DNA of 64,000 nt from Veillonellales bacterium (lineage in GTDB: Bacteria > Bacillota > Negativicutes > JAAYSF01): assembly GCA_039680175.1 (NCBI GenBank), contig JBDKTO010000011.1:1-64000 (forward strand), given 5' to 3'. Of the stretch, positions 1 to 64,000 are shown piece after piece. Made by a program: the position numbers and the translations under genes. The first letter of the stretch is position 1. Each line of letters starts with the position of its first letter. The notes beneath the pieces were generated by a model, which worked only from the letters and a program-made list of their open reading frames with translations, had not been told where the DNA came from and made no database searches.

Positions 1-570
1 GGTGATGGGATCACCGGTTTTAAACCGGGCTCCCCCGCCATTCACCACAGTGATGTCGGGATGATAGGCCGCCAATGCATTTTCAACTTCCGGACAATAA
101 ATGGTATCGCCTGCAATATATAAAGAAGGCTCCCCTTTTACTTGCAATACATAGCCCGAAACAGGCGCCATCCGCCTGCCGATTTCTCCGCTGCCATGCT
201 GCCCGCCTGTACGAATGATCTGGATACCTTCCCATACAGCCGTTTCATGAATCGGAACAACGTTGGTAAACCCCAAGCCCGCCAGCTTTGTCTCATCGGC
301 AGGCTGGCATAACACCGGTTTATCCTTCGGCAGCTTTTCGGCAGCCGCATCGTCAAAATGATCCTTGTGCGTATGGGTTAGCAATACCCCGTCGATCTGT
401 TCTAAATAGTCAACCGGTGCGGCCAGCTCTACCAAGGGATTGCGCCGGTCGTTAGCAGAATTAACAATAGGAGGCATTGTTCCCTTGTCGCCCAGCATTG
501 GATCAACCAATAACGTTTTCCCACCCAGATGAACCAATAAGGTTGCATGTCTTACTAATCGGATATCCAT
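1..570 (-). CDS. MBL-fold metal-dependent hydrolase (3' end cut by window)
   Basis: The frame is open from an ATG at 570 to the window edge, so the C-terminus is missing. The start follows a GAAAGG ribosome site. The protein opens MDIRLVRHATLLVHLGGKTL and carries the metallo-beta-lactamase signature HTHKDH at residues 66-71 (H66, H68, D70, H71), the dinuclear zinc site. This type resembles the UlaG/L-ascorbate-6-phosphate-lactonase-like MBL hydrolases annotated as unspecified Zn-dependent hydrolases. There is no signal peptide, so it is probably cytoplasmic. The substrate cannot be inferred. The next gene upstream in its direction (622-1521) has the same orientation with a 51-base gap. Confidence 0.85.
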   Translation of the reverse strand, partial: MDIRLVRHATLLVHLGGKTLLVDPMLGDKGTMPPIVNSANDRRNPLVELAAPVDYLEQIDGVLLTHTHKDHFDDAAAEKLPKDKPVLCQPADETKLAGLGFTNVVPIHETAVWEGIQIIRTGGQHGSGEIGRRMAPVSGYVLQVKGEPSLYIAGDTIYCPEVENALAAYHPDITVVNGGGARFKTGDPIT

Positions 571-621
571 CTTATCACTGCCTTTCTATTCCAATTAATA
601 TATGCCGGTTTAGACACCACC

Positions 622-1521
622 TTATTCCCCGGCGGCGTCATGGATATACGGAATATTCAAGGTATCTAAAAACTTTTCAAACAAGGGCAGCCAAATCGGA
701 ATCGTCGCGGAACTAGGGAAAAAGGTATGCCCGTCTTTTCTAAAGGCAGGCAATAAATAAAACTCCGCCTTTCCGCCGGCTTCTACAAAGGAGTCAAACA
801 TTCTCTTGGAAATGGCAGGAGGAAAATAAGAGTCATTCTCGGTATAAAGCCAAATCATCGGCACTTTTGCGTCCCGTCCATAGGCCGAATACGTACTGAT
901 CAGGTATTGTTCATCATAAACCGTCCAAATATCAGGATTGACGGTATCCGGGTGACGCAGTCCGCCGGCAAAGTTAACCACCCCTGCCAAACCGGGAATA
1001 TTTTTTGTGGCAGAAGCGACCGCTATGAGACCGCCACACGACTGTCCCATAATAATTGTGTGCTTGCTGTCCACATAGGATTTTTGCTGCATAAACCGGA
1101 CGGTCTCAACAACATCCTTTGTCCCTTCCAGTCCGGTCTTATATATCGTCGCCGCCTTCGAATACTCTGCATCCGGTCCTTCGGAAAGACCGTACCCGCG
1201 CCGTACCGCCAGCACAACAACAAAACCTTTTTTGGCCAAAGTCTCGGCTTGAATTTTATAATAATCGACGAGCTCCGCTTTCTTCCGTTCTTCCGCTTTC
1301 GTTGACCGGCCATGATTCAGCACAATAAGGGGATATACACCGTCATCGCTTGGCCGGTAAATCTTTGCATCCAGATTATAAATCATACCGTCAATCTTCG
1401 CAGGAATTTTAGTATATTCCTCGCTGATATCAGAAGCAAATACAAGGGAAGGGCTCAGCAGCAAGCTGCATACTATACCAAGAAGCAGGCATAGTCTCTT
1501 ATTTGCGTTCGCGATAAACAT
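622..1521 (-). CDS. Secreted alpha/beta hydrolase (dienelactone hydrolase/acetylhydrolase-like)
   Basis: A 299-residue protein whose N-terminus (residues 1-30) is a clear signal peptide ending VFAS. The nucleophile elbow G-Q-S-C-G-G gives Ser161. A catalytic Asp is likely in the segment LYTENDSYFPP (about 230) and the His in KDGHTFF near the C-terminus. The early segment LIVLNHGRS fits the oxyanion-hole region of alpha/beta hydrolases. It probably acts outside the cytoplasmic membrane on an ester, but the substrate is unknown. The ATG at 1521 has AGGAGG eight bases upstream. The second Cys next to the nucleophile (GQSCGG) is typical of the dienelactone-hydrolase-like group. Confidence 0.85.
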   Translation of the reverse strand: MFIANANKRLCLLLGIVCSLLLSPSLVFASDISEEYTKIPAKIDGMIYNLDAKIYRPSDDGVYPLIVLNHGRSTKAEERKKAELVDYYKIQAETLAKKGFVVVLAVRRGYGLSEGPDAEYSKAATIYKTGLEGTKDVVETVRFMQQKSYVDSKHTIIMGQSCGGLIAVASATKNIPGLAGVVNFAGGLRHPDTVNPDIWTVYDEQYLISTYSAYGRDAKVPMIWLYTENDSYFPPAISKRMFDSFVEAGGKAEFYLLPAFRKDGHTFFPSSATIPIWLPLFEKFLDTLNIPYIHDAAGE

Positions 1522-1569
1522 CGTAACACGCCTCCTATACTAAGTTTTATGGACGGATATCCGCCTTAC

Positions 1570-1947
1570 CTACATTTTGCTTACTTGTTTGAGGGCTCCT
1601 GCTTCTGCCACCGGTTTCCGGGACGGCGCCGTAATACCAAGCGGCGTCATAGCCGCAAAATAGTAGCCTTGCTTTGTGAAACCCACATACTCTGATTTTG
1701 CCCTTTGCGGTTTACTTTTATTTTTCCCTATTATAAACTTACCATAAACGATGAAGCTTGCCAGACTGATTTCGTGCTGCGTAAAAAATTTTTCGTCAAA
1801 CCATCTTAAAAAAATAAAATAGCGACCATGTCCGGTGAACCCACCATCATCCGCCACCAGTGCCTCACGACTGCCGCTTTTGCAGCCGGCACCGTTTGCA
1901 TCAGACATCGGTTTGAGCTTGATTGGCTTTTCCTGACAAATGTTCAA
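1570..1947 (-). other. Doubtful 125-aa ORF filling the gap before the alpha/beta hydrolase
   Basis: The stretch 1522-1900 has no convincing gene. One open frame of 125 codons crosses it and overlaps the 3' end of the flavoprotein gene by 47 bases. Neither its first ATG (1947) nor the internal one has a ribosome-binding site. The protein resembles no family I know, has no clear hydrophobic segment, and is basic in the middle. It could be a decayed gene, a species-specific gene or chance. I would not annotate it without conservation in relatives. Confidence 0.2.
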
Positions 1948-2380
1948 TGTTTATCCGGAAAACCACCGTCTTATCACCGGCATGAGCCGCATACAGTTTT
2001 CCCTGTTCCTGATAATCAGGGGAATATTTTTGGACGAATAACAGCAAGGCATTCATTTTTTCTTCACCAACTGCCTCGCTCATTTTGCCCAGAGCAATCA
2101 CACTTCTATATCCCATGCTGAATTTTTCCGGCAGAGGCCGGGCTTCTTCCACCACACAGAAACTGACTTTATTATCATGACGGACATGATTTAATTTTTG
2201 GCCTTCCAATGCCCAGTGAAAATAAACCCGGTTCTCCGAATAAACATAACTTAACGGTACTCCATAGGCATAACCGCTTTCACTGTTGAGCGACAGCACA
2301 CCATATGTTCCCGTTTTTAATATTTCTTTTGCCGCGGACTCATTCAATTTTCTGTCTTTCCTGCGCATATCCTGACTCAT
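1901..2380 (-). CDS. Pyridoxamine 5'-phosphate oxidase family flavoprotein (Nim-like)
   Basis: The protein is 159 residues from the ATG at 2380, which has a strong CAAGGAGGG site; an in-frame ATG 25 codons earlier has none. The fold is the FMN-binding split barrel of the PNPOx-like family. Segments TGTYGVLSLNSESGYAYGVPLSYVY and the later HWALEGQKLNHVRHDNKVSF match the pattern of 5-nitroimidazole-resistance (NimA) proteins and related reductases. Such proteins bind FMN, or heme in some relatives, in the cytoplasm and reduce nitro or other small aromatic compounds. It stands alone, divergent from the MFS transporter at 2572. The exact substrate is inferred only by family. Confidence 0.85.
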   Translation of the reverse strand: MSQDMRRKDRKLNESAAKEILKTGTYGVLSLNSESGYAYGVPLSYVYSENRVYFHWALEGQKLNHVRHDNKVSFCVVEEARPLPEKFSMGYRSVIALGKMSEAVGEEKMNALLLFVQKYSPDYQEQGKLYAAHAGDKTVVFRINIEHLSGKANQAQTDV

Positions 2381-2571
2381 GCTGTTCCCTCCTTGCGTAA
2401 TTACAGAGTTATATTTGATTTGAAGTATATCACTGCAGCAAAAAAAAATCTTCAAAAAAAGCCAAACTGATCATACCAATTAAAAAAATGCGACAAAATA
2501 TTGTTATCACACTGCGCTTGCCCTAAAATGAAAGTAAAGCTGTAAATTGGAACAAGAGATGGGGGACCTAC

Positions 2572-3942
2572 ATGGGCTTTAATATTTCACTGGAAACATC
2601 CGTGCTGGCTGTTGTGATGATAACATCCTTCCTCGCCCCCTTTATGGGCAGCGCAATCAATCTTGCCATACCGGCCATTGGGGCTGAATTCGGCGGCAGC
2701 ACTCTGATTCTCAGTTGGGTAGTATCCGGTTATTTGCTTGCCTCGGCGGCATTTTTACTTCCTTTCGGCCGACTGGCTGATATCGTCGGTCGAAAAAAGA
2801 TTCTGCTTACGGGTATTTTTTTATTTACTTGCTTTGCGCTCCTAGCCGGAATGGCCTGGTCAATGGAATCGCTTCTTTTCTTCCGACTCGGACAGGGAAT
2901 GGCTACCTCCATGATTTTCAGCACTGGAATGGCTATTATTACGTCAGTATATCCGTCTCATAAGCGAGGACGTGCCATAGGATTAAACGCTTCCGCCGTC
3001 TATGTCGGCTTATCCCTGGGGCCTGTGATTGGCGGTTTTATGACTCACTATCTCGGCTGGCGAAGTATTTTCTATTTTGCCGCCTTGGCCGGTATTTTTG
3101 CAGCGCTCATTTGTGTTTGGCGGCTGAACGGCGAGTGGGCGGACGCCAAAGGCGAACACTTCGATTTCACAGGCAGTGCTTGCTATATTGTTGCCGTAAC
3201 CGCAATGCTGTACGGTCTTTCCGCCGCATCGAACAGCATTTGGGGAAAAGGCTCCCTGGGAGTAGGCCTGGCATTCACTGCTATCTTTCTCGTTTATGAA
3301 GCAAAACAGGAGTATCCCATTTTTCATGTAAATCTTTTCCGCCGAAATACCGTTTTTGCCTTATCCAATCTCGCTGCCATGATCAATTACAGCGCCACCT
3401 TTGCCGTTGGTTTTCTGGTGTCGCTGTTTCTCCAGACGATCGCAGGCTATGATGCCCATGTATCCGGTATGATTCTATTATCCCAGCCGCTGATTATGGC
3501 TGTCTTCTCTCCCTTCACCGGTGCCCTTTCCGATCGGATTGAGCCGCGTATTGTTGCATCCTGCGGAATGGGGACCAGCACTTTGGGACTGTTTGCCTTT
3601 ACCTTTGTCACCCCCCAGACATCTCCCTGGCTGGTTATCGCCAACCTGATCATTATCGGCCTGGGATTTGCCCTGTTCGCCTCACCCAACAATAATGCCA
3701 TCATGGGATCTGTAGAAAAAATTTTTTATGGCGTCGCCGCCTCTACCCTGTCCACCGCACGACTTTTCGGACAGGCAATCAGTATGGCCATCGTCTCGCT
3801 GGTGCTATCCGTTTATTTAGGCGATGCCAGCCTTTCTCCCGAGCACTCCGCTTTGCTGATGACCAGCTTTCGTTCAGCGTTTATCATATTTACGGTTCTT
3901 TGCCTCGGCGGTGTATTCGCGTCACTGGCAAGAGGAAAATGA
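2572..3942 (+). CDS. MFS transporter, DHA2-like drug/proton antiporter
   Basis: This 456-residue integral membrane protein is built almost entirely of hydrophobic helices, consistent with 12-14 membrane spans. The loop after helix 2 holds the MFS motif A, GRLADIVGRKK (about residues 66-76). Motif C-like glycines occur in helix 5 (YVGLSLGPVIGGFMTHYLGWRSIF), which marks drug/H+ antiporters. It likely exports a toxic compound using the proton gradient. The ATG at 2572 follows a GGGGG ribosome site. It is divergent from the Nim-like flavoprotein, so both may answer one stress. Its substrate is unknown. Confidence 0.85.
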   Translation: MGFNISLETSVLAVVMITSFLAPFMGSAINLAIPAIGAEFGGSTLILSWVVSGYLLASAAFLLPFGRLADIVGRKKILLTGIFLFTCFALLAGMAWSMESLLFFRLGQGMATSMIFSTGMAIITSVYPSHKRGRAIGLNASAVYVGLSLGPVIGGFMTHYLGWRSIFYFAALAGIFAALICVWRLNGEWADAKGEHFDFTGSACYIVAVTAMLYGLSAASNSIWGKGSLGVGLAFTAIFLVYEAKQEYPIFHVNLFRRNTVFALSNLAAMINYSATFAVGFLVSLFLQTIAGYDAHVSGMILLSQPLIMAVFSPFTGALSDRIEPRIVASCGMGTSTLGLFAFTFVTPQTSPWLVIANLIIIGLGFALFASPNNNAIMGSVEKIFYGVAASTLSTARLFGQAISMAIVSLVLSVYLGDASLSPEHSALLMTSFRSAFIIFTVLCLGGVFASLARGK

Positions 3943-3963
3943 AGAACCCGTAGGGGAAAAATG

Positions 3964-4581
3964 CTATCTCCCGACGGCTATTAAACTGAATATCCCGAAT
4001 CCCGCGATGACAGTCCCGGAAAGCCGGTTGACCCAAAGAAGCTTTCCGGTATCAAATTTTGACCGAAGCAGATTCACGCCTCCACTTAATGTCAGCCACC
4101 AGAGCATCGACCCAATGAAAACACCTACGACCATAAATGCGGCCAATCCATAGCCTCCATCAATTGTCCCGACCCCCATCCCGGCAAATACAGCGGCAAA
4201 AGACAAGATCGTCATGGGATTGGCCAGTGTTAACAACACTGTCGAGCCGTACGCCTGGAAAAACTTTTGCCCACCCGCTTGTACGGCAGTTTCAGCCGGA
4301 TAGGAAGTAAAAGTGGTATAGCCCAGGTAAAGTAAAAAAAATCCGCCGATAAGGCGCAAATAAACTTGGTAATCCAGTAAAAACGCAGAAACAGCCGTCA
4401 CGCCGAAGGCAGCGATGCCGCCATAGATCCCATCGGCTGTCGCCGCTCCCATACCGGAAATAAAACCGTTCAGCATACCGTAAGCCAAAGTCCGACGGAT
4501 GCAGAGAATCCCGATCGGTCCAACCGGCGCGGCTATCGAAAAACCCAAAACCACTCCCTTCAGCAGAAAAAAGAATTCCAT
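3964..4581 (-). CDS. LysE/RhtB-family amino acid exporter
   Basis: A 205-residue membrane protein of LysE length and topology (about six spans). The N-terminal segment FSIAAPVGPIGILCIRRTLAYG is the family signature, followed by SGMGAATADGIYG. Members expel basic, neutral or hydroxylated amino acids from the cytoplasm. The ATG at 4581 has GAGAGGG upstream. It ends 22 bases from the convergent MFS gene and starts 36 bases after the phosphotriesterase-like gene, in the same orientation, so the two may be cotranscribed. The substrate is not predictable from the sequence. Confidence 0.88.
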   Translation of the reverse strand: MEFFFLLKGVVLGFSIAAPVGPIGILCIRRTLAYGMLNGFISGMGAATADGIYGGIAAFGVTAVSAFLLDYQVYLRLIGGFFLLYLGYTTFTSYPAETAVQAGGQKFFQAYGSTVLLTLANPMTILSFAAVFAGMGVGTIDGGYGLAAFMVVGVFIGSMLWWLTLSGGVNLLRSKFDTGKLLWVNRLSGTVIAGFGIFSLIAVGR

Positions 4582-4617
4582 CGGTTTTTACCCTCTCTCC
4601 ATTTTAAATGACATCTC

Positions 4618-5724
4618 CTAAAAGGCCAAAATACGAGCTGGATTTTCTACCGTTATCTTATTTATATCCTTGTCAGTCACACCGCATTTTTTCAGTGCCG
4701 GGATAATGAAATCAGCCATACGCCTATACCCTTCTCCCCCGCCTCGACGAGTGGCCAGCTTGGTAAATACATCGTTCCCGATAACCAATTGCCCCGCGTA
4801 GCCATCCCGAATCAAAGCCACTAACCCTGCTAAAGTATACCAGTCCGGATAATGGGCAATTCCCAACGGTTCGTTATCCGCTTCAAATCCGAGAGGAGTA
4901 AACGAAAGAACAAAGCCCCGCGCCAGCAATTCCCGGTGCAGGCTGATATCAAACGGCACCCGTCCAGGATTGTTCACCAATTCTTCAATGGAAAGTGCGC
5001 CCATTAGCAACTGGACGTGACACAAGATCGTCCTTTCAGGAATACACCCGCCTTGTAAAAGTGGGTTAACTATATTCTGCCGCACCTCATCCCCAGTGAC
5101 ATCCGGCCCCAGATGAACTTGCAGTGACAAACCGGTTTCACCGGCAACAGCCGCGGCCGCGCGCAAATATTCATCCAGCTGCCGGGTATATCCTTCATAA
5201 GCTGCCTTAATATGTCCGGGGAAAATCCCGGTATCACCTACCCCCTGGGTGATCTCACGACGCAGAAATTTAACAAACAGTTTAAAGTTCATCGTACGAT
5301 AATGAATTGGCCAGGTATCTTCTGCATACAGTCCGGTGGATACTACAATATGCACCCCGGTATTTTCAGCGATCCGCCGTATGGCGATCACGTCTTTCGG
5401 TGAACTTCGAATCCCCGGCGCGCTCACTTCGACGATGGAACAGCCGCCGCCGGCTTTAAAATCGGCGACTTCGGCAGTCATTACCCGCTCGTCATCCAAC
5501 TTCATGTTGTCTAACGATAACACTATGTTATGCCGCAAAGCTGAACGATTCTTCAGCGTCAGCCGCTCTGCCGGCTTTACGGCGTCTCGGCTGGGGACAA
5601 AACAAAGTTTTCCGGCTCGATGGCGAAACATGGAGCAGTCCGAAAGAACATGTTCATGCATAGAGGTAACCCCAAGCTGCTCCGGTGTGATCGGCCCACA
5701 TACCGTCATGATCCTTTGTGGCAT
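4618..5724 (-). CDS. Phosphotriesterase-related (Php family) metal hydrolase
   Basis: A 368-residue amidohydrolase-superfamily protein. The N-terminus ITPEQLGVTSMHEHVLSD contains the HxH metal ligands of the phosphotriesterase-related family. Later metal-site segments are visible at LQVHLGPD, ILCHVQLLMG and VIGNDVFTK (terminal Asp). Family members are lactonases or carboxyl-ester hydrolases rather than true phosphotriesterases, and physiological substrates are mostly unknown. No signal peptide is present. The start at 5724 is preceded by GGGAGGAG. It lies upstream of the LysE exporter on the same strand. Convergent neighbours on the right are far away (283 bases without a gene). Confidence 0.85.
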   Translation of the reverse strand: MPQRIMTVCGPITPEQLGVTSMHEHVLSDCSMFRHRAGKLCFVPSRDAVKPAERLTLKNRSALRHNIVLSLDNMKLDDERVMTAEVADFKAGGGCSIVEVSAPGIRSSPKDVIAIRRIAENTGVHIVVSTGLYAEDTWPIHYRTMNFKLFVKFLRREITQGVGDTGIFPGHIKAAYEGYTRQLDEYLRAAAAVAGETGLSLQVHLGPDVTGDEVRQNIVNPLLQGGCIPERTILCHVQLLMGALSIEELVNNPGRVPFDISLHRELLARGFVLSFTPLGFEADNEPLGIAHYPDWYTLAGLVALIRDGYAGQLVIGNDVFTKLATRRGGGEGYRRMADFIIPALKKCGVTDKDINKITVENPARILAF

Positions 5725-6007
5725 TTTATTACTCCTCCCATTAAACTAGAAATACAAGAGCACTTCACAGGAGCAACCACGATGATCGAAAACTAACATC
5801 TGAAACTGCTTAGACGGTTGGTCTGCGTATGGTAATCGTATGCTTATCAGAGGAAGGCGCCTACCCGGTATTATTATATGCTTATGGCAACATCAGAGGA
5901 ACGTCTTCTAAACATTGTCTATTCATACCGGAAATACATCATCATTTTAGGAAATTTGCAAGGAGCATGGAAAAGTGGCAAAGCACAACCGGTTCTTTGT
6001 TTCTTGC

Positions 6008-6499
6008 TTAAAGAACAAGTGTCATATCAAACCAGCGCGCTCCACCGTGGGTTGATTGGGAGACTCCGTTATTCACATAGCCAAATGACTCATAGTAATG
6101 GACCAAACGTTCCTTGCACGTCAAAATAACATTTTCCCGGCCGGTGTCCCTGGCCAATTGAATAAAACGATTCATTAACTTAGCGGCAATTCCCTGGCGC
6201 CGGCATTCGGGAATTACATCCAGGCCAAAAACAGTTAAATTCATTCCCTCCGGTGTATGGTGCGCGGTCGTATAAAACATTTCGTCGTAAATAACAGGGC
6301 TGTCCGTGACGCATCCGTTGATAAACCCGATCAGTACGCCATCCGCTTCCGCTACCAAAAAACATTCCGGAAAAGCAGCGATTCTTTCCTTGAAGGACTC
6401 CCATGGCGCTGCTTCTGCTTCAGGGAAACAAAGTGCTTCTATTGCCGCTACACGATCCAAATCTTCCGACTGAACACCGCGAATTGTTACTGTTGTCAT
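6008..6499 (-). CDS. GNAT-family N-acetyltransferase
   Basis: The start is placed at the ATG at 6499 (163 residues) because GAGG lies nine bases before it; two in-frame ATGs further up (6514 and 6523) fit the ribosome site less well. The acetyl-CoA binding motif A is seen as FGLDVIPECRRQGIAAKLMNRFI (about 93-115), with motif B-like YYESFGYVN near the end. It transfers an acetyl group to an unknown amine. The gene is isolated between non-coding stretches. The family is certain; the substrate is not. Confidence 0.88.
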   Translation of the reverse strand: MTTVTIRGVQSEDLDRVAAIEALCFPEAEAAPWESFKERIAAFPECFLVAEADGVLIGFINGCVTDSPVIYDEMFYTTAHHTPEGMNLTVFGLDVIPECRRQGIAAKLMNRFIQLARDTGRENVILTCKERLVHYYESFGYVNNGVSQSTHGGARWFDMTLVL

Positions 6500-6727
6500 C
6501 TTGTATCGCCTCATACTCTCCACTTATTTAGTAAAGCAGCCGAAAACCCGTTCATCGGGCAAATGTCCACGCTGTTCTTCATTATAGCATAAATACCTGA
6601 ATCCGAAATTATAAAATATACAGACCATCTCAATAAAGGGTTCCCGTATTTTATCGCGAAGTATTTCTAGATTTATTTGCTGTCAGAAAGAATATCTTGG
6701 TTAAAAAAGGAGTGGTGATTCACCATC

Positions 6728-8005
6728 ATGAAATTAGTTTCAAAAGATTATTTATTTTCCATAATTTTGTTAGGCTCTGTTCTTTTAGGCGGAGTAATCG
6801 GGGTGATTTTAGGTCCAAAGGCTTCCGTTCTCAAGCCATTCGGCGATTTATTCCTGAATTTATTATTTATGATCATTGTACCGATGGTGTTTTTCAGCAT
6901 TGCTTCGGCCATAGCATCGATGGGAGAAATGAAGCGCTTAGGTAAAATCATGGGAAGCATTATTTTGGTTTTCTTTATCACGGCTTTGATTGCGGCTTCA
7001 CTGGGTCTTGTTGTTACTTTGTTGATGAATCCAACAGAAGGGATCAATTATGCCTCTTTACAAAGTATCGTTCAGGCTGATCAAAGCAGCCCGGACAAAG
7101 TAAAACAAGCCGGCATTCTGGAACAGCTCGTGAAAACCTTTACAGTATCCGATTTCCCGGCTGTTTTGTCTAAAACGCATATTTTACCCTTGATTGTTTT
7201 AGCCGCTTTAACTGGTCTTTCCACTGCATTGGTGGGAGAAGACGCACGTCCTGTGGCCTCCTTTTTATCAGCAGCAACCCAAGTCATGATGAAGCTGGTC
7301 CAGATTATTATGTATTATGCACCGATTGGCCTGGGAGCTTATTTTGCTAATGTGGTCGGCGAACTGGGTACACAAATCTTACACGGATACTTACAGACTT
7401 TTATTACTTATATAGTTTTGAGCGTTATCTATTACTTTGGCTTTTTTACTTTGTATGCCTATATTGCTGCCGGAAGGAAAGGGATCGTGGCTTTCTGGCA
7501 CAATGCGGTAACCCCTTCAGTTACGGCGCTTGCCACTTGCTCAAGTGCCGCTTCAATTCCGATTAATTTAGTGGCGACCAAGGCGATCGGCGTACCGAAA
7601 GATATGGTGGAAACAATTATTCCTTTAGGTGCCAATATTCATAAAGACGGCTCTGTTTTTGGCGGCGTGTTAAAAATCACTTTCTTATTTGGCCTTTTGG
7701 GAATGGATATGAGCAGTTTATCTACCTGCGCGGGAATTATTGGCGTATCTTTCTTAGTGGGAGCGGTCATGGGAGCCATCCCGGGAGGCGGCATGATTGG
7801 TGAAATGCTGATTATCAGTGTTTACGGATTTTCTCCCGAGGTTCTTCCCATCATCGCAGTCATCAGCACCATCATCGATGCTCCGGCAACGTTGTTAAAT
7901 TCTACAGGCAATGTAGTTTGTTCAATGCTCATTGCCAGAATAGTAGAAGGAAAAGATTGGCTTATTAAAGGTTATGATAAGCCGGAAGCTCAACCGCTCA
8001 GCTAG
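6728..8005 (+). CDS. Dicarboxylate/amino acid:cation symporter (DAACS family)
   Basis: A 425-residue membrane protein with the DAACS hallmarks: a serine-rich re-entrant loop TCSSAASIPINL (about 274-285), then PLGANIHKDGSVFGG, and a second loop in VISTIIDAPATLLNSTGNVV that carries the substrate-binding Asp/Asn residues. It imports an acidic or small neutral amino acid or C4-dicarboxylate with Na+ or H+. The ATG at 6728 is the first possible start (an in-frame stop lies just upstream). The ribosome site AAGGAG sits 15 bases away, but the spacer GGTGATTCACC can fold into a small hairpin that would shorten the distance. Confidence 0.9.
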   Translation: MKLVSKDYLFSIILLGSVLLGGVIGVILGPKASVLKPFGDLFLNLLFMIIVPMVFFSIASAIASMGEMKRLGKIMGSIILVFFITALIAASLGLVVTLLMNPTEGINYASLQSIVQADQSSPDKVKQAGILEQLVKTFTVSDFPAVLSKTHILPLIVLAALTGLSTALVGEDARPVASFLSAATQVMMKLVQIIMYYAPIGLGAYFANVVGELGTQILHGYLQTFITYIVLSVIYYFGFFTLYAYIAAGRKGIVAFWHNAVTPSVTALATCSSAASIPINLVATKAIGVPKDMVETIIPLGANIHKDGSVFGGVLKITFLFGLLGMDMSSLSTCAGIIGVSFLVGAVMGAIPGGGMIGEMLIISVYGFSPEVLPIIAVISTIIDAPATLLNSTGNVVCSMLIARIVEGKDWLIKGYDKPEAQPLS

Positions 8006-8038
8006 CGTACCGCAGGGCTTGAACGTATCACGTCACGA

Positions 8039-8080
8039 AACCGGACATTGTCTTATAAAGACATGTCCGGTTCCGTTTTC
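8039..8080 (+). terminator. Rho-independent terminator after the DAACS symporter
   Basis: AACCGGACA pairs with TGTCCGGTT, with GTC/GAC continuing inward around a TTATAAA loop; a short T-rich tail (CCGTTTTC) follows. It lies 34 bases past the symporter stop. Confidence 0.75.
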
Positions 8081-8111
8081 CCTTTCTATTGTCACTTAAT
8101 TTTATCCTAAT

Positions 8112-8149
8112 CGCAAGTTGGGAGCGAAAAGAACGTCCCCTTGATTCGA
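8112..8149 (+). repeat. Diverged dispersed repeat with GAACGTCCCCT core, copy 1
   Basis: The stretch contains GCAAG, then GAACGTCCCCT and TTCGAGG. A related arrangement (GCAAG, AAAATGAACGTCCCCT, TTGAGG) occurs at 41735-41770. The right end, CGAGGTG, seems to provide the ribosome site of yigZ. Known GGGGACGTTC-type dispersed repeats in bacteria resemble this, but two diverged copies are weak evidence. Confidence 0.35.
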
Positions 8150-8160
8150 GGTGTATATAA

Positions 8161-8799
8161 TTGATAGCAAATTATTATACGGTAAAAGGCTACAGTGAAA
8201 GTGAATTTAAAATCAATAAATCGCGGTTTATCACCTATGTAAATCGAATAGAAACAGAAAGTGATGCCGCCCAATTTATTGATCAAATAAAGAAAAAACA
8301 TTGGAACGCCACACACAATTGTTCTGCCTATACGCTGGGCGACCAGGATCAGCAGCAAAAAGCCGACGACGACGGCGAGCCATCCGGTACTGCCGGTCGA
8401 CCCATTTTAGAGGTTATCAAAAAAGCTGCGGTAAAAAATACTGTTATTGTTGTTACCCGCTATTTCGGCGGCATCAAATTAGGCACAGGCGGCTTAATCC
8501 GGGCCTATGGCAAAGCTGCCGCCAACGGCCTGCTGACATCCGGTCTGGTTGAACGGGTGCTGCACACCCGTCTGGCGATTTGCCTGGACTATGCGCTGCA
8601 AGGCAGTGTGGAAAATAGCTTGCGTACCGGTGGATACATTATTGAAAATAAAAAATTCGCTGAAAAAGTAACTTTGATTACTCTGGTCAAATATGGCGAA
8701 GAAGCAGCGTTTGCAAAAAAAATCTGTGATTTGACGGCGGATCGGGCAAGCATACGCCACTTAGAGCCGGCCTATGCGGAAATCCCAGTAAATCCTTAA
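8161..8799 (+). CDS. yigZ: YigZ/IMPACT family protein
   Basis: A 212-residue protein of typical YigZ length. The start is TTG at 8161, with GAGGTG eight bases before; no better start exists. The N-terminal UPF0029 (IMPACT) domain includes SRFITYVNRIETESDAAQF, then the signature GEPSGTAGRPILEVI and the glycine-rich TRYFGGIKLGTGGLIRAYG (residues about 77-117). The C-terminal DUF1949-like ferredoxin-fold part follows. The family is linked to translation control in eukaryotes; the bacterial role is unclear. The gene stands alone, with its own terminator downstream, shared with the converging iron operon. Confidence 0.9.
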   Translation: MIANYYTVKGYSESEFKINKSRFITYVNRIETESDAAQFIDQIKKKHWNATHNCSAYTLGDQDQQQKADDDGEPSGTAGRPILEVIKKAAVKNTVIVVTRYFGGIKLGTGGLIRAYGKAAANGLLTSGLVERVLHTRLAICLDYALQGSVENSLRTGGYIIENKKFAEKVTLITLVKYGEEAAFAKKICDLTADRASIRHLEPAYAEIPVNP

Positions 8800-8822
8800 C
8801 GCGATTAAACTTTCTTTAACAT

Positions 8823-8866
8823 AAATCAGACAAACCTGCACCACAGCACGGTTTGTCTGATTTTTA
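8823..8866. terminator. Bidirectional terminator between yigZ and the feo operon
   Basis: ATCAGACAAACC pairs with GGTTTGTCTGAT (8825-8836 with 8850-8861) and is flanked by A-rich and T-rich runs, so it can stop transcription both ways. It overlaps the last codon of the small feo-associated gene by a few bases. Confidence 0.85.
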
Positions 8867-9016
8867 TTTTTTATTCTTTTTATCGCCGCAACAGCTTTTA
8901 TTGCTGCAGCCGGAAGCGCAAGAGCACTGGTTTTCCCCGTTGGCTTCCTTCCACAGCATCCGGACTACGTAATATACAGCTGCAGCACCGATGGCCGCAA
9001 GTACAGCCGTTTCCAT
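8864..9016 (-). CDS. FeoB-associated Cys-rich membrane peptide
   Basis: This 50-codon gene encodes a short protein with one N-terminal membrane span (METAVLAAIGAAAVYYVVRM) and a lysine- and cysteine-rich tail with CSCASGC and SCCGDKK, five Cys in all. This layout matches the small FeoB-associated Cys-rich membrane proteins found after feoB in many anaerobes. It starts 18 bases after the feoB stop, behind GGAGATGG. It probably helps FeoB handle ferrous iron at the membrane, but no biochemical role is established that I know of. Confidence 0.85.
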   Translation of the reverse strand: METAVLAAIGAAAVYYVVRMLWKEANGENQCSCASGCSNKSCCGDKKNKK

Positions 9017-9034
9017 TCAAACCATCTCCTTATT

Positions 9035-11413
9035 CTAACCAAGACCCAGCAGCCGTCCGCCCTGGTATACGACAAATGCCAGCAGCCAAGCCAATCCAGT
9101 GGAATATGCCGAGCTGAACAGCGGCCATTTCCATGAATTCGTCTCCCTTTTCATTACGGCAATGGTTGCCAGGCAAGGCGAGTATACGAGCACGAATACC
9201 ATCAATGCATAGGCTACCAAAGGACTGAACATCGGATCAGCCGCCAGGGCTGACGACAGAGAGGTGGAATCTTTATCCACGGCGCCGATATTATAGATTG
9301 TACCTAAAGTGCTCACCAGAACTTCCTTCGCCGTAAAGCCGGCAAACAAGCCAACCCCAATCTTCCAATCAAATCCTAAGGGAGTCAGCAGCGGCTCAAC
9401 AACCCGTCCGATTCTTCCCACATAGCTTTGGGCCACCCGTTCCCCTGCCTGTTCTTTTTTCAATTGTCCTTTTTGAGCATCCAGATTATTTTTCAGTTCC
9501 ATATAGCGGCTGGCATACAAATACAGGTTAGGGCTGTCGGCTTCAAGCTGAGCGACCCTGGTCTGCTTTTCCTGTTCTAGGACGATTCTCTCCGGTGAAT
9601 TTTTGGTCAGCCCGCCGGTTTTGCTGCTGCATTCTTCCTCTGCGGCGGATATTTGACCGACGAGCATTTCCAGGGGCGGAATATCGCTCAAATCGGCAAT
9701 CTGAAGCGGGCGGAAAACCTGCTCTTTTACTTGCAGGGAAAAGGTGCTATCAGCCTGGAGAGTTAATGATGCGTAATCTTTGGAAGGAGTATATTGGCTG
9801 GGATAATTCGACAAAAACCAGATAATAATCGAAACGGCCAGAATAATAGTTCCTGCTTTTTTTACATAAAGCACGCTGCGTTCCCACATATGGATCAGCA
9901 GACCTTTGCCGCTGGGCAGCCGGTAAGGCGGCAATTCCATAACGAAGGGCTCGGTATCGCCCTGAAACAGCACGCTGCGGAATATCCGCGCCATAACAAC
10001 TGCCAGCACAATACCCAGCAGATAAATCGAAAATAGCACATTGCCGGCACTGGTTTCACTGAAAAACGCGGCAATCAGCACAGTATAAATCGGCAGCCGG
10101 GCACTGCAGCTCATTAAGGGTGCCACCAACATAGTCACCAGCCGGTCCCGGGGATTCTCCAGCGTCCGGGTTCCCATGATTGCCGGTACATTGCAACCGA
10201 ATCCCAGCAGCAACGGGATAAAAGATTTGCCATGCAGTCCGACGCTGTGCATTACCCGGTCCATAATGAAAGCGGCTCTGGCCATATAGCCGGTATCTTC
10301 CAATAAAGCGATTCCTAAAAACAACAGCAAAATATTCGGTAAAAAGACAATTACACTGCCAACACCGCCGATAATCCCGTCAACGACCAGAGATTTCAAG
10401 TCACCAGCCGCCATGTGCAGGCCAACAAAACCAGCCAGCATTTTAACGCCCTGATCCATCCACCCCTTCGGATAGTCGCCGATGGTAAACACCAGGTTAA
10501 ATACCAGCCACATCATTCCTAAAAAAATCGGCAAACCAAACATCCGGTTCGTCAGTATCCTGTCGATTTTATCGGAAGCAGTAACCGTTTCCTCGTTGTC
10601 GCCGCTGACTACCTGACGGTAGATTTCTCCGATAAACCAATATCGCCGGTTGGCGATTTCCAGCTCTGGGTCGTCGCCTAAAAATTCCGTTAGTTCCCCC
10701 CGTAATGATTGGGCAGCCGCAATAACCTTTTCGCCGCCGGTCAATTGCTGCAACGCGGCCAAAATAGCCTGATCGTTTTCCAACAACTTTAAAGCCAGCC
10801 AGCGAGTCGGGAAACACAACTGGTCATGAGCATTGGCAAGCAGGGGGATTAACTGTTCCACCCGATCTTCAATCATTTCGCCGTAATCAATGGAAAAATC
10901 GGACTGCCGATGTGACCCCGCCGCCTGAATGACGGTACCGAGCAGTTTCTCCATTCCCTCCCGGCGGTTGCCCACGACCCGGATAACCGGAATCCCCAGT
11001 TTTTTCTCCAGCTCCTTTTCCCGAATCTCGATATGCCGCGAAGCGGCCACGTCCACCATATTTAACGCCAGTACCATTGGCTGGCCTAATTCGAGAAGTT
11101 GAGTAGTCAGATAAAGATTGCGTTCCAAATTGGAAGCGTCGACCACATTGACCAAAACATCACAGTGCTCCCGGGCAATAAAATCCCGGGTAACCACTTC
11201 TTCCGGTGAAAAAGCTGTCAGGCTATAAGTTCCTGGAAGGTCAACAACGATAACTTCCCGGCCTTGATAATGGAAAAATCCCTCTTTCTTCTCCACCGTG
11301 ACGCCTGGATAGTTGCCTACATGCTGATGGGACCCGGTTAAATTATTAAAAATAGTCGTTTTACCGGAATTCGGATTGCCCGCTAAAGCGATTGTTAGTT
11401 TATTGTCCTGCAT
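9035..11413 (-). CDS. feoB: Ferrous iron transport protein B
   Basis: FeoB imports Fe(II) across the inner membrane. The N-terminal G domain shows GNPNSGKTT (G1, residues 12-20), DLPGTYSL (G3) and NMVD (G4). It is followed by the FeoB GDI helical domain, and then the membrane core with two gate-like repeats (for example [12 protein letters not shown] and [12 protein letters not shown]). The start is placed at the second ATG (11413): AAAGGA lies seven to eight bases before it and too close to the first (11419). At 792 residues it is long for Bacillota because about 130 polar residues (after [12 protein letters not shown] up to SYVGRIGRV) sit between two membrane helices. It is the third gene of a Fur-type operon. 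Confidence 0.95.
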
Positions 11414-11492
11414 AAACATATCCTTTCACGGCTAAGTTGAGATTTGTTTGTTAAAAAATACGGCAGAACCAAGCTTTTCTATCACACCATTC

Positions 11493-11705
11493 CTACTGAA
11501 CATGAATTTGATGCGCAATCCGATTGTCCAGCATAATGCGGGTCTCCCGGACTCCGACCAGCAAGGATGACGGGCTGCGGCTGATCAGCCGCAACGGTGC
11601 GCCGGGAGTAATTCCCATATTCACCAAACGCATACAAGTAGTTTCCGGGTTGTTCATCTTTATGATCTTTACTTCTTGACCCGGCCTGACCATGGTTAAC
11701 GGCAT
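11493..11705 (-). CDS. feoA: FeoA domain protein (second copy)
   Basis: A 70-residue SH3-like FeoA protein, with the core MNNPETTCMRLVNMGITPGAPLRLISRSP. FeoA is a small cytoplasmic partner of FeoB. The ATG at 11705 has GGAGG eight bases before; the GTG three codons up overlaps that site and is unlikely. It lies between the other feoA and feoB, as a tandem feoA-feoA-feoB order. Relative to the first copy it differs in most positions, so the two may form a heteromeric partner or act separately. Confidence 0.92.
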   Translation of the reverse strand: MPLTMVRPGQEVKIIKMNNPETTCMRLVNMGITPGAPLRLISRSPSSLLVGVRETRIMLDNRIAHQIHVQ

Positions 11706-11726
11706 ATCCGCCACCTCCGATTCATT

Positions 11727-11957
11727 TTAGGCTCCCTCTATTTGAATCATTTCCGCTTCTGTTTTGCGGAGGGAAAGATTAAATCCTTTCACTTTGATCT
11801 CCATGGGATCACCCAGTGGTGCATATTTTAAAACCTTGATCATCGCTCCGGGAACCACCCCCATATCAATGATTCGCCGATGAACCGGTCCCTGCCCCAC
11901 GACTTTAGCAACAATCCCTTTTTCTCCCGGCTGCAGATGGCTTAACAGCTTCGACAT
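11727..11957 (-). CDS. feoA: FeoA domain protein (first copy)
   Basis: A 76-residue FeoA protein and first gene of the iron operon. The core GQGPVHRRIIDMGVVPGAMIKVLKYAPLGDPMEIKVKGFNLSLRKTEAEMI is the complete FeoA/SH3-like signature. The ATG at 11957 follows GAAAGGAG. Two Fur-type boxes lie about 90-130 bases upstream, so expression should rise in iron limitation. It ends 22 bases before the second feoA. Confidence 0.93.
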   Translation of the reverse strand: MSKLLSHLQPGEKGIVAKVVGQGPVHRRIIDMGVVPGAMIKVLKYAPLGDPMEIKVKGFNLSLRKTEAEMIQIEGA

Positions 11958-12043
11958 ATCACCACTCCTTTCTGGCCCTTCCTTGTCGCGACAGGATTAC
12001 CCACCGAAACCAGGGCCTGCGCTATTATGCAATAAATTAGTAT

Positions 12044-12058
12044 TGATATTCATTATCA
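12044..12058 (-). promoter_or_regulatory. Fur box 1 upstream of feoA
   Basis: TGATATTCATTATCA matches the 7-1-7 Fur consensus TGATAATnATTATCA in all but one base. It lies in the promoter region of the feo operon. Confidence 0.85.
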
Positions 12059-12077
12059 ATTAAATTATAACTGACTA

Positions 12078-12092
12078 TGATTCTCATTGTCA
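12078..12092 (-). promoter_or_regulatory. Fur box 2 upstream of feoA
   Basis: TGATTCTCATTGTCA is a second 7-1-7 palindrome with three mismatches to the consensus, 34 bases from box 1 (start to start), so two Fur dimers could bind on one face of the promoter. Confidence 0.7.
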
Positions 12093-12097
12093 ATATT

Positions 12098-12438
12098 AAA
12101 TTTTCCTGGTTACAGCTAGTTTATTCTAATTATTTTCCCATAGATTGCCGCTGTTAAAAAAAACGGCGGTTTTCGGCGATTGGCGTTCGATTTTTAGCTG
12201 TTGGACCATTGTTGTACTAACATTGCCGTAGTGAGCGGCGGAGAAACAATCCGAACTGCTCTAACACTGCCGTCACCGCGGCAACGCCGTGGGCGGCAGG
12301 GTAAAGCTGCGCGAAATCCAATGGCCAAACAGCAAAATGCCGGCGGCGGAGTTTAGCCGCAGCCGACATTTTGCGTAGCGTATGTCGTTATGCCTTGTCT
12401 TTATTATGTAGAATTTTTCCAGCGGTAGCAGCGGAAAT
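12098..12438. other. Intergenic region between feo promoter and serS 3' end
   Basis: No gene is seen. A small hairpin near 12150 (CCGCTGTT with AACGGCGG across an A-run, then TTTT) and a large one at 12332-12374 are present. Open frames here have no ribosome site and consist of GC-rich repeat-like DNA. Confidence 0.5.
12332..12374 (-). terminator. Hairpin terminator downstream of serS
   Basis: On the minus strand GCAAAATGTCGGCTGCGG pairs with CCGCCGCCGGCATTTTGC around a short loop, with one mismatch and one G-U pair. It lies 65 bases past the serS stop. There is no long U-run after the stem, only the TTTT within it. Confidence 0.55.
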
Positions 12439-13800
<1,362 letters not shown>

Positions 13801-13884
13801 CTACTGTGATAGTATATGCTAAAATGCTAATCATTAGTTTATACTGCTATATTTTACAATATGCATACCAGGTTGTAAAGCAAT

Positions 13885-14868
13885 TTAATGACTGCCGCTT
13901 GCCCGGATCGAATGAATAAATTGAATAAACTGCTCGCTGACGGCAGGATCAAATTGGCTGCCGGTACAACGCACCACTTCAGCAAGTGCCTGCGCCAATG
14001 TAAGGGGTTCCCGATAGCAGCGGGCGCTGGTCATAGCATCATAGGCATCGCATACCGACATCATCCGGCTGAACAAAGGAATCGCATCGCCCTTAAGCCC
14101 CGCCGGATACCCCAGCCCGTCAAACCGTTCATGGTGGTGCCGCACAATATCGGCAATATTGTCAAACCCCGGTATATCGGTAAGAATATCCGCTCCGCGG
14201 GCGGAATGGCGTTTTACAAATTCGTATTCGTCCCCTGTTAACCGTCCCGGCTTATTTAAAATCTTTTCCGGAACGCCGATTTTACCCACATCATGTACAA
14301 TTCCCGCCAAATAAGCGGTAGTGACCGCTTGGGCCGGCAATTTCATGTACTCAGCCAAATCCACCATCAACGTAGCCACATGCTCACTGTGCTGTTTGGT
14401 GTACGCATCCCGGATGCCAATGGCTTTGCAAAAGGCCCGGATAATGTCCATATTCATGGTATCCAGTTGTTTCTCAATCACCTTGAATTTATCAATCCCG
14501 ACATAAATACCAGCCGCATACTCCGGCTGACCTTCCTCATCCCGCAGCAAAAAAGTGCTGACCAAATGCCAAATATAAGAATGCATCCGGGAATTGCCAA
14601 TACAAGCTTCCATGGCCGGAAACTCCCGTCCAGTATCCATAGTTTCAATCAACGGTCCGTGATATATCCCGTCGTCGTCTTGTTTCCTGCCGTCAAAAAT
14701 CGCCTTCAACAATGACTGCCCAATCAAATCCCTTTTCGGCATTTCCCACAGCTTACAAAATGCATCATTCACAAATACAATCCTATAGTTTCTGTCAATA
14801 ACCAGCCAGCCGTGCATTGAGCTGGCCTGAACCGCTTCCGCAACTCGTATAAGTACATTTTTCTTCAT
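13885..14868 (-). CDS. PAS domain HD-GYP phosphodiesterase
   Basis: A 327-residue signalling protein. Residues about 10-120 form a PAS sensor domain (STMHGWLVI-type start, IVFVNDAFCKLWEMPKRDLIGQS). Residues about 140-320 form an HD-GYP domain with HDVGKIGVPEKILNKPG, then HHERFDGLGYPAGLKGD and DAYDAMTS, so the metal and GYP residues are intact. Such proteins hydrolyse cyclic di-GMP. There is no membrane segment, so the PAS domain likely senses an internal signal. The ATG at 14868 follows AGAGGAG. Expression is separate from serS, 171 bases downstream. Confidence 0.92.
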   Translation of the reverse strand: MKKNVLIRVAEAVQASSMHGWLVIDRNYRIVFVNDAFCKLWEMPKRDLIGQSLLKAIFDGRKQDDDGIYHGPLIETMDTGREFPAMEACIGNSRMHSYIWHLVSTFLLRDEEGQPEYAAGIYVGIDKFKVIEKQLDTMNMDIIRAFCKAIGIRDAYTKQHSEHVATLMVDLAEYMKLPAQAVTTAYLAGIVHDVGKIGVPEKILNKPGRLTGDEYEFVKRHSARGADILTDIPGFDNIADIVRHHHERFDGLGYPAGLKGDAIPLFSRMMSVCDAYDAMTSARCYREPLTLAQALAEVVRCTGSQFDPAVSEQFIQFIHSIRASGSH

Positions 14869-15015
14869 AAGTGGGGCTCCTCTGCTTCACACCATTTCCG
14901 CTTGTTATGACAAGTATATTTATTCGCTTAATGTCGGAAAATCCCTTCGTACCTCCATTGATTTTGGCAGGAATTTATCTGCTTCAACCGAAAAGAAGTA
15001 GCAGAGGTGATAGCA

Positions 15016-15681
15016 TTGTCCTTTTCAACCCATTCCGAATTAGAACAGTCCCTGTTAAACTGCCGTTTATGCCCGCTGTGCCAGGATGCCATCGGTCCAA
15101 CCTCCTGCAACGGCTCCCCTAAAAGCCCGCTGGTTATCGTCGGCGAGGGCCCCGGCGGCGTGGAGGACGAGTACGGCGTACCCTTGGTCGGTCCTTCCGG
15201 CCAGTTGCTGGATAAAGCTCTGGCCAGTGTCAACATTACCCGGGATCGCGTCTACACAACGAATGTAATTAAATGCCGCCCAAAAGGCAACCGCACTCCC
15301 ACGATTGAGGAAGGCCGGTTTTGCGCCGAGCACTGGCTGGATCTGGAGCTGGCCTTTGTCCAACCGAAGGTCATTATTGCCCTCGGCAGCGTGGCCTTGC
15401 GCTACTTATACCGGCCAGACGGCCGGATTACCAAAGTCCGCGGCCAGTGGTTCACTACCAAATACGGTATCCCGGCCATTGCCACTTACCATCCGGCGTA
15501 TCTGCTGCGCCTGACCGGCAAAGATCTAGTCCGGGCTAAATGGCAGGTATACTACGATTTCCAGGCAGCGGCAGTTAAATGCCGGGAATCGGCCCCTGAT
15601 TTTGAATTGAAATCAGAAGTTCCGCCTGATTTACTGTCGCTGTACAGCGACAGACGGGAAGAACGGCGGAAAAGAAGGTAG
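15016..15681 (+). CDS. Family 4 (type) uracil-DNA glycosylase
   Basis: A 221-residue enzyme that removes uracil from DNA. A Cys-rich start (NCRLCPLCQ) supplies part of the 4Fe-4S ligands. Motif A is GEGPGGVEDEYGVPLVGPSGQLLDKAL. TNVIKCRPKGNRTP and the later CAEHWLDLELAFVQPKVIIALGS follow, and motif B is ATYHPAYLLR. I chose the TTG at 15016, six bases after AGAGGTG; the GTG at 15007 is part of that site. The C-terminal 40 residues are basic and disordered-looking. It is a single gene, facing a small gap before the YkvI-like carrier. Confidence 0.92.
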   Translation: MSFSTHSELEQSLLNCRLCPLCQDAIGPTSCNGSPKSPLVIVGEGPGGVEDEYGVPLVGPSGQLLDKALASVNITRDRVYTTNVIKCRPKGNRTPTIEEGRFCAEHWLDLELAFVQPKVIIALGSVALRYLYRPDGRITKVRGQWFTTKYGIPAIATYHPAYLLRLTGKDLVRAKWQVYYDFQAAAVKCRESAPDFELKSEVPPDLLSLYSDRREERRKRR

Positions 15682-15810
15682 CGGCGGCGGTAGTCTGTTG
15701 GCTTATTCCCCATCGCCATAGCTCGCAGCCCCGATTTACAAAAAAATCCATGTCGGAAATTCCGTCATAGATCATATATATGGTAGCAGCGACTGAAAAG
15801 GAGTGACGTC

Positions 15811-16857
15811 ATGAGCCACGGCACGTTTGCAAACACTTTTCGCGTTGCCGCCACTTATTCCGGCGCCATTATCGGCGCCGGCTTTGCTTCCGGCCAGGAG
15901 TTAACTCAGTTCTTTGTCCTTTATGGCAGCAACGGATTGCTGGGGATTGTTCTTGCCGGAATTTTATTCGCCTGGCTGGGCAGCCGCCTGCTGGAGTTAG
16001 GCTGTCATTTAAAGGCAACCGGCTACCATCAGCTGCTGTATTACGTCTGCGGCACCAAAACCGGCTTCATTCTAGACATGATGATCGCTCTATTTTTATT
16101 CAGCGTTCTCTCCGTTATGCTGGCCGGTGCCGGCACTATATGCCGGGATCAATTCGGTCTTCCCTACTGGCTGGGACTGGCAGTTACCGCATTGGCAGTC
16201 ACCCTGACTGCCTTGCGGGGCATTGACGGCGTCACTACCGCCAACATGTTCATCACTCCGGTACTGGCAGCAACAATGCTGGTCATCGGTTTATCCTGTC
16301 TGGCCTATCACGGTCTGGACAGCGATTTGTTTCACCTTTCTCCCCAGCCGACAGACTGGCCGGCACCTTGCTGGCCGCTGGCCAGTCTGTTATATGTATC
16401 CTATAACCTGGTGCTGGGCGCTGCCATTATCGCTCCCCTGGGAGCATCGGTGCCAAAAACCGCCCGGCTGCTGGGCAGCCTCATCGGCGGACTGACTCTT
16501 ACCCTGTTGGCCGGAGTCACCGTCCTGGCAGTTATGCTCCATTACGAAGAAATATTGACCGAGGAAATTCCCATGCTTTATATAGCCGGCACACAGCATG
16601 ATTTCAATCGGCTGACCTATAGCCTGATGTTCGTCGCTACCATCTATACCACCGCTTTGACCAACCTGTACGGCTGTGCAGCCAAGCTGCATTCTTCCAC
16701 CCGTTTCAGCTTTTCTGCCAGCCTGTTAATCGTGATCAGTTTAAGCATGCTGTGCAGCCAGTTCGGCTTTGCCGATTTGATCGTCGCCTTGTATCCTATT
16801 TTCGGCTATGCCGCCCTCTGGTTTTCCATCAGGCTTTGTTTCGCTCGTATTCCTTAA
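15811..16857 (+). CDS. YkvI-like membrane carrier (APC superfamily)
   Basis: A 348-residue protein with about ten hydrophobic helices. The first, AATYSGAIIGAGFASGQELTQFF, with its broken glycine-rich helix, is the YkvI signature related to amino acid carriers with a LeuT-like fold. The function in bacteria is not established; amino acid transport is likely. The ATG at 15811 follows AAAGGAGTGA. Its 3' end overlaps the convergent flavoprotein gene by four bases. Confidence 0.8.
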   Translation: MSHGTFANTFRVAATYSGAIIGAGFASGQELTQFFVLYGSNGLLGIVLAGILFAWLGSRLLELGCHLKATGYHQLLYYVCGTKTGFILDMMIALFLFSVLSVMLAGAGTICRDQFGLPYWLGLAVTALAVTLTALRGIDGVTTANMFITPVLAATMLVIGLSCLAYHGLDSDLFHLSPQPTDWPAPCWPLASLLYVSYNLVLGAAIIAPLGASVPKTARLLGSLIGGLTLTLLAGVTVLAVMLHYEEILTEEIPMLYIAGTQHDFNRLTYSLMFVATIYTTALTNLYGCAAKLHSSTRFSFSASLLIVISLSMLCSQFGFADLIVALYPIFGYAALWFSIRLCFARIP

Positions 16858-17729
16858 GCTTTTTCCTGTTTGTCCAGATAACCGATGGCGCTTAATACCG
16901 CCACCAGACCTTCCCCGGTAGACTTAGCAATCTGCCAGGGTTTGCCGGTGCAGTCCCCGGCGGCGAAAACTCCGGGAATATTGGTCGACATATCCCGGTT
17001 CACTTTAATTACTTCCCTCTCCAGTTCCAGTCCCGGCAGAATGTTTTCCACCGGATCGGACTGACGCAGAATGAATACCCCATGTACCTTTAAATCCTCC
17101 TTATCGGTAACCAGCATGTCCACCTGCCTGTCCCCTGTTATCGTCTTCGGCCGAGTCTGGGGCAATACTCGTATGTTTCCCCGCAGCTGGAAACCTTCAT
17201 CTTTATATTGGGGTAAATAATATACACTGCGGCAGATTTCACTTAAAAAATTGGCTTCCTGCTCGCCTTCCGGCGTATAGGAAATGACAGCCACATCCTT
17301 ATCCCGGTAAAACATACCGTCACAAGTGGCACAGTAACTGACACCCCGCCCAAGAAAATCCCGTTCCCCGGCAAACAGAACCGTAGCCACAACGCCGGTG
17401 GCTACAACTACCGCTCCCGCCTCATAAGTGCCTGCCGGCGTCAGCAGAGTAAAACTGTCCCCGGCAGGAAAAATATTCAAAACTTTTTCTTTAATCAGCG
17501 TAGGCTCATGGGCCAGACAATGAGCTGACAGCTGCTGGATCAACCCTTTGCCGGTAACCTGGGGAAGTCCCGGATAATTATCAACAATGTGGGCCTTTTG
17601 CAGCTTGGAGCTGAACCCCATATGCTCGAATAAGGCAATGCTCTTATTCCGTATCCGGCCGGTTAACGCTGCCGACAGACCCGCCGGGCCGCCGCCGACT
17701 ACCGCAATATCAAATTTTTTATCCGCCAT
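16854..17729 (-). CDS. Thioredoxin reductase-like FAD/NAD(P) oxidoreductase
   Basis: A 291-residue flavoprotein with an N-terminal FAD site GGGPAGLSAALTGRIR, the redox-active CATCDG (CxxC; around residue 135), and the C-terminal FAD motif GVFAAGDCTG. It has the length and order of thioredoxin reductase-like enzymes, but the usual NADPH motif GxGxxA next to the CxxC is not obvious (YRDKDVAVISYTPEGEQEA), so it may be a ferredoxin-dependent or NADH variant. It follows the aldo/keto reductase gene by 37 bases on the same strand, a likely redox pair. The ATG at 17729 has AGGGAGG upstream. Confidence 0.85.
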   Translation of the reverse strand: MADKKFDIAVVGGGPAGLSAALTGRIRNKSIALFEHMGFSSKLQKAHIVDNYPGLPQVTGKGLIQQLSAHCLAHEPTLIKEKVLNIFPAGDSFTLLTPAGTYEAGAVVVATGVVATVLFAGERDFLGRGVSYCATCDGMFYRDKDVAVISYTPEGEQEANFLSEICRSVYYLPQYKDEGFQLRGNIRVLPQTRPKTITGDRQVDMLVTDKEDLKVHGVFILRQSDPVENILPGLELEREVIKVNRDMSTNIPGVFAAGDCTGKPWQIAKSTGEGLVAVLSAIGYLDKQEKA

Positions 17730-17766
17730 GTACTTTCCTCCCTGTCTTTTTCACCTGCTAATCGAC

Positions 17767-18774
17767 TCAACCTAAGTCTTTGGCCACTTGCTTTAGACGC
17801 TGCCGGATCGGCAAATCGTAGGGACAGCGCTTTTCGCAGGCGCCGCATTCAATGCAGTCGGAAGCCTTGGCTCCCATTGCCGCATAACGTTTGGGAATCG
17901 CATCCTTCAATCCATAGGATGCATATTGCAGATGGAAAATAAACATTTGCGGAATGTCAATTCCCACGGCACAAGGCATGCAATAACCGCAGCGGCGGCA
18001 GAAATTAGGTCCCAGCACTGCCGCTTCTTCCTTCAGCACCGCTTTTTCCTCTTCCGTCAGCGGTTTATAGTCCTTAGCCGCCATCAAATTTTCCGTAACC
18101 TGTTCCACCTTGTCCATTCCTGGTATGGCGCAGGTGATGTCCTGTCCGATAATATACCGCAAAGCCAAATTAGTATGTTTTACCTGACCGCCGCCCAGAG
18201 GCTTCATTATAATGCGGCCAATATCCATGGATTTCGCTAAAGGAAATAATTCTTCCAGCGGCTGAGGCTCAATAAAGTTAAACGGCACTTGCACCGTACT
18301 GAACTCGTCGGTTTTCAGCGCTTCCACCAGCAAGCCGGTATTATGGCCGGTAACGCCGATATGGCGGATCTTCCCTGCTGCCTTTGCTTCCTTCAGTGCC
18401 TCCAGGGCCCCGCCGGAGGCCATCACCGCTTCAAAGTCGGCACGGGTCTTGATGTTATGAATTTGATATAAGTCGATATACTCTGTTTTCATATTCGCCA
18501 GACTAATGTCGATGTCTTTCGCCATACCCGCTTTATCCCGGGCCATGCTTTTCGTCGCCAGATAGTATTCCGACCGGCGGGAAGAAATATGTTTCCCGAT
18601 TTTCGTTTCACTGTCGGTATAAGCCCGGGCCGTATCTACAAAATTAATGCCGGAGTCCAGAACCTTATGCAGCACCGGCCCTGCTTCTTCCATTGTACAG
18701 CGCTGCAGCGGTAAAGCGCCAAAGCTGACGACCGTAACTTCCATTCCCGTACGGCCTAATTTTCTTTTTTCCAT
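17767..18774 (-). CDS. Aldo/keto reductase with C-terminal 4Fe-4S domain
   Basis: A 335-residue protein. Residues 1-230 form an AKR barrel with the catalytic set (Asp in NFVDTARAYTDSE, Lys in YLATKSMAR and His in YQIHNI). The C-terminal ~100 residues carry CRRCGYCMPC and CIECGACEKRCPYDLPIRQRL, typical of two-cluster ferredoxin domains fused to AKRs in anaerobes. It probably reduces or oxidises a carbonyl in contact with ferredoxin. The ATG at 18774 has GGGGG upstream. The substrate is unknown. Confidence 0.88.
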   Translation of the reverse strand: MEKRKLGRTGMEVTVVSFGALPLQRCTMEEAGPVLHKVLDSGINFVDTARAYTDSETKIGKHISSRRSEYYLATKSMARDKAGMAKDIDISLANMKTEYIDLYQIHNIKTRADFEAVMASGGALEALKEAKAAGKIRHIGVTGHNTGLLVEALKTDEFSTVQVPFNFIEPQPLEELFPLAKSMDIGRIIMKPLGGGQVKHTNLALRYIIGQDITCAIPGMDKVEQVTENLMAAKDYKPLTEEEKAVLKEEAAVLGPNFCRRCGYCMPCAVGIDIPQMFIFHLQYASYGLKDAIPKRYAAMGAKASDCIECGACEKRCPYDLPIRQRLKQVAKDLG

Positions 18775-18905
18775 AAAAATACCCCCACACGCATTATTTC
18801 TAACAATATTGTTTCTTTATTGATTGTTCGCGCGACATTTATCAACTCCTGCTAAAGATAATAAACGGCGCCGCTTTTTTCTCCCAAAGTCAGCTGGGCG
18901 ATCCC

Positions 18906-18934
18906 TTGACTTTCAACAGGGGATAAAATATAAT
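18906..18934 (+). promoter_or_regulatory. Sigma-A promoter of the T-box-serC operon
   Basis: TTGACT (18906-18911) and TATAAT (18929-18934) are separated by 17 bases, a near-perfect vegetative promoter. It lies about 310 bases before the DUF1015 start and reads through the T-box. Confidence 0.9.
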
Positions 18935-18984
18935 GAAACTGAAATTATACAGGGCTTACGCTAGCTATTTCTATCGCAAGCCGT

Positions 18985-19203
18985 TAACATGATGAACGGG
19001 AAGCTAATTGCTTTTATTCCCCAGAGAGCCGATGATGGGTGCGAATCGGCGGATGAAGCAGCTAATTCCGCCCGGGAGTGGCTGATGATAAATCGTGACG
19101 GGTTCCGCCCGATACAGCGGCTGGAGTTGGCCGCATCATGCGGCAACTTGGGTGGCAACGCGGGAGTATATCTCGCCCCAATTGAGGGGGCGGGATTTTT
19201 TGT
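18985..19203 (+). ncRNA. T-box riboswitch (serine type inferred)
   Basis: The leader contains the T-box stem I elements AGAGAG (19023-19028) and GGTGCGA (19038-19044), and the T-box sequence GGGTGGCAACGCGGG around 19150-19164. The terminator follows (TCTCGCCCC pairs with GGGGGCGGGA, then T6, to 19203). Uncharged tRNA binding favours the antiterminator and so the downstream genes. Serine is expected because serC is in the operon. The specifier codon was not fixed; Ser codons AGC (about 19060) and TCC (about 19067) lie in the expected region. Confidence 0.88.
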
Positions 19204-19245
19204 TTTGTCAAACGCATTACTATCAACAAACAAGGAGACAAGATC

Positions 19246-20502
19246 ATGGCTATTATTAAACCCTTTCGCGGCCTGCGGCCCGTCCCCGCTCTGGCAGCTC
19301 AGGTCGCCTCCCTTCCCTATGACGTTCTGGATTCCGAGGAAGCCCGTCAGCTAACTGCCAACAATCCTTACAGCTTTCTGCGGGTAACCAAATCGGAAGT
19401 CGACCTTCCCCCCGGCACCCCGCCCCATTCGCCTCAGGTTTACGCCCAGGCCAAAAAAACATTGGAACAATTTATTGCGGACGAAATTTTAATTCAGGAT
19501 GAGCAGCCCCATTTCTACATCTATAAGCAGCAAATGGGGGCTCATACCCAGATCGGTTTAGTAGCTGCTGCCTCCGTCGCCGAATATCGGGAAAATAAGA
19601 TTAAAAAGCATGAATTAACCCGGCCGGATAAAGAGCAGGACCGGGTCAATCACATTGTAACCACCCAGGCACAAACCGGTGCCGTATTTTTGACCTATAA
19701 GGCTGTCCCGGCTATCCAAGAACTGCTATCATCCTGTATGGAAATCCCGCCGGTATATGATTTTACTTCGCCTGACAACATTCGTCACACCCTGTATGTC
19801 GTAGATGATGAACAAAAAACCAACGCCATTGAAGCGGCCTTTGCCCGAGTCGATTCTCTGTATGTCGCCGACGGACACCATCGGTCGGCAGCCGCAGCCA
19901 GAGTCTGTGATGCCTGTCGCAAAGCCAATCCTCATCACTCGGGAAACGAAGAATATAATCGTTTCTTGGCGGTGTTATTTCCCCATGACATGATGTACAT
20001 TATGGATTATAACCGGATCGTACAGGATCTAAACGGATTCACTCCGGCTGAATTTCTCGCTGCAGTGCAAAAAAAGTTCACAATTGAACAGCATCCCTCC
20101 GGGCCGCTGAAACCGGATCAAACCCATAGCTTCGGTATGTATCTGGGGGGGGCCTGGTACCGTTTGACCGCTAAAGCGGACTCCTTTGATCCCGGCAACC
20201 CGGTGGATAAACTGGATGTCAGCATTTTACAAAATCAGCTGCTCCACCCCCTGCTGGGGATTCAAGATCCCCGCACCGATAAGCGGATTCACTTCGTTGG
20301 CGGAATCCGCGGTATGAAGGAGCTAGAGCGATTAGTCGACAGCGGTAACTTCGCCGTAGCTTTTTCCCTGTATGCCACTTCCATCGAAGAACTGATGGCT
20401 ATCGCCGACGCCAATAAAATTATGCCGCCTAAATCCACCTGGTTTGAACCAAAGCTGCGGGATGCCATTGTTGTTCATTTAACACCCATTCCTGAATTAT
20501 AG
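19246..20502 (+). CDS. DUF1015 family protein, serine operon
   Basis: A 418-residue cytoplasmic protein of the DUF1015 family. It opens with FRGLRPVPALAAQVASLPYDVLDSEEAR and includes YVADGHHRSAAAARV (about 205-219), the family's conserved DGHHR motif. The family recurs next to serA/serC in Bacillota and related phyla. A kinase-like role has been suggested for relatives, but the activity here is unproven. The ATG at 19246 follows ACAAGGAGA. It starts 43 bases after the T-box terminator and is 24 bases ahead of serC, so both are controlled by the leader. Confidence 0.9.
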   Translation: MAIIKPFRGLRPVPALAAQVASLPYDVLDSEEARQLTANNPYSFLRVTKSEVDLPPGTPPHSPQVYAQAKKTLEQFIADEILIQDEQPHFYIYKQQMGAHTQIGLVAAASVAEYRENKIKKHELTRPDKEQDRVNHIVTTQAQTGAVFLTYKAVPAIQELLSSCMEIPPVYDFTSPDNIRHTLYVVDDEQKTNAIEAAFARVDSLYVADGHHRSAAAARVCDACRKANPHHSGNEEYNRFLAVLFPHDMMYIMDYNRIVQDLNGFTPAEFLAAVQKKFTIEQHPSGPLKPDQTHSFGMYLGGAWYRLTAKADSFDPGNPVDKLDVSILQNQLLHPLLGIQDPRTDKRIHFVGGIRGMKELERLVDSGNFAVAFSLYATSIEELMAIADANKIMPPKSTWFEPKLRDAIVVHLTPIPEL

Positions 20503-20526
20503 TCGTACATTGAAGGAGGAATTACC

Positions 20527-21615
20527 GTGACCAAACGAGTTTACAATTTTAACGCCGGCCCAGCCGTACTGCCTTGGGAAGTTCTGCAGGAAGTTCAGGC
20601 CGAATTATTGGATTATCAGGGAACCGGCATGTCGATTCTGGAAATGAGTCACCGCTCCAAACCCTTCGCCGCGATCGTTGAGGAAGCGGAAGCCAGTATG
20701 AAAGAACTGCTGGGAGTAGGAGATGATTACCGGGTACTGTTTCTCCAAGGAGGCGCCAGCACCCAATTTGCCATGGTGCCGCTGAATTTCCTTGCTCCCG
20801 GCCGCACCGCCGATTATATTCTCACCGGCTCCTGGTCGGAAAAAGCGCAGAAAGAAGCAAAACTGATTGGTGAAACTCATGTAGCGGCCAGTACAGCCGA
20901 TGGCAGCTACAAACGCATCCCAAAAATTGAGGAAGTGCAGCTAAGCTCCGATCCTGCCTATATTCACATGACTTCCAACAATACCATCTTCGGCACCCAA
21001 TGGGCTGCTCTGCCCTCTTTCGGCGACGTACCGCTGATTGCCGATATGTCCTCCGACATGCTCAGCCGTCCTTTCGATGTCTCTAAATTTGCTCTCATTT
21101 ATGCCGGGGCTCAAAAAAATATCGGACCCGCCGGAGTAACGGTGGTCATTATTCGCCGGGATATGCTGGGAAAAACCCCGGCCGGCACTCCCACTATGCT
21201 GCGGTATGATACCCACGCCAACAGCAATTCCTTATACAATACCCCCCCCTGCTTTTCTCTCTATATCGTCAGCCGGGTACTGCGCTGGCTGAAAACCCAG
21301 GGAGGCCTGTCCGTCATCCAGCGCCGGAACAAGGCAAAGGCTGCTTTAATCTATGACACCATCGATCAGAGCAGCGGTTTCTACAAGGGCCATGCCGACA
21401 AAGACAGCCGTTCCCTGATGAACGTGACCTTCCGTCTGCCGTCAGAGGAGCTGGAAAAAACCTTTGTCGCCGACTCTACCCAGGCAGGTCTCATTGGTTT
21501 GAAAGGCCATCGCTGGGTCGGCGGTCTTCGTGCCTCTCTCTATAACGCCATGTCCCTGGAAGGCTGCCAATCTCTGAAACAGTTCATGCTGGAGTTTCAG
21601 CGGCGAAACGGTTAA
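20527..21615 (+). CDS. serC: Phosphoserine aminotransferase
   Basis: SerC converts 3-phosphohydroxypyruvate plus glutamate to O-phosphoserine in serine synthesis, and helps in pyridoxal phosphate synthesis in some hosts. The 362-residue protein shows NFNAGPAVLPWEVL at the start, the substrate-binding GMSILEMSHRS, and the PLP-lysine region YAGAQKNIGPAGVTVV with Lys at about 197. The start is GTG at 20527, after a strong GAAGGAGGA site; no ATG is as well placed. No serA lies here, so the other serine genes are elsewhere. Confidence 0.97.
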   Translation: MTKRVYNFNAGPAVLPWEVLQEVQAELLDYQGTGMSILEMSHRSKPFAAIVEEAEASMKELLGVGDDYRVLFLQGGASTQFAMVPLNFLAPGRTADYILTGSWSEKAQKEAKLIGETHVAASTADGSYKRIPKIEEVQLSSDPAYIHMTSNNTIFGTQWAALPSFGDVPLIADMSSDMLSRPFDVSKFALIYAGAQKNIGPAGVTVVIIRRDMLGKTPAGTPTMLRYDTHANSNSLYNTPPCFSLYIVSRVLRWLKTQGGLSVIQRRNKAKAALIYDTIDQSSGFYKGHADKDSRSLMNVTFRLPSEELEKTFVADSTQAGLIGLKGHRWVGGLRASLYNAMSLEGCQSLKQFMLEFQRRNG

Positions 21616-21659
21616 AGAGGGAAGTGCCTGGCGCATAGTCGATAGATCATAGCACTGGA

Positions 21660-21733
21660 ATTGTCATTGCGAGCCGCAGCGAAGCAATCTTCCTGTTGCG
21701 AGTTCCTCTTCCCGCTTTGAGATCGCCACGGCT
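21660..21733. repeat. REP-like palindromic repeat, degenerate copy
   Basis: TTGTCATTGCGAGCCGCAGC with GAAGCAATCTT is one arm, and GAGATCGCCACGG (about 21719-21731) resembles the opposite arm. The same arms occur at 56673-56769. This style of TCATTGCGA/GGCGATCT element is a common dispersed repeat in Bacillota. Confidence 0.6.
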
Positions 21734-21824
21734 AACACCCCGCGACGCCATTTCTACGATGCAAACTTATGAGCACTTTGTCAAGAACGGCGTTTCTTTC
21801 TGACATAATTACCCATTGCTTAAA

Positions 21825-21870
21825 AAAGATCTCTGTTTGTCCGGTAAGGACAGACAGAGATCTTTCTTTT
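21825..21870. terminator. Strong bidirectional terminator serC/ridA
   Basis: AAAGATCTCTGTTTGTCC pairs with GGACAGACAGAGATCTTT around GGTAA; one G-T mispair only. A-rich and T-rich flanks suit both directions. Confidence 0.92.
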
Positions 21871-21879
21871 CTTCAGCGC

Positions 21880-22260
21880 TTAATCGCACACCGCAATCAA
21901 TTCAATTTCCACCATGGCATCTTTGGGCAGTTTCGCCACCTGAACGCAGGCCCGGGCCGGACAATCCCGGGTAAAATAGTTGGCATAAACTCCGTTCATT
22001 GCGACAAAATCCTTCATATCTTTTAAAAACACCGTTGTTTTGACTACCGCCTCAAAAGAACTTCCGGCAGCCAATAGAATTGCTTTCAGATTTTCCAGCG
22101 ACTGGCGGGTCTGGGCCTCAATGCCGCCGGGAGCAAACTCTCCTGTCGCCGGGCTAACCGGCAGCTGACCGGAAACAAACAAAAATCCCTTGGCCTTAAT
22201 GGCCTGAGAATAAGGTCCAATCGCCTGCGGCGCCTGTTCACTATATACAACTTCTTTCAT
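21880..22260 (-). CDS. ridA: RidA family enamine/imine deaminase
   Basis: A 126-residue cytoplasmic protein. The signature [31 protein letters not shown] and, at the end, [21 protein letters not shown], contains the catalytic Arg (residue about 105) and Glu near the C-terminus. RidA hydrolyses 2-aminoacrylate and related imines made by PLP enzymes, giving 2-oxo acids. That is compatible with the nearby PLP enzymes (serC, malY/patB). The ATG at 22260 follows GAGAGGGG. It faces serC across the strong terminator and is followed by 243 bases without a gene. Confidence 0.95.
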
Positions 22261-22503
22261 CTAATAACCCCTCTCTTTCTCTCTCCTGCATTCTACCTAT
22301 CCGCACCCTGTGCTAAGGCATTAGCCAACAAGAATTCCAGCTAAATTCATTAATAATATAATACACTTTCCTTCCATATTTATCAAAGGATAATATTTCG
22401 ATAAATGGACAATTGCGAATTTAACTACTTATCACAAACTGCGATTACTTCGATTTTCCTCTTGATCTAGAAAAAAGACAAAGCTATTTTATTTATAAGT
22501 TAT

Positions 22504-23670
22504 TTACAGTTTATTTACTGCCGCTTCTATTCTATTGAGCGCTTCTACCAATCTGGAACGCGGACAAGCAATGTTCATTCTCATGAAGCCTGCACCGCCA
22601 GGTCCAAAAGTAGAACCTTCATTCATAGCAACTTTAGCTTGCTCTAAAAAGAATTTTTGCAATTCTTTCGGTTCCATATTCAGTTCTTTGCAGTTAAGCC
22701 AAATAAGATAAGTAGCCTGAGGATTACCTATTCTAATTTGGGGAATTCTCTCTGAAACGAATTTTTTAAGGTATTCAAGATTGCCCTCAAGATATTCCAA
22801 CTCTTGATCCGCATAGTACTCACATTCGTTGTAGGCAACTTCGATCGGCAGCGTACCGAATATCGTTCTGCCATAGGCTTTGAGATTTTCAAGTGGAGCA
22901 TAGAAGAGATCGTGGTTGTGACGGTTAGGAATGACTACAGCCCCTGTTCTTACACCAGCAATGTTAAATGTCTTACTTGGGTTAACACAAACCACACAGT
23001 TATCAGCAGCTTCTGGGGAAAGGCTGCCAAAGGGAATGTGCTTACTCCCTTTATAAACAATATCAGAATGAATTTCGTCTGAAACTACAAATACGTTATG
23101 TTTTAAGCAAAGCCTAGACATTCTAGTCAATTCTTCTCTTGTGAAACATTTGCCTGTAGGATTATGGGGGCTGCATAGCAAAAACATTGTGGTTCGCTTT
23201 TTGCTAAGTAATTCCTCCAAATTTTTAAAGTCAATTTCATAACTACCATCTTCTTTGAGAATGAGCTTGTTTCCAAGAACATGTCTGCCGTTGTTAGGAA
23301 TAATATCAGGGAAGGGATGATAAGCAGGCATCTGAATGACAATGTTGTCGCCCGGGTTGGTGAAGGCGTGCATTGCATATACGATTGCAGGTATAACTGC
23401 AGGTGTATATTCCACCCAATCAATGTCAATATTCCAGCCAAATCTTTTTTTCTGCCAATTAACAATTGACTGTTCGAAATTCTTAACATTTATAGGATAG
23501 CCGTAAATACCATGTTGCGCTCTTTTAACCATAGCATCAATAACCGGTTGCGGACATTTGAAGTCTGTATCAGCAATCCACATCGGTATTACATCATCAG
23601 CGTAAGTATCCCATTTCTTACATTCGGTACCTCTGCGATCAACTACTTCATCAAAATTATGTTTCATCAT
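22504..23670 (-). CDS. MalY/PatB family PLP-dependent C-S lyase/aminotransferase
   Basis: A 388-residue fold-type I PLP enzyme. It begins NFDEVVDRRGTECKKWD, has LLCSPHNPTGK, SDEIHSDIVYKG, and the PLP lysine in NPSKTFNIAG (about residue 230), all hallmarks of MalY/PatB cystathionine beta-lyases. Such enzymes release pyruvate, ammonia and a thiol from cystathionine or cysteine; aminotransferase activity occurs in relatives. I chose the ATG at 23670, nine bases after AAGGAGG; the GTG at 23679 abuts the site. It is 70 bases after the DcuC-like gene, probably one transcript. Its codons are visibly AT-richer than the flanking genes. Confidence 0.9.
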   Translation of the reverse strand: MMKHNFDEVVDRRGTECKKWDTYADDVIPMWIADTDFKCPQPVIDAMVKRAQHGIYGYPINVKNFEQSIVNWQKKRFGWNIDIDWVEYTPAVIPAIVYAMHAFTNPGDNIVIQMPAYHPFPDIIPNNGRHVLGNKLILKEDGSYEIDFKNLEELLSKKRTTMFLLCSPHNPTGKCFTREELTRMSRLCLKHNVFVVSDEIHSDIVYKGSKHIPFGSLSPEAADNCVVCVNPSKTFNIAGVRTGAVVIPNRHNHDLFYAPLENLKAYGRTIFGTLPIEVAYNECEYYADQELEYLEGNLEYLKKFVSERIPQIRIGNPQATYLIWLNCKELNMEPKELQKFFLEQAKVAMNEGSTFGPGGAGFMRMNIACPRSRLVEALNRIEAAVNKL

Positions 23671-23740
23671 TTTACTCACCCTCCTTGAAAATTTATGTAT
23701 TTAGGATTACAGTGTTCTGCCCTAGTAATAACCATCTTCC

Positions 23741-25099
23741 TTATGAGTTTATGAAGATAAACGCAATGTTTACAAGAGCAGCTACTGCCATAGGAATCGA
23801 GGTCCTTTTTACAACTTGAAAAGGAGATGCATCAGCAACACCGGCTATAGCAACAATTGCTGCAGTAATTGGCGATACAACGCGACCAAAGCTCGTCATA
23901 ATCTGCATTGGTAACACTAAAGTAACAGCGCTGATGTTCATAGCTGCAGCAATCTTCGGCGTAAGAGCTGCGAAAGAAAAGAAAGCGGCATTGCCGGAAC
24001 CCATTAAGAAGGCACATCCAGCAATTACTATACAGAAGAAAATGATTAAGGCATTAACGCCAAGGCCAAGATTTTGAGCACTAGAAATCATAGCATCTAC
24101 AGCGCCAATCTTCATTAACCCTGCAGCAAATACTTCACCTCCTACTATCAATGTGATTACAGTTGCAAAGCTGTTGCCCATACCTTTGAATAAATGTTCT
24201 AAGCTCTGTAAGGTGGAACGAATATCTTTAGTTCTGACATATTCGAAAGCCATGCTAATAAAGGTACTTAAGAACATTGCGGTAACAACGTCCATTTTTA
24301 TTTTACTGTGGAAAATCGGACTGAACCCAAGGATAAACACCATTGGAATTATTGGGAGAATGGCGTAAATCAAAGGCGGACGGGTTGCGTCTTCTTCAAC
24401 GAGGTTAATAGAATCATCGTGACCAGTAAAACCCTCCTTTTTATCCCACCATTTTTGTACAAAATAGTGTACAATACCAAGGATCAAAGTTGTTGTTATA
24501 AATATTGGCAATTGATTATTTACAAAATATACTGCCGGATCCAAATTACTGACGTTAGCTGCAAGAATTGCATTACCTGAACCGGGACCAACATCCATGT
24601 ATTGTGAACAGCCGATTACACCGAGGGCAGATAATTTACTAACACCAGCTCTTATGAAGATTGGGTACATAGTAACCATGAGTAGTAAACCCAAACCAGC
24701 ATGGCTTGGAATAAACACTACCAAGAATTGGCTCACGAAGAAACCAAAAACAAGCAAAACATATGGGGATTTAATAAATTTAAGTGGAGTAGCAACCACG
24801 GCAAACAAGGATTTACTCGCTCCCAGATATTCCATATATTTTGCAAAGCCTGCTATTGACATGATAGTCAAACCGAGACCGGCAACGCGGGTGCTGAGCA
24901 GTACCTCAATCGTGTGAAAAATGTCCAGAAAAGCCGAACCGGAGGATTGTTTAGCAGCAAGTATTGGATTACTGCCGATAAAGAATGCTGCAAGCAGGAG
25001 AGTGATACCTGCTATAAAAAGAACTGCCTGTGGAAAATACTTTTTGATAATCATGTAAACAACCCAAATAATGACTAAAATCGCGATAATATTTCCCAT
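23741..25099 (-). CDS. DcuC-family C4-dicarboxylate/anaerobic carrier
   Basis: A 452-residue integral membrane protein with about 12 spans. Conserved motifs include FIPSHAGLGLLLMVTMYP and DVGPGSGNAILAANV, plus MGSGNAAFFSFAALTPKIAAAM near the C-terminus. The DcuC family (TC 2.A.61) exports or exchanges C4-dicarboxylates in anaerobes; related members carry other organic acids or amino acids. With malY/patB downstream, an amino acid or sulfur compound is also plausible. The ATG at 25099 has GGCGAGG upstream. Base composition is AT-rich, like its partner. Confidence 0.85.
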   Translation of the reverse strand: MGNIIAILVIIWVVYMIIKKYFPQAVLFIAGITLLLAAFFIGSNPILAAKQSSGSAFLDIFHTIEVLLSTRVAGLGLTIMSIAGFAKYMEYLGASKSLFAVVATPLKFIKSPYVLLVFGFFVSQFLVVFIPSHAGLGLLLMVTMYPIFIRAGVSKLSALGVIGCSQYMDVGPGSGNAILAANVSNLDPAVYFVNNQLPIFITTTLILGIVHYFVQKWWDKKEGFTGHDDSINLVEEDATRPPLIYAILPIIPMVFILGFSPIFHSKIKMDVVTAMFLSTFISMAFEYVRTKDIRSTLQSLEHLFKGMGNSFATVITLIVGGEVFAAGLMKIGAVDAMISSAQNLGLGVNALIIFFCIVIAGCAFLMGSGNAAFFSFAALTPKIAAAMNISAVTLVLPMQIMTSFGRVVSPITAAIVAIAGVADASPFQVVKRTSIPMAVAALVNIAFIFINS

Positions 25100-25418
25100 T
25101 TTATTACCTCGCCTTTTTGAAATTGGCGTATCGCTTCAATACGCTATTCCACAATTTCCTTAAAACGGAGCCAAGCGAAACATTACTACCTTATCTCGCT
25201 ATAGCCTCTTTAGCTTTCTTAGCTATATATGGAAACGATGGTATCACCAACTTGAGTTCGGTATAATTAAACATACCTTCCATACTTTTAAAACAGGACT
25301 TATGCAGTTTCAGGCAATAAATTTCTTTTCTCTATTTGCGCCTAAAAAAGTTTTACAATCTACTAAAATCACGGTGCAACATAGCAATCTCTTCCCGATT
25401 TTATATTCACTGCTACTG
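25100..25418. other. Leader of the DcuC-like gene with a 30-codon ORF
   Basis: No full gene is visible. On the minus strand a short frame 25283-25191 encodes MEGMFNYTELKLVIPSFPYI and then 10 mostly Lys/Ala residues, a protein-like stretch without a good ribosome site. It could be a leader peptide or the trace of a lost gene. The region is strongly AT-rich and should hold the promoter of the dcuC-malY unit. Confidence 0.3.
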
Positions 25419-26012
25419 TCAAACTTGTCCTTCCGGAAGAATCCCCAGTTTTCTGCGCCAATAGCGGGAATAAACTGCTCCCAGCGGATTATGGGCCAGC
25501 ACGCGGTCTTTCGCTACCAGACAGGACACCGGAGCCGCCGATGCGGCGGTAAACAGCATATCATGTCCCACACATAAGCCCACCGTAAAATTCATTTCCG
25601 TGCCGGCATCCGCCAATATTTTGGCCTGTATCTTAGGATTGCACATCATTTCCTTGGCACCGGGCTTAATTTGTTCCAGTCCTAAATTTTCTTTTGCCAC
25701 ACCGCAAACTTTACAGCAAACGCTGTGTACTTCAAAAAACTTTTCAAAATAAACCGCAATCAACTTTGCTTCCTGAGCCAAACCGATGCAAAATGGCAGA
25801 CCGATCTTCTTTACCCCTAAGCTTTTCGCAAAGTCCACACTTTCCTCCAAGCGGCACATTTTCATATAGTTTCGCCCTTCAGTACAGGCAGCGGCTTTCA
25901 TCATCGCCAAATCACCGTCCTGATAAAAATCTTTCACCGCCTCTACCGTCAGCTTGGTACAATTTTGCCCCTCAACATAGCACTTATTGTGTTTACAGTG
26001 TGCGCACTTCAT
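25419..26012 (-). CDS. DUF1847 Cys-rich metal-binding protein
   Basis: A 197-residue cytoplasmic protein of the DUF1847 family. Its N-terminus CAHCKHNKCYVEGQNC and internal CCKVCG and CVGHD provide many Cys/His ligands. The family is of unknown function, found in anaerobes and presumably binds a metal or cluster. The ATG at 26012 has AAGGAGA upstream. About 110-125 bases further up lies the operator GGTATACTGGTATACC that also occurs before the adjacent GntR regulator gene, so this gene is a candidate target of that regulator. Confidence 0.88.
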   Translation of the reverse strand: MKCAHCKHNKCYVEGQNCTKLTVEAVKDFYQDGDLAMMKAAACTEGRNYMKMCRLEESVDFAKSLGVKKIGLPFCIGLAQEAKLIAVYFEKFFEVHSVCCKVCGVAKENLGLEQIKPGAKEMMCNPKIQAKILADAGTEMNFTVGLCVGHDMLFTAASAAPVSCLVAKDRVLAHNPLGAVYSRYWRRKLGILPEGQV

Positions 26013-26120
26013 TTGATCAATCTCCTTATATTAAAATTTTCTCTTCCTGCAAGCAGGTTTTATGAAACATAGCGGTAACAGCCTCTTCTTACAGCATCCC
26101 GTTTCTCGTTTTCATTAAAC

Positions 26121-26137
26121 GGTATACTGGTATACCA
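26121..26137. promoter_or_regulatory. GntR-type operator in the DUF1847 promoter
   Basis: GGTATACTGGTATACCA contains the palindrome TGGTATACCA and an additional GGTATAC half. The same 16-base arrangement (one base changed) overlaps the start of the neighbouring GntR/FCD gene. FadR-type regulators typically bind TGGTATACCA-like sites. Confidence 0.75.
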
Positions 26138-26192
26138 CTTAATGAAAAATTAAAATCCCTCCTTTTTTATCAAGCATTTCCCGAAGCAGCCA

Positions 26193-26912
26193 TTACAGAC
26201 TATCAATAACCTGCTTCGCCCGCTGCAAATGTCCAGCCATAATCGCTGCTGCACCCCCTGGATTTTGTTCTTTAATTTTCTGCCAAATGCCTTTATGATC
26301 CTCAAGTACATTGTGATACCGGGCAGGATCTTTCTGAGAATACTGGCGGGAATAAGAAAGCAGATCCGTTAAAAAATCGTTGATTTTTATGAGTATTTCA
26401 TTGTGGGTGGCAATAAAAATTGCCGAATGAAATCCTATCGAAGCATCAGAAATACTTTTCCCCATTTTTATATTTCTTTCCATATCGATCAATGCACTTT
26501 CCATCGCTTCCAAATCATGAACTGTCCGGCGTTCCGCTGCCAGTCTGACCGCATAAGACTCAATAGCCTCACGGGCTTCAAACAAATCCGCCAATGTACT
26601 CTTAGGATTCTCCATAACAAAATCAACATTATTTAGAATGTGGCTCATCTTGATTTTTTTTACAAATACGCCCTTGCCCCGAATGTGCTCAACTGCTCCC
26701 AAAAACTCCAAAGTTTTTAATGCCTCTCGCACCGGCACCCGGCTGACATCAAATATTTTAGTAAGTTCCCGTTCCGAAGGAAGGCTGTCCCCTTCCTTTA
26801 ATTTTCCTTCGCGGATCCAGTTACGAATATGTTCAACAATTTGTCTATATAAAGAAGTAGAAGACTTATCAATGACTTTATTGAGTAATTCTTTGTCAAT
26901 ATCCGCTTTCAA
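26193..26912 (-). CDS. GntR/FadR-family (FCD domain) regulator
   Basis: The start is probably TTG at 26912 (239 residues), eight bases after AGAGGAG; the ATG at 26945 lies inside the operator and has no ribosome site. The N-terminal winged helix (SSTSLYRQIVEHIRNWIREGKLKEGDSLPSERELTKIFDVSRVPVREALKTLEFLGAVEHIRGKGVFV) is followed by an all-helical FCD ligand domain with the conserved Asp and His set (FEAREAIES, FHSAIFIATHN). FCD regulators sense organic acids. Operators at its own start and before DUF1847 point to autoregulation plus control of that gene. Confidence 0.9.
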   Translation of the reverse strand: MKADIDKELLNKVIDKSSTSLYRQIVEHIRNWIREGKLKEGDSLPSERELTKIFDVSRVPVREALKTLEFLGAVEHIRGKGVFVKKIKMSHILNNVDFVMENPKSTLADLFEAREAIESYAVRLAAERRTVHDLEAMESALIDMERNIKMGKSISDASIGFHSAIFIATHNEILIKINDFLTDLLSYSRQYSQKDPARYHNVLEDHKGIWQKIKEQNPGGAAAIMAGHLQRAKQVIDSL

Positions 26913-26925
26913 TGCTTCAGCTCCT

Positions 26926-26942
26926 CTGGTATACCAGTATGC
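26926..26942. promoter_or_regulatory. GntR operator overlapping its own gene start
   Basis: On the minus strand GGCATACTGGTATACCAG lies directly before the ribosome site AGAGGAG. It differs from the DUF1847 site in one base (C for T at position 3). A bound repressor would block initiation. Confidence 0.75.
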
Positions 26943-27128
26943 CATTAGCTGCTTTTATTATAATATTCCTTGCAAAAACTGTCAATCAAATTCTGATTAT
27001 AAAGATAAATTGTATTTTACCGTAAACTTTTTTCCCCTCTTCACGCATGTATCCGTGCAGCGAGGATAAAGGAAATCTACTTTGAATATAGAATACATAG
27101 TTATAACAACCATACAGGAGGGTTTTAA

Positions 27129-27632
27129 ATGAACAAAGAAATCAGTTACAACGAATATGCGGCAAAAGTAATAGATCAGCTGCCCAAAGGAGCATTTCTG
27201 ACAACAATCGGCGACGGTAAAGTCAACACCATGACCATCGGCTGGGGCAGCATCGGCTTTCTCTGGCGCAAACCGGTATTTACCGTCATGGTCCGTCATT
27301 CCCGCTATACTTATCAGTTAATTGAGAAAAGCAATGAATTTACCGTCAGTATTCCTCTAAAAGATATGAAAGCTGCTTTGAGTCTCTGCGGCAGCAAATC
27401 CGGCCGGGACATGGATAAACTGGCAGCCGCCGGACTGACCACCAAACCGGGTCAAAAGCTGTTGACGCCGGTTATCGCCGACTGCGGCTTAACCTATGAG
27501 TGCAAAATCATTTATAAGCAAACGATGAGCCGGGACAATCTGGACGACGAAATTCAACAGCAATGCTATAACGACGGCGATTATCACACCCTTTACTTCG
27601 GTGAAATTGTTGCCAGCTATCGAAACGACTAA
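27129..27632 (+). CDS. Flavin reductase-like split-barrel protein
   Basis: A 167-residue protein of the flavin reductase-like (DIM6/NTAB) family, which binds FMN in a split barrel. The segment QLPKGAFLTTIGDGKVNTMTIGWGSIGFLWRKPVFTVMVRHSRYTYQLIEKSNEFTVSIP is the family pattern (FMN phosphate/ring contacts). It is probably an NAD(P)H:flavin reductase or an anaerobic electron carrier. The ATG at 27129 follows CAGGAGG. The gene is alone on its strand; a very strong terminator follows immediately and is shared with the TRAP operon. Confidence 0.85.
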   Translation: MNKEISYNEYAAKVIDQLPKGAFLTTIGDGKVNTMTIGWGSIGFLWRKPVFTVMVRHSRYTYQLIEKSNEFTVSIPLKDMKAALSLCGSKSGRDMDKLAAAGLTTKPGQKLLTPVIADCGLTYECKIIYKQTMSRDNLDDEIQQQCYNDGDYHTLYFGEIVASYRND

Positions 27633-27671
27633 AATAAAAACAGCGGCGTAAAGCCGCTGTTTTTATTTTAG
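27629..27671. terminator. Bidirectional terminator after the flavin reductase and TRAP operon
   Basis: CTAAAATAAAAACAGCGGC pairs perfectly with GCCGCTGTTTTTATTTTAG around GTAAA; both strands have U-runs. The first arm includes the flavin reductase stop codon. Confidence 0.95.
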
Positions 27672-27690
27672 TCGCTATTCCTCTCTCCGG

Positions 27691-29532
27691 CTACTTAACC
27701 ATTCCTAAAAAGCTTGGCAATATCTGAACAATCCCCGGACAGGCGGTGACAATTGCCAAAACCACCAGATTGGCTACAGCAAACGGCCATACTGCCTTGG
27801 ATACATCTTCTAAACTGATGTTAGTAATAGCCGTTGATACAAACAGGCAGATGCCAATCGGCGGCAGAATCATTCCCAGTGCCGAATTAATGGCTACAAT
27901 GATGCCGAAGTGAATAGGATCCACCCCGGCAGCCAGCATCGCCGGCAGAATAATGGGAATCACCACCAGAATGCAAGTACCGGTTTCCAGTACGGTATGA
28001 ATCAGAATCAGGAACAAGTTCACAATGACTAAAATCCATAAAGGATCGTGGGTAATACTAAACAACATACTGGCAATTTCCTGAGGAATCTGCTGGGAAG
28101 CCAGATACCAGGCCAGCAGCATTCCGGCGGAAGCGATGAACATAACCCGGGCGGTGTTGACTGCGCCGGTGGTTACCACTTTAGGAATTTCTTTAACCGG
28201 CAGTTCCCGGTAGAAAAAGGTGCTGACCACCAGGCTGTACACAACAGCGACCACCCCGGCTTCGGTAGCGGTAAAAATACCGCCCAGAATACCGCCTAAA
28301 ATGATAATGGGAGCCAATAGCGCCCAAATCGAATTAATAAACGATTTCCCCAAATTCTTAAAACCAACCCATTTATCTGCCGGATAATTGCGGCGGCGGG
28401 CAATAATCAGCCCGGTAACAGCAAAAGCCGTAGCTACCAAAAACCCGGGAATAAACGAAGCCATAAACAAATGGGCAATAGAGACGTTGGCCACAAAAGC
28501 ATAGAGCAGCATCCCCGAACTTGGCGGAAACTGAACTCCCAGAGAACCGGATGCCGCCTGCAATGCCGTAACAAAATTTCGCTCATAGCCCCGTTTGATC
28601 ATTCCCGGCAGCATAACATTGCCGATAGCTGCCGTATCCGATGCCGCCGAACCGGACATATCGGCAAACACGATACTGGCAAGTACATTCGCCGGAATGA
28701 GTCCGCCGCGAATCCAGCCGACCAAATCGCTGGCAAAGTTAATCAACCGCATGGCAATACCGCCGGAGTGCATAATCGCACCGGCCAGCATAAAAAAGGG
28801 AACGGCCATTAAAGTAAACGAATCCAGACCAACGAACATTCTCTGAGGAATAATCGTCATCGGAAAATTTCCCAGAGAAGAAAACGCCGCGATAGGCAGT
28901 AAAGCCAATGACATGGCAATAGGAACGCTCATCGCAAAAAACAATAGCAGCAAGAGCAGCAGCAACCCATTCAGTCCGCTGATCGGCTGACTGACCAAAA
29001 AAGAGAAAACGACTGCAATGCCAATCATAAGCCCGATTCCCAATGACGGACTGTGCAGTTTCTTCTCCGATTCCTCCGCTGCCAGATACAAGGTATGAAC
29101 CAGCATAAACAGGCCGCCTACCGGTAGAGCCGCATAGGCCCAGGCCATGGTAAAGTCCAGGCCGGGAGATTTTTCCGGAAAAGCCGTTACGGCAAGCTCA
29201 AAGCCATATACGATGAAATAATAGCAAAACAGAGCCGACAATCCATGAGTAACCAGGTACAAATAGGGACGAATCTTAGCCGGAAACATTTTTAAACCCA
29301 TGGTGATGTTCGGCAGCGAATTGTATTTAAGGGCCACTGAAGCCCCGATAAATGTCGTCCACATAAAAGCATACCGGGCTAATTCTTCCGACCAGGACAG
29401 CGGCGCATGCAGCAAATAGCGAAAAATGACCTGGGCGAAAACCGCGGTTACCATAGTTCCGGCTGCCAGCAGCAGTACGCCTCTGGCAAAACTGTTGATC
29501 CGGTCACTGATAATACGCAAAACACTCAGCAT
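27691..29532 (-). CDS. Fused TRAP transporter permease (DctQ-DctM)
   Basis: A 613-residue protein in which the small (DctQ) and large (DctM) TRAP permease subunits are joined. The DctQ part (about 1-165) has the GTMVTAVFAQVIFRYLLHAPLSWSEELARY motif. The DctM part (from about 185) starts with ISGLNGLLLLLLLLFFAMSVPIAMSLALLP and carries GSAASDTAAIGNVMLPGM and TATEAGVVAVVYSL. Together with the dctP product it takes up an organic acid using a sodium or proton gradient. The ATG at 29532 lies nine bases after GGAGG; the ATG three codons earlier abuts the site. It is the last gene of the sugar-acid unit. Confidence 0.93.
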   Translation of the reverse strand: MLSVLRIISDRINSFARGVLLLAAGTMVTAVFAQVIFRYLLHAPLSWSEELARYAFMWTTFIGASVALKYNSLPNITMGLKMFPAKIRPYLYLVTHGLSALFCYYFIVYGFELAVTAFPEKSPGLDFTMAWAYAALPVGGLFMLVHTLYLAAEESEKKLHSPSLGIGLMIGIAVVFSFLVSQPISGLNGLLLLLLLLFFAMSVPIAMSLALLPIAAFSSLGNFPMTIIPQRMFVGLDSFTLMAVPFFMLAGAIMHSGGIAMRLINFASDLVGWIRGGLIPANVLASIVFADMSGSAASDTAAIGNVMLPGMIKRGYERNFVTALQAASGSLGVQFPPSSGMLLYAFVANVSIAHLFMASFIPGFLVATAFAVTGLIIARRRNYPADKWVGFKNLGKSFINSIWALLAPIIILGGILGGIFTATEAGVVAVVYSLVVSTFFYRELPVKEIPKVVTTGAVNTARVMFIASAGMLLAWYLASQQIPQEIASMLFSITHDPLWILVIVNLFLILIHTVLETGTCILVVIPIILPAMLAAGVDPIHFGIIVAINSALGMILPPIGICLFVSTAITNISLEDVSKAVWPFAVANLVVLAIVTACPGIVQILPSFLGMVK

Positions 29533-29558
29533 TGTATACATCCTCCGTTAGATAATTA

Positions 29559-29594
29559 GTAATAATGGTTGGGCAGATACCCAACCATTATTAC
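29559..29594 (-). other. Intercistronic hairpin between dctP and dctQM
   Basis: TAATAATGGTTGGG pairs perfectly with CCCAACCATTATTA. No U-run follows on the minus strand, so it is likely an mRNA-stabilising or processing hairpin that raises the amount of binding protein over permease, as common in such operons. Confidence 0.7.
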
Positions 29595-29604
29595 CGTCAG
29601 TCGA

Positions 29605-30621
29605 TTACTTCGTCCGCAGTGCTTCCACGTCATCAATCATTTTCTTGCCAATGGCTTGCTCAAGCGACTGCCACAGCGGTTTTGCCCTTTCATAGAAAGG
29701 CTTGGTGTCTACATCGTTGAATTTCATACCGGCTGCCTTAAGTTTTTCAATCGTTTCTTTTTCATTTTGATTAAAGAGATCGCTTTCATCCTTTTGCGAT
29801 TCGGCGGCAACTTCCATCAATATCTTCTGCGCCTCCGGATCCATTTTATCCCAAACTTTTTTGCTCATCAACAAAATATTGGGACCGGCAAAATGATTGG
29901 TAAAGGAGAAGTAAGGACATACTTCGTTCATCTTGAAGGAAGCAACTGTAGCCGGATTATTCTCCCAGCCGTCCAGAATGCCGGACTGCAACGCATTATA
30001 AACAGCTCCCTGATCCATCGGCGTAGCAATGCCGCCCATGGCATTAATGGCATCCACCATCGTCTTGGACGGCATGGTGCGGATCTTCAGACCTTTCAGG
30101 TCTTCCGGCGTATTTACCGGTCCTTTTTTGGTGGTAATGCTGCGGAACCCGCTCCATTGATAAGCCATACCTTTCAGGCCGCTTTGTTCCAGGTCCTTAA
30201 ACAGTTCCTGCCCAATCGGGCCGTTTACTACTTTATTCATATGCTCTTCCGACTGGAAGATATAAGGCAGACTGAACAGCTGCCATCTGGGAGCAAAGCT
30301 GGTCATTAAGGCACTGTTCACGTTTGCCATATCGATGGACCCGAGCTTCATTCCCTCTACCAAGTCCCGTTCCTGTCCCAGAGTACCATTGTTGAAGACG
30401 GTAATTTCAATTTGGCCTTTGCTTCTCTCATTTACTTTTTTCGCATAGATCAAAGCTGCGGCAGCAACCGGATGAGATTCCGGCAATTGAGTTGCCAGTT
30501 TCAATTTGTACTTAGCACCCTGGGCCGGCTGCGCAGTCTGCTTTTGACTACAGCCCGTCAACAGAGTTACCATTGCAAAGATTGCCAGGATCGCCACAAT
30601 CAATGTTTTGGTCTTTTTCAT
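29605..30621 (-). CDS. TRAP solute-binding lipoprotein, DctP family
   Basis: A 338-residue extracytoplasmic binding protein. The signal peptide ends with the lipobox LLTGC (Cys near residue 24). The family signature includes KLATQLPESHPVAAAALIYAKKVNERSKGQIEITVF and, later, LKGLKIRTMPSKTMVDAINAMGGIATPMDQGAVYNALQSGILDGWENNP. The Arg in KIRTM usually binds the substrate carboxylate. By context the ligand is a sugar acid such as 2-keto-3-deoxygluconate or a hexuronate. The ATG at 30621 follows AAGGGGGAG. The operator-like half site is about 20-35 bases upstream. Confidence 0.93.
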   Translation of the reverse strand: MKKTKTLIVAILAIFAMVTLLTGCSQKQTAQPAQGAKYKLKLATQLPESHPVAAAALIYAKKVNERSKGQIEITVFNNGTLGQERDLVEGMKLGSIDMANVNSALMTSFAPRWQLFSLPYIFQSEEHMNKVVNGPIGQELFKDLEQSGLKGMAYQWSGFRSITTKKGPVNTPEDLKGLKIRTMPSKTMVDAINAMGGIATPMDQGAVYNALQSGILDGWENNPATVASFKMNEVCPYFSFTNHFAGPNILLMSKKVWDKMDPEAQKILMEVAAESQKDESDLFNQNEKETIEKLKAAGMKFNDVDTKPFYERAKPLWQSLEQAIGKKMIDDVEALRTK

Positions 30622-30638
30622 TCTTTCGACTCCCCCTT

Positions 30639-30654
30639 TTTAGTAAATCGGTTT
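30639..30654. promoter_or_regulatory. Operator-like half site before dctP
   Basis: TTTAGTAAATCGGTTT repeats the right half of the 37-base palindrome upstream of eda (33471-33507); the left half is degenerate. Likely a weaker LacI-type site. Confidence 0.55.
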
Positions 30655-30666
30655 CCTAATAAAGGT

Positions 30667-30690
30667 ATATATTCAATTTTTTGAATATAT
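30667..30690. promoter_or_regulatory. Inverted repeat upstream of dctP
   Basis: ATATATTCAA and TTGAATATAT flank TTTT, a perfect 10-base inverted repeat in the dctP promoter region. It could be an operator for a second regulator; the -35 or -10 elements were not fixed. Confidence 0.4.
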
Positions 30691-30739
30691 TTCCTGCCTT
30701 TTATCACTCAATTTTTAAAATTTAATTAATTCTTCCGGA

Positions 30740-31750
30740 TTATGTTTCACCGCAGGATTTACGCACCACTAATGCAGGCGGATAAACGATGACTGACGGG
30801 CGCTTGCCGGCCCTTCCCGACTTTATCCGCTTAAGCAACAATTCTCCGGCCTTTTTCCCCATATCATAGGTAGGCTGGGCAATGACAGTAACCGGCGGCT
30901 CAAGCAGTTCCGCCCACTCCCAGTCGTCAAAGCCAATAACCGCCATATCCGCCGGAATGGGAATCGCCAATTTCTTTAAAGCTTTTATTATCGACATTGT
31001 CATTAAATTGTTGACACCGAACAAAGCGGTCGGCCTTGGATTCATTGCCAGCAGCTGTTTAATTCTTTCCAGAACCACCGCTTGCGCCGTACAAGTCTCT
31101 ACCACCAATCGCTCGTCCACGGGCAGCCCGCAGTCCGTTAAAGCCTGCTTATATCCCTGCACCCGCTCCAGCCGGGGACTAATATTGGCACAGGGCAGAG
31201 CCAGCAAAGCAATCCGGGTATGCCCCAGTCCTATCAGATGCCGAACTGCCAAATAAGCCCCCCTGCAACTGTCTGCCGTAACGGTATCGGCTTTTATCGC
31301 CGCTACTTTCCGATCAATCAGCACCACCGGAATCTGCTGGGTAACACCCTGCAGCAGTGCGTTATTATGCCCGGTGGTATTAATCATCAAGCCGTCAATC
31401 TGCTTTGTCATTAACATTGTAATATATTCCTTTTCTTTCACCGGATCGTCGTCGGCGTTGCACAAAATCAGATTGAACCCCGACTGTTTGCAGTAGTCTT
31501 CCACCCCGCGCACGATACTGGTAGAGAAAGGATTTAAAATATTGGCTACAATAGCACCGATGGTTTTGGTGCTTTTCTGCTTTAAACTGCGGGCAACGGC
31601 GTTGGGGTGATAATCAAGTTCCGCAATCACCTGGGTAATTTTCTCCTTGGTTCCCAGGCTCATACACTCATACCGGCCGTTTAGATAGCGGGAAACGGTA
31701 CTTTTCGATACCCCCGCTTTTGCCGCCACATCATTAATTGTAATTGCCAT
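30740..31750 (-). CDS. LacI-family regulator of the sugar-acid operon
   Basis: A 336-residue LacI-type repressor. The helix-turn-helix ITINDVAAKAGVSKSTVSRYLNG is followed by the hinge (YHPNAVARSLKQK) and a periplasmic-binding-protein-like domain. It lies between kdgK (18 bases upstream) and dctP, so it probably controls both flanking units through the palindromic operator before eda. It is probably inactivated by KDG or KDPG. The ATG at 31750 has CAGGAGC upstream. Confidence 0.92.
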   Translation of the reverse strand: MAITINDVAAKAGVSKSTVSRYLNGRYECMSLGTKEKITQVIAELDYHPNAVARSLKQKSTKTIGAIVANILNPFSTSIVRGVEDYCKQSGFNLILCNADDDPVKEKEYITMLMTKQIDGLMINTTGHNNALLQGVTQQIPVVLIDRKVAAIKADTVTADSCRGAYLAVRHLIGLGHTRIALLALPCANISPRLERVQGYKQALTDCGLPVDERLVVETCTAQAVVLERIKQLLAMNPRPTALFGVNNLMTMSIIKALKKLAIPIPADMAVIGFDDWEWAELLEPPVTVIAQPTYDMGKKAGELLLKRIKSGRAGKRPSVIVYPPALVVRKSCGET

Positions 31751-31768
31751 AACCGCTGCTCCTGTCTG

Positions 31769-32791
31769 TTAGCGCTGTACCCGGCCGGAGCCGTCCCCTG
31801 CCGCTAGGTTTTTAACCTCTTTTACCGATACATGGTTGTGATCGCCTTCGACCGAATGTTTCAGGCAGGACGCTGCCACTGCAAATTCCAGAGAATCCCG
31901 GGAACTTAAACCGCTCAACAGGGAATAAATCAACCCGCCGCCGAAGGAGTCGCCGCCGCCTACCCGGTCAACAATATGCACCGGATATTTTTTCGAAAAA
32001 AGGAACTGGCCGTCTTTATACAGCATCGCCGCCCAATTGTTGTCGGAGGCGGAAAGACTTTCCCGCAGCGTAATGGCTACGGCGGTAAAGTGAAACCGCT
32101 CTTTCAGCTCCTGCGCCACTTTCTGGTAGCCTTCATGGCTGAGCTTACCGCCGGTTATATCGCTTTCCGGCGCTTTGATGCCGAATACCTTCTCCGCATC
32201 TTCTTCATTAGCGATGCAGACATCCACATAGGGCATGAACCGGGCCATCACTTTACCGGCTTTTTCACTTGTCCAGAGGTTCTTGCGGAAGTTCAAATCG
32301 CAGCTGACTGTGAGTCCTGCTTCTTTTGCCGCTTTACAGGCTTCCAGGACAATTTCCGCCACATTGTCGCCCAGTGCCGGGGTAATGCCGGTAAAATGGA
32401 ACCATTCGGCGCCGGCAAAAATTTCTTTCCAATTAAAGTCTTGTTTTGCTGCCGCGGAAATAGAAGAATAAGCCCGGTCATACACGACTTTAGAGGGACG
32501 CTGGGAAGCTCCCTTTTCCAAAAAATAAATGCCCAGACGTTCGCCGCCTCTGACCATATATCGGGTGTCAACTCCATAGCGACGCATTTCATTGACAGCT
32601 GCCTGTCCGATCGGATTTTCCGGCACTTTGGTGACAAGCGCCGCATCAATGCCATAGTTGGCCAGGGAAACGGCCACATTGGCTTCACCGCCGCCGTATA
32701 CAACGCCGAATTTATCGGCCTGCTCAAACCGGAGATATCCCTCCGGTGCCAGCCGCAGCATAATTTCCCCAAAACATACTACCTTTGCCAT
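31769..32791 (-). CDS. kdgK: 2-keto-3-deoxygluconate kinase
   Basis: A 340-residue PfkB-family sugar kinase that phosphorylates 2-keto-3-deoxygluconate to KDPG, which Eda then splits. The start MAKVVCFGEIMLRLAPEGYLRFEQADKFGVVYGGGEANVAVSLANYG is the KdgK pattern. The C-terminal PfkB signature DRVGGGDSFGGGLIYSLL supplies the anion hole and catalytic Asp. The ATG at 31.8 kb side, position 32791, has AGGGGGGA upstream. It starts 11 bases after eda, one operon. The product enters glycolysis as pyruvate and glyceraldehyde-3-phosphate. Confidence 0.95.
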   Translation of the reverse strand: MAKVVCFGEIMLRLAPEGYLRFEQADKFGVVYGGGEANVAVSLANYGIDAALVTKVPENPIGQAAVNEMRRYGVDTRYMVRGGERLGIYFLEKGASQRPSKVVYDRAYSSISAAAKQDFNWKEIFAGAEWFHFTGITPALGDNVAEIVLEACKAAKEAGLTVSCDLNFRKNLWTSEKAGKVMARFMPYVDVCIANEEDAEKVFGIKAPESDITGGKLSHEGYQKVAQELKERFHFTAVAITLRESLSASDNNWAAMLYKDGQFLFSKKYPVHIVDRVGGGDSFGGGLIYSLLSGLSSRDSLEFAVAASCLKHSVEGDHNHVSVKEVKNLAAGDGSGRVQR

Positions 32792-32802
32792 AAAAATCCC
32801 CC

Positions 32803-33450
32803 CTACTTTTTCCGTGCTTCCTGAATTTTCGCAATAAATTGTTTGGCAATATCAGTGATAGACTGATAATCGCCTTTTTTCGCCCCGCCAGTCAGTTTAC
32901 CGCCAACACCAACTGCCACGCAGCCCGCCTTAATCCAGTCCGCCACATTCTCCAGTGCCACACCGCCTGTCGGCATAAGCGGAGCCTGAGGCAGCGGCCC
33001 CTTAACTGCTTTGATAAACTGAGGACCGAGAGCTTCGCCGGGAAATACTTTGACAATATCGGCGCCTGCTTCCATCGCCTCAATCACTTCTTTAATAGTC
33101 ATAGCCCCGGGCATTACCGGAATTTGATACCGGTTGCACAACTTAACTGCGTCGACATTCAATGCCGGGCTTACAATGTACTGAGCGCCGGCAAGAATCG
33201 CCGCTCGCGCTGTTTCGGCATCCAGTACGGTACCGGCGCCGATAATAATTTCACCGGATGTATACTTGGCACACAAATCTTTAATAACCTCCGCCGCTCC
33301 CGGTACGGTAAAGGTGATCTCGATCGCCGCCACTCCGCCGGCAATACAGGCATCGGCAATTTTAAATGCCTGCTCGGAGCTTTCGGCTCTTACTACCGCA
33401 ACCAGTCCTGTCTCCATAATCTGCTCCAGGACTTTCAATTTTGGTATCAT
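32803..33450 (-). CDS. eda: KDPG/4-hydroxy-2-oxoglutarate aldolase
   Basis: A 215-residue class I aldolase that splits KDPG into pyruvate and glyceraldehyde-3-phosphate. Lys134 in DIVKVFPGEA is the Schiff-base lysine (compare Lys133 of E. coli Eda). Glu44 in AAIEITFTVP and the phosphate-binding PTGGVAL (about 160) are present. It is the first gene of the unit and starts 21 bases downstream of a perfect palindromic operator. The ATG at 33450 follows AAAAAGGAGGGA. Confidence 0.95.
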   Translation of the reverse strand: MIPKLKVLEQIMETGLVAVVRAESSEQAFKIADACIAGGVAAIEITFTVPGAAEVIKDLCAKYTSGEIIIGAGTVLDAETARAAILAGAQYIVSPALNVDAVKLCNRYQIPVMPGAMTIKEVIEAMEAGADIVKVFPGEALGPQFIKAVKGPLPQAPLMPTGGVALENVADWIKAGCVAVGVGGKLTGGAKKGDYQSITDIAKQFIAKIQEARKK

Positions 33451-33470
33451 AATAGTAGTGCTCCCTCCTT

Positions 33471-33507
33471 TTTATATAAACCGATTTAGTAAATCGGTTT
33501 ATATAAA
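33471..33507. promoter_or_regulatory. Perfect 37-base palindromic operator before eda
   Basis: The arms TTTATATAAACCGATTTA and its exact complement mirror around one central G. The core half-sites AAACCGATTTA match the style of LacI-family operators (AAACCG...CGGTTT). It sits between the presumed promoter and the ribosome site, suited to block transcription. A GGCAGGAA box occurs 24 bases upstream of it; a similar box precedes dctP. Confidence 0.85.
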
Positions 33508-33566
33508 AATTATTCTGCGTTTTCTAAAAAATTCCTGCCATAATATTCAAAAAATTTTAAAGCTGC

Positions 33567-33600
33567 AAAAAAAATATTCGCTGCCGGGCAACGAATATTC
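33567..33600 (-). terminator. Terminator of the DUF2225 gene
   Basis: On the minus strand GAATATTCG pairs with CGAATATT(T) around an 11-base loop, then T6. It lies five bases after the DUF2225 stop and insulates it from the eda promoter. Confidence 0.88.
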
Positions 33601-33604
33601 TTGT

Positions 33605-34297
33605 CTATTCTTCTGCGCCGCCGGCAGTCTGCCGACGCTCTTCCCGTGCTTGCTGCCAAGCCTCCCTGGCCATTGTCAGAATTCTCCGCTCCAGTTTGGC
33701 CTGAGGACTGGAAACCACTTTGCTGAAATACTGCAGCGACTTATCCACCGCTCCGGTCCGGCGATACAATTCACCAACCAGAAACGTCAGCGTAATCTCC
33801 GACATAACGCCAATCGGCAGCCGTTCCCGGGACAGCGCCTGATCATAAAACTCCACCGCCTTTTTCAGAGCCAGCTGTTCTTCTTCTCCCTGCTGTCCTT
33901 CCCGATACACCCAAGCCAGCCTAAGGTACAGCCCGCCTATCTTACTGGCTGCAGCCTCGATCAATTCCTCATAAAAAATTGCCAGCTTATATGCATCCAC
34001 AGCCTGCTCCCGCGTTCTGGTTCCTCCAAGATTTAAATTTACTTTTCTGCTCGCTAAAAAATTCTCGATTTTCGCTGCCGCCCCGGCAGAAAGCCTGTCA
34101 AACATTGTATCCTGTGCAGCGTAACCGCAATGAGGGCATACCCATACCGTATAATAGTAAGGATTAATCCCCTTGTAATAACAGCAAAAATCAGTATCCT
34201 GCTTCATTTTTACCAACCGGGAACGAACTTTTGTTACCATAAAACTTTCGCCGCAGATGCTGCAGGTTTTTTCTACTGCATATAAAGCATTTGTCAT
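33605..34297 (-). CDS. DUF2225 Cys-rich protein with TPR-like helices
   Basis: A 230-residue cytoplasmic protein of the DUF2225 family, common in endospore formers. Two CxxC pairs (CSICGESF near residue 12 and CPHCGY near residue 53) suggest a zinc ribbon. The remaining 170 residues are amphipathic helices with TPR-like spacing. The function is unknown. The ATG at 34297 follows TGGAGTGA. It is followed by its own terminator. Confidence 0.85.
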   Translation of the reverse strand: MTNALYAVEKTCSICGESFMVTKVRSRLVKMKQDTDFCCYYKGINPYYYTVWVCPHCGYAAQDTMFDRLSAGAAAKIENFLASRKVNLNLGGTRTREQAVDAYKLAIFYEELIEAAASKIGGLYLRLAWVYREGQQGEEEQLALKKAVEFYDQALSRERLPIGVMSEITLTFLVGELYRRTGAVDKSLQYFSKVVSSPQAKLERRILTMAREAWQQAREERRQTAGGAEE

Positions 34298-34356
34298 TTA
34301 TGTCACTCCATCTCCAGAAAATACGCCTGTCACTATCCTCACGCAGATAAGGCCCC

Positions 34357-34533
34357 CTAGCGGCTGGACTTTTTCTTCCGGTAGCCGCCTTCCTGGCCCC
34401 TCATAGCCATATGAACAGCGCCGCCCCAGATCAATCCGATAATAAGCCACTTTAAAACAGGCGGAATTCCTAAGTCTTTTCCCACTGCAAATACGATAAC
34501 GCTGAGCACAAATCCCAATATATACCATCCCAC
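34357..34533 (-). CDS. Small membrane protein
   Basis: A 58-residue protein with two hydrophobic spans (GWYILGFVLSVIVFAVG and PPVLKWLIIGLIWGGAVHM) and a basic tail RKKKSSR. The start is placed at GTG 34533, nine bases after GGGAG; the ATG nine bases earlier abuts that site. I do not recognise a family. It is transcribed toward the DUF2225 gene 59 bases away and may share its transcript. Confidence 0.6.
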   Translation of the reverse strand: MGWYILGFVLSVIVFAVGKDLGIPPVLKWLIIGLIWGGAVHMAMRGQEGGYRKKKSSR

Positions 34534-34699
34534 TGCAATCATCTCCCACTTGATAGGATTTAATGATAACTTCGACCTGCTGCAATGGAATTCCTGTTCC
34601 CAATTTAGGATTACCGACAGGTAGAATTCTGCAAAGGATTATCAAACTCCGGAAAGAACTTTCATAATAGATATCAACAAAATGAAACAGGAGGCAGTT

Positions 34700-35521
34700 A
34701 TGAATAAATGGATTCTTTATACCCTTACGATAATCCTATTATGCGGCAGTAACCTGTACCTTCCCGGTCAGGCCCAGGCTTCGTCTTTTTGGAGCATTGG
34801 CTCCACCGGCTATGAAGTTACCATCATCCAGCAAAAGCTGGCGGAAGCTGGATTTTACAAAGGTCCGGTCACTGGAATATTTGATGCCATTACCAGTAAT
34901 GCGGTTAAAGCCTTTGAAAAATCATCCGGGGTTATTGCGGACGGCATTGTCACCACGGCCATTCTTGATCTGATTAACAATAACACCGAAGAAATATATA
35001 TCGTTCATCCCGGCGACACTGCCTATACAATTGCCGAGCGGCTGGACATGACCGCCTATGACATTCTTCGTGATAACGACCTGGAAAATCCCCATGCTCT
35101 ATTAAACCCAGGAACAGTTTTGCACCTGAAACGCTCGGCGACAGGAACAAGCGGAACCGGCTCTGCCCTAATTAACTTTGCCAGCAACTTTATTGGAACC
35201 CCATATGTGTGGGCCGGAAACAGTCCTGGTGGATTCGACTGTTCCGGCTTTATCTACTATATCTTCATTGAACACGGGGTTTCCCTCCCCCGCATGGCTG
35301 ACGCACAATTTAATGAAGGCGCCTCTGTTGAAAAGGCAGCGCTTCTGCCTGGTGACCTTGTGTTTTTTGAAACCTATGAACCCGGACCATCGCATGTGGG
35401 CATTTATCTGGGCGATGATAAATTCATCCATGCCAGTTCCGCCGCCGGACAAGTAATTATTTCCGATCTCAACAAACCCTATTATGCCATGACCTACCTA
35501 GGAGCGAGAAGAGTACTGTAA
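34700..35521 (+). CDS. Secreted NlpC/P60 endopeptidase with PG-binding and LysM domains
   Basis: A 273-residue cell-wall hydrolase. After a signal peptide (about 1-26, ending QAQA) come a PG_binding_1 domain (GSTGYEVTIIQQKLAEAGFYKG and FDAITSNAVKAFEKSSG), a LysM domain (YIVHPGDTAYTIAERLDM), then a C-terminal NlpC/P60 domain with the Cys in FDCSGF, the His in PSHVGIY and a third polar residue in FIHASS. It cuts stem peptides of peptidoglycan, in growth, division or spore development. The ATG at 34700 follows ACAGGAGG; an upstream in-frame ATG (34682) has no site. Confidence 0.93.
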   Translation: MNKWILYTLTIILLCGSNLYLPGQAQASSFWSIGSTGYEVTIIQQKLAEAGFYKGPVTGIFDAITSNAVKAFEKSSGVIADGIVTTAILDLINNNTEEIYIVHPGDTAYTIAERLDMTAYDILRDNDLENPHALLNPGTVLHLKRSATGTSGTGSALINFASNFIGTPYVWAGNSPGGFDCSGFIYYIFIEHGVSLPRMADAQFNEGASVEKAALLPGDLVFFETYEPGPSHVGIYLGDDKFIHASSAAGQVIISDLNKPYYAMTYLGARRVL

Positions 35522-35631
35522 ATCATTGTTGTCATCTATTTCAACCTGATGTAAAAATTTGCTAACATATTGCTTGCCGATAAAGTCAAGAATAAGATTG
35601 TTCCCAATATACGCTGCAAAGGAGGAACCTT

Positions 35632-35916
35632 ATGACAACTGCAAATAAAAATCAGTCCAGTAAAAAGCAAAGTACTATGACCGCGCAATTTGATGCCAAC
35701 AATGATTACTCCCAATCAACTCAAGCCCAGGCAGCCAGCCAAAACCAGCAGCAAACAAGCAAATCCCAGTTTGGCACATTAACTGCTGCGGCCGATGCCA
35801 ACAATGACTATTCCAGCTCTACCCAGAATCAGTCCGGCAGTAAAAATCAACAAAACAAAAATCAGCAGGGAACGGCAACAACTAAAAAAGACGCCAATAA
35901 CGATTATTCCAACTAA
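35632..35916 (+). CDS. Unrecognised DANNDYS-repeat protein
   Basis: A 94-residue protein of very low complexity, rich in Asn, Gln, Ser, Thr and Lys, with no hydrophobic core. The heptad DANNDYS occurs three times (about residues 21-27, 54-60 and 87-93), each after a basic or alanine-rich stretch, with a spacing of about 33 residues. It is likely intrinsically disordered. The ATG at 35632 follows CAAAGGAGG. I recognise no family. The strong ribosome site, neighbouring NlpC/P60 hydrolase and own terminator make expression likely, perhaps in the spore or the cell envelope, but that is a guess. Confidence 0.7.
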   Translation: MTTANKNQSSKKQSTMTAQFDANNDYSQSTQAQAASQNQQQTSKSQFGTLTAAADANNDYSSSTQNQSGSKNQQNKNQQGTATTKKDANNDYSN

Positions 35917-35937
35917 TAGTCGGCGATTCATTCTCCT

Positions 35938-35965
35938 AAAAAGGAGCCATTTCGGCTCCTTTTTT
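35938..35965 (+). terminator. Terminator after the DANNDYS gene
   Basis: AAAAAGGAGCC pairs with GGCTCCTTTTT around ATTTC, followed by a T-run. Confidence 0.92.
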
Positions 35966-35980
35966 AAATCATAATCGGCG

Positions 35981-36012
35981 TAAAAAAGAACCGCAAATGC
36001 GGTTCTTTTTTA
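35981..36012 (-). terminator. Terminator of the rubredoxin gene
   Basis: TAAAAAAGAACCGC pairs with GCGGTTCTTTTTTA around AAAT. It touches the rubredoxin stop codon and is symmetrical, so it works for both strands. Confidence 0.92.
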
Positions 36013-36168
36013 GCTCTTTTCAAATTCATCCTTACCGACACCACATTCGGGGCAGGTCCAATCTGCCGGAAGTTCTTCAAATTTAGTACCGGCTGCAATA
36101 CCGTGCTCGGAATCACCCGCCGCCTCATCATAGACATACCCACAAATTGAACAAGACCATTTCGCCAA
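36010..36168 (-). CDS. Rubredoxin (TTG start)
   Basis: A 52-residue iron protein that passes single electrons, for example to desulfoferrodoxin and rubrerythrin. The two CxxC pairs are [14 protein letters not shown] (residues 6 and 9) and [13 protein letters not shown] (residues 39 and 42), with [11 protein letters not shown] between, as in standard rubredoxins. The start is TTG at 36168, behind GGGAGGAC; there is no ATG in frame before the first CxxC. It lies 2.7 kb from the desulfoferrodoxin-rubrerythrin pair. Length and motifs match the family exactly. Confidence 0.95.
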
Positions 36169-36456
36169 TTTTAAGTCCTCCCTTATAATTTTCTTTATTT
36201 GATTATATCATACAGTAACAAAAAATCAACCTTTTTAAGGAACTATTTTCCGTTAATCCATATAATTTCCCACCAATAATGCACCATCGCCGGCCATTCT
36301 TCCCCTACGGAAAACACAAAAACCTAACCGCCGCTCACCCGCTGAACCGGCGCGATTACGAATAAAGGAATCCATATTCCCCTGCAGAATTATATATTAG
36401 TTAACCCGCAATCACGCATTGCTCTTGTAATGGTTAAACGAAGAAAGGACCGCTTC

Positions 36457-37416
36457 ATGGACGCCAACATAAAACTTGCTTATATTTTTCTTGATCTGAT
36501 TCTGCCGCTTATCGTCGGCTATATTGCCCACAGCCGTCATTGGCTGAGTGAAAAATTTTGTGACAAGCTGATTGTTATTAATATTTTATTCCTTTGTACC
36601 CTGTTATCGATTTTAAGCTTTTGGGTATTGCCGCTCAAACTGGAACTGGCCTGGCTGCCTCTGTTTGGCATTTTGCTAAGCTTTATTCCCGGCATAACGG
36701 CTTACCTGATTTCCGGTCACAAGTATAAAAGCGGGTTGGAGAAAGGCAGCTATCTAGCATCGGCCATCTTATCCAACATTGGAACCCTGGGTGGCCTTTG
36801 CGCCTTTATTTTATTCGGTGAAACCGGTTTTGCCTATAGCCAAATTGTTGCTTTATTCCAAAACCTGGTATTTTTTTTATTTTGTTTTCCCATGGCTCAA
36901 TATTATTCTCAACAAAGCAAAAACAAGGATGGCTGTGCTGCCCAAAAACTGACCTTCTCCTCCCTGTTTCTCAATCGGAACCAATTGCCGGTGGTCGGCC
37001 TGGCAATCGGTATGATCCTGTACCTGTGCGGCGTTCCCCGTCCGGCAATTTTCGGAGAAATTTTCAACCCACTTATCCATATCTCAGCTTGGACGGCTTT
37101 ACTCCCGGTTGGCTATTCCATTCGTTTTTCCGCTATGAAGCAATACTACAGCAGCATTCTCGATCTGATCCCCATTAAATTTATGCTTACACCGCTGCTT
37201 GGTTATTGGATTGCCCGGCAACTATTTAGCGACCCCATTGTGCTCGATACAATCTTGGTGCTGGCCTGTGTGCCTACCGGTATCAATGCCGTGGTTATTG
37301 CCCGGCTATACGACCTAAACCTCCATGTTTCCGGGGCCGCCTTTGTCCTGACTACCGCCATATTCCTGGTCATCGTCTATCCTCTGCTTTTTTTGTGGTT
37401 CCATATGACCTTTTAA
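36457..37416 (+). CDS. AEC-family membrane transporter
   Basis: A 319-residue protein with about ten spans, related to the auxin efflux carrier family (PF03547). The start is the ATG at 36457, behind AAGAAAGGA; the earlier ATG at 36430 is not preceded by a site. Features include the first helix YIFLDLILPLIVGYIAHS, and the conserved Asn/Pro of NIGTLGGLCAFILFG and ACVPTGINAVVIARLYDLN. Bacterial members carry malonate, malate or related organic acids. The substrate is unknown. The region before it (36169-36456) holds no gene. Confidence 0.8.
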   Translation: MDANIKLAYIFLDLILPLIVGYIAHSRHWLSEKFCDKLIVINILFLCTLLSILSFWVLPLKLELAWLPLFGILLSFIPGITAYLISGHKYKSGLEKGSYLASAILSNIGTLGGLCAFILFGETGFAYSQIVALFQNLVFFLFCFPMAQYYSQQSKNKDGCAAQKLTFSSLFLNRNQLPVVGLAIGMILYLCGVPRPAIFGEIFNPLIHISAWTALLPVGYSIRFSAMKQYYSSILDLIPIKFMLTPLLGYWIARQLFSDPIVLDTILVLACVPTGINAVVIARLYDLNLHVSGAAFVLTTAIFLVIVYPLLFLWFHMTF

Positions 37417-37434
37417 GCTAGCAAAAACAGGAGA

Positions 37435-37463
37435 TTAACAAAGGCAATGCAGTATGGTATAAT
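37435..37463 (+). promoter_or_regulatory. Promoter of the EAL-HDOD gene
   Basis: TTAACA and TATAAT are 17 bases apart, 31 bases before the ATG at 37494. Confidence 0.85.
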
Positions 37464-37493
37464 TTAGCTAATCATCAATAAAAGGAGCGCGTT

Positions 37494-38726
37494 ATGGAAC
37501 AGCACGAAGAAGTGCATGTAGCCAGACAGCCTATTTTTGATCGAAGCCTGAATGTTTTTGGTTACGAGCTGCTGTTTCGCAGCAATTTTATCAATGCTTA
37601 TGATGGCTTGGACGGCGATAAAGCTACTCATAGTGTCATTACTAACAGCTTTTTGCTAATCAGCCGGGAAACATTGACCAACGGCAAAAAAGCTTTTATT
37701 AATTTTACGGCAAATTCGATAAAGAATAATATTCCCTCTATGTTGCCCGAAAATTTGGTAGTTGTTGAAATTTTAGAAAATGTTATTCCAGATGAAGAAA
37801 TTATCGCTGCTTGTAGAAAGCTAAAGCATAGCGGCTATATATTGGCTTTGGATGATTTTGTCTTTCAGCCAGAATACGAACCTCTGCTTGAATTGGCCGA
37901 TATCATTAAAGTTGATTTTCGTATTACCCCGCCTAAAGAACGAGCTGAACTCATTCAGCGTCTGCAAAGCTATTCCGTAAAGTTACTGGCAGAGAAAGTA
38001 GAAACCTTTGATGAGTTCAAGGAAGCTCTGCAGATGGGTTATTCCTATTTCCAGGGTTATTTTTTTTGTAAACCGGTAGTGGTATCCGGTAAGACTCTGC
38101 CGGAATACAAAGCAAATTATCTCCAGATTTTAAAAGAACTCAATCAACCTCAGTTAGATTTCAGCCAACTGGAAGCCATTATAAAAAGAGATGTTTCTCT
38201 CTCCTATAAACTGCTGAAATTTATCAACTCAGCCCTCTTCGGCTTTAAAAACCCGATTCATTCCCTTAGACAAGCTTTAATCCTTTTAGGCCAAAAAGAG
38301 CTGACCAAATGGATGTCCCTAATCACATTAAACGGAATTGCCAATCATAAACCGGGAGAATTGATTTTAGAATCACTCATCCGGGCCCGGTTTGCCGAAA
38401 TGCTGGCAGCAACCTTTCAGTTAAGGCAGCGGATGTCCGATGCATTTCTAATGGGCCTGCTTTCCCATATTGATGCTTTGCTGGACCGCCCGCTGCAGGA
38501 AATACTGGATGAACTCTCTCTGGATGAGGAAATTAAACAAGCCTTGCTTGCGAAAGGACACACTCCCTTTTCTCGGTTATATCAGTTGATTCTGGCTTAT
38601 GAAAAAGGCGATTGGACCCTCTATACCGCTTATGCAAAGGAAATGCAAATGGATGAGCGAAAAATTTTGAACTCTTACCGGGAATCTCTGGTATGGGCCC
38701 ACGACTTGATTATGTACAATGAATAA
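37494..38726 (+). CDS. EAL-HDOD signalling protein (degenerate EAL)
   Basis: A 410-residue protein with an N-terminal EAL-like domain (about 5-205) and a C-terminal HDOD domain (about 210-400). The EAL part starts VARQPIFDRSLNVFGYELLFRS, but where active enzymes have E-A-L it has only VEILENV. Other elements such as LALDDF and IIKVDFR are kept. This is the YuxH/CdgJ-like architecture, usually not a c-di-GMP hydrolase but a binding or regulatory protein. The HDOD domain in such proteins links to motility or other output. Upstream promoter and GGAGC site are good. The gene stands alone. Confidence 0.9.
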   Translation: MEQHEEVHVARQPIFDRSLNVFGYELLFRSNFINAYDGLDGDKATHSVITNSFLLISRETLTNGKKAFINFTANSIKNNIPSMLPENLVVVEILENVIPDEEIIAACRKLKHSGYILALDDFVFQPEYEPLLELADIIKVDFRITPPKERAELIQRLQSYSVKLLAEKVETFDEFKEALQMGYSYFQGYFFCKPVVVSGKTLPEYKANYLQILKELNQPQLDFSQLEAIIKRDVSLSYKLLKFINSALFGFKNPIHSLRQALILLGQKELTKWMSLITLNGIANHKPGELILESLIRARFAEMLAATFQLRQRMSDAFLMGLLSHIDALLDRPLQEILDELSLDEEIKQALLAKGHTPFSRLYQLILAYEKGDWTLYTAYAKEMQMDERKILNSYRESLVWAHDLIMYNE

Positions 38727-38798
38727 ACTAACAATCATAGTTTGTAAAATTTTTGCAAGATATTTGTAGAATTTTCGCAAAATTTTCTTTTTGTCTAT

Positions 38799-38827
38799 TT
38801 GTAATTATGCCTCCCTAATGGTAAAAT
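38799..38827 (+). promoter_or_regulatory. Promoter of the desulfoferrodoxin-rubrerythrin unit
   Basis: TTGTAA and TAAAAT are 17 bases apart, 32 bases before the ATG at 38860. A regulator such as PerR may act here, but no clear box was identified. Confidence 0.65.
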
Positions 38828-38859
38828 ATTACTAGATTATAAAAAGGGAGGCTGGCAGT

Positions 38860-39240
38860 ATGAAGGGAAACGTCACTTTTTTCCGCTGCAGCATTTGCGG
38901 CAATCTTGTTGGACTAATCAAGCAGGGACGCGGACAACTTGTCTGTTGTGGAAAACCCATGGAAGAACTGGAAGCCAATACAACCGATGCAGCTGTTGAA
39001 AAGCATGTTCCTGTCGTTGAACGTAAGAATGGAAAACTGGTTGTCAAAGTTGGTTCCGTTACCCATCCCATGACACCGGAACACAGCATCGAATGGATCG
39101 CCGTCACCGATGGTCACAGCACCCAGCGAACATCCCTTTCTCCGTCGGACAAGCCTGAAGCCGTTTTCTGTGACAGGGAGAATGCCGAAATTTACGCTTA
39201 TTGCAATCTTCACGGGCTTTGGAAAGCCGAGATCAATTAA
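38860..39240 (+). CDS. dfx: Desulfoferrodoxin (superoxide reductase)
   Basis: A 126-residue two-iron protein that reduces superoxide to hydrogen peroxide without making oxygen. The N-terminal desulforedoxin-like centre has FRCSICGN and VCCGKPM (four Cys, Fe-Cys4). The C-terminal catalytic centre has EKHVPVV, HPMTPEHSIEWI and YCNLHGLW, the His4-Cys1 ligands. The ATG at 38860 follows AAAAGGGAGG. It is cotranscribed with rubrerythrin 21 bases downstream and probably receives electrons from rubredoxin encoded at 36168. Confidence 0.97.
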   Translation: MKGNVTFFRCSICGNLVGLIKQGRGQLVCCGKPMEELEANTTDAAVEKHVPVVERKNGKLVVKVGSVTHPMTPEHSIEWIAVTDGHSTQRTSLSPSDKPEAVFCDRENAEIYAYCNLHGLWKAEIN

Positions 39241-39260
39241 AATAAGGACGTGATCAGTTT

Positions 39261-39797
39261 ATGAGTATTAAAGGTACAAAAACCGAAGCCAACCTTTTGG
39301 CAGCCTTTGCCGGAGAATCACAAGCGCGAAATAAATATACCTATTATGCATCTCAGGCCCGAAAAGAAGGGCTTCAACAAATAGCCGACTTTTTTGAAGA
39401 GACTGCCGGCAATGAAAAAGAGCATGCCAAAATCTGGTTTAAACTGCTGCATGACGGTATGCCTGATACCGAAAAAAATCTGGTTGATGCCGCAGCGGGA
39501 GAGCATTACGAATGGACCGACATGTATGCCGGGTTTGCCAAAACCGCCAAAGAAGAAGGCTTTGATAAAATTGCCTTTCTTTTTCAAGCGGTAGCGGCCA
39601 TTGAAAAAGAACATGAAGAAAGATACCAAAAGCTTTTTGACAATCTAAAAAGCGGTGCTGTCTTCAAACGGGAAGAAAAACAGATCTGGATCTGCGCCAA
39701 TTGCGGCCATATTCACTACGGAACGGAGGCTCCGGAAAAATGCCCGGTTTGTGATCATCCCAAAGCGTTTTTTGAAATTAAGGCTGCCAACTATTAA
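39261..39797 (+). CDS. rbr: Rubrerythrin
   Basis: A 178-residue NADH/rubredoxin-linked peroxidase that removes hydrogen peroxide. The N-terminal four-helix bundle carries the diiron ligands [35 protein letters not shown] and [11 protein letters not shown]. The C-terminal rubredoxin domain has [11 protein letters not shown] and [12 protein letters not shown]. Together with desulfoferrodoxin it forms the superoxide-to-peroxide-to-water path. The ATG at 39261 has GACGTGA upstream (weak). A strong hairpin terminator follows. Confidence 0.97.
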
Positions 39798-39805
39798 TCC
39801 CGGAC

Positions 39806-39859
39806 ATAATGCAAAGGCTCAACCTGGAGCAAATGCTGCAGGTTGAGCCTTTGCATTAT
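39806..39859 (+). terminator. Terminator of the dfx-rbr unit
   Basis: ATAATGCAAAGGCTCAACCT pairs with AGGTTGAGCCTTTGCATTAT; the loop is 14 bases. It sits nine bases after the rubrerythrin stop. Confidence 0.9.
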
Positions 39860-39870
39860 TCCCAGCCGAA

Positions 39871-39899
39871 TTGACAGTTTGTCGAAAAAAACATAAAAT
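39871..39899 (+). promoter_or_regulatory. Promoter of the HD-domain gene
   Basis: TTGACA and TAAAAT are 17 bases apart, 93 bases before the ATG at 39993. Confidence 0.8.
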
Positions 39900-39992
39900 G
39901 AGTTCATGTAATTAATCCAATAAGAATACTATGTGTTTTGCTGCTGAAAAGCATGCGCTCATTTGCCGTATCAAAAGAAAGAAGGGATTTAT

Positions 39993-40580
39993 ATGCCGGA
40001 CAAATCATATGACCGGGAAGCGGCATTTCAACTGCTGCAGGAATATGTAAAGGGCGAAAGTTTACTAAAACATTGTATAACCGTCGAAGCAGTCATGCGC
40101 CACTTTGCCGAATTATTCCATGAGGAAGATGTGGAAAAATGGACGATCATCGGTCTTCTCCACGATATTGATTTTGAAAAATATCCGGACCAGCATTGCC
40201 GCAAGACCCGGGAGATCCTAGCACCCCGGCACTGGCCGGAAGAATATATCCGGGCCATCGAAAGCCACGGCTACAAATTAGTAAATGACATAGAACCTGT
40301 TGCCACCATGGAAAAAGTCCTCTACACTGTGGACGAGCTAACCGGCCTGATCGCAGCCACAGCCATTCTGCGTCCCAGCCAGAGCTTGCTGGATTTGACA
40401 GTGAAGTCCGTAAAGAAAAAATGGAAACAAAAAAGCTTTGCCGTCGGCGTCAACCGGGAAATCATTGAATCCGGCGTGGAAATGCTGGGTATGCCTCTGG
40501 AGGACGTAATCAAAGAAACCATTGCGGGAATGAAACCCATTGCCGCGGAAATCGGGTTGAAAACTGAACTGCCCCTTTGA
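39993..40580 (+). CDS. HDIG-type HD-domain hydrolase
   Basis: A 195-residue predicted metal-dependent phosphohydrolase. The HD motif is GLLHDIDFEKYPDQHC (about residues 55-70). Earlier His in KHCITVEAVMRHFAE and later SHGY, and DELTGLIAATAILRP, complete the metal-site pattern of the HDIG group. Members hydrolyse nucleotides or related phosphates; the substrate is unknown. I chose the ATG at 39993, behind AGAAGGGA, over 39963. It is a single gene with its own promoter. Confidence 0.88.
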   Translation: MPDKSYDREAAFQLLQEYVKGESLLKHCITVEAVMRHFAELFHEEDVEKWTIIGLLHDIDFEKYPDQHCRKTREILAPRHWPEEYIRAIESHGYKLVNDIEPVATMEKVLYTVDELTGLIAATAILRPSQSLLDLTVKSVKKKWKQKSFAVGVNREIIESGVEMLGMPLEDVIKETIAGMKPIAAEIGLKTELPL

Positions 40581-40684
40581 TCTGTCCTCTGGGCTTTATC
40601 ACTTTTAATCTATTACTAACATTCTCTTAACAATCCGGTTGGCAGCGCATGATACTATAAAAATAAAAAAGAGGGCGGAATGTT

Positions 40685-40840
40685 ATGGATACGGAAGATG
40701 ATATTTCACTGACCCCGGAAGAGTTAGCTGAATTGTTGGCAGATCTGCCTGATATTTTAACTTCTTTACAGGCTGAAAGACAAAATTTTGGCAACCGGCA
40801 GGCGATTGAACCAAATAAAAAAGGCAAAAAAGCATCTTAA
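40685..40840 (+). CDS. Small acidic hypothetical protein
   Basis: A 51-residue protein, MDTEDDISLTPEELAELLAD and so on, acidic at the N-terminus and with a Lys-rich end (NKKGKKAS). The N-terminal half is predicted helical and amphipathic. The ATG at 40685 follows GAGGGCGGA. No family is recognised. Its size, good ribosome site and strong terminator-like element downstream argue that it is real. Confidence 0.65.
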   Translation: MDTEDDISLTPEELAELLADLPDILTSLQAERQNFGNRQAIEPNKKGKKAS

Positions 40841-40843
40841 CCC

Positions 40844-40893
40844 AGAAAGCCCGCCCTGACCAGTGGATTCTCCCACTGATCAGGGCGGGCTTT
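40844..40893 (+). terminator. Long terminator-like hairpin, copy 1 of a repeated element
   Basis: AAAGCCCGCCCTGA pairs with TCAGGGCGGGCTTT, and an inner CAGTGG/CCACTG stem sits around ATTCTC. Followed by CCGGTCTTGTTTTC. A diverged copy at 55057-55120 keeps the inner stem and loop and the right flank, with changed arms that still pair. Confidence 0.85.
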
Positions 40894-40955
40894 CCGGTCT
40901 TGTTTTCTGTCTGATTCAGACTTAAGCCGCAATATATATAATTGTGGGGAATTTA

Positions 40956-41636
40956 CTAAATAAGTTTTACATAGGAAATCAGCCAGTTGCCGTCCAATAA
41001 ATTCTGAACGGTCACATCGAAATTATTGCCATTATGAACGACTCTTACAATCGATTGGGAACCCATTTGACTGAGCAAGCTGAATGTGTCTTCATTCGGA
41101 TCAAAGCCTAGGATTTCCGCCGCTGCTATCACAATATCCACTGAATTGGCATCCGCGTAATATACCTGAATTTTATTCTGGCTGTCATTATACCATTCTA
41201 TCCGCTGAGCAAAGGGATAACCCTGAGCCGCCCAGCGTTCGTGCTTGTACCGTTCATGGTCATAGTGGTGTCTTCCGTGATCGCGGTCTCCTTTATCCCA
41301 CCGATCCTGGTCGTTCTGCCAGCCATCTCGATTGTCGCGCTGGTCAGGAGCAGGTACTTTATTATTATCTGAACTATCCTCTTGATCGGTGGCTGCCACA
41401 GGGTCAGTACCCGTAGTATCCGGCTCAGCAATCGGCTTCTTGATATCCTTATCGATCGGCGTCGTCGGATCGCCGGCTACGGAGGGAGACGGAGCCGGCG
41501 TCTCGGTTGCCGCCGCTTTGGCGACGGGGATACCATGCAAGGTGGTGCCTGCCATGATAGCCGCCCCCGCTAAGGCAGCCGCGTAACGCTTGTACTTGCG
41601 GCGAAGCATCATTTGTTTGCCTAATTTTTTTTCCAT
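40956..41636 (-). CDS. Secreted hypothetical protein with charged low-complexity middle
   Basis: A 226-residue protein. Residues about 1-42 look like a long signal peptide (basic start, hydrophobic AAALAGAAIMAGTTL, cleavage near AKAAA). Then Pro/Thr/Ser-rich linker DNA, then a very polar segment with many Asp, Arg, His and Trp (residues about 88-135), and a C-terminal domain of about 80 residues (QNKIQVYYADANSVDIVIAAAEILGF). No family is recognised. The ATG at 41636 follows AGGAGG. Likely exported and sitting at or near the cell wall. Expression is separate; no operon neighbour is obvious. Confidence 0.7.
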   Translation of the reverse strand: MEKKLGKQMMLRRKYKRYAAALAGAAIMAGTTLHGIPVAKAAATETPAPSPSVAGDPTTPIDKDIKKPIAEPDTTGTDPVAATDQEDSSDNNKVPAPDQRDNRDGWQNDQDRWDKGDRDHGRHHYDHERYKHERWAAQGYPFAQRIEWYNDSQNKIQVYYADANSVDIVIAAAEILGFDPNEDTFSLLSQMGSQSIVRVVHNGNNFDVTVQNLLDGNWLISYVKLI

Positions 41637-41734
41637 ATCGTTCCTCCTTCCACACCTTCTATTGTTAGTATTTCAATCTTGTGTCGTTCTAATCCCACCG
41701 CCAAAAAGCACCGGGTTTGGAATTTTTTTGCGCG

Positions 41735-41795
41735 TGCAAGAAGCAAAATGAACGTCCCCTGTGCTTGAGGGCACCACCGTGAGGGCACCACCGTA
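41735..41795 (+). repeat. Diverged GAACGTCCCCT repeat copy 2 with a tandem 14-mer
   Basis: Contains GCAAG, AAAATGAACGTCCCCT and TTGAGG like the element at 8112-8149. It is followed by GAGGGCACCACCGT twice in direct tandem (about 41768-41795). The rest of 41640-41897 has no gene. Confidence 0.4.
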
Positions 41796-41897
41796 AAGAT
41801 GGATCTAGTTTAGGCGTGGTAGTACCCTCATACCTGACGTTTCTGTGGACTTATCCGACAAAATATTTTTTATCCATTTACATCGCTGTTTAACTGC

Positions 41898-43193
41898 TTA
41901 AATGTTTATAATGCCAAGTCCATCTTTTATATCCATAACTGTTCCGAATTCATTAGAAAGTCTCTGCAAGTCGTTAAGTATTCGCACTCCATCCTCGACA
42001 GAGGAAAGCTGGGGACGGCCTCTCCGTGAACGTCCAAATTCAAATCCAAGGGAAATTGGAGTCAGATTAATAGCCTTTATATTCCCTTGAAAAATATTAA
42101 AAGAAACGACTACTGATTCAAAAACTCGGCGATCTACAACTAGACCTTTGGTTTCATTTTCGCTTCTTGCATCGAATCCATCAGAGGGAGTATTAGTAGG
42201 ACCTAAGTTATAGATATCGTAAAACTCCGTGGGTTGCTTTTCTACCGAATCGTTTTGGAAAATAAAATCTCCAAGGCTGTAAAAAATAGGACGGCTTTTG
42301 TATATCTCTATACCTCTCAAAATATGAGGCCCGTGTCCGAGGTAAGCATGGGCACCGCTATCTATACACATGTGGGCATACTCTCGCATGAAATCGGCAG
42401 TCCGATCTTTATCCATACCCTTCATTTCATGCCCGTGATGACTAACCAGCACCACATCGGCTTGGCGGGACGCTTCTGTAATCGATTGTCTGATTCGTTC
42501 CGCATCTTGCTCATTCATTCTTGTTTCTGTACCTGGTTCTCCAATTTCAAAATGGAGTGTACCGACGATAAACCCCGATTGTTTTTTTGCAAAACCTTCT
42601 TTTTCATCAAGCATCCGTTTTGCATTGATTTCAGTTTTGCCGATAATGCTTTTTAACCGTGCCAAATCTTCTTTTGTTACTTTGTGAATAGCATTATAGC
42701 GGAGGGCATTGACCCCGGGGCGACCCAGAACATCTGGTCTTTGGGCTCCGGCTCGATGCCAGTCGTTAGCGGTAGAAGTAGTACCGATTAACGCTACCCT
42801 GCCCTGTGGCGTATCGAGATAGCGAGGTTGACTGGCCTCGGCTAGATTTATGCCAGCGCCTGCATGAATACATTCGGCTTCTTCAAGATACTTTCGAGTG
42901 GACAGTAGTCCATTGTGGCACCAATCCAGCGTATGATTATTGGCCCATGCAAACATATTAAACCCAAGCCATTTTAAGTCAGATAAAACTTGCGGGCGGG
43001 CCGCCGACCAGGTACCGCCACTTGTGGCTGAAGGATAAACATCAAAATTATGTAGTAGTACTTCCAGATTTGTAAATCTTACATCATGTTTCATTAAATA
43101 ATCCCTTAATTTTTGGAGATTTGGATCATTATGCGGCAGCCTCTGAGTAATAAATGAATCACCCGTTGCCACAATAGAGATTGTTTTATCCAT
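41898..43193 (-). CDS. CapA-family protein in the hydantoin-type island
   Basis: A 431-residue CapA-like metallophosphatase-fold protein. Family elements are IVATGDSFI at the start, FTNLEVLLHN, AWANNHTLDWC, VVLVSHHGHE, LGHGPHILRGIEIYKSRPIFYSLGDFIFQ. Classical CapA/PgsA proteins act in poly-gamma-glutamate capsule synthesis and carry a signal or membrane anchor; this one has neither, so it is probably cytoplasmic. It is downstream of the cyclic amidohydrolase (32 bases) and probably on the same transcript. Its role in the pathway is unknown; a metal-dependent hydrolase acting on an amide or phosphate ester is a possibility. The ATG at 43193 follows TGGGGAGG. Confidence 0.85.
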   Translation of the reverse strand: MDKTISIVATGDSFITQRLPHNDPNLQKLRDYLMKHDVRFTNLEVLLHNFDVYPSATSGGTWSAARPQVLSDLKWLGFNMFAWANNHTLDWCHNGLLSTRKYLEEAECIHAGAGINLAEASQPRYLDTPQGRVALIGTTSTANDWHRAGAQRPDVLGRPGVNALRYNAIHKVTKEDLARLKSIIGKTEINAKRMLDEKEGFAKKQSGFIVGTLHFEIGEPGTETRMNEQDAERIRQSITEASRQADVVLVSHHGHEMKGMDKDRTADFMREYAHMCIDSGAHAYLGHGPHILRGIEIYKSRPIFYSLGDFIFQNDSVEKQPTEFYDIYNLGPTNTPSDGFDARSENETKGLVVDRRVFESVVVSFNIFQGNIKAINLTPISLGFEFGRSRRGRPQLSSVEDGVRILNDLQRLSNEFGTVMDIKDGLGIINI

Positions 43194-43225
43194 ACCGACG
43201 CCTCCCCATATGAGCTTTTATTGAA

Positions 43226-44614
43226 CTATTTTAAAGGTTTTATTAGTTCTCCCGACGGAGCAGTGTGAATAATAGAGCCGTTACTCACTATCTGAATTCC
43301 CCTTAAAAACGTAGCTACAGGCCAGCCGGTTATCATCTTTCCAGCAAAAGGTGTAAGCGGCTGTTTGCTGTGCAATTTGTCATTCGTAATTCGGGTAACC
43401 TTATTCATATCAACTAAAACGATGTCCGCATCGGCACCCGGTTGAAGATTTCCTTTTTTAGGAAATATATTATATAATTTGGCTGGGCTTTCTGAGAGCT
43501 TATCCACCACAAAGGGCAACGTAAGCCTGCCGTTACTCACTTCGTTAAGCATCATCGGCAGCATAACCTCGACACTGCATGACCCTGCCGGAACCGAAAA
43601 TAAATCACCATTTTTCTCGGCAATAGAATGCGGTGCATGATCTGAACTGATCACTGATATAGAACCGTCCTTTAGACCAGCCCAAAGCGCCTGCTGGTCT
43701 TTTTTTTGTCTAACCGGCGGATAAACTTTCATAGCTTGCCCAACTTGGTCATAGTCTTCATTCGTTAAAAATAGATAATGCGGACAAGTTTCAGCGGTCA
43801 GGGGCAAGCCTTGAGCCTTAGCATTTCTAACGAGGTTTACTCCTTCTGCCGTTGATAGATGCAGAATATGCAGCCTCACGTGTGTTGCTTTACAAAAAGC
43901 TATCGCCGTCTGCAGCGTAAGCACTTCTGATAAATTGGGTCTAGCCTCAAGTAGTGCCGAGTAGTCACGTCTTCCGCTGCTTAGTACCCGGTTGGTCATC
44001 AATTGAATTAACTCAATATTTTCGGCATGTATGGCAAAAATCAAATTGGTTTTGCTCGCATGTTCAAATAGTTCAAACACCTCGCCATCGTCTAGAGGAG
44101 GACTGCAATCAGGCATTCCCGGTTTGTAATTTCCTATCAGCTGTAAGGTTTTATTATTGATTCCGTAACCCCAAAAAAACTTTAAGGCAATAGCTCCGGC
44201 GGCTGCCAGACCTTGTAAATCATTGTTATTGATCGGACCTAGGCACAATCCCCAGAAGGCATAATCGCTATATGCCTTAGATTTGAAAGCAGCGGCTTTA
44301 GCAGTAAATTCCTCAGCTTTAACAAGCGGCGGATTCGTATTGGGCATATCGAAAACTGTTGTTGTTCCTCCTATAATCGCGGCAGCTGTTCCATGGCTAA
44401 AGTCTTCCTTATGCGTTAATCCTGGTTCGCGAAAATGGCAATGACTATCAACACATCCGGGCAATACGTACAGACCGGATGCATCAAAAGTTTTTGCGGC
44501 TTTGTGGACCGATTCTGTAACACTGGCTATCTGACCATTTTGAATATAAAGGTTCGTTTTTACAATTTTGTCGCTACTTACCAATCGTCCGTTTTTAATT
44601 AATAAGTCGTACAA
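43226..44614 (-). CDS. Cyclic amidohydrolase (hydantoinase/allantoinase/dihydroorotase type)
   Basis: A 462-residue amidohydrolase-superfamily enzyme that opens a cyclic amide or imide ring. H58 and H60 in VDSHCHFREPG are metal ligands; K145 in IALKFFWGY is the likely carboxylated lysine; IFAIHAEN, LHILHLS and SSDHAPHS supply the remaining His and Asp. The pattern lies in the dihydroorotase/allantoinase group rather than the D-hydantoinase group. A racemase and an N-carbamoyl-type hydrolase in the same island favour a hydantoin-like substrate or allantoin. The start is TTG at 44614, behind AGGGGATGAG, and overlaps no better codon; it lies six bases after the IclR gene. Confidence 0.88.
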   Translation of the reverse strand: MYDLLIKNGRLVSSDKIVKTNLYIQNGQIASVTESVHKAAKTFDASGLYVLPGCVDSHCHFREPGLTHKEDFSHGTAAAIIGGTTTVFDMPNTNPPLVKAEEFTAKAAAFKSKAYSDYAFWGLCLGPINNNDLQGLAAAGAIALKFFWGYGINNKTLQLIGNYKPGMPDCSPPLDDGEVFELFEHASKTNLIFAIHAENIELIQLMTNRVLSSGRRDYSALLEARPNLSEVLTLQTAIAFCKATHVRLHILHLSTAEGVNLVRNAKAQGLPLTAETCPHYLFLTNEDYDQVGQAMKVYPPVRQKKDQQALWAGLKDGSISVISSDHAPHSIAEKNGDLFSVPAGSCSVEVMLPMMLNEVSNGRLTLPFVVDKLSESPAKLYNIFPKKGNLQPGADADIVLVDMNKVTRITNDKLHSKQPLTPFAGKMITGWPVATFLRGIQIVSNGSIIHTAPSGELIKPLK

Positions 44615-44620
44615 TCTAAC

Positions 44621-45421
44621 TCATCCCCTAGCATTATTTTTATTCTTATAGCCAAATTCAGCTGACAGTTCAGTTGCTGCCGCTTTTACAATTTCAGACA
44701 GAACGGCTATTCGTTCGGGGGTAATGCGAATAATCGGGCCGGATATGCCAATTGCCGCTATCACCTTACTGTCATTATCTAGAATTGGTGCGGCGAGGCA
44801 GCAACCCCCAAGCTCCGTTTCTTCATACTCTACAGCAAAGCCTTGTTCACGAACGTGGCTAATAACCTCTAAAAGAACGTTCAAATCAGTAATTGTTTTT
44901 TCAGTATTGGCAGTAAGTTTGTAGCCGGACATCGTTTTTAAAATTACCGCCGGAGTTAAGCCGCTAAGCAGAACCTTGCCGACTGCTGTTGAATGCAGAT
45001 CAACTGTCGCACCGATTGGAGGAAAAGAACGGATCATGTTATAGCTTGCTACCTGATCAATATAAACGGCTTTATATCCGTCACGAATAGCAATTGAAGC
45101 CGTTTCACCTGTATCGCTGACCAGTTGTTCGAGATACGAGCGAAACGTTTCGGGACGCCATATTTGACCCAGGGCGATGTTACCTAACCGGATGAGCCCC
45201 GTGCCAAGTGAGAAGCGTCGGGTGGTTGGGTTTTGTCTAACCAGTCCGCGTTTTTGCATTGTTGATAACAGTCGAGATGCTGTACTTTTGGTGAGTCCGG
45301 TTTTTTTAGAAAGTTCGGCCAGATCAACATCCCGTGGTACTTCACTTAGTTCCAGAAGTAGAGTAATTGCCCGGTCAACCGACTGAATCACCTGAGATTC
45401 TTGAGAGTTATTTAAAACCAT
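44621..45421 (-). CDS. IclR-family regulator of the hydantoin-type island
   Basis: A 266-residue IclR-type regulator. The winged helix is DLAELSKKTGLTKSTASRLLSTMQKRGLVRQNPTTRRFSLGTGLIRLG; the ligand-binding IclR domain follows (ETASIAIRDGYKAVYIDQV, GKVLLSGLTP). It is divergent from the acyl-CoA synthetase gene, with 161 bases between them, and precedes the amidohydrolase in its own unit, so it probably controls both directions. The ATG at 45421 follows ATAAGGAG. The effector may be the ring substrate or a 2-oxo acid. Confidence 0.92.
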   Translation of the reverse strand: MVLNNSQESQVIQSVDRAITLLLELSEVPRDVDLAELSKKTGLTKSTASRLLSTMQKRGLVRQNPTTRRFSLGTGLIRLGNIALGQIWRPETFRSYLEQLVSDTGETASIAIRDGYKAVYIDQVASYNMIRSFPPIGATVDLHSTAVGKVLLSGLTPAVILKTMSGYKLTANTEKTITDLNVLLEVISHVREQGFAVEYEETELGGCCLAAPILDNDSKVIAAIGISGPIIRITPERIAVLSEIVKAAATELSAEFGYKNKNNARG

Positions 45422-45484
45422 AGATTTTTACTCCTTATATAAAAATGTCGAAAAATAAAATAATGTATACAAAAGAATTACACC

Positions 45485-45514
45485 TTGACACTTTTGCTCT
45501 AATCATCTTACAAT
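45485..45514 (+). promoter_or_regulatory. Promoter of the acyl-CoA synthetase unit
   Basis: TTGACA (45485-45490) and TACAAT (45509-45514), 18 bases apart. It lies in the gap between the divergent IclR and acyl-CoA synthetase genes, so the regulator probably acts here. Confidence 0.75.
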
Positions 45515-45582
45515 TATATTATACAACGGCGTTCCATAATATGCAATAAGTTTTTTTAAAAAAAGTAATCTATTTATAGGAG

Positions 45583-47727
45583 GTGAATATCATTATCAAT
45601 CCGACGAAAAATCTATCTTCTTTGCTGCAGCCGCGGTCAATCGCTGTAGTAGGTGCGTCTGACAGTATCGGTGCTGGGCGAAATGTAATCGAAAATTTGA
45701 AAATGCTTGGGTTTACCGGAAAAATTTATCCCGTAAACCCCAAACGCCAAGTTGTATTGGGTTATAAGTGTTATCCGTCAATTAATGCTATTCCTGATGA
45801 AGTGGACTGTGCCGCAATTACTATTGGGGCCGGTCAAATTATCCCCGTATTAGAACAATGCGGCAGCAAGGGTATAAAAGGTGCTTGGGCCTTTGCCAGC
45901 GGTTTTGCCGAAACAGGTGAAACCGGGAAAGAACTGCAGATAAAACTAAAAGAAACCTGCGATAAATATAATATCGCATTTTGCGGTCCGAACTGTGTAG
46001 GCTTTGCTAATATGAACGATCATGTGGCAACCTATAGCGCACCATTAAATCCGAACCTAATAAGCGGTAAAATCGGGGTAATTGTCCAGAGTGGGGCCAT
46101 ATGCATCGCGCTAACGGACGCAAATCGCGACATAGGATTTAGCAAAATCATTTCCAGCGGTAATGAAGCGGTACTGGACTTAACCGATTACATAAGCTAC
46201 CTGCTTGAGGACAGTAATACAGAGGTAATTACCGCTTTTGTCGAAGGCTTTCGCAGGCCTGAACGGCTTGCGGAGGTTGCCAGCCGGGCTCTTGAACTTA
46301 ATAAACCCATTATCGTGTTAAAGGTTGGCCGTTCAGTTATGGCTCAGCGCTCAACAGCCGCTCATACCGGAGCTCTGACCGGCTCTGACAAGGTTCAAGA
46401 TGCTTTCTTCAAACAGCATGGCATAATCAGAGTAGATGATCTGGATGAATTACTTGAAACGGCTGAACTATTTCTAAAAAGTAAAGCCTCTCTCCCGGCA
46501 GGTGATCGAATTGGTATGATTACTGTTTCGGGTGGTGAAATCGGTCTCATTGGTGATGTCGCCGCTGAGATGAAACTTTCGTTTCCACCGCTGACAACGG
46601 CCGGATATAGTGCCTTGAAGAAGGTTCTGCCGCCGTTCACCAATGTAGGCAATCCATTAGATGCCTGGGGCAGTGGCGATTTGCGAGAATGCTATCCGCG
46701 CTGTATGGAGATAATGGCGCAAGAGCCGGACTTTGACATTCTCGCGGTTTCGCTGGATGCCACGGCCAGTTTAGCGGCTAATCAAGGGGAACAGTACGCG
46801 GATGTGGCTCGCGCGGCCGTCAAAGTCAAACGGACCGTCGGTAAAGAGATTATCGCCTTTTCCAACATCGCGGGCGGAACTGACACAAAGGTAAAAGAGA
46901 TACTCGACAGTGCATCAATTCCTTTCTTACAGGGGACACGCGAATCGCTGAAAGCCGTTAAACGCTTTGTTGAATACAGCAAAGTGAGGCATGCCAAGCA
47001 TAACTCTTCTATTAACGGCTTTTCGCCTCCCTTTGAGCAGACGGCAAGACTGATTGAAGGAAAAACGGGCTTTTTATCAGAGTATGATGCTAAGGCACTG
47101 CTTGAAACTTATGGTATTGCAAGGCCAAAAGAGTTAATTGCCCGTACTGAAGCTCAAGCCGTCAACCACGCCGATGAAATTGGTTATCCGCTAGTTATGA
47201 AAATTAACTCTGCTGATATAGCCCATAAGACGGAAGCGGGCGGGGTAATACTGGGGGTTGCCGATGAAGCTGGTGTGAGGACGGCATATCGCACAATCTT
47301 AACGAATGCCAAGCGTTATAACCCTAAGGCTGTGCTGGATGGAGTGCTTATCGGCGAGATGATCAGCGGTGCGGTAGCCGAATTTATTGTCGGCGTAAAT
47401 ACTGACAAAAACTTCGGCCCGGTTGTCGCCTGCGGAATGGGCGGTGTATTAGTTGAAATATTTAAAGATGCCGCACTTCGGCTGCCGCCGTTAACTAATG
47501 ATTCCGCTGCCGCGATGCTGAATGAGATTAAGAGTTCGGCTCTGTTAAAAGGCTTTCGGGGACGGCCGGAAGGCGATGTCGAGGCTCTTGTGCGAGCTTT
47601 GGTACAAATAGGAAGGCTTGCCGTTGATTGGAAAGACCATATTTGCGCTATCGACATTAATCCTTTATTTGTTTTGCCAAAGGGAAAAGGTGTAATGGCA
47701 GTGGATTCAATTATTGAATTGAGGTGA
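45583..47727 (+). CDS. ADP-forming acyl-CoA synthetase (fused alpha-beta)
   Basis: A 714-residue enzyme with all domains in one chain, which makes ATP from an acyl-CoA, ADP and phosphate. The alpha part (about 1-470) has the CoA-binding start QPRSIAVVGASDSIGAGRNV and the phosphorylated His261 in STAAHTGALTGSD. The C-terminal ATP-grasp beta part (about 490-710) contains LVMKINSADIAHKTEAGGV. The GTG at 45583 forms part of the AGGAGG site. A correctly spaced codon in frame would be ATT at 45592, so the true start is unclear. It is the first gene of the plus-strand unit and is followed seven bases later by iorA. Confidence 0.92.
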   Translation: MNIIINPTKNLSSLLQPRSIAVVGASDSIGAGRNVIENLKMLGFTGKIYPVNPKRQVVLGYKCYPSINAIPDEVDCAAITIGAGQIIPVLEQCGSKGIKGAWAFASGFAETGETGKELQIKLKETCDKYNIAFCGPNCVGFANMNDHVATYSAPLNPNLISGKIGVIVQSGAICIALTDANRDIGFSKIISSGNEAVLDLTDYISYLLEDSNTEVITAFVEGFRRPERLAEVASRALELNKPIIVLKVGRSVMAQRSTAAHTGALTGSDKVQDAFFKQHGIIRVDDLDELLETAELFLKSKASLPAGDRIGMITVSGGEIGLIGDVAAEMKLSFPPLTTAGYSALKKVLPPFTNVGNPLDAWGSGDLRECYPRCMEIMAQEPDFDILAVSLDATASLAANQGEQYADVARAAVKVKRTVGKEIIAFSNIAGGTDTKVKEILDSASIPFLQGTRESLKAVKRFVEYSKVRHAKHNSSINGFSPPFEQTARLIEGKTGFLSEYDAKALLETYGIARPKELIARTEAQAVNHADEIGYPLVMKINSADIAHKTEAGGVILGVADEAGVRTAYRTILTNAKRYNPKAVLDGVLIGEMISGAVAEFIVGVNTDKNFGPVVACGMGGVLVEIFKDAALRLPPLTNDSAAAMLNEIKSSALLKGFRGRPEGDVEALVRALVQIGRLAVDWKDHICAIDINPLFVLPKGKGVMAVDSIIELR

Positions 47728-47734
47728 GGGGATT

Positions 47735-49543
47735 ATGGAAATGAGAAAAGTGCTTTATAGCGGCAATGAAGCGATTGCCCGGGGTGCATATGAGGCCGGC
47801 GTCAGAGTGGCAGTCGGTTATCCGGGAACGCCGAGTTCGGAAATTCTCGAAAATATCGCCAAGTTGTACAAAGAAGATATTTATGCTGAATGGTCGGCAA
47901 ATGAAAAGGTAGCAATGGATGTTGCTGCCGGAGCCGCATATTCCGGAGTCAGAACCATCGTTACCACGAAACAGGTAGGCATGAATGTATTGTCTGATTC
48001 TTTGTTTTATCTTGTTTACACAGGCATTGAGGCTGGCGTGGTTGTTGTAACTGCGGATGATCCGGGAATGTTCAGTTCACAAAATGAGCAAGACAACAGG
48101 TGGTATGCCCGGATTGGAAAAATACCGATGCTAGAGCCTTGTGACAGCCAAGAGTCGAAGGATATGGTCGCATTGGGCATGGAGCTTAGTGAGAAGTTCA
48201 ATACACCGGTAATTCTTCGTACGGGGATGCGTATCTCCCATTCAAAATCAATTGTTAACTTAGGAGAGCGGGAGAAAAATATAAAAAGCGCTAAGGAATT
48301 CCCCCGTGATATTAAAAAATATAACTGCAATTGCATATATTCCCGGGAAAAGCGCCAGGTAATTGCTAAGAGATTAAAAGACTTGGCTCAGTGGGCTGAA
48401 ACAGCCGCGATTAACAGCATTACCTGGGGTGATCGAAAACTTGGCATAATTTCGAGCGGCATTGTTTCCGAATATGCGCGGGAAGTATTCCCGAATGCTT
48501 CTATTTTAAAATTAGGAATGGTTTATCCGCTGCCTGAGAAAAAAATTCGCGATTTTGCCCGGCAAGTCGATGAGGTTGTTGTCATTGAGGAACTAGATCC
48601 TTTCTTGGAAGAACAAATTAAAGCTATGGGTATTTCTGTAAGAGGCAAGGATATCTTTTTAGCTTATGACGAACTTTTACCGTCTACCTTGCGTGAACAA
48701 GCTGTTGCGGCCAAACTGCTGCCGGCGGAAGAGCTTCCGAAGCAGCCGAATTTTGATATTGGTGAGCTGCCTTCGCGGAATGCCGTATTCTGCCAAGGCT
48801 GTCCTCATCGTTCTACCTTTTATCTGTTAAGCAAGTTAAAAGTCCCCGTTACCGGCGATATAGGCTGCTACAATCTTGGCTGCCTGCCGCCGTTCAATGC
48901 TCAGCATACGATGGGTTCAATGGGCGCATCCATTGGCCAGCTTCACGGCGTATCGGCCGCCGGAGGACCGGAACGGGCTGTTTGCACAATCGGGGACTCA
49001 ACCTTCTTCCATGCCGGATTGCCGGCATTAGCTAATATGGTTCATAATAACATGCGAGGAGTTATTATTATTCTCGACAATGAAACTACTGCTATGACCG
49101 GGCATCAGGATCATCCCGGTATGGATAAGACGCTCATGGGTAAGCCGACAGCCAAAATTGACATCGAAAACCTTTGTTTGGCAATGGGTGTAAAAAAGGT
49201 TAAAAAAGTCAATGCCTTTCATGTTAAAGAGGTTGAAGCAAGCTTAAAAGAATGCTTGGCCTGGAACGATGGACCGGCTGTTCTTATTCCGACCGGCGAG
49301 TGCATTTTTGTCGCCCGTAATCCCAAGCAAGCTTACGCTGTAGATGCGAATAAGTGCATTGCCTGCGGAAATTGTACCAAAGCGGGTTGTCCGGCTATTA
49401 TTCGTATAGATGAAATCAATCCTAAGACCGGGAAGCGGAAAATGGGCATAAATTCGGTGATTTGCAACGGATGCAGTGTGTGCTCACAGATTTGTCCAAC
49501 TGGTGCCATCTATCAGACAGGGCGAAAGGAGGCCGCAGAATGA
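47735..49543 (+). CDS. iorA: Indolepyruvate:ferredoxin oxidoreductase, alpha subunit
   Basis: A 602-residue thiamine-diphosphate enzyme that oxidises arylpyruvates and related 2-oxo acids to acyl-CoA plus CO2 while reducing ferredoxin. The start SGNEAIARGAYEAGVRVAVGYPGTPSSEI is the family signature; the thiamine-binding GDSTFFHAGLPALANM and the metal site follow (about 420-450). Two ferredoxin clusters end the chain: KCIACGNCTKAGCPAI and CNGCSVCSQICPTGAI. The ATG at 47735 has GGTGAGGGG upstream. It overlaps iorB by four bases. Confidence 0.95.
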   Translation: MEMRKVLYSGNEAIARGAYEAGVRVAVGYPGTPSSEILENIAKLYKEDIYAEWSANEKVAMDVAAGAAYSGVRTIVTTKQVGMNVLSDSLFYLVYTGIEAGVVVVTADDPGMFSSQNEQDNRWYARIGKIPMLEPCDSQESKDMVALGMELSEKFNTPVILRTGMRISHSKSIVNLGEREKNIKSAKEFPRDIKKYNCNCIYSREKRQVIAKRLKDLAQWAETAAINSITWGDRKLGIISSGIVSEYAREVFPNASILKLGMVYPLPEKKIRDFARQVDEVVVIEELDPFLEEQIKAMGISVRGKDIFLAYDELLPSTLREQAVAAKLLPAEELPKQPNFDIGELPSRNAVFCQGCPHRSTFYLLSKLKVPVTGDIGCYNLGCLPPFNAQHTMGSMGASIGQLHGVSAAGGPERAVCTIGDSTFFHAGLPALANMVHNNMRGVIIILDNETTAMTGHQDHPGMDKTLMGKPTAKIDIENLCLAMGVKKVKKVNAFHVKEVEASLKECLAWNDGPAVLIPTGECIFVARNPKQAYAVDANKCIACGNCTKAGCPAIIRIDEINPKTGKRKMGINSVICNGCSVCSQICPTGAIYQTGRKEAAE

Positions 49544-50133
49544 AAAACATTAACTTTTTAGTATCAGGTGTTGGTGGTCAAGGTACCGTTGTTGCCAGTG
49601 ATATTCTGGCAGCGGTTGGCATGGAAGCCGGCTATGAGGCCAAAAAATCAGATGTGCTAGGATTAGCAATGAGAGGCGGAAGCGTTACATCACATATTCG
49701 CTGGAGTCAAGGAACGGTACATGCTCCTATGGTCGGGTTAGGTGAAATAAATTATATGGTGGCTTTTGAATTGCTGGAGGCATTGCGGCGCTTGCCCTTT
49801 ATGAACCCGGAAGGAACTATTATTGTAAATACACAACAGCTTCCGCCGGTATCGGTTACTTCCGGTCAGACTAATTACCCAAGTCAAACGGAAATAATCA
49901 CCACACTTAAGAAGCATGTAAAAACAGTGTACGAGATAGATGCTCTGTCGACAGCTCTAAAGCTTAAAAATTCTAAGACGGTAAATGTTGTTATTATGGG
50001 AGCTGCTTCGGCGTTGTTCGATATTCCGACAGATATTTGGGAAAAAGTAATTGCGGGTACGGTTCGGCCTAAACATGTTGAGCTCAACATTGCTGCCTTC
50101 AGAGAGGGACGCAAACTTATGGAGGTGGGCTAA
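49540..50133 (+). CDS. iorB: Indolepyruvate:ferredoxin oxidoreductase, beta subunit
   Basis: A 197-residue gamma-type subunit of 2-oxoacid:ferredoxin oxidoreductases, with LVSGVGGQGTVVASDILAAVGMEAGYEAKKSDVLGLAMRGGSVTSHIRW as the core. The ATG at 49540 overlaps the iorA stop (ATGA) and lies after AAAGGAGG. Together with iorA it is a complete enzyme. Confidence 0.95.
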   Translation: MKNINFLVSGVGGQGTVVASDILAAVGMEAGYEAKKSDVLGLAMRGGSVTSHIRWSQGTVHAPMVGLGEINYMVAFELLEALRRLPFMNPEGTIIVNTQQLPPVSVTSGQTNYPSQTEIITTLKKHVKTVYEIDALSTALKLKNSKTVNVVIMGAASALFDIPTDIWEKVIAGTVRPKHVELNIAAFREGRKLMEVG

Positions 50134-50850
50134 ATGAGGATTATGGTTATTAATCCTAACACTTCGACGGCCATGACTGATAATATCCGGCATACCCTGA
50201 CAGCTGTCAAGAGCCCCGACACCGAGCTTACCGTTACTTGTCCTAAGTTCGGTCCAATTACAATTGAAACAGCCTATGATGAAGCGTGGGCTACAGTCTA
50301 TATGCTTGATTTGGTAAAGCAGGCCAATGATGAGGGATACGACGCGATTCTTCTTGCTTGTTTCGCTGATCCGGGATTGGTAGCGGCAAGGGAAGTATCA
50401 CGAATTCCAGTAATCGGTATTGCCGAAGCCACAATGCACATGGCGTGCATGCTGGGCGCCAAATTTACACTCATAGCCCCTCGCAAGGAAAGGGTCGCTT
50501 CCAAATATGAACATGTGTCCCGAGTTGGCGTCGAAAGCAAATTGGCTTCCGTGCGTAGCCTTAATATGACTGTGGCTCAGACTGAAGCAGACCCTGAACG
50601 TACTAAAGCCCGCGCCTTTGAACTAGCGCAGCAAGCGGCCGAGGAAGACGGAGCGGAAGTAATCATTCTTGGCTGCGCCGGTATGGCCGGTTATGCTAAA
50701 GAAATCGAAGACAAGCTTGGCATTGTGGTGCTTGAGCCTTCGGCCGTAGGGCTAAAGATTGCGGAGGCGACGGCAAGCCTTGGACTTAAACACTCCAAAC
50801 GCGCTTATTATTCTATTCCGCCAAAAAAAGAATTTAAGGGTAAAGATTAG
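50134..50850 (+). CDS. Asp/Glu/hydantoin racemase family protein
   Basis: A 238-residue cofactor-independent racemase. The two catalytic Cys are Cys76 in LLACFADPG and Cys181 in ILGCAGMAG, the HyuE pattern; the FADPG segment is common to hydantoin racemases, and allantoin racemases are related. In the island it could convert the wrong isomer of a 5-substituted hydantoin (or allantoin) to the one opened by the ring hydrolase. The ATG at 50134 directly follows the iorB stop, with GGAGGTGG before it. Confidence 0.9.
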   Translation: MRIMVINPNTSTAMTDNIRHTLTAVKSPDTELTVTCPKFGPITIETAYDEAWATVYMLDLVKQANDEGYDAILLACFADPGLVAAREVSRIPVIGIAEATMHMACMLGAKFTLIAPRKERVASKYEHVSRVGVESKLASVRSLNMTVAQTEADPERTKARAFELAQQAAEEDGAEVIILGCAGMAGYAKEIEDKLGIVVLEPSAVGLKIAEATASLGLKHSKRAYYSIPPKKEFKGKD

Positions 50851-50861
50851 GGGGGATTATA

Positions 50862-52157
50862 ATGAAAAAATTTGAACTCAAGTTAGGCAAACGGGCGGTC
50901 AAATTTTCTTTACCGGAAGAAAAAATTATTGATGTCGTAGAAGGAAAAGAGTATCCGCCTATAGTTGATGTTGAAGCGGCTATTAAGGAGGCACTTCGCA
51001 ATCCTATTGGAACAAAACCACTAAAAGACATCGTGAAAGCCGGCGATAAAGTTGCTGTGGTAGCTAGTGATGTTACCAGGGCTTGGGTTCGTTTTGATAT
51101 TTTTCTTCCGTATATTCTTAATGAACTGAATGAGGCCGGTGTACCTGACAGCGATATTTTATTAGTTGTAGCGTTGGGTGCTCACCGGATAAATACTCCT
51201 GAAGAGCACGTAACCGTATATGGACGGGAAGTCGTAGACAGAGTCAGGATCATTCAAAGTTATGCACCAATTAAGGAAGACTTTACGTATATTGGTACTA
51301 CTTCGCGCGGGGTGGCGGTAAGCGTTAATAAAGAGATTGTCAAGGCTGACAAGGTGATATTGACCGGGGGAATCGTCTATCACTTAATGGCCGGATTTGG
51401 CGGCGGACGTAAATCTATACTTCCGGGAGTATCGGGTTACGCAACTATACAGGGCAATCATAGTTTCTGTTTGAGTGAAGAAATAGGCAAAGGAACTAAC
51501 CCCAATAGCGTGTCTGGCAAACTTGACGGCAATGCCATGAATGAAGATATGATTGAAATTGCCAAGATGGTCCATCCTGATTTTTTGTTTAATGTTACAC
51601 AAACTGCTGAGGGAAAGTTTGCCCGTTTTGTCGCCGGTGACTGGTTACAGGCTTGGCTTGAAGGATGCAGAACTATTGAGAAAATTTTTGGCGTTCCTAT
51701 CAGAGAAAAAGCAGACTTGGTTATTGCCTCCGCCGGCGGCTATCCTAAGGATATTAACTTGTATCAGGCCGATAAAACAATGGATAATGCGGCGATGGCC
51801 TGCAAGGACGACGGCGTAATTATTCTCATAATGGAGCTGCCCGACATTAACGAGCCGCCTGATTTCAGCGGTTGGTTTAATTATGAATCGCTGTATGACA
51901 GGGAAATGGCATTGCGTAAAGAGTTTACAGTACCGGGGTGGGCCGCTTTGAAAGTAGGCGAGCTGGCACAGAAAGTTCCAAATATTATGGTAACGTTGCC
52001 GGGCAACAAAGATTTTGTGGAAAAAGCCGGAATGTTTCCGGTAACAACCATGGAAGAAGCATTGGATTTGGCAGAAAAAAAGCTGGGGCGTAAGGATTAT
52101 ACTATAATGGTTATGCCTTATGCTGCAAATACGGTACCGATTTTAGCAAAAGATTAA
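50862..52157 (+). CDS. LarA-family nickel-pincer-dependent racemase/epimerase
   Basis: A 431-residue member of the LarA (DUF2088) family, which uses the nickel-pincer nucleotide to move hydride at a 2-hydroxy acid. The residues H108 (VALGAHR), H174 (YHLMAGFG), K184 (GGRKSILPG) and H200 (GNHSF) fall at the same numbers as the catalytic and nickel ligands of lactate racemase of Lactiplantibacillus plantarum. The N-terminal Arg motif is DVTRAW rather than DxTRP, a difference that may signal another substrate. Cofactor synthesis genes (larB, larC, larE) are not in this window. It starts 11 bases after the racemase gene. Confidence 0.88.
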   Translation: MKKFELKLGKRAVKFSLPEEKIIDVVEGKEYPPIVDVEAAIKEALRNPIGTKPLKDIVKAGDKVAVVASDVTRAWVRFDIFLPYILNELNEAGVPDSDILLVVALGAHRINTPEEHVTVYGREVVDRVRIIQSYAPIKEDFTYIGTTSRGVAVSVNKEIVKADKVILTGGIVYHLMAGFGGGRKSILPGVSGYATIQGNHSFCLSEEIGKGTNPNSVSGKLDGNAMNEDMIEIAKMVHPDFLFNVTQTAEGKFARFVAGDWLQAWLEGCRTIEKIFGVPIREKADLVIASAGGYPKDINLYQADKTMDNAAMACKDDGVIILIMELPDINEPPDFSGWFNYESLYDREMALRKEFTVPGWAALKVGELAQKVPNIMVTLPGNKDFVEKAGMFPVTTMEEALDLAEKKLGRKDYTIMVMPYAANTVPILAKD

Positions 52158-52199
52158 ATCAAAATCAGGGATCTAATTAAAAATACAGGGGTGAGGAGC

Positions 52200-53504
52200 A
52201 TGAGCGCAGAGCAATTAGCGAGTAATATTCCGCAGCAGCGTTGGCTAAGAATTATTCCGCCGGCCATTCTTGTCTATATTTTTGCCTATATGGACAGAGT
52301 TAATATTGGATTTGCCATGGCCGGCGGCATGAATGAAGATCTTGGTATGACAGCCTCAATGGCCGGCTTGGCGGCAGGTATATTTTTTATTGGTTACTTG
52401 TTTTTGCAGATTCCCGCGGGACATATTGCGGCAGTAGGAAGCGCAAAGAAGTTTATTGCCGGCACTATTATCGTCTGGGGAGCACTTTCTGTTTGTACGG
52501 GATTTGTTACCACTACAACTCAACTGCTAGTTTTGAGATTTGCTCTTGGTGTCTCAGAAGGCGGCGTTTTCCCTGCTATGCTGGTCATTATCAGCAAATG
52601 GTTTCCTGTGGAAGAACGAGCCAGAGCAAATGCTTTCTTTGTTATGAACCTTGCTATTGCGTCAATAATTACCGGGCCTATATCGGGCTGGATTATAAGT
52701 TCTTGGGGCTGGCGGTATGTTTTCATAGTCGAAGGTGCCGTTTCCTTCCTTCTGTTGGCAGCCTGGTGGCCGTTTATTGACGATAAACCTGAAGATTCCA
52801 AATGGATATCGGCAGCAGAAAGGGACTATCTGGTAATGCGTCGCGAGCAGGAGCAGGTAAAGGTTCAATCTGCCGGCGCAACGACATCTTATAAGGAAGT
52901 TTGGTTTAATAAAAACACTTGGAAAATGATACTGTTCTTTTTCTGCTATATGATTGGCATACTTGGCTATACAATGTGGCTTCCGACTATTTTGAAGCAA
53001 TTGATGAATACCGGTATGGGGGCAGTAGGGCTTTTTTCAGCCGTTCCTTATATCGCCACAATGATTGGGCAGTATTTGATCGCGAGGAGATCTGATCGTA
53101 GTGGTAACCGGCGCGGTTATGTTGCTTTATCTGCATTTGGCTTTGCAGTTTGCTTCTTTATGGTTACTCAGTTTCGCAGTCAGATTTGGGTGTGTTATGC
53201 GTTTCTAATTGGCTGCGGCTTCTTCATGCAGGGTTTTGCCGGACCATTCTGGACCATAGCGCCAATGTTATTCGCCCGTAATGTAGTAGGCGGGGCACTG
53301 GGACTTATTAACGCTATGGGCAATCTTGGCGGTTTTGTCGGTCCGTTCCTGGTAGGCTGGCTTATTACACAAACTCATAATACCGACGCAGGTTTGTATG
53401 CAATGGCGGCTGCCTTAGCGATTGCCTGTCTGACCGCACTTTCGTTTCCGGCAAAAACAGCCGGTAAGAAGACTGAAAACTTGAATGACAGTCAAGTTAT
53501 TTAG
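52200..53504 (+). CDS. MFS transporter, anion:cation symporter (ACS) type
   Basis: A 434-residue protein with 12 spans. The first helix LRIIPPAILVYIFAYMDRVNIGFAMAGGMNEDLGMTASMAGLAAGIFFIGYLFLQIPAG is the ACS-family pattern used by transporters of tartrate, phthalate, hexuronates and similar anions. It probably imports the organic anion or ring compound used by this island. The start is the ATG at 52200, behind AGGGGTGAGG; the GTG at 52191 has no site. It closes the transcript that begins with the acyl-CoA synthetase and is followed by a strong terminator. Confidence 0.9.
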   Translation: MSAEQLASNIPQQRWLRIIPPAILVYIFAYMDRVNIGFAMAGGMNEDLGMTASMAGLAAGIFFIGYLFLQIPAGHIAAVGSAKKFIAGTIIVWGALSVCTGFVTTTTQLLVLRFALGVSEGGVFPAMLVIISKWFPVEERARANAFFVMNLAIASIITGPISGWIISSWGWRYVFIVEGAVSFLLLAAWWPFIDDKPEDSKWISAAERDYLVMRREQEQVKVQSAGATTSYKEVWFNKNTWKMILFFFCYMIGILGYTMWLPTILKQLMNTGMGAVGLFSAVPYIATMIGQYLIARRSDRSGNRRGYVALSAFGFAVCFFMVTQFRSQIWVCYAFLIGCGFFMQGFAGPFWTIAPMLFARNVVGGALGLINAMGNLGGFVGPFLVGWLITQTHNTDAGLYAMAAALAIACLTALSFPAKTAGKKTENLNDSQVI

Positions 53505-53514
53505 AAATAATTAT

Positions 53515-53559
53515 GTAAATATAAATTCCGCCAATATTTTTGGCGGAATTTATATTTAC
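53515..53559 (+). terminator. Terminator after the MFS gene
   Basis: GTAAATATAAATTCCGCCA pairs with TGGCGGAATTTATATTTAC around a T-rich loop; a perfect 19-base palindrome. Confidence 0.93.
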
Positions 53560-53666
53560 GGCAGTCAGGAAATTAGAAGCAAAAGCAGTGTGCTGTTCCT
53601 TTGAGTAATACAAAAAAATTAACCAATCTTTAGAAAGACAGCAGGTTGGCTTTAGGGGGGATTTTA

Positions 53667-54944
53667 GTGGTTTGCGAACAAAGGCTAATGAACAATTTTT
53701 CATTACTTTCCACAGTTGGACTTGAAAAAGACGGCGGATTTAGCAGGCTTGCTTTTAGCGATACTGATTGGCAAGCTCGGAGAATGATTCTGAAGATGAT
53801 GGAAACTGCTGGTTTAACGATACGCATTGATGAATTTGGCAATATCATCGGACGAAGGGAAGGTTTGTGCCGTGATAGTTCTGTGGTTATGCTGGGATCA
53901 CATATAGACAGTGTTCCCCATGGCGGAAACTTTGATGGAATTGTTGGTGTCCTTGGTGCTATAGAAGTAATAAACTGTCTTAAGGATAAGAACATAAAAA
54001 CCTATCATCCCATTGAAGTGGTTGTTTTTATGGCGGAGGAATCGAGTCGTTTTGGGACGGCAACCTTAGGGAGTAAAGCTTTCTGCGGAGAATTAACTTA
54101 TAAAGATATTGAGCGTCTTAAAGACCAGCAGGGAATAAGTTTACCGGCAGCATTGCGCAAGCGCGGTCTCATTCCGGAAAATGTAGAGAAAGCTTGCTAT
54201 GACAAAAAAAATATCAAAGCCTTTTTAGAGCTTCATATTGAGCAGGGAAAGGTACTTGAAACAACAAAAACTACAATTGGAGTAGTCAGCGCCATTGCCG
54301 CACCAACTCGCTTGCGCGTAATCATTAGAGGAAACGCAGATCATTCGGGTGCAACTCCCATGTCAATGCGCAAAGATGCCTTAGCAGCAGCTGCTGAGAT
54401 TATTCTTTTTGTAGAGGCAATTGCTTGTCATTGGGCCGACAAGGGAATTGTCGGTACGACTGGAATGATCAAAGCATATCCGGGAGTTATGAATGTAATA
54501 CCCGGAGTAGTAGAACTTGGAGTCGATATCCGCGGAACTTGCTATGAAACCAAACAAAAGATGCTGCGGGAACTAAATGAAGCCATTGCTGCTTTAAAAT
54601 TGAAACGTGACGTAAATATTGAATTCTTAACAATTTCTGATGAGACTCCGGTACAACTATCTAGAGAAATGACTGATTTTTTAAGCACAAAATGCAGTGA
54701 AAATTCTTATTCCTATAAGGTAATGCCAAGTGGCGCCGGTCATGATTCAATGCACCTTGCGGCATATACACACACCGGAATGTTATTTATCCCTTGCCGC
54801 GGAGGAATCAGTCACAATCCGGCTGAATGGGCTGATACAAAAGACATAGTTGCTGGAACGCATATATTGCTAACAAGTATTATTGATTTAGCGGAAAAAT
54901 CTTTTATATGGAAGACTGAAGATTATTGTACAACCAGGAAATGA
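53667..54944 (+). CDS. M20-family N-carbamoyl-amino acid/allantoate amidohydrolase
   Basis: A 425-residue zinc enzyme of the AllC/HyuC group. Metal-site elements are GSHIDSVPHGGNFDGIVGVLGA (H79, Asp90), AEESSRFG (E124, E125), ELHIEQGKVLE and, at the end, GGISHNPAEW. The lid domain has DHSGATPMS. It removes the carbamoyl group from N-carbamoyl-L-amino acids or the ureido group of allantoate, giving ammonia, CO2 and the amino acid. The start is GTG at 53667, six bases after AGGGGGG; the TTG at 53646 is too early. Its own terminator-separated position suggests a distinct promoter, yet it belongs functionally to the island. Confidence 0.9.
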   Translation: MVCEQRLMNNFSLLSTVGLEKDGGFSRLAFSDTDWQARRMILKMMETAGLTIRIDEFGNIIGRREGLCRDSSVVMLGSHIDSVPHGGNFDGIVGVLGAIEVINCLKDKNIKTYHPIEVVVFMAEESSRFGTATLGSKAFCGELTYKDIERLKDQQGISLPAALRKRGLIPENVEKACYDKKNIKAFLELHIEQGKVLETTKTTIGVVSAIAAPTRLRVIIRGNADHSGATPMSMRKDALAAAAEIILFVEAIACHWADKGIVGTTGMIKAYPGVMNVIPGVVELGVDIRGTCYETKQKMLRELNEAIAALKLKRDVNIEFLTISDETPVQLSREMTDFLSTKCSENSYSYKVMPSGAGHDSMHLAAYTHTGMLFIPCRGGISHNPAEWADTKDIVAGTHILLTSIIDLAEKSFIWKTEDYCTTRK

Positions 54945-55056
54945 AGCAGGAAACAGCAGCAAATAAGACCCGTAAAGATTTTTCCCCCAGGAGATTACGC
55001 TTTGGATGAAATATGAGACGGGGAAAGAGCTGATTTAAGCTGAATCCTCTGCTGCC

Positions 55057-55120
55057 TAAAACCGAAAGCCAGCCCTGCTCAGTGGATTCTCCCACTGCAG
55101 CGAGCTGGCTTTCCGGTCTT
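55057..55120 (+). terminator. Terminator-like hairpin, copy 2 of a repeated element
   Basis: Arms AAAGCCAGC and GCTGGCTTT pair, with inner CAGTGG/CCCACTG around ATTCTC, and TTTCCGGTCTTTTC follows. The loop and right flank agree with the copy at 40844-40893; the outer arms changed on both sides so that pairing is kept (GCCCGCC to GCCAGC, GGCGGGC to GCTGGC). It lies after the amidohydrolase and before a convergent small gene. Confidence 0.8.
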
Positions 55121-55162
55121 TTCTATCCGATTCAATTGTCGACTGCTCCTCCTGGCGTTTTT

Positions 55163-55321
55163 TTAGAATGCAAGGGAAACTAACGCGATAACAAAGAGAA
55201 CCGCAACACCCAGGGCACCCATGTCAAAAGCCACTCTCCAGCCTCTTCTGACAATGTCGTCGGCAACTGCGTCCTTGCTCCAGTTGCTGCCTGCCATTCT
55301 CACACTCATGCTGTTTGCCAT
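55163..55321 (-). CDS. Small membrane-anchored hypothetical protein
   Basis: A 52-residue protein starting MANSMSVRMAGSNWSKDAVA, with a C-terminal span ALGVAVLFVIALVSLAF. The start is the ATG at 55321, behind GAAAGGAGG; the longer reading frame above has no site. No family is recognised. It is expressed convergently to the amidohydrolase. Confidence 0.65.
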   Translation of the reverse strand: MANSMSVRMAGSNWSKDAVADDIVRRGWRVAFDMGALGVAVLFVIALVSLAF

Positions 55322-55669
55322 ATGAACTCCTCCTTTCGATTCCATTGTAAACCGCCGAAAGCAGGAAGTAAAATATATGTTACTTATCCTCACCATGGCC
55401 ATAATGCATAGCAACTGCAGCGCTATATCCTAGCAGTCCGCCGTCGCTTTATGCCCTAGTGCTCCCTTGAAACCACAAAGCGGACAGGCTGCCAAACAGC
55501 CTGTCCGCTTTGCGCTATCAGCACGAATATATTGGGTTTAAAACGATCAGGGAACCCAGTCAAAGGGACCAGAAGAGTCCCGTCCGCAGCCATACCGGCC
55601 ACAGGAACACTCCGGAATGGTCAGAATCCGCCGATTGCCTGCTGGATTCCGGGCAGCCATTAGTAAATA
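55322..55669. other. Gene-free stretch with a perfect hairpin
   Basis: A perfect 16-base inverted repeat, CAAAGCGGACAGGCTG and its complement around CCAAA, spans 55476-55512 and lies 160 bases past the 3' end of the gene at 55670, so it may be its terminator, although no long U-run follows. No gene is supported here. Confidence 0.5.
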
Positions 55670-56533
55670 TCATTTACTCGGCGTTTGGGGCGCCGGGGTG
55701 CATCTTTCACATGGCACCCTGGTTTGACAAAGGCCGCAGCTCGGCGTCGTAACGCCATAGTCTTCATTGACTGCCGGCATGACTTTCGTGCGGGTGTAAT
55801 GAAAACAAAGGTCTTTATTATGCCCGTCTTTTGAAATGGCTCCTGCCGGACAACGTTTGATGCAGGCGCCGCATTTTTTTGAATTATAGTATAAGCAGTA
55901 ATCGTATATACCATGATAGGGCCGCGGCGTCGGCTCAAGTACCAGCTCGGTTATGACACTGCCGCAGCGATGGGCGATGCCCCGCGTGGTAATCAGCCCG
56001 TCATTCAAACTAAATGTCCCCAGTCCGGCGGCATAAGCCGCATGTCGTTCAGACCAGTTGGAAGCATGGCCGAGATGCTCCGAATAAACCCGCCTCCATC
56101 GGCTGTCAAGAGAAGGAGCAACACTTAAAAACCCTGTCTCAGTCAGAAATTTTACCACATGGTCGGCAAGCGCATGGTTGAATTGTTCGCCGTAAAATCT
56201 GGTATGGGCCCATTCCCGGGAGGGAAGCAACATTTCCTGCCGGTTGCTTGCCAACACCGTCGCATGAATGGGCAGCACCCAGCTAATGACAGTTCCTCGG
56301 CGGGGTAAAGGCGATCTGTCTTCTGTGTCAAGCCATTCGGCCGGCAATACATAGAAATCGCCAATCTGCTCTTTGTACTCTGAAAAAATTGGGTCTTGTA
56401 GACTGGCAAAACCAATCAAAGGCTGGTCAAAATAGGGAAACCGGCCGTCCTGACTCCGATTCAAGGACGACGAACTCACGAATGCCTGAATTTCCTTAAC
56501 AACTGCCTCTTTCAACCTTTTCACCTCATCCAT
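55670..56533 (-). CDS. 4Fe-4S double-cluster protein, QueG/epoxyqueuosine-reductase-like
   Basis: A 287-residue cytoplasmic protein. The N-terminal half resembles a reductase scaffold; the C-terminal part has KKCGACIKRCPAGAI and SCGLCQTRVPCERCTPA, two ferredoxin-like Cys clusters. Lys/Arg-rich segments near RWRRVYSEH are present. The pattern matches the 4Fe-4S proteins annotated as epoxyqueuosine reductase (QueG) and relatives, but the fit is only partial and the protein is short for QueG. The ATG at 56533 (MDEVKRL) has AAAAGG upstream, in a weakly defined position. The function remains open. Confidence 0.7.
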   Translation of the reverse strand: MDEVKRLKEAVVKEIQAFVSSSSLNRSQDGRFPYFDQPLIGFASLQDPIFSEYKEQIGDFYVLPAEWLDTEDRSPLPRRGTVISWVLPIHATVLASNRQEMLLPSREWAHTRFYGEQFNHALADHVVKFLTETGFLSVAPSLDSRWRRVYSEHLGHASNWSERHAAYAAGLGTFSLNDGLITTRGIAHRCGSVITELVLEPTPRPYHGIYDYCLYYNSKKCGACIKRCPAGAISKDGHNKDLCFHYTRTKVMPAVNEDYGVTTPSCGLCQTRVPCERCTPAPQTPSK

Positions 56534-56672
56534 AACAAAAAATAGAATTCACTCTGGAGGTTGTGGTATATATTCGTTAAAAAAAGGTGAAACCCTTCCT
56601 AAACAGGACCGCTCATTTTGCTTCGCAACGGGCATGAAATAAATTCACAACGTATCATGAAAGAACATCTGG

Positions 56673-56769
56673 GAGACTCCAAAGATCGCCATGTCGCTAT
56701 CGCTCCTCGCGATGACAGAATGGGTGATTTGTCATTGCGAACGCAGCGAAGCGGAGTATGGCAATCTCA
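56673..56769. repeat. REP-like palindromic element
   Basis: AGATCGCCATGTCGCTATCG and CTCCTCGCGATGACA form the left arm, TGTCATTGCGAACGCAGCGA and AGCGGAGTATGGCAATCTC the right arm. The arms are imperfect inverted repeats of about 38 bases. A degenerate copy lies at 21660-21733. The remainder of 56534-56896 has no gene, only short ORFs without sites. Confidence 0.7.
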
Positions 56770-56896
56770 GATACACTGGCCTTTCTTCTTTAATACTGAC
56801 TGAGACATGGCTTATATTTGCCATGTTTCTTAAAATACCCGGCATAGGAGCCCCCCGCACCAGGTAAATAACTTACTCAAATTCTACCTGTTTTTT

Positions 56897-58291
56897 TTAA
56901 TGAAGCACACCTTCATAAAAGAATATCTTCCCGGGATTCAATAGTCCGTGGGGATCAACAGACCGCTTTATTTCTTGCCCCAGTTTGTAACCTATCTCGC
57001 CGGTTTCAGCCCGGAGGTAAGGTGCTTTGGCGAAACCAATTCCGTGTTCACCACTAAGAGTGCCGCCCAGTTCAAGCGTAATGATATGCACGTCGTGCAG
57101 CGCTTTTTCCGCCCGCTCTTTCTGATCCTTATTCCGTTTATCGAACATGATGGTCGGGTGCATATTGCCATCCCCGGCATGACCGCAAATAAAAATCGGT
57201 ACATCATACTTCTTCTGAACTTCAAGCACCCTGCCGACAAGAACAGGAACCAAACTGCGGGGGACTGTCGCGTCCTCGGCAAACTTACAGGGAGCCACCT
57301 GGCCAAAGGCCGGATTGATGGATCGCCGCGCCAGCCACAGTTCTTCGGCCTCTGCCGCGTTTTGGGCCATCTTCACCTCGCTGGCACCGCATTTCTTGCA
57401 GATTTCGCTGACATGGTCGGCATCTTCTTCGACTGTGGACTGCACACCGTCCACTTCGATCAGCAATAACCCGCCGGCTTGTACCGGCAAGCCGATTTTA
57501 AGATAGTTTTCTACCGATACAATGCTTAAGTTATCCATGATTTCCAGTGTTGTCGGAATAATTCCCGACGCCATGGTAACGCTTACCGTTTTCGCCGCAT
57601 CCTCCAGGCGGTCATAAACGGCCATTAAAGTTTTCTTTACCGGTGGGATAGGCACCAGCCGCAGAGTAATGCTTACAATAACGCCAAGGGTTCCTTCCGA
57701 ACCGGTAAACAACATGGTCCAGTCAGGGCCGGCCATGTCGCCATCCACCTCGTTGCCGGTTTTAACGATAGTCCCGTCCGCTAAAACAGCTTCGACCCCC
57801 AAAACGAAGTTGCGGGTGATTCCATATTTAACTCCTTTCGGTCCGCCGGCGCACTCTGAAATATTGCCGCCCAATGTTGATTCTTTCATGCTGGATGGAT
57901 CCGGCGGATAAAGCAAACCGACCTGATTCGCCGCCGAGGCCAGGGAAAATGTGATAACCCCCGGCTCAACCACCGCAACTTTATTGACGGCATCCACCTT
58001 TAGAATCCGATTCATTCGGGTCATTTCGAGAACAATGCCGCCCTTCAACGGAATTGGCCCGCCTGACAGGCAGGTTCCCGCACCGCGGCAGGTTACCGGA
58101 AGGTTGTGACGGCCTGCGATTTTTACGATTTGTACAACTTCGTCCCGATTTCCTGGCTGGACGACAGCTTCCGGTCTGGAATGAAACATGGTGGCATCAT
58201 TGGAATATATGATTAAATCCTCCGCCGAATCCATTACATGTTTTGCACCGACTACCGCGCTTAATTCCTGAATCACTTCAGCTGTTAACAT
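56897..58291 (-). CDS. glcD: Glycolate oxidase-type FAD subunit
   Basis: A 464-residue FAD-binding PCMH-type oxidase. LPVTCRGAGTCLSGGPIPLKGGIVLEMTRMNRIL (about 58-92) is the FAD-binding segment, and GDGNMHPTIMFDKR, GGTLSGEHGIGFAK near the C-terminus carry the catalytic His and FAD contacts of the GlcD/D-lactate dehydrogenase family. It oxidises a 2-hydroxy acid to a 2-oxo acid. The start is the ATG at 58291, behind AAGGAGGGG; the earlier start 72 bases up has no site. It overlaps glcF by 14 bases. Confidence 0.95.
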   Translation of the reverse strand: MLTAEVIQELSAVVGAKHVMDSAEDLIIYSNDATMFHSRPEAVVQPGNRDEVVQIVKIAGRHNLPVTCRGAGTCLSGGPIPLKGGIVLEMTRMNRILKVDAVNKVAVVEPGVITFSLASAANQVGLLYPPDPSSMKESTLGGNISECAGGPKGVKYGITRNFVLGVEAVLADGTIVKTGNEVDGDMAGPDWTMLFTGSEGTLGVIVSITLRLVPIPPVKKTLMAVYDRLEDAAKTVSVTMASGIIPTTLEIMDNLSIVSVENYLKIGLPVQAGGLLLIEVDGVQSTVEEDADHVSEICKKCGASEVKMAQNAAEAEELWLARRSINPAFGQVAPCKFAEDATVPRSLVPVLVGRVLEVQKKYDVPIFICGHAGDGNMHPTIMFDKRNKDQKERAEKALHDVHIITLELGGTLSGEHGIGFAKAPYLRAETGEIGYKLGQEIKRSVDPHGLLNPGKIFFYEGVLH

Positions 58292-59585
58292 GCTTCCCCT
58301 CCTTTCGGCCGGCTTCATATGCCATCTGGATGACCTCTGCCGTATGCAGCACTTCCACGGCACTCTTCCTTTGCGTCAAACCATCGGTTATATGCATGCG
58401 GCACGAAGAGCAGCCTGTAACCAAATAATCCATTCCGGTGTCTTCAATATTGTCCAGTTTCTTATCATTGATTTTACGGGAAAGTTCATAGTAAACGGCA
58501 CTGAAGCTCCCTCCGGCTCCACAGCAGCGGCTGGCATCTTTCATTTCCATAAACTCCAGTCCGGGAATGGCCTTAAGAATTTCCCGTGGTTCAGCCGACA
58601 CATTCATACCCCGTACCAAATGGCAGGGATCATGATAAGTGACCCTGATCGGCAGATTCCCCAGCTTTGTTAGATCACAATGACGGAGGACAAACTGGGA
58701 TATGTCAAAAACATGGGTGGAAATTCCTTGCCATGTCTTAAGCAGGGGTGAGTCGCCTAAAACATGCTCATATTCGTATTTCAATGCTGCCCCGCAGGAA
58801 GCGCACGCAGTTACAATATGGTCATAGTCTTCGGCGCGGATTGCCTTGATATTTTGTTCAGCCAGAAACCGTCCGGTTTCAACATCGCCTGATGTAAAAG
58901 CCGGTGTACCGCAGCAGCACTGTTTCTCCGGGATTACAACATCCCAGCCGTTTTCTGTCAGGATACCGACAACGGCTTCCCCGGACTCCGGATACATGTA
59001 GTTCAGCATACAGCCGGTGAAAAACAGCACCCGTCCTTTACCGGCCGCCGTTCTTGCTTTAATAAACTTTGGCAGGCGTACCCGCAGCGGATTCGCGGTC
59101 ATGTCCGGTATAATCCGCCGCTGGTTCAGGCCCGCTCCCGGCAGCAGAATGCGGGGAACCCGTCCTCGCCCTTCCGGCAGTTTCTTAAAGATCAGGCTTT
59201 GAAACAGCGCTCCGGTCCGTAGACCAAGATCAAAGAGTTTCCGGTAGCGCAGACCGGTAAAGGCTAATTTTTTCATTGGCGACAAACCATTCCGCTCGAC
59301 TGCCGCCGCCCGTCCCTCCATGATGACTTTGTCGGTGGCGACGCCTGAGCCGCAATGCGCCTTACAGGCTTTGCAGAGAAGACACTTTTCAAAGCGTTTC
59401 TGCACACCCGGCGTCAGTTCAATATCGTCTTCCAGAACAGCCTCCATTAAGCGGTTCTTACTGCGGGCTGTAGTATTCTCATTGTTTTCGGCCAGAAATA
59501 CCGGGCAAATTGACCGGCAGGTCCCGCAGCGGCTGCATTTAACAATTTCCTGTTCAATGAATCGGCGTCTTCCCTGATTATTCAT
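58278..59585 (-). CDS. glcF: Glycolate oxidase-type Fe-S subunit
   Basis: A 435-residue protein with two ferredoxin-type clusters near the start (CSRCGTCRSICPVF and CLLCKACKAHCGSG) and two CCG domains (CCCGTPAF and CCGAGGSF, about 220 and 350). GlcF carries electrons from the FAD subunits to a membrane or ferredoxin acceptor. It starts within the last codons of glcE (8-base overlap) and overlaps glcD at the other end, so translation is likely coupled. Confidence 0.95.
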   Translation of the reverse strand: MNNQGRRRFIEQEIVKCSRCGTCRSICPVFLAENNENTTARSKNRLMEAVLEDDIELTPGVQKRFEKCLLCKACKAHCGSGVATDKVIMEGRAAAVERNGLSPMKKLAFTGLRYRKLFDLGLRTGALFQSLIFKKLPEGRGRVPRILLPGAGLNQRRIIPDMTANPLRVRLPKFIKARTAAGKGRVLFFTGCMLNYMYPESGEAVVGILTENGWDVVIPEKQCCCGTPAFTSGDVETGRFLAEQNIKAIRAEDYDHIVTACASCGAALKYEYEHVLGDSPLLKTWQGISTHVFDISQFVLRHCDLTKLGNLPIRVTYHDPCHLVRGMNVSAEPREILKAIPGLEFMEMKDASRCCGAGGSFSAVYYELSRKINDKKLDNIEDTGMDYLVTGCSSCRMHITDGLTQRKSAVEVLHTAEVIQMAYEAGRKEGKHVNS

Positions 59586-60741
59586 CCTGCACCTCCGCCA
59601 GTCTGTTAAAGAGCAGCGCCGGATCCAGCCGCTGTTTAAAGTTTCTCTCCAACAGGACTAAACTTCCGGTTCCGCCGGTACTATACAGCCGCTCATATTT
59701 TCCGCTGGCCGATCCGCCGAGAGCCTGTGCTTTGTCTTGCAGCCTGGCAATAAAGCTTGTGATTCTGGAATCGGTCTTTTTTACATACAGGTTGATTTTG
59801 CCGTCTGCCAGTTGGCCGAATAAACCGCCTTCCCAGTTATATTCTTCCATCGCTTTCTTTACCGCAGTAGAAAATTGCTTCATAACCGGATAGGGAATTT
59901 TAAATTCATCAACTAACCAAAAGCCATCTGCCCTTGTTTCCAGACAGGACATCTCCGGGAGCTCGCTCCCGGCCGTTAGCAGGGCGGCGTTATAGGCTGC
60001 CAGCATCTGATCGACGGCTGCCGCATAATCGTACACTTCGACCCGATTGCCATCCAGTTCAAAGATAATGCGCTCCCCCTGCTGTCTTGACCCGAAAAGT
60101 TTCATGCCGGATGCTGAATCAGCCCAATATAGCCAGGCCGGCGGCACCGGACGTGACTGTAAGTCAGCAATCAGGTTAACGGCTTGCTCCAACGAAGCAA
60201 CCTCAATATCATACCGTTTTCGGCAGGCAGGCTGCGGCATCAGCTTTAATACAAACTGAACGCCTACCGCTAAATCGGCATAAGCACCGGTTAAGAATCG
60301 GGTTAAGTCATAGCCGCTCACATTTTTAATACATCTGCCGCCTACGGTAGCTGCTTCCCCATTTGGAAATACGTATCCGGATCCCAGTAGAAAATGCTTG
60401 CCTGCCCCGTATTTCCAGGATAGCAGATTCGGACATCCCCGGTATGCCCATTCACCGACACTAAGATCAGCTATGGACGGAGAATCCGCCGGTATAAAGC
60501 GAAGCCCTTTTGCCGCCGCTGTTCGGTTTAATTCGCCCAGCGTGATTCCCGGCGGCACAATAGCCATCAAGTTATCTACGTCAAAGACTTCGATGTCATT
60601 CCATTGGCTTAGATCCAGACAGATCCCCTGCTTGTGAGACTGACGGTACAAATAAACCGGAGTCTTTGCCTGCTGTGCCTGCCGGAACACCTCCTGGAGC
60701 TGTTCGACACCAGAAACAGCAATGCTTCTAGTATCTCCCAT
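59578..60741 (-). CDS. glcE: Glycolate oxidase-type second FAD subunit
   Basis: A 387-residue FAD-binding protein of the GlcE type. FAD contacts are seen in FDVDNLMAIVPPGITLGELNRTAAAKGLRFIPADSPSIADLSVGEWAYRG, and GGRCIKNVSGYDLTRFLTGAYADLAVGVQFVLKLMP. It forms the GlcDEF oxidoreductase with the next two genes. I chose the ATG at 60741, nine bases after AGGGGG; the ATG at 60747 is only four bases from it. It begins 37 bases after the aldolase. Confidence 0.92.
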   Translation of the reverse strand: MGDTRSIAVSGVEQLQEVFRQAQQAKTPVYLYRQSHKQGICLDLSQWNDIEVFDVDNLMAIVPPGITLGELNRTAAAKGLRFIPADSPSIADLSVGEWAYRGCPNLLSWKYGAGKHFLLGSGYVFPNGEAATVGGRCIKNVSGYDLTRFLTGAYADLAVGVQFVLKLMPQPACRKRYDIEVASLEQAVNLIADLQSRPVPPAWLYWADSASGMKLFGSRQQGERIIFELDGNRVEVYDYAAAVDQMLAAYNAALLTAGSELPEMSCLETRADGFWLVDEFKIPYPVMKQFSTAVKKAMEEYNWEGGLFGQLADGKINLYVKKTDSRITSFIARLQDKAQALGGSASGKYERLYSTGGTGSLVLLERNFKQRLDPALLFNRLAEVQDE

Positions 60742-60778
60742 TGCCATCCACCCCCTTCACTGTATTATCGTATTTTAA

Positions 60779-61795
60779 CTACTTTGCTTGTTTGGCAATG
60801 TCCAATGCCACATCCAAAATCATGTCCTCCTGACCGCCTACCATCTTCCGCCGTCCCAGTTCAACCAGAATATCCCGCGTATCAACACCATATCTGGCAG
60901 ACGCTCTTTCTGCATGGAGCAGGAAGCTGGAGTACACCCCGGCATATCCGATCATAAGAGATTTACCGTCAACCTGTACCGGATGTGTCATCCGCGGACG
61001 AACTAAATGATCAGCGGCATCCGATATCTTATATAAATCGGCTCCAATATTGATGCCCAGCTTATTGCAGACAGCTACAAAGGGCTCTGCCGGCGTATTG
61101 CCCGCACCCGCCCCTAAGCCAGCTAAGGCTACGTCGATCCGGTCCGCGCCGGCTTCAATTGCCACAATACTGTTCGCTACTGCTAAGGAAAGATTTTGAT
61201 GGGCATGAAATCCGATCTGAACATCCGCCGGCAGTGCTTCGCGTAAAGCAGTGATGCGCGCCTTTACGCCATCAGGGGTAAGGTTGCCTGCCGAATCGGT
61301 TGAATACACACAATGGGCACCGTAGGAAGCCATTAATTGTGCCTGTTTAACAAGCTCTTCCGGCGGTATCATATGCGACATCATCAGGAAACCTACTGTA
61401 TCAAGACCGTTTTCCCTGGCAAAAGAAATATGCTGCGCTGAAACATCGGCTTCGGTGCAATGGGTGCAAACCCGTACTGTTTTAATTCCGTATTGCATAG
61501 CTTCCTTCAAATCTTCGATTGTACCGATTCCGGGAATAAGCAATACCGAAAGTTTGGCATTTTTAATTTGCGGTGCAACGGCTGCCAAATATTCGGCGTC
61601 AGTATTTTTCGCCAAGCCATACTGCAGTGAATTTCCGCCCAAACCGTCGCCATGCGTGACTTCAATAATATCCATGCCTGCTTCATCAAGCGACTTGGCA
61701 ATAATCGCCATATCTTCAGCCGAGAACTGATGCGCCATGGCATGCATTCCGTCACGCATCGTAACGTCAGTTAAAATAATTTTTTTATTATTCAT
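60779..61795 (-). CDS. mhpE: 4-Hydroxy-2-oxovalerate aldolase
   Basis: A 338-residue class II aldolase of the MhpE/DmpG type, with Arg14, Asp15 and His18 in [11 protein letters not shown] and the HxH metal ligands in [15 protein letters not shown]. It splits 4-hydroxy-2-oxovalerate to pyruvate and acetaldehyde, and the aldehyde is passed through a channel to the dehydrogenase. The ATG at 61795 lies 11 bases after the dehydrogenase stop, with GGAGG upstream. No 2-hydroxypentadienoate hydratase is nearby, so the aldolase substrate should come from another source. Confidence 0.95.
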
Positions 61796-61806
61796 TATTA
61801 TCCCTC

Positions 61807-62688
61807 CTATTTAACGCCAAAGCGTTCTGCTGCCATTGCTTCTGCCACGCAGACAGCGGCACAATTCATAATATCCAGATTGCCGGAGTATTTGGGCAGG
61901 AAATCGCCCAAACCTTCTACTTCAATAAAAACAGTGACCCGATTGCCGTCAAATTGCGGTTCGTGTTTCAAACGATAGCCGGGTACGTACCGCTGAACCT
62001 GTTTGACTATCTTGTCAATGGATTCAGCAACAGCCTTTTCTACCTCCGGTCCCTCTTGTTCCATCAGACAGCGTACGGTGTCACGCATATTAATCGGTGG
62101 CTCAGCCGGATTCAAAACAATAATGGCTTTACCCTTTTTGGCTCCGGCAACTGCGACTTGCGCCTTGCCGGTTGTTTCAGTAAATTCATCAATATTGGCC
62201 CGAGTTCCGGGGCCGGCTGATTTGCTGGAAATCGTTGCAACAATCTCGGCATAGCTGACAGGAACAACTTGGCTGATCGCGTAGGTAATCGGTACCGTCG
62301 CCTGACCGCCACAGGTAACCATATTAACATTATCAACTTTTAGCGCATCCTTGATATTAACAGAAGGAATAACAAACGGCCCAACTGCAGCCGGAGTTAA
62401 ATCAATTGCAATCTTCCCGAGTTCGCGGTAGACAGGCGCATTTGCGATATGGGCACCCGCACTGGTCGAATCAAAAATAATATCAAATAAATCAGCGTAT
62501 TCGCGAACCGCTTCAATGCTCTTATGGGAAACAAGCAAACCCTCATTCTTAGCCCGCTGTAAACCCGTCGAATTAGGATCAATACCGATCATGATTTTTG
62601 GTTCAAGCACCTTGCTGCGCTTTAATTTGTACATCAGATCTGTTCCGATATTTCCCGAGCCCATAATTGCTACTCGTACCTTATTCAA
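61807..62688 (-). CDS. mhpF: Acetaldehyde dehydrogenase (acylating)
   Basis: A 293-residue NAD+-dependent enzyme of the MhpF/DmpF type. The NAD fold begins [13 protein letters not shown]; the catalytic Cys126 is in [12 protein letters not shown]. It converts acetaldehyde plus CoA to acetyl-CoA, in complex with the aldolase. The ATG at 62688 follows GGAGGCGAC. It starts the transcript of the aldolase and Glc genes or is read from the IclR gene upstream. Confidence 0.95.
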
Positions 62689-62801
62689 TATAGTCGCCTC
62701 CCAAAAATTATATAGAAAAGTTTAAAGTTCTTATAATTCTATAATATAGAATTATGTTCTTGCATCTACGCAAATTACAACTGCTGCCTTGATTCTTAGG
62801 A

Positions 62802-63569
62802 TTAGAGTCTATAACCCAGCCGACGAGAAATTTCCGCCGCGGCTTTCCGTACAACCGCAACCAGTTCCTCCATTCGCGCATCATTCAGCCGCGCAGAAGG
62901 TCCTGCCACGCTAATGGCTGCCACTGCTTTGCCGTTAAAATCAAAGATCGGTGCTGCCACACAGTTGAGACCGATTTCGTTTTCCTCTTTATCAAAGGCA
63001 TACCCTTGTTTTCGCACCTGCTCCAAATGTGCAATCAGTTCTTCTCTGTTGCTAATGGTATATTTCGTTACTTGGTGTAACTCAGGCGGTAGAATTTCAC
63101 GTAATTCCTCATTGCTTTTATCAGCCAGCAGCACTTTACCCACACCGGTTACATAAGCCGGAAATCTCATGCCGATCGAGGTAAAAACCTGAAACGATCT
63201 GTGGGAAGTGCACTTATCAATGTAAACCACATCCGTCTCGCGAAGTATTACCAGATGAACGGTTTCACCAACTTGCTCGCAAAGTTCTTGTATAACAGGG
63301 CTGGCAACCGAACGTATCTCCAGACGATCAAGCAGCCTGTGGGATAGAACCAGCAAGTGCATTCCCAGACGATATTTGCCTCTTTCCTCATCCTGTTCCA
63401 CCATTCCGTAATGCTTTAGCGTATTGAGTATCCCATGCAATGTACTTTTATTTAAATTCAGTTCAGCGGCAATCGCATTCAACGTAAGCTCCGGCGAATT
63501 TGCGGTAAAGCAATTCAAAATCTGAATCGCTCTCTCAATAGACTGAACCATAATACCCTGTTGTGCCAC
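62802..63569 (-). CDS. IclR-family regulator of the aldolase-Glc operon
   Basis: A 255-residue IclR-type protein. The winged helix is SPELTLNAIAAELNLNKSTLHGILNTLKHYGMVEQDEERGKYRLGMH; the IclR ligand domain follows (EQVGETVHLVILRETDVVYIDKC, VTGVGKVLLADKSN, AYDKEENEIGLNCVAAPIF). It lies between the BASS transporter and the dehydrogenase, in the same direction, so it is probably the local regulator. The ATG at 63569 has CAAGGAGAT upstream. The effector is unknown. Confidence 0.92.
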   Translation of the reverse strand: MAQQGIMVQSIERAIQILNCFTANSPELTLNAIAAELNLNKSTLHGILNTLKHYGMVEQDEERGKYRLGMHLLVLSHRLLDRLEIRSVASPVIQELCEQVGETVHLVILRETDVVYIDKCTSHRSFQVFTSIGMRFPAYVTGVGKVLLADKSNEELREILPPELHQVTKYTISNREELIAHLEQVRKQGYAFDKEENEIGLNCVAAPIFDFNGKAVAAISVAGPSARLNDARMEELVAVVRKAAAEISRRLGYRL

Positions 63570-63660
63570 AACATCATCTCCTTGAACAATTTGTATCTTA
63601 ACTAAACATAAAGAATTGCTCTGACTGAGATTTCGCGGCCTTTAAGGTAGTTTCCTCTTC

Positions 63661-63704
63661 TGTAATCTAAATTATAAAAACTTATTTAAAAATTTTAGAT
63701 TACA
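63661..63704. terminator. Inverted repeat after the BASS gene remnant
   Basis: TGTAATCTAAA and TTTAGATTACA, 11 bases each, flank an AT-rich loop of 22 bases. It may end the transporter transcript. Confidence 0.5.
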
Positions 63705-63744
63705 CCATTTTTGCAAAAGACGCATGCTCTTCGCGTTCCGCTTT
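63700..63744 (-). pseudogene. Duplicated C-terminal stub of the BASS transporter
   Basis: The stretch encodes K-A-E-R-E-E-H-A-S-F-A-K-M-V and a stop in frame. The intact BASS gene ends K-A-E-R-E-G-Q-A-L-G-K-T-V and a stop, at 63756-63795. Both share AAAGC(C/G)GAACGCGAAG and GTGTAATC at the DNA level. It is the last piece of a former tandem paralogue. Confidence 0.8.
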
Positions 63745-63755
63745 TAATTTTTCGA

Positions 63756-64000
63756 TTACACCGTCTTACCAAGCGCTTGCCCTTCGCGTTCGGCTTTCCG
63801 CCCCCAGTAAGTTGCAAGTGCCGATCCTGTAAGGTTATGCCAAACGCTGAATATTGCCCCCGGAATGGCAGCAATCGGATCAAGGTACGCAAGCGCCAAG
63901 GTCATGGCCAAACCTGAATTCTCCATGCCGATTTCGAATGTTATGCCTTTGGCCTGGAAGAGATTCATCCCTGCTGCACGGGAACCTAGATACCCCAGTA
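63756..64000 (-). CDS. Bile acid:sodium symporter (BASS) family transporter, partial
   Basis: The last 80 or so codons of a membrane transporter; the rest lies beyond the window edge. The C-terminal signature GYLGSRAAGMNLFQAKGITF and EIGMENSGLAMTLALAYLDP, including the conserved ENSGLA, belongs to the BASS family, whose bacterial members carry pantoate, bile acids or small organic acids such as pyruvate or keto acids with sodium. It is upstream of IclR and the aldolase-Glc genes, on the same strand, and probably imports the substrate of that pathway. Confidence 0.85.
   Translation of the reverse strand, partial: LGYLGSRAAGMNLFQAKGITFEIGMENSGLAMTLALAYLDPIAAIPGAIFSVWHNLTGSALATYWGRKAEREGQALGKTV

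Follow-up and report, generated by a model that had tools for sequence, protein, structure and literature searches.

The repeat gene and its surroundings

The window analyzed here, a stretch of 64,000 nucleotides from a Veillonellales bacterium, contains a small gene on the forward strand that encodes a protein of 94 amino acids rich in Gln, Asn, Ser, and Thr. The preliminary description of this DNA had given its coordinates and composition correctly. The features of the locus are as follows:

35618 to 35625, + strand: ribosome binding site AAAGGAGG, 6 nt 5' of the ATG (from the sequence)
35632 to 35916, + strand: gene of a probably SASP-like repeat protein (SASP, small acid-soluble spore protein), 94 aa, ATG start, TAA stop at 35914 to 35916 (from open reading frame and homologues)
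35659 to 35712, + strand: repeat unit 1, SKKQSTMTAQFDANNDYS; an alpha/beta-type SASP of the same genome has the identical TMTAQFDANN in its tail
35758 to 35814, + strand: repeat unit 2, SKSQFGTLTAAADANNDYS, the most canonical of the three copies
35854 to 35910, + strand: repeat unit 3, NKNQQGTATTKKDANNDYS, degenerate in its first half
35938 to 35964, + strand: intrinsic terminator, 11-bp stem followed by a T-run
35981 to 36012, no strand assigned: second hairpin, 14-bp stem with A/T ends

The strong ribosome site and the terminator of its own that had been attributed to the gene were both confirmed. Such a ribosome site precedes the homologous genes too, and the pair of strong hairpins 3' of the stop codon reached a z score of -8.1. 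The second of these may serve the repeat gene, the convergent rubredoxin gene, or both. Immediately 5' of the repeat gene, the product of 34682 to 35521 (+) reads as a protein with peptidoglycan-binding, LysM, and NlpC/P60 parts and is a possible spore or cell wall hydrolase. Genes that, by sequence reading only, encode rubredoxin (36010 to 36168, -), a desulfoferrodoxin-like protein (38860 to 39240, +), and a rubrerythrin-like protein (39261 to 39797, +) lie near one another and read as an oxidative-stress set typical of anaerobes. The neighborhood of the repeat gene is not conserved. Common neighbors were found only in local clusters within subgroups, and neither the NlpC/P60 hydrolase nor the rubredoxin of the window was found beside the repeat gene in relatives.

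The protein had been described as carrying three copies of DANNDYS at a 33-residue spacing. Three copies are present, starting at residues 21, 55, and 87, but the spacing is 34 and then 32 residues instead of a constant 33. Of 20,000 shuffled versions of this sequence, just 8 contained any 5-mer in triplicate, and just 20 contained even a duplicated 7-mer. At the DNA level, the three copies differ exclusively at synonymous third positions (GAT/GAC, AAC/AAT, and TAC/TAT), which argues for selection on the peptide and against a recent duplication of the DNA. The heptad is only part of the functional repeat: DANNDYS closes a unit of 18 residues, SKxx[YF]GT[LM]TAxxDANN[DE]Y. Units 1 and 3 of the window protein are missing part of the first half, making it a somewhat eroded member of its family. 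No signal peptide was found in the repeat protein. AlphaFold2 returned no structure for it (mean pLDDT of 51), as is expected of the disordered chain that had been proposed.

Family members and their occurrence with sporulation

A single-sequence search retrieved homologues from 36 of 100 relatives. When a family profile of 15 rows (A1) was searched against 200 Negativicutes genomes, the family was present in 50, and homologues with a repeated unit of the DANNDYS type are thus found in relatives, in about a quarter of this class sample (about 50 of 200). Members range from 55 to about 170 aa and consist of a short Lys/Asn/Gln-rich head followed by one to five units of the form SKxx[YF]GT[LM]TAxxDANN[DE]Y[ST]SS, which are separated by variable linkers of Ser, Thr, Asn, Gln, Ala, and Gly. 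Their composition is rich in Ser, Ala, Asn, Thr, Gln, and Lys, with essentially no Trp or Cys and a GRAVY of about -1 to -1.8. In a comparison of 81 to 83 units, next to no variation was seen at the second T of GT[LM]T or at the D and N of DAN, even though all synonymous codons for these residues are in use. Scans of the window protein and six homologues against Pfam and NCBIfam yielded sub-threshold noise only, in line with the earlier statement that no known family contains it. A PDB search with the family profile gave no match, and nothing useful was found in the literature on SASPs of Sporomusa or Pelosinus.

GPR is the spore germination protease. Using PF03418, it was detected in 53 of the same 200 class genomes. 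Family and GPR occurred together in 49 genomes, GPR alone in 4, the family alone in 1, and neither in 146 (Fisher P of about 1e-40, with counts uncorrected for phylogeny). The corresponding comparison at the genus level gave 27/2/0/53 (P of about 1e-19, likewise uncorrected for phylogeny). Two of the four genomes with GPR only (G008, G020, G044, and G098) are less than 90% complete, and the other two belong to genera in which the family occurs elsewhere. The single genome with a family member and no GPR, G134, is 87% complete. With 49 of 50 family-positive genomes also positive for GPR, the family is restricted to spore formers, as are gamma-type SASPs, and the link to spores that the preliminary description had suggested is upheld. 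Outside the class, the picture was different: in a phylum-wide sample of 299 genomes, 248 of which contain GPR, the window's genome was the only positive one. The family was absent from all 247 GPR-positive genomes of other classes and is therefore specific to Negativicutes instead of being a general spore protein; as far as sampled, it is confined to this class. The repeat proteins form a genuine family of spore proteins, one that is peculiar to this lineage and previously undescribed. As a side observation, the GPR-positive genome G020 (L099), which has no repeat protein, yielded only weak, long SspF-like SASP matches and no standard short alpha/beta-type SASP; its spore core set is apparently different.

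The unit as a tail on alpha/beta-type SASPs, and promoters

Alpha/beta-type SASPs coat DNA in the spore core. Weak secondary matches of the profile fell within genes of this type, where the unit forms a C-terminal tail behind a Ser/Thr/Gly/Ala linker. The SASP L101 of the window's own genome ends in ...ASGTTTGTMTAQFDANNRP and has the exact 10-mer TMTAQFDANN in common with unit 1 of the window protein, whereas the string shared by the two proteins never exceeded 8 letters in 20,000 shuffles. Tails that match the unit strictly were present in 22 of 62 SASP genes and in 20 of the 30 SASP-bearing genomes (22 of 30 on looser criteria). Seventeen of 60 SASPs scored higher with a unit HMM than the best of 1,800 shuffled controls, and a profile-profile comparison of the family with the SASP tails gave an E value of 3e-5. 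The tail occurs on two distinct SASP paralogue types, the second of which is represented by L074, L126, and L132. In the form [GS]T[LM]TAxxDAN, it is seen on L101, L102, L103, L109, L113, L121, L122, L125, L127, L130, L136, and others.

The tailed Negativicutes SASPs (PF00269) resemble the repeat protein family in the unit, [GS]T[LM]TA[QK][FY]DANN, and in a forespore-type promoter. They differ in that their tail is a single unit, follows the DNA-binding domain, and ends in [RKQ][PAS], whereas units of the repeat protein end in [DE]Y. The DNA-binding domain itself (PF00269) was not found in the repeat protein, and only the C-terminal tail unit is common to both. The SASP segment KGALTSADNGR was considered as a source of the unit and rejected, since the resemblance, visible by eye, was not significant.

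Promoters were sought by an unsupervised, two-block de novo motif search in which the ribosome site was masked, because the unmasked search returned nothing else. It identified GTATT-N16-17-[GA]ATA[AC]TA upstream of family genes and GCATA-N18-GATA[AC]TA upstream of SASP genes, both of which resemble the sigma-F/sigma-G consensus elements of Bacillus. A matrix trained on the SASP genes scored the upstream regions of the family 14.8 standard deviations above shuffles, and a forespore-type promoter precedes most homologues. Upstream of the window gene, the same matrix found no recognizable promoter copy (P = 0.485). The sequence GTATA-N17-AAAACTA is present in the near relatives of this gene, L002 and L003. 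Forespore transcription of the window gene is therefore inferred from the family. Given this and the degenerate units 1 and 3, the window copy may be less typical of the family. The tailless SASP paralogues L078, L083, L105, L114, L123, L124, L131, and L134 have GTAT[TG]-N18-CAAATTA in place of the GCATA-N18-GATA[AC]TA of the tailed ones, which suggests different timing or a different sigma factor.

Proposed role in the spore core

Gamma-type SASPs have been reported almost only from Bacilli and are reportedly absent from clostridia (PMC3533761, PMC8452069); they are thought to be an amino acid reservoir for outgrowth (PMC8452069). Their Pfam family, PF04259, exceeded the cutoff in none of 60 Negativicutes genomes, with a positive B. 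subtilis control, and the repeat protein did not match at the curated cutoff. Like SspE, the repeat protein is small, rich in Gln, Asn, Ser, and Ala, disordered, and devoid of Trp and Cys. Both have units beginning with [YF]GT and a strong ribosome site, and both occur with sporulation. It differs from SspE in the absence of a Pfam match and of a GPR site, in having up to five units, and in its occurrence in Negativicutes. Homology to SspE could not be demonstrated: QFGTEFASET and QFGTLTATSD look alike by eye, but the profile comparison (hhalign) was not significant, with an E value of 0.56 over four columns and only two gamma sequences on the SspE side. A GPR site of the form ExAx[E/D] (E[FIL]AxE type) was found in no family member, and GPR cleavage is therefore not predicted. 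The similarity to gamma-type SASPs derives from composition, disorder, restriction to sporulation, and the forespore-type promoters of most homologues. In our reading, the repeat protein would function in the manner of gamma-type SASPs, although no significant similarity to their sequences was detected and canonical GPR sites are absent. Hydrophilins and LEA-like protectants share its extreme hydrophilicity and disorder but not its strictly conserved unit or its restriction to sporulation (LEA proteins were compared via Pfam only, with no significant match).

The repeat protein is probably a SASP-like protein of the forespore and core, as supported by co-occurrence with GPR, the unit common to SASP tails, the forespore-type promoters of homologues, and a composition of the disordered type. 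It would be a small, Negativicutes-specific core protein that the forespore synthesizes during late sporulation and that builds up beside SASP-coated DNA. There it would serve in bulk as a readily degraded store of amino acids and as a polymer that packs the core, like the gamma-type SASPs of Bacilli, and would be degraded at germination. Storage may be its main role, at slightly less than even odds.

As it is common to SASP tails, the unit [YF]GT[LM]TAxxDANN[DE]Y is probably a recognition element, which would bring the repeat protein and the tailed SASPs to the same partner or protease. The unit is sharply conserved and also tags SASPs, most of which have GPR sites already; this suggests a recognition role in addition to storage. 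The unit could, tentatively, be a docking element: a binding tag by which the multi-unit protein would tie SASP-coated DNA, or further components of the core, into a cross-linked matrix, with storage as a secondary function, and by which the single tail would join SASPs to the same partner. In favor of docking, the unit is highly conserved between freely varying linkers (in 81 units, T, D, and N are invariant or near-invariant with all their synonymous codons in use), and a unit so conserved would be superfluous in a pure storage protein. Its position, single and at the extreme C terminus of two SASP paralogue types, also favors docking, as does the GWSTMTSADC-type SASP, in which a GPR site (E[VI]A[SN]E) is already present and an extra cleavage signal would be unnecessary. 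On the other hand, the partner is only putative, the [DE]Y end is absent from SASP tails, and the SASPs of G003, G006, G018, G019, and G032 are tailless despite the presence of the multi-unit protein. The last unit of that protein is itself tail-like (e.g., DANGKA and DANQKP) in at least four of these five genomes (G006, G018, G019, and G032). Storage, docking, and a core SASP-like role are compatible with one another. The further proposal that the unit is a modular core docking tag, and the multi-unit protein a multivalent linker organizing the core of diderm spore formers, is rather unlikely.

It is similarly doubtful that the unit is a processing site, recognized in a storage protein by a germination protease (modified GPR, YyaC, or another). 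Gamma-type SASPs do have their GPR site within the repeat (QFGTEFASETD in L151, compared with QFGTLTATSDANND here), and acidic residues surround small ones in the unit. However, ExAx[E/D] is missing from every member, most tailed alpha/beta-type SASPs already contain E[VI]A[SN]E, and the SspE alignment lacks significance.

The preliminary description had suggested that the repeats may be interaction or nucleation modules, for example on a spore or cell surface layer. Coats often contain disordered repeat proteins, and the sporulation link is real, but nucleation at the coat, exosporium, or cell surface is highly improbable: the absence of a signal peptide, the sigma-F/sigma-G-like promoters of homologues, and the fusion of the unit to DNA-binding core SASPs contradict it and point to the core. 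Least probable of all is calcium handling in the core by a degenerate EF-hand-like site (DxNx[DE]), since the conserved heptad positions 1, 3, and 5 (D, N, and [DE]) come without the glycine and the position 12 acid of the EF-hand/dockerin loop (DxDxDG), which the unit statistics do not match, and position 5 is not retained in the tails of SASPs (DANNRP and DINS).

If the proposed core role is correct, a reserve or packing protein of the spore core was invented, or remodeled beyond recognition, a second time in the diderm Negativicutes. The fusion of the unit to SASPs offers a concrete handle on other contents of the spore core, and the family provides a sequence marker by which spore-forming and asporogenous Negativicutes can be told apart in metagenomes.
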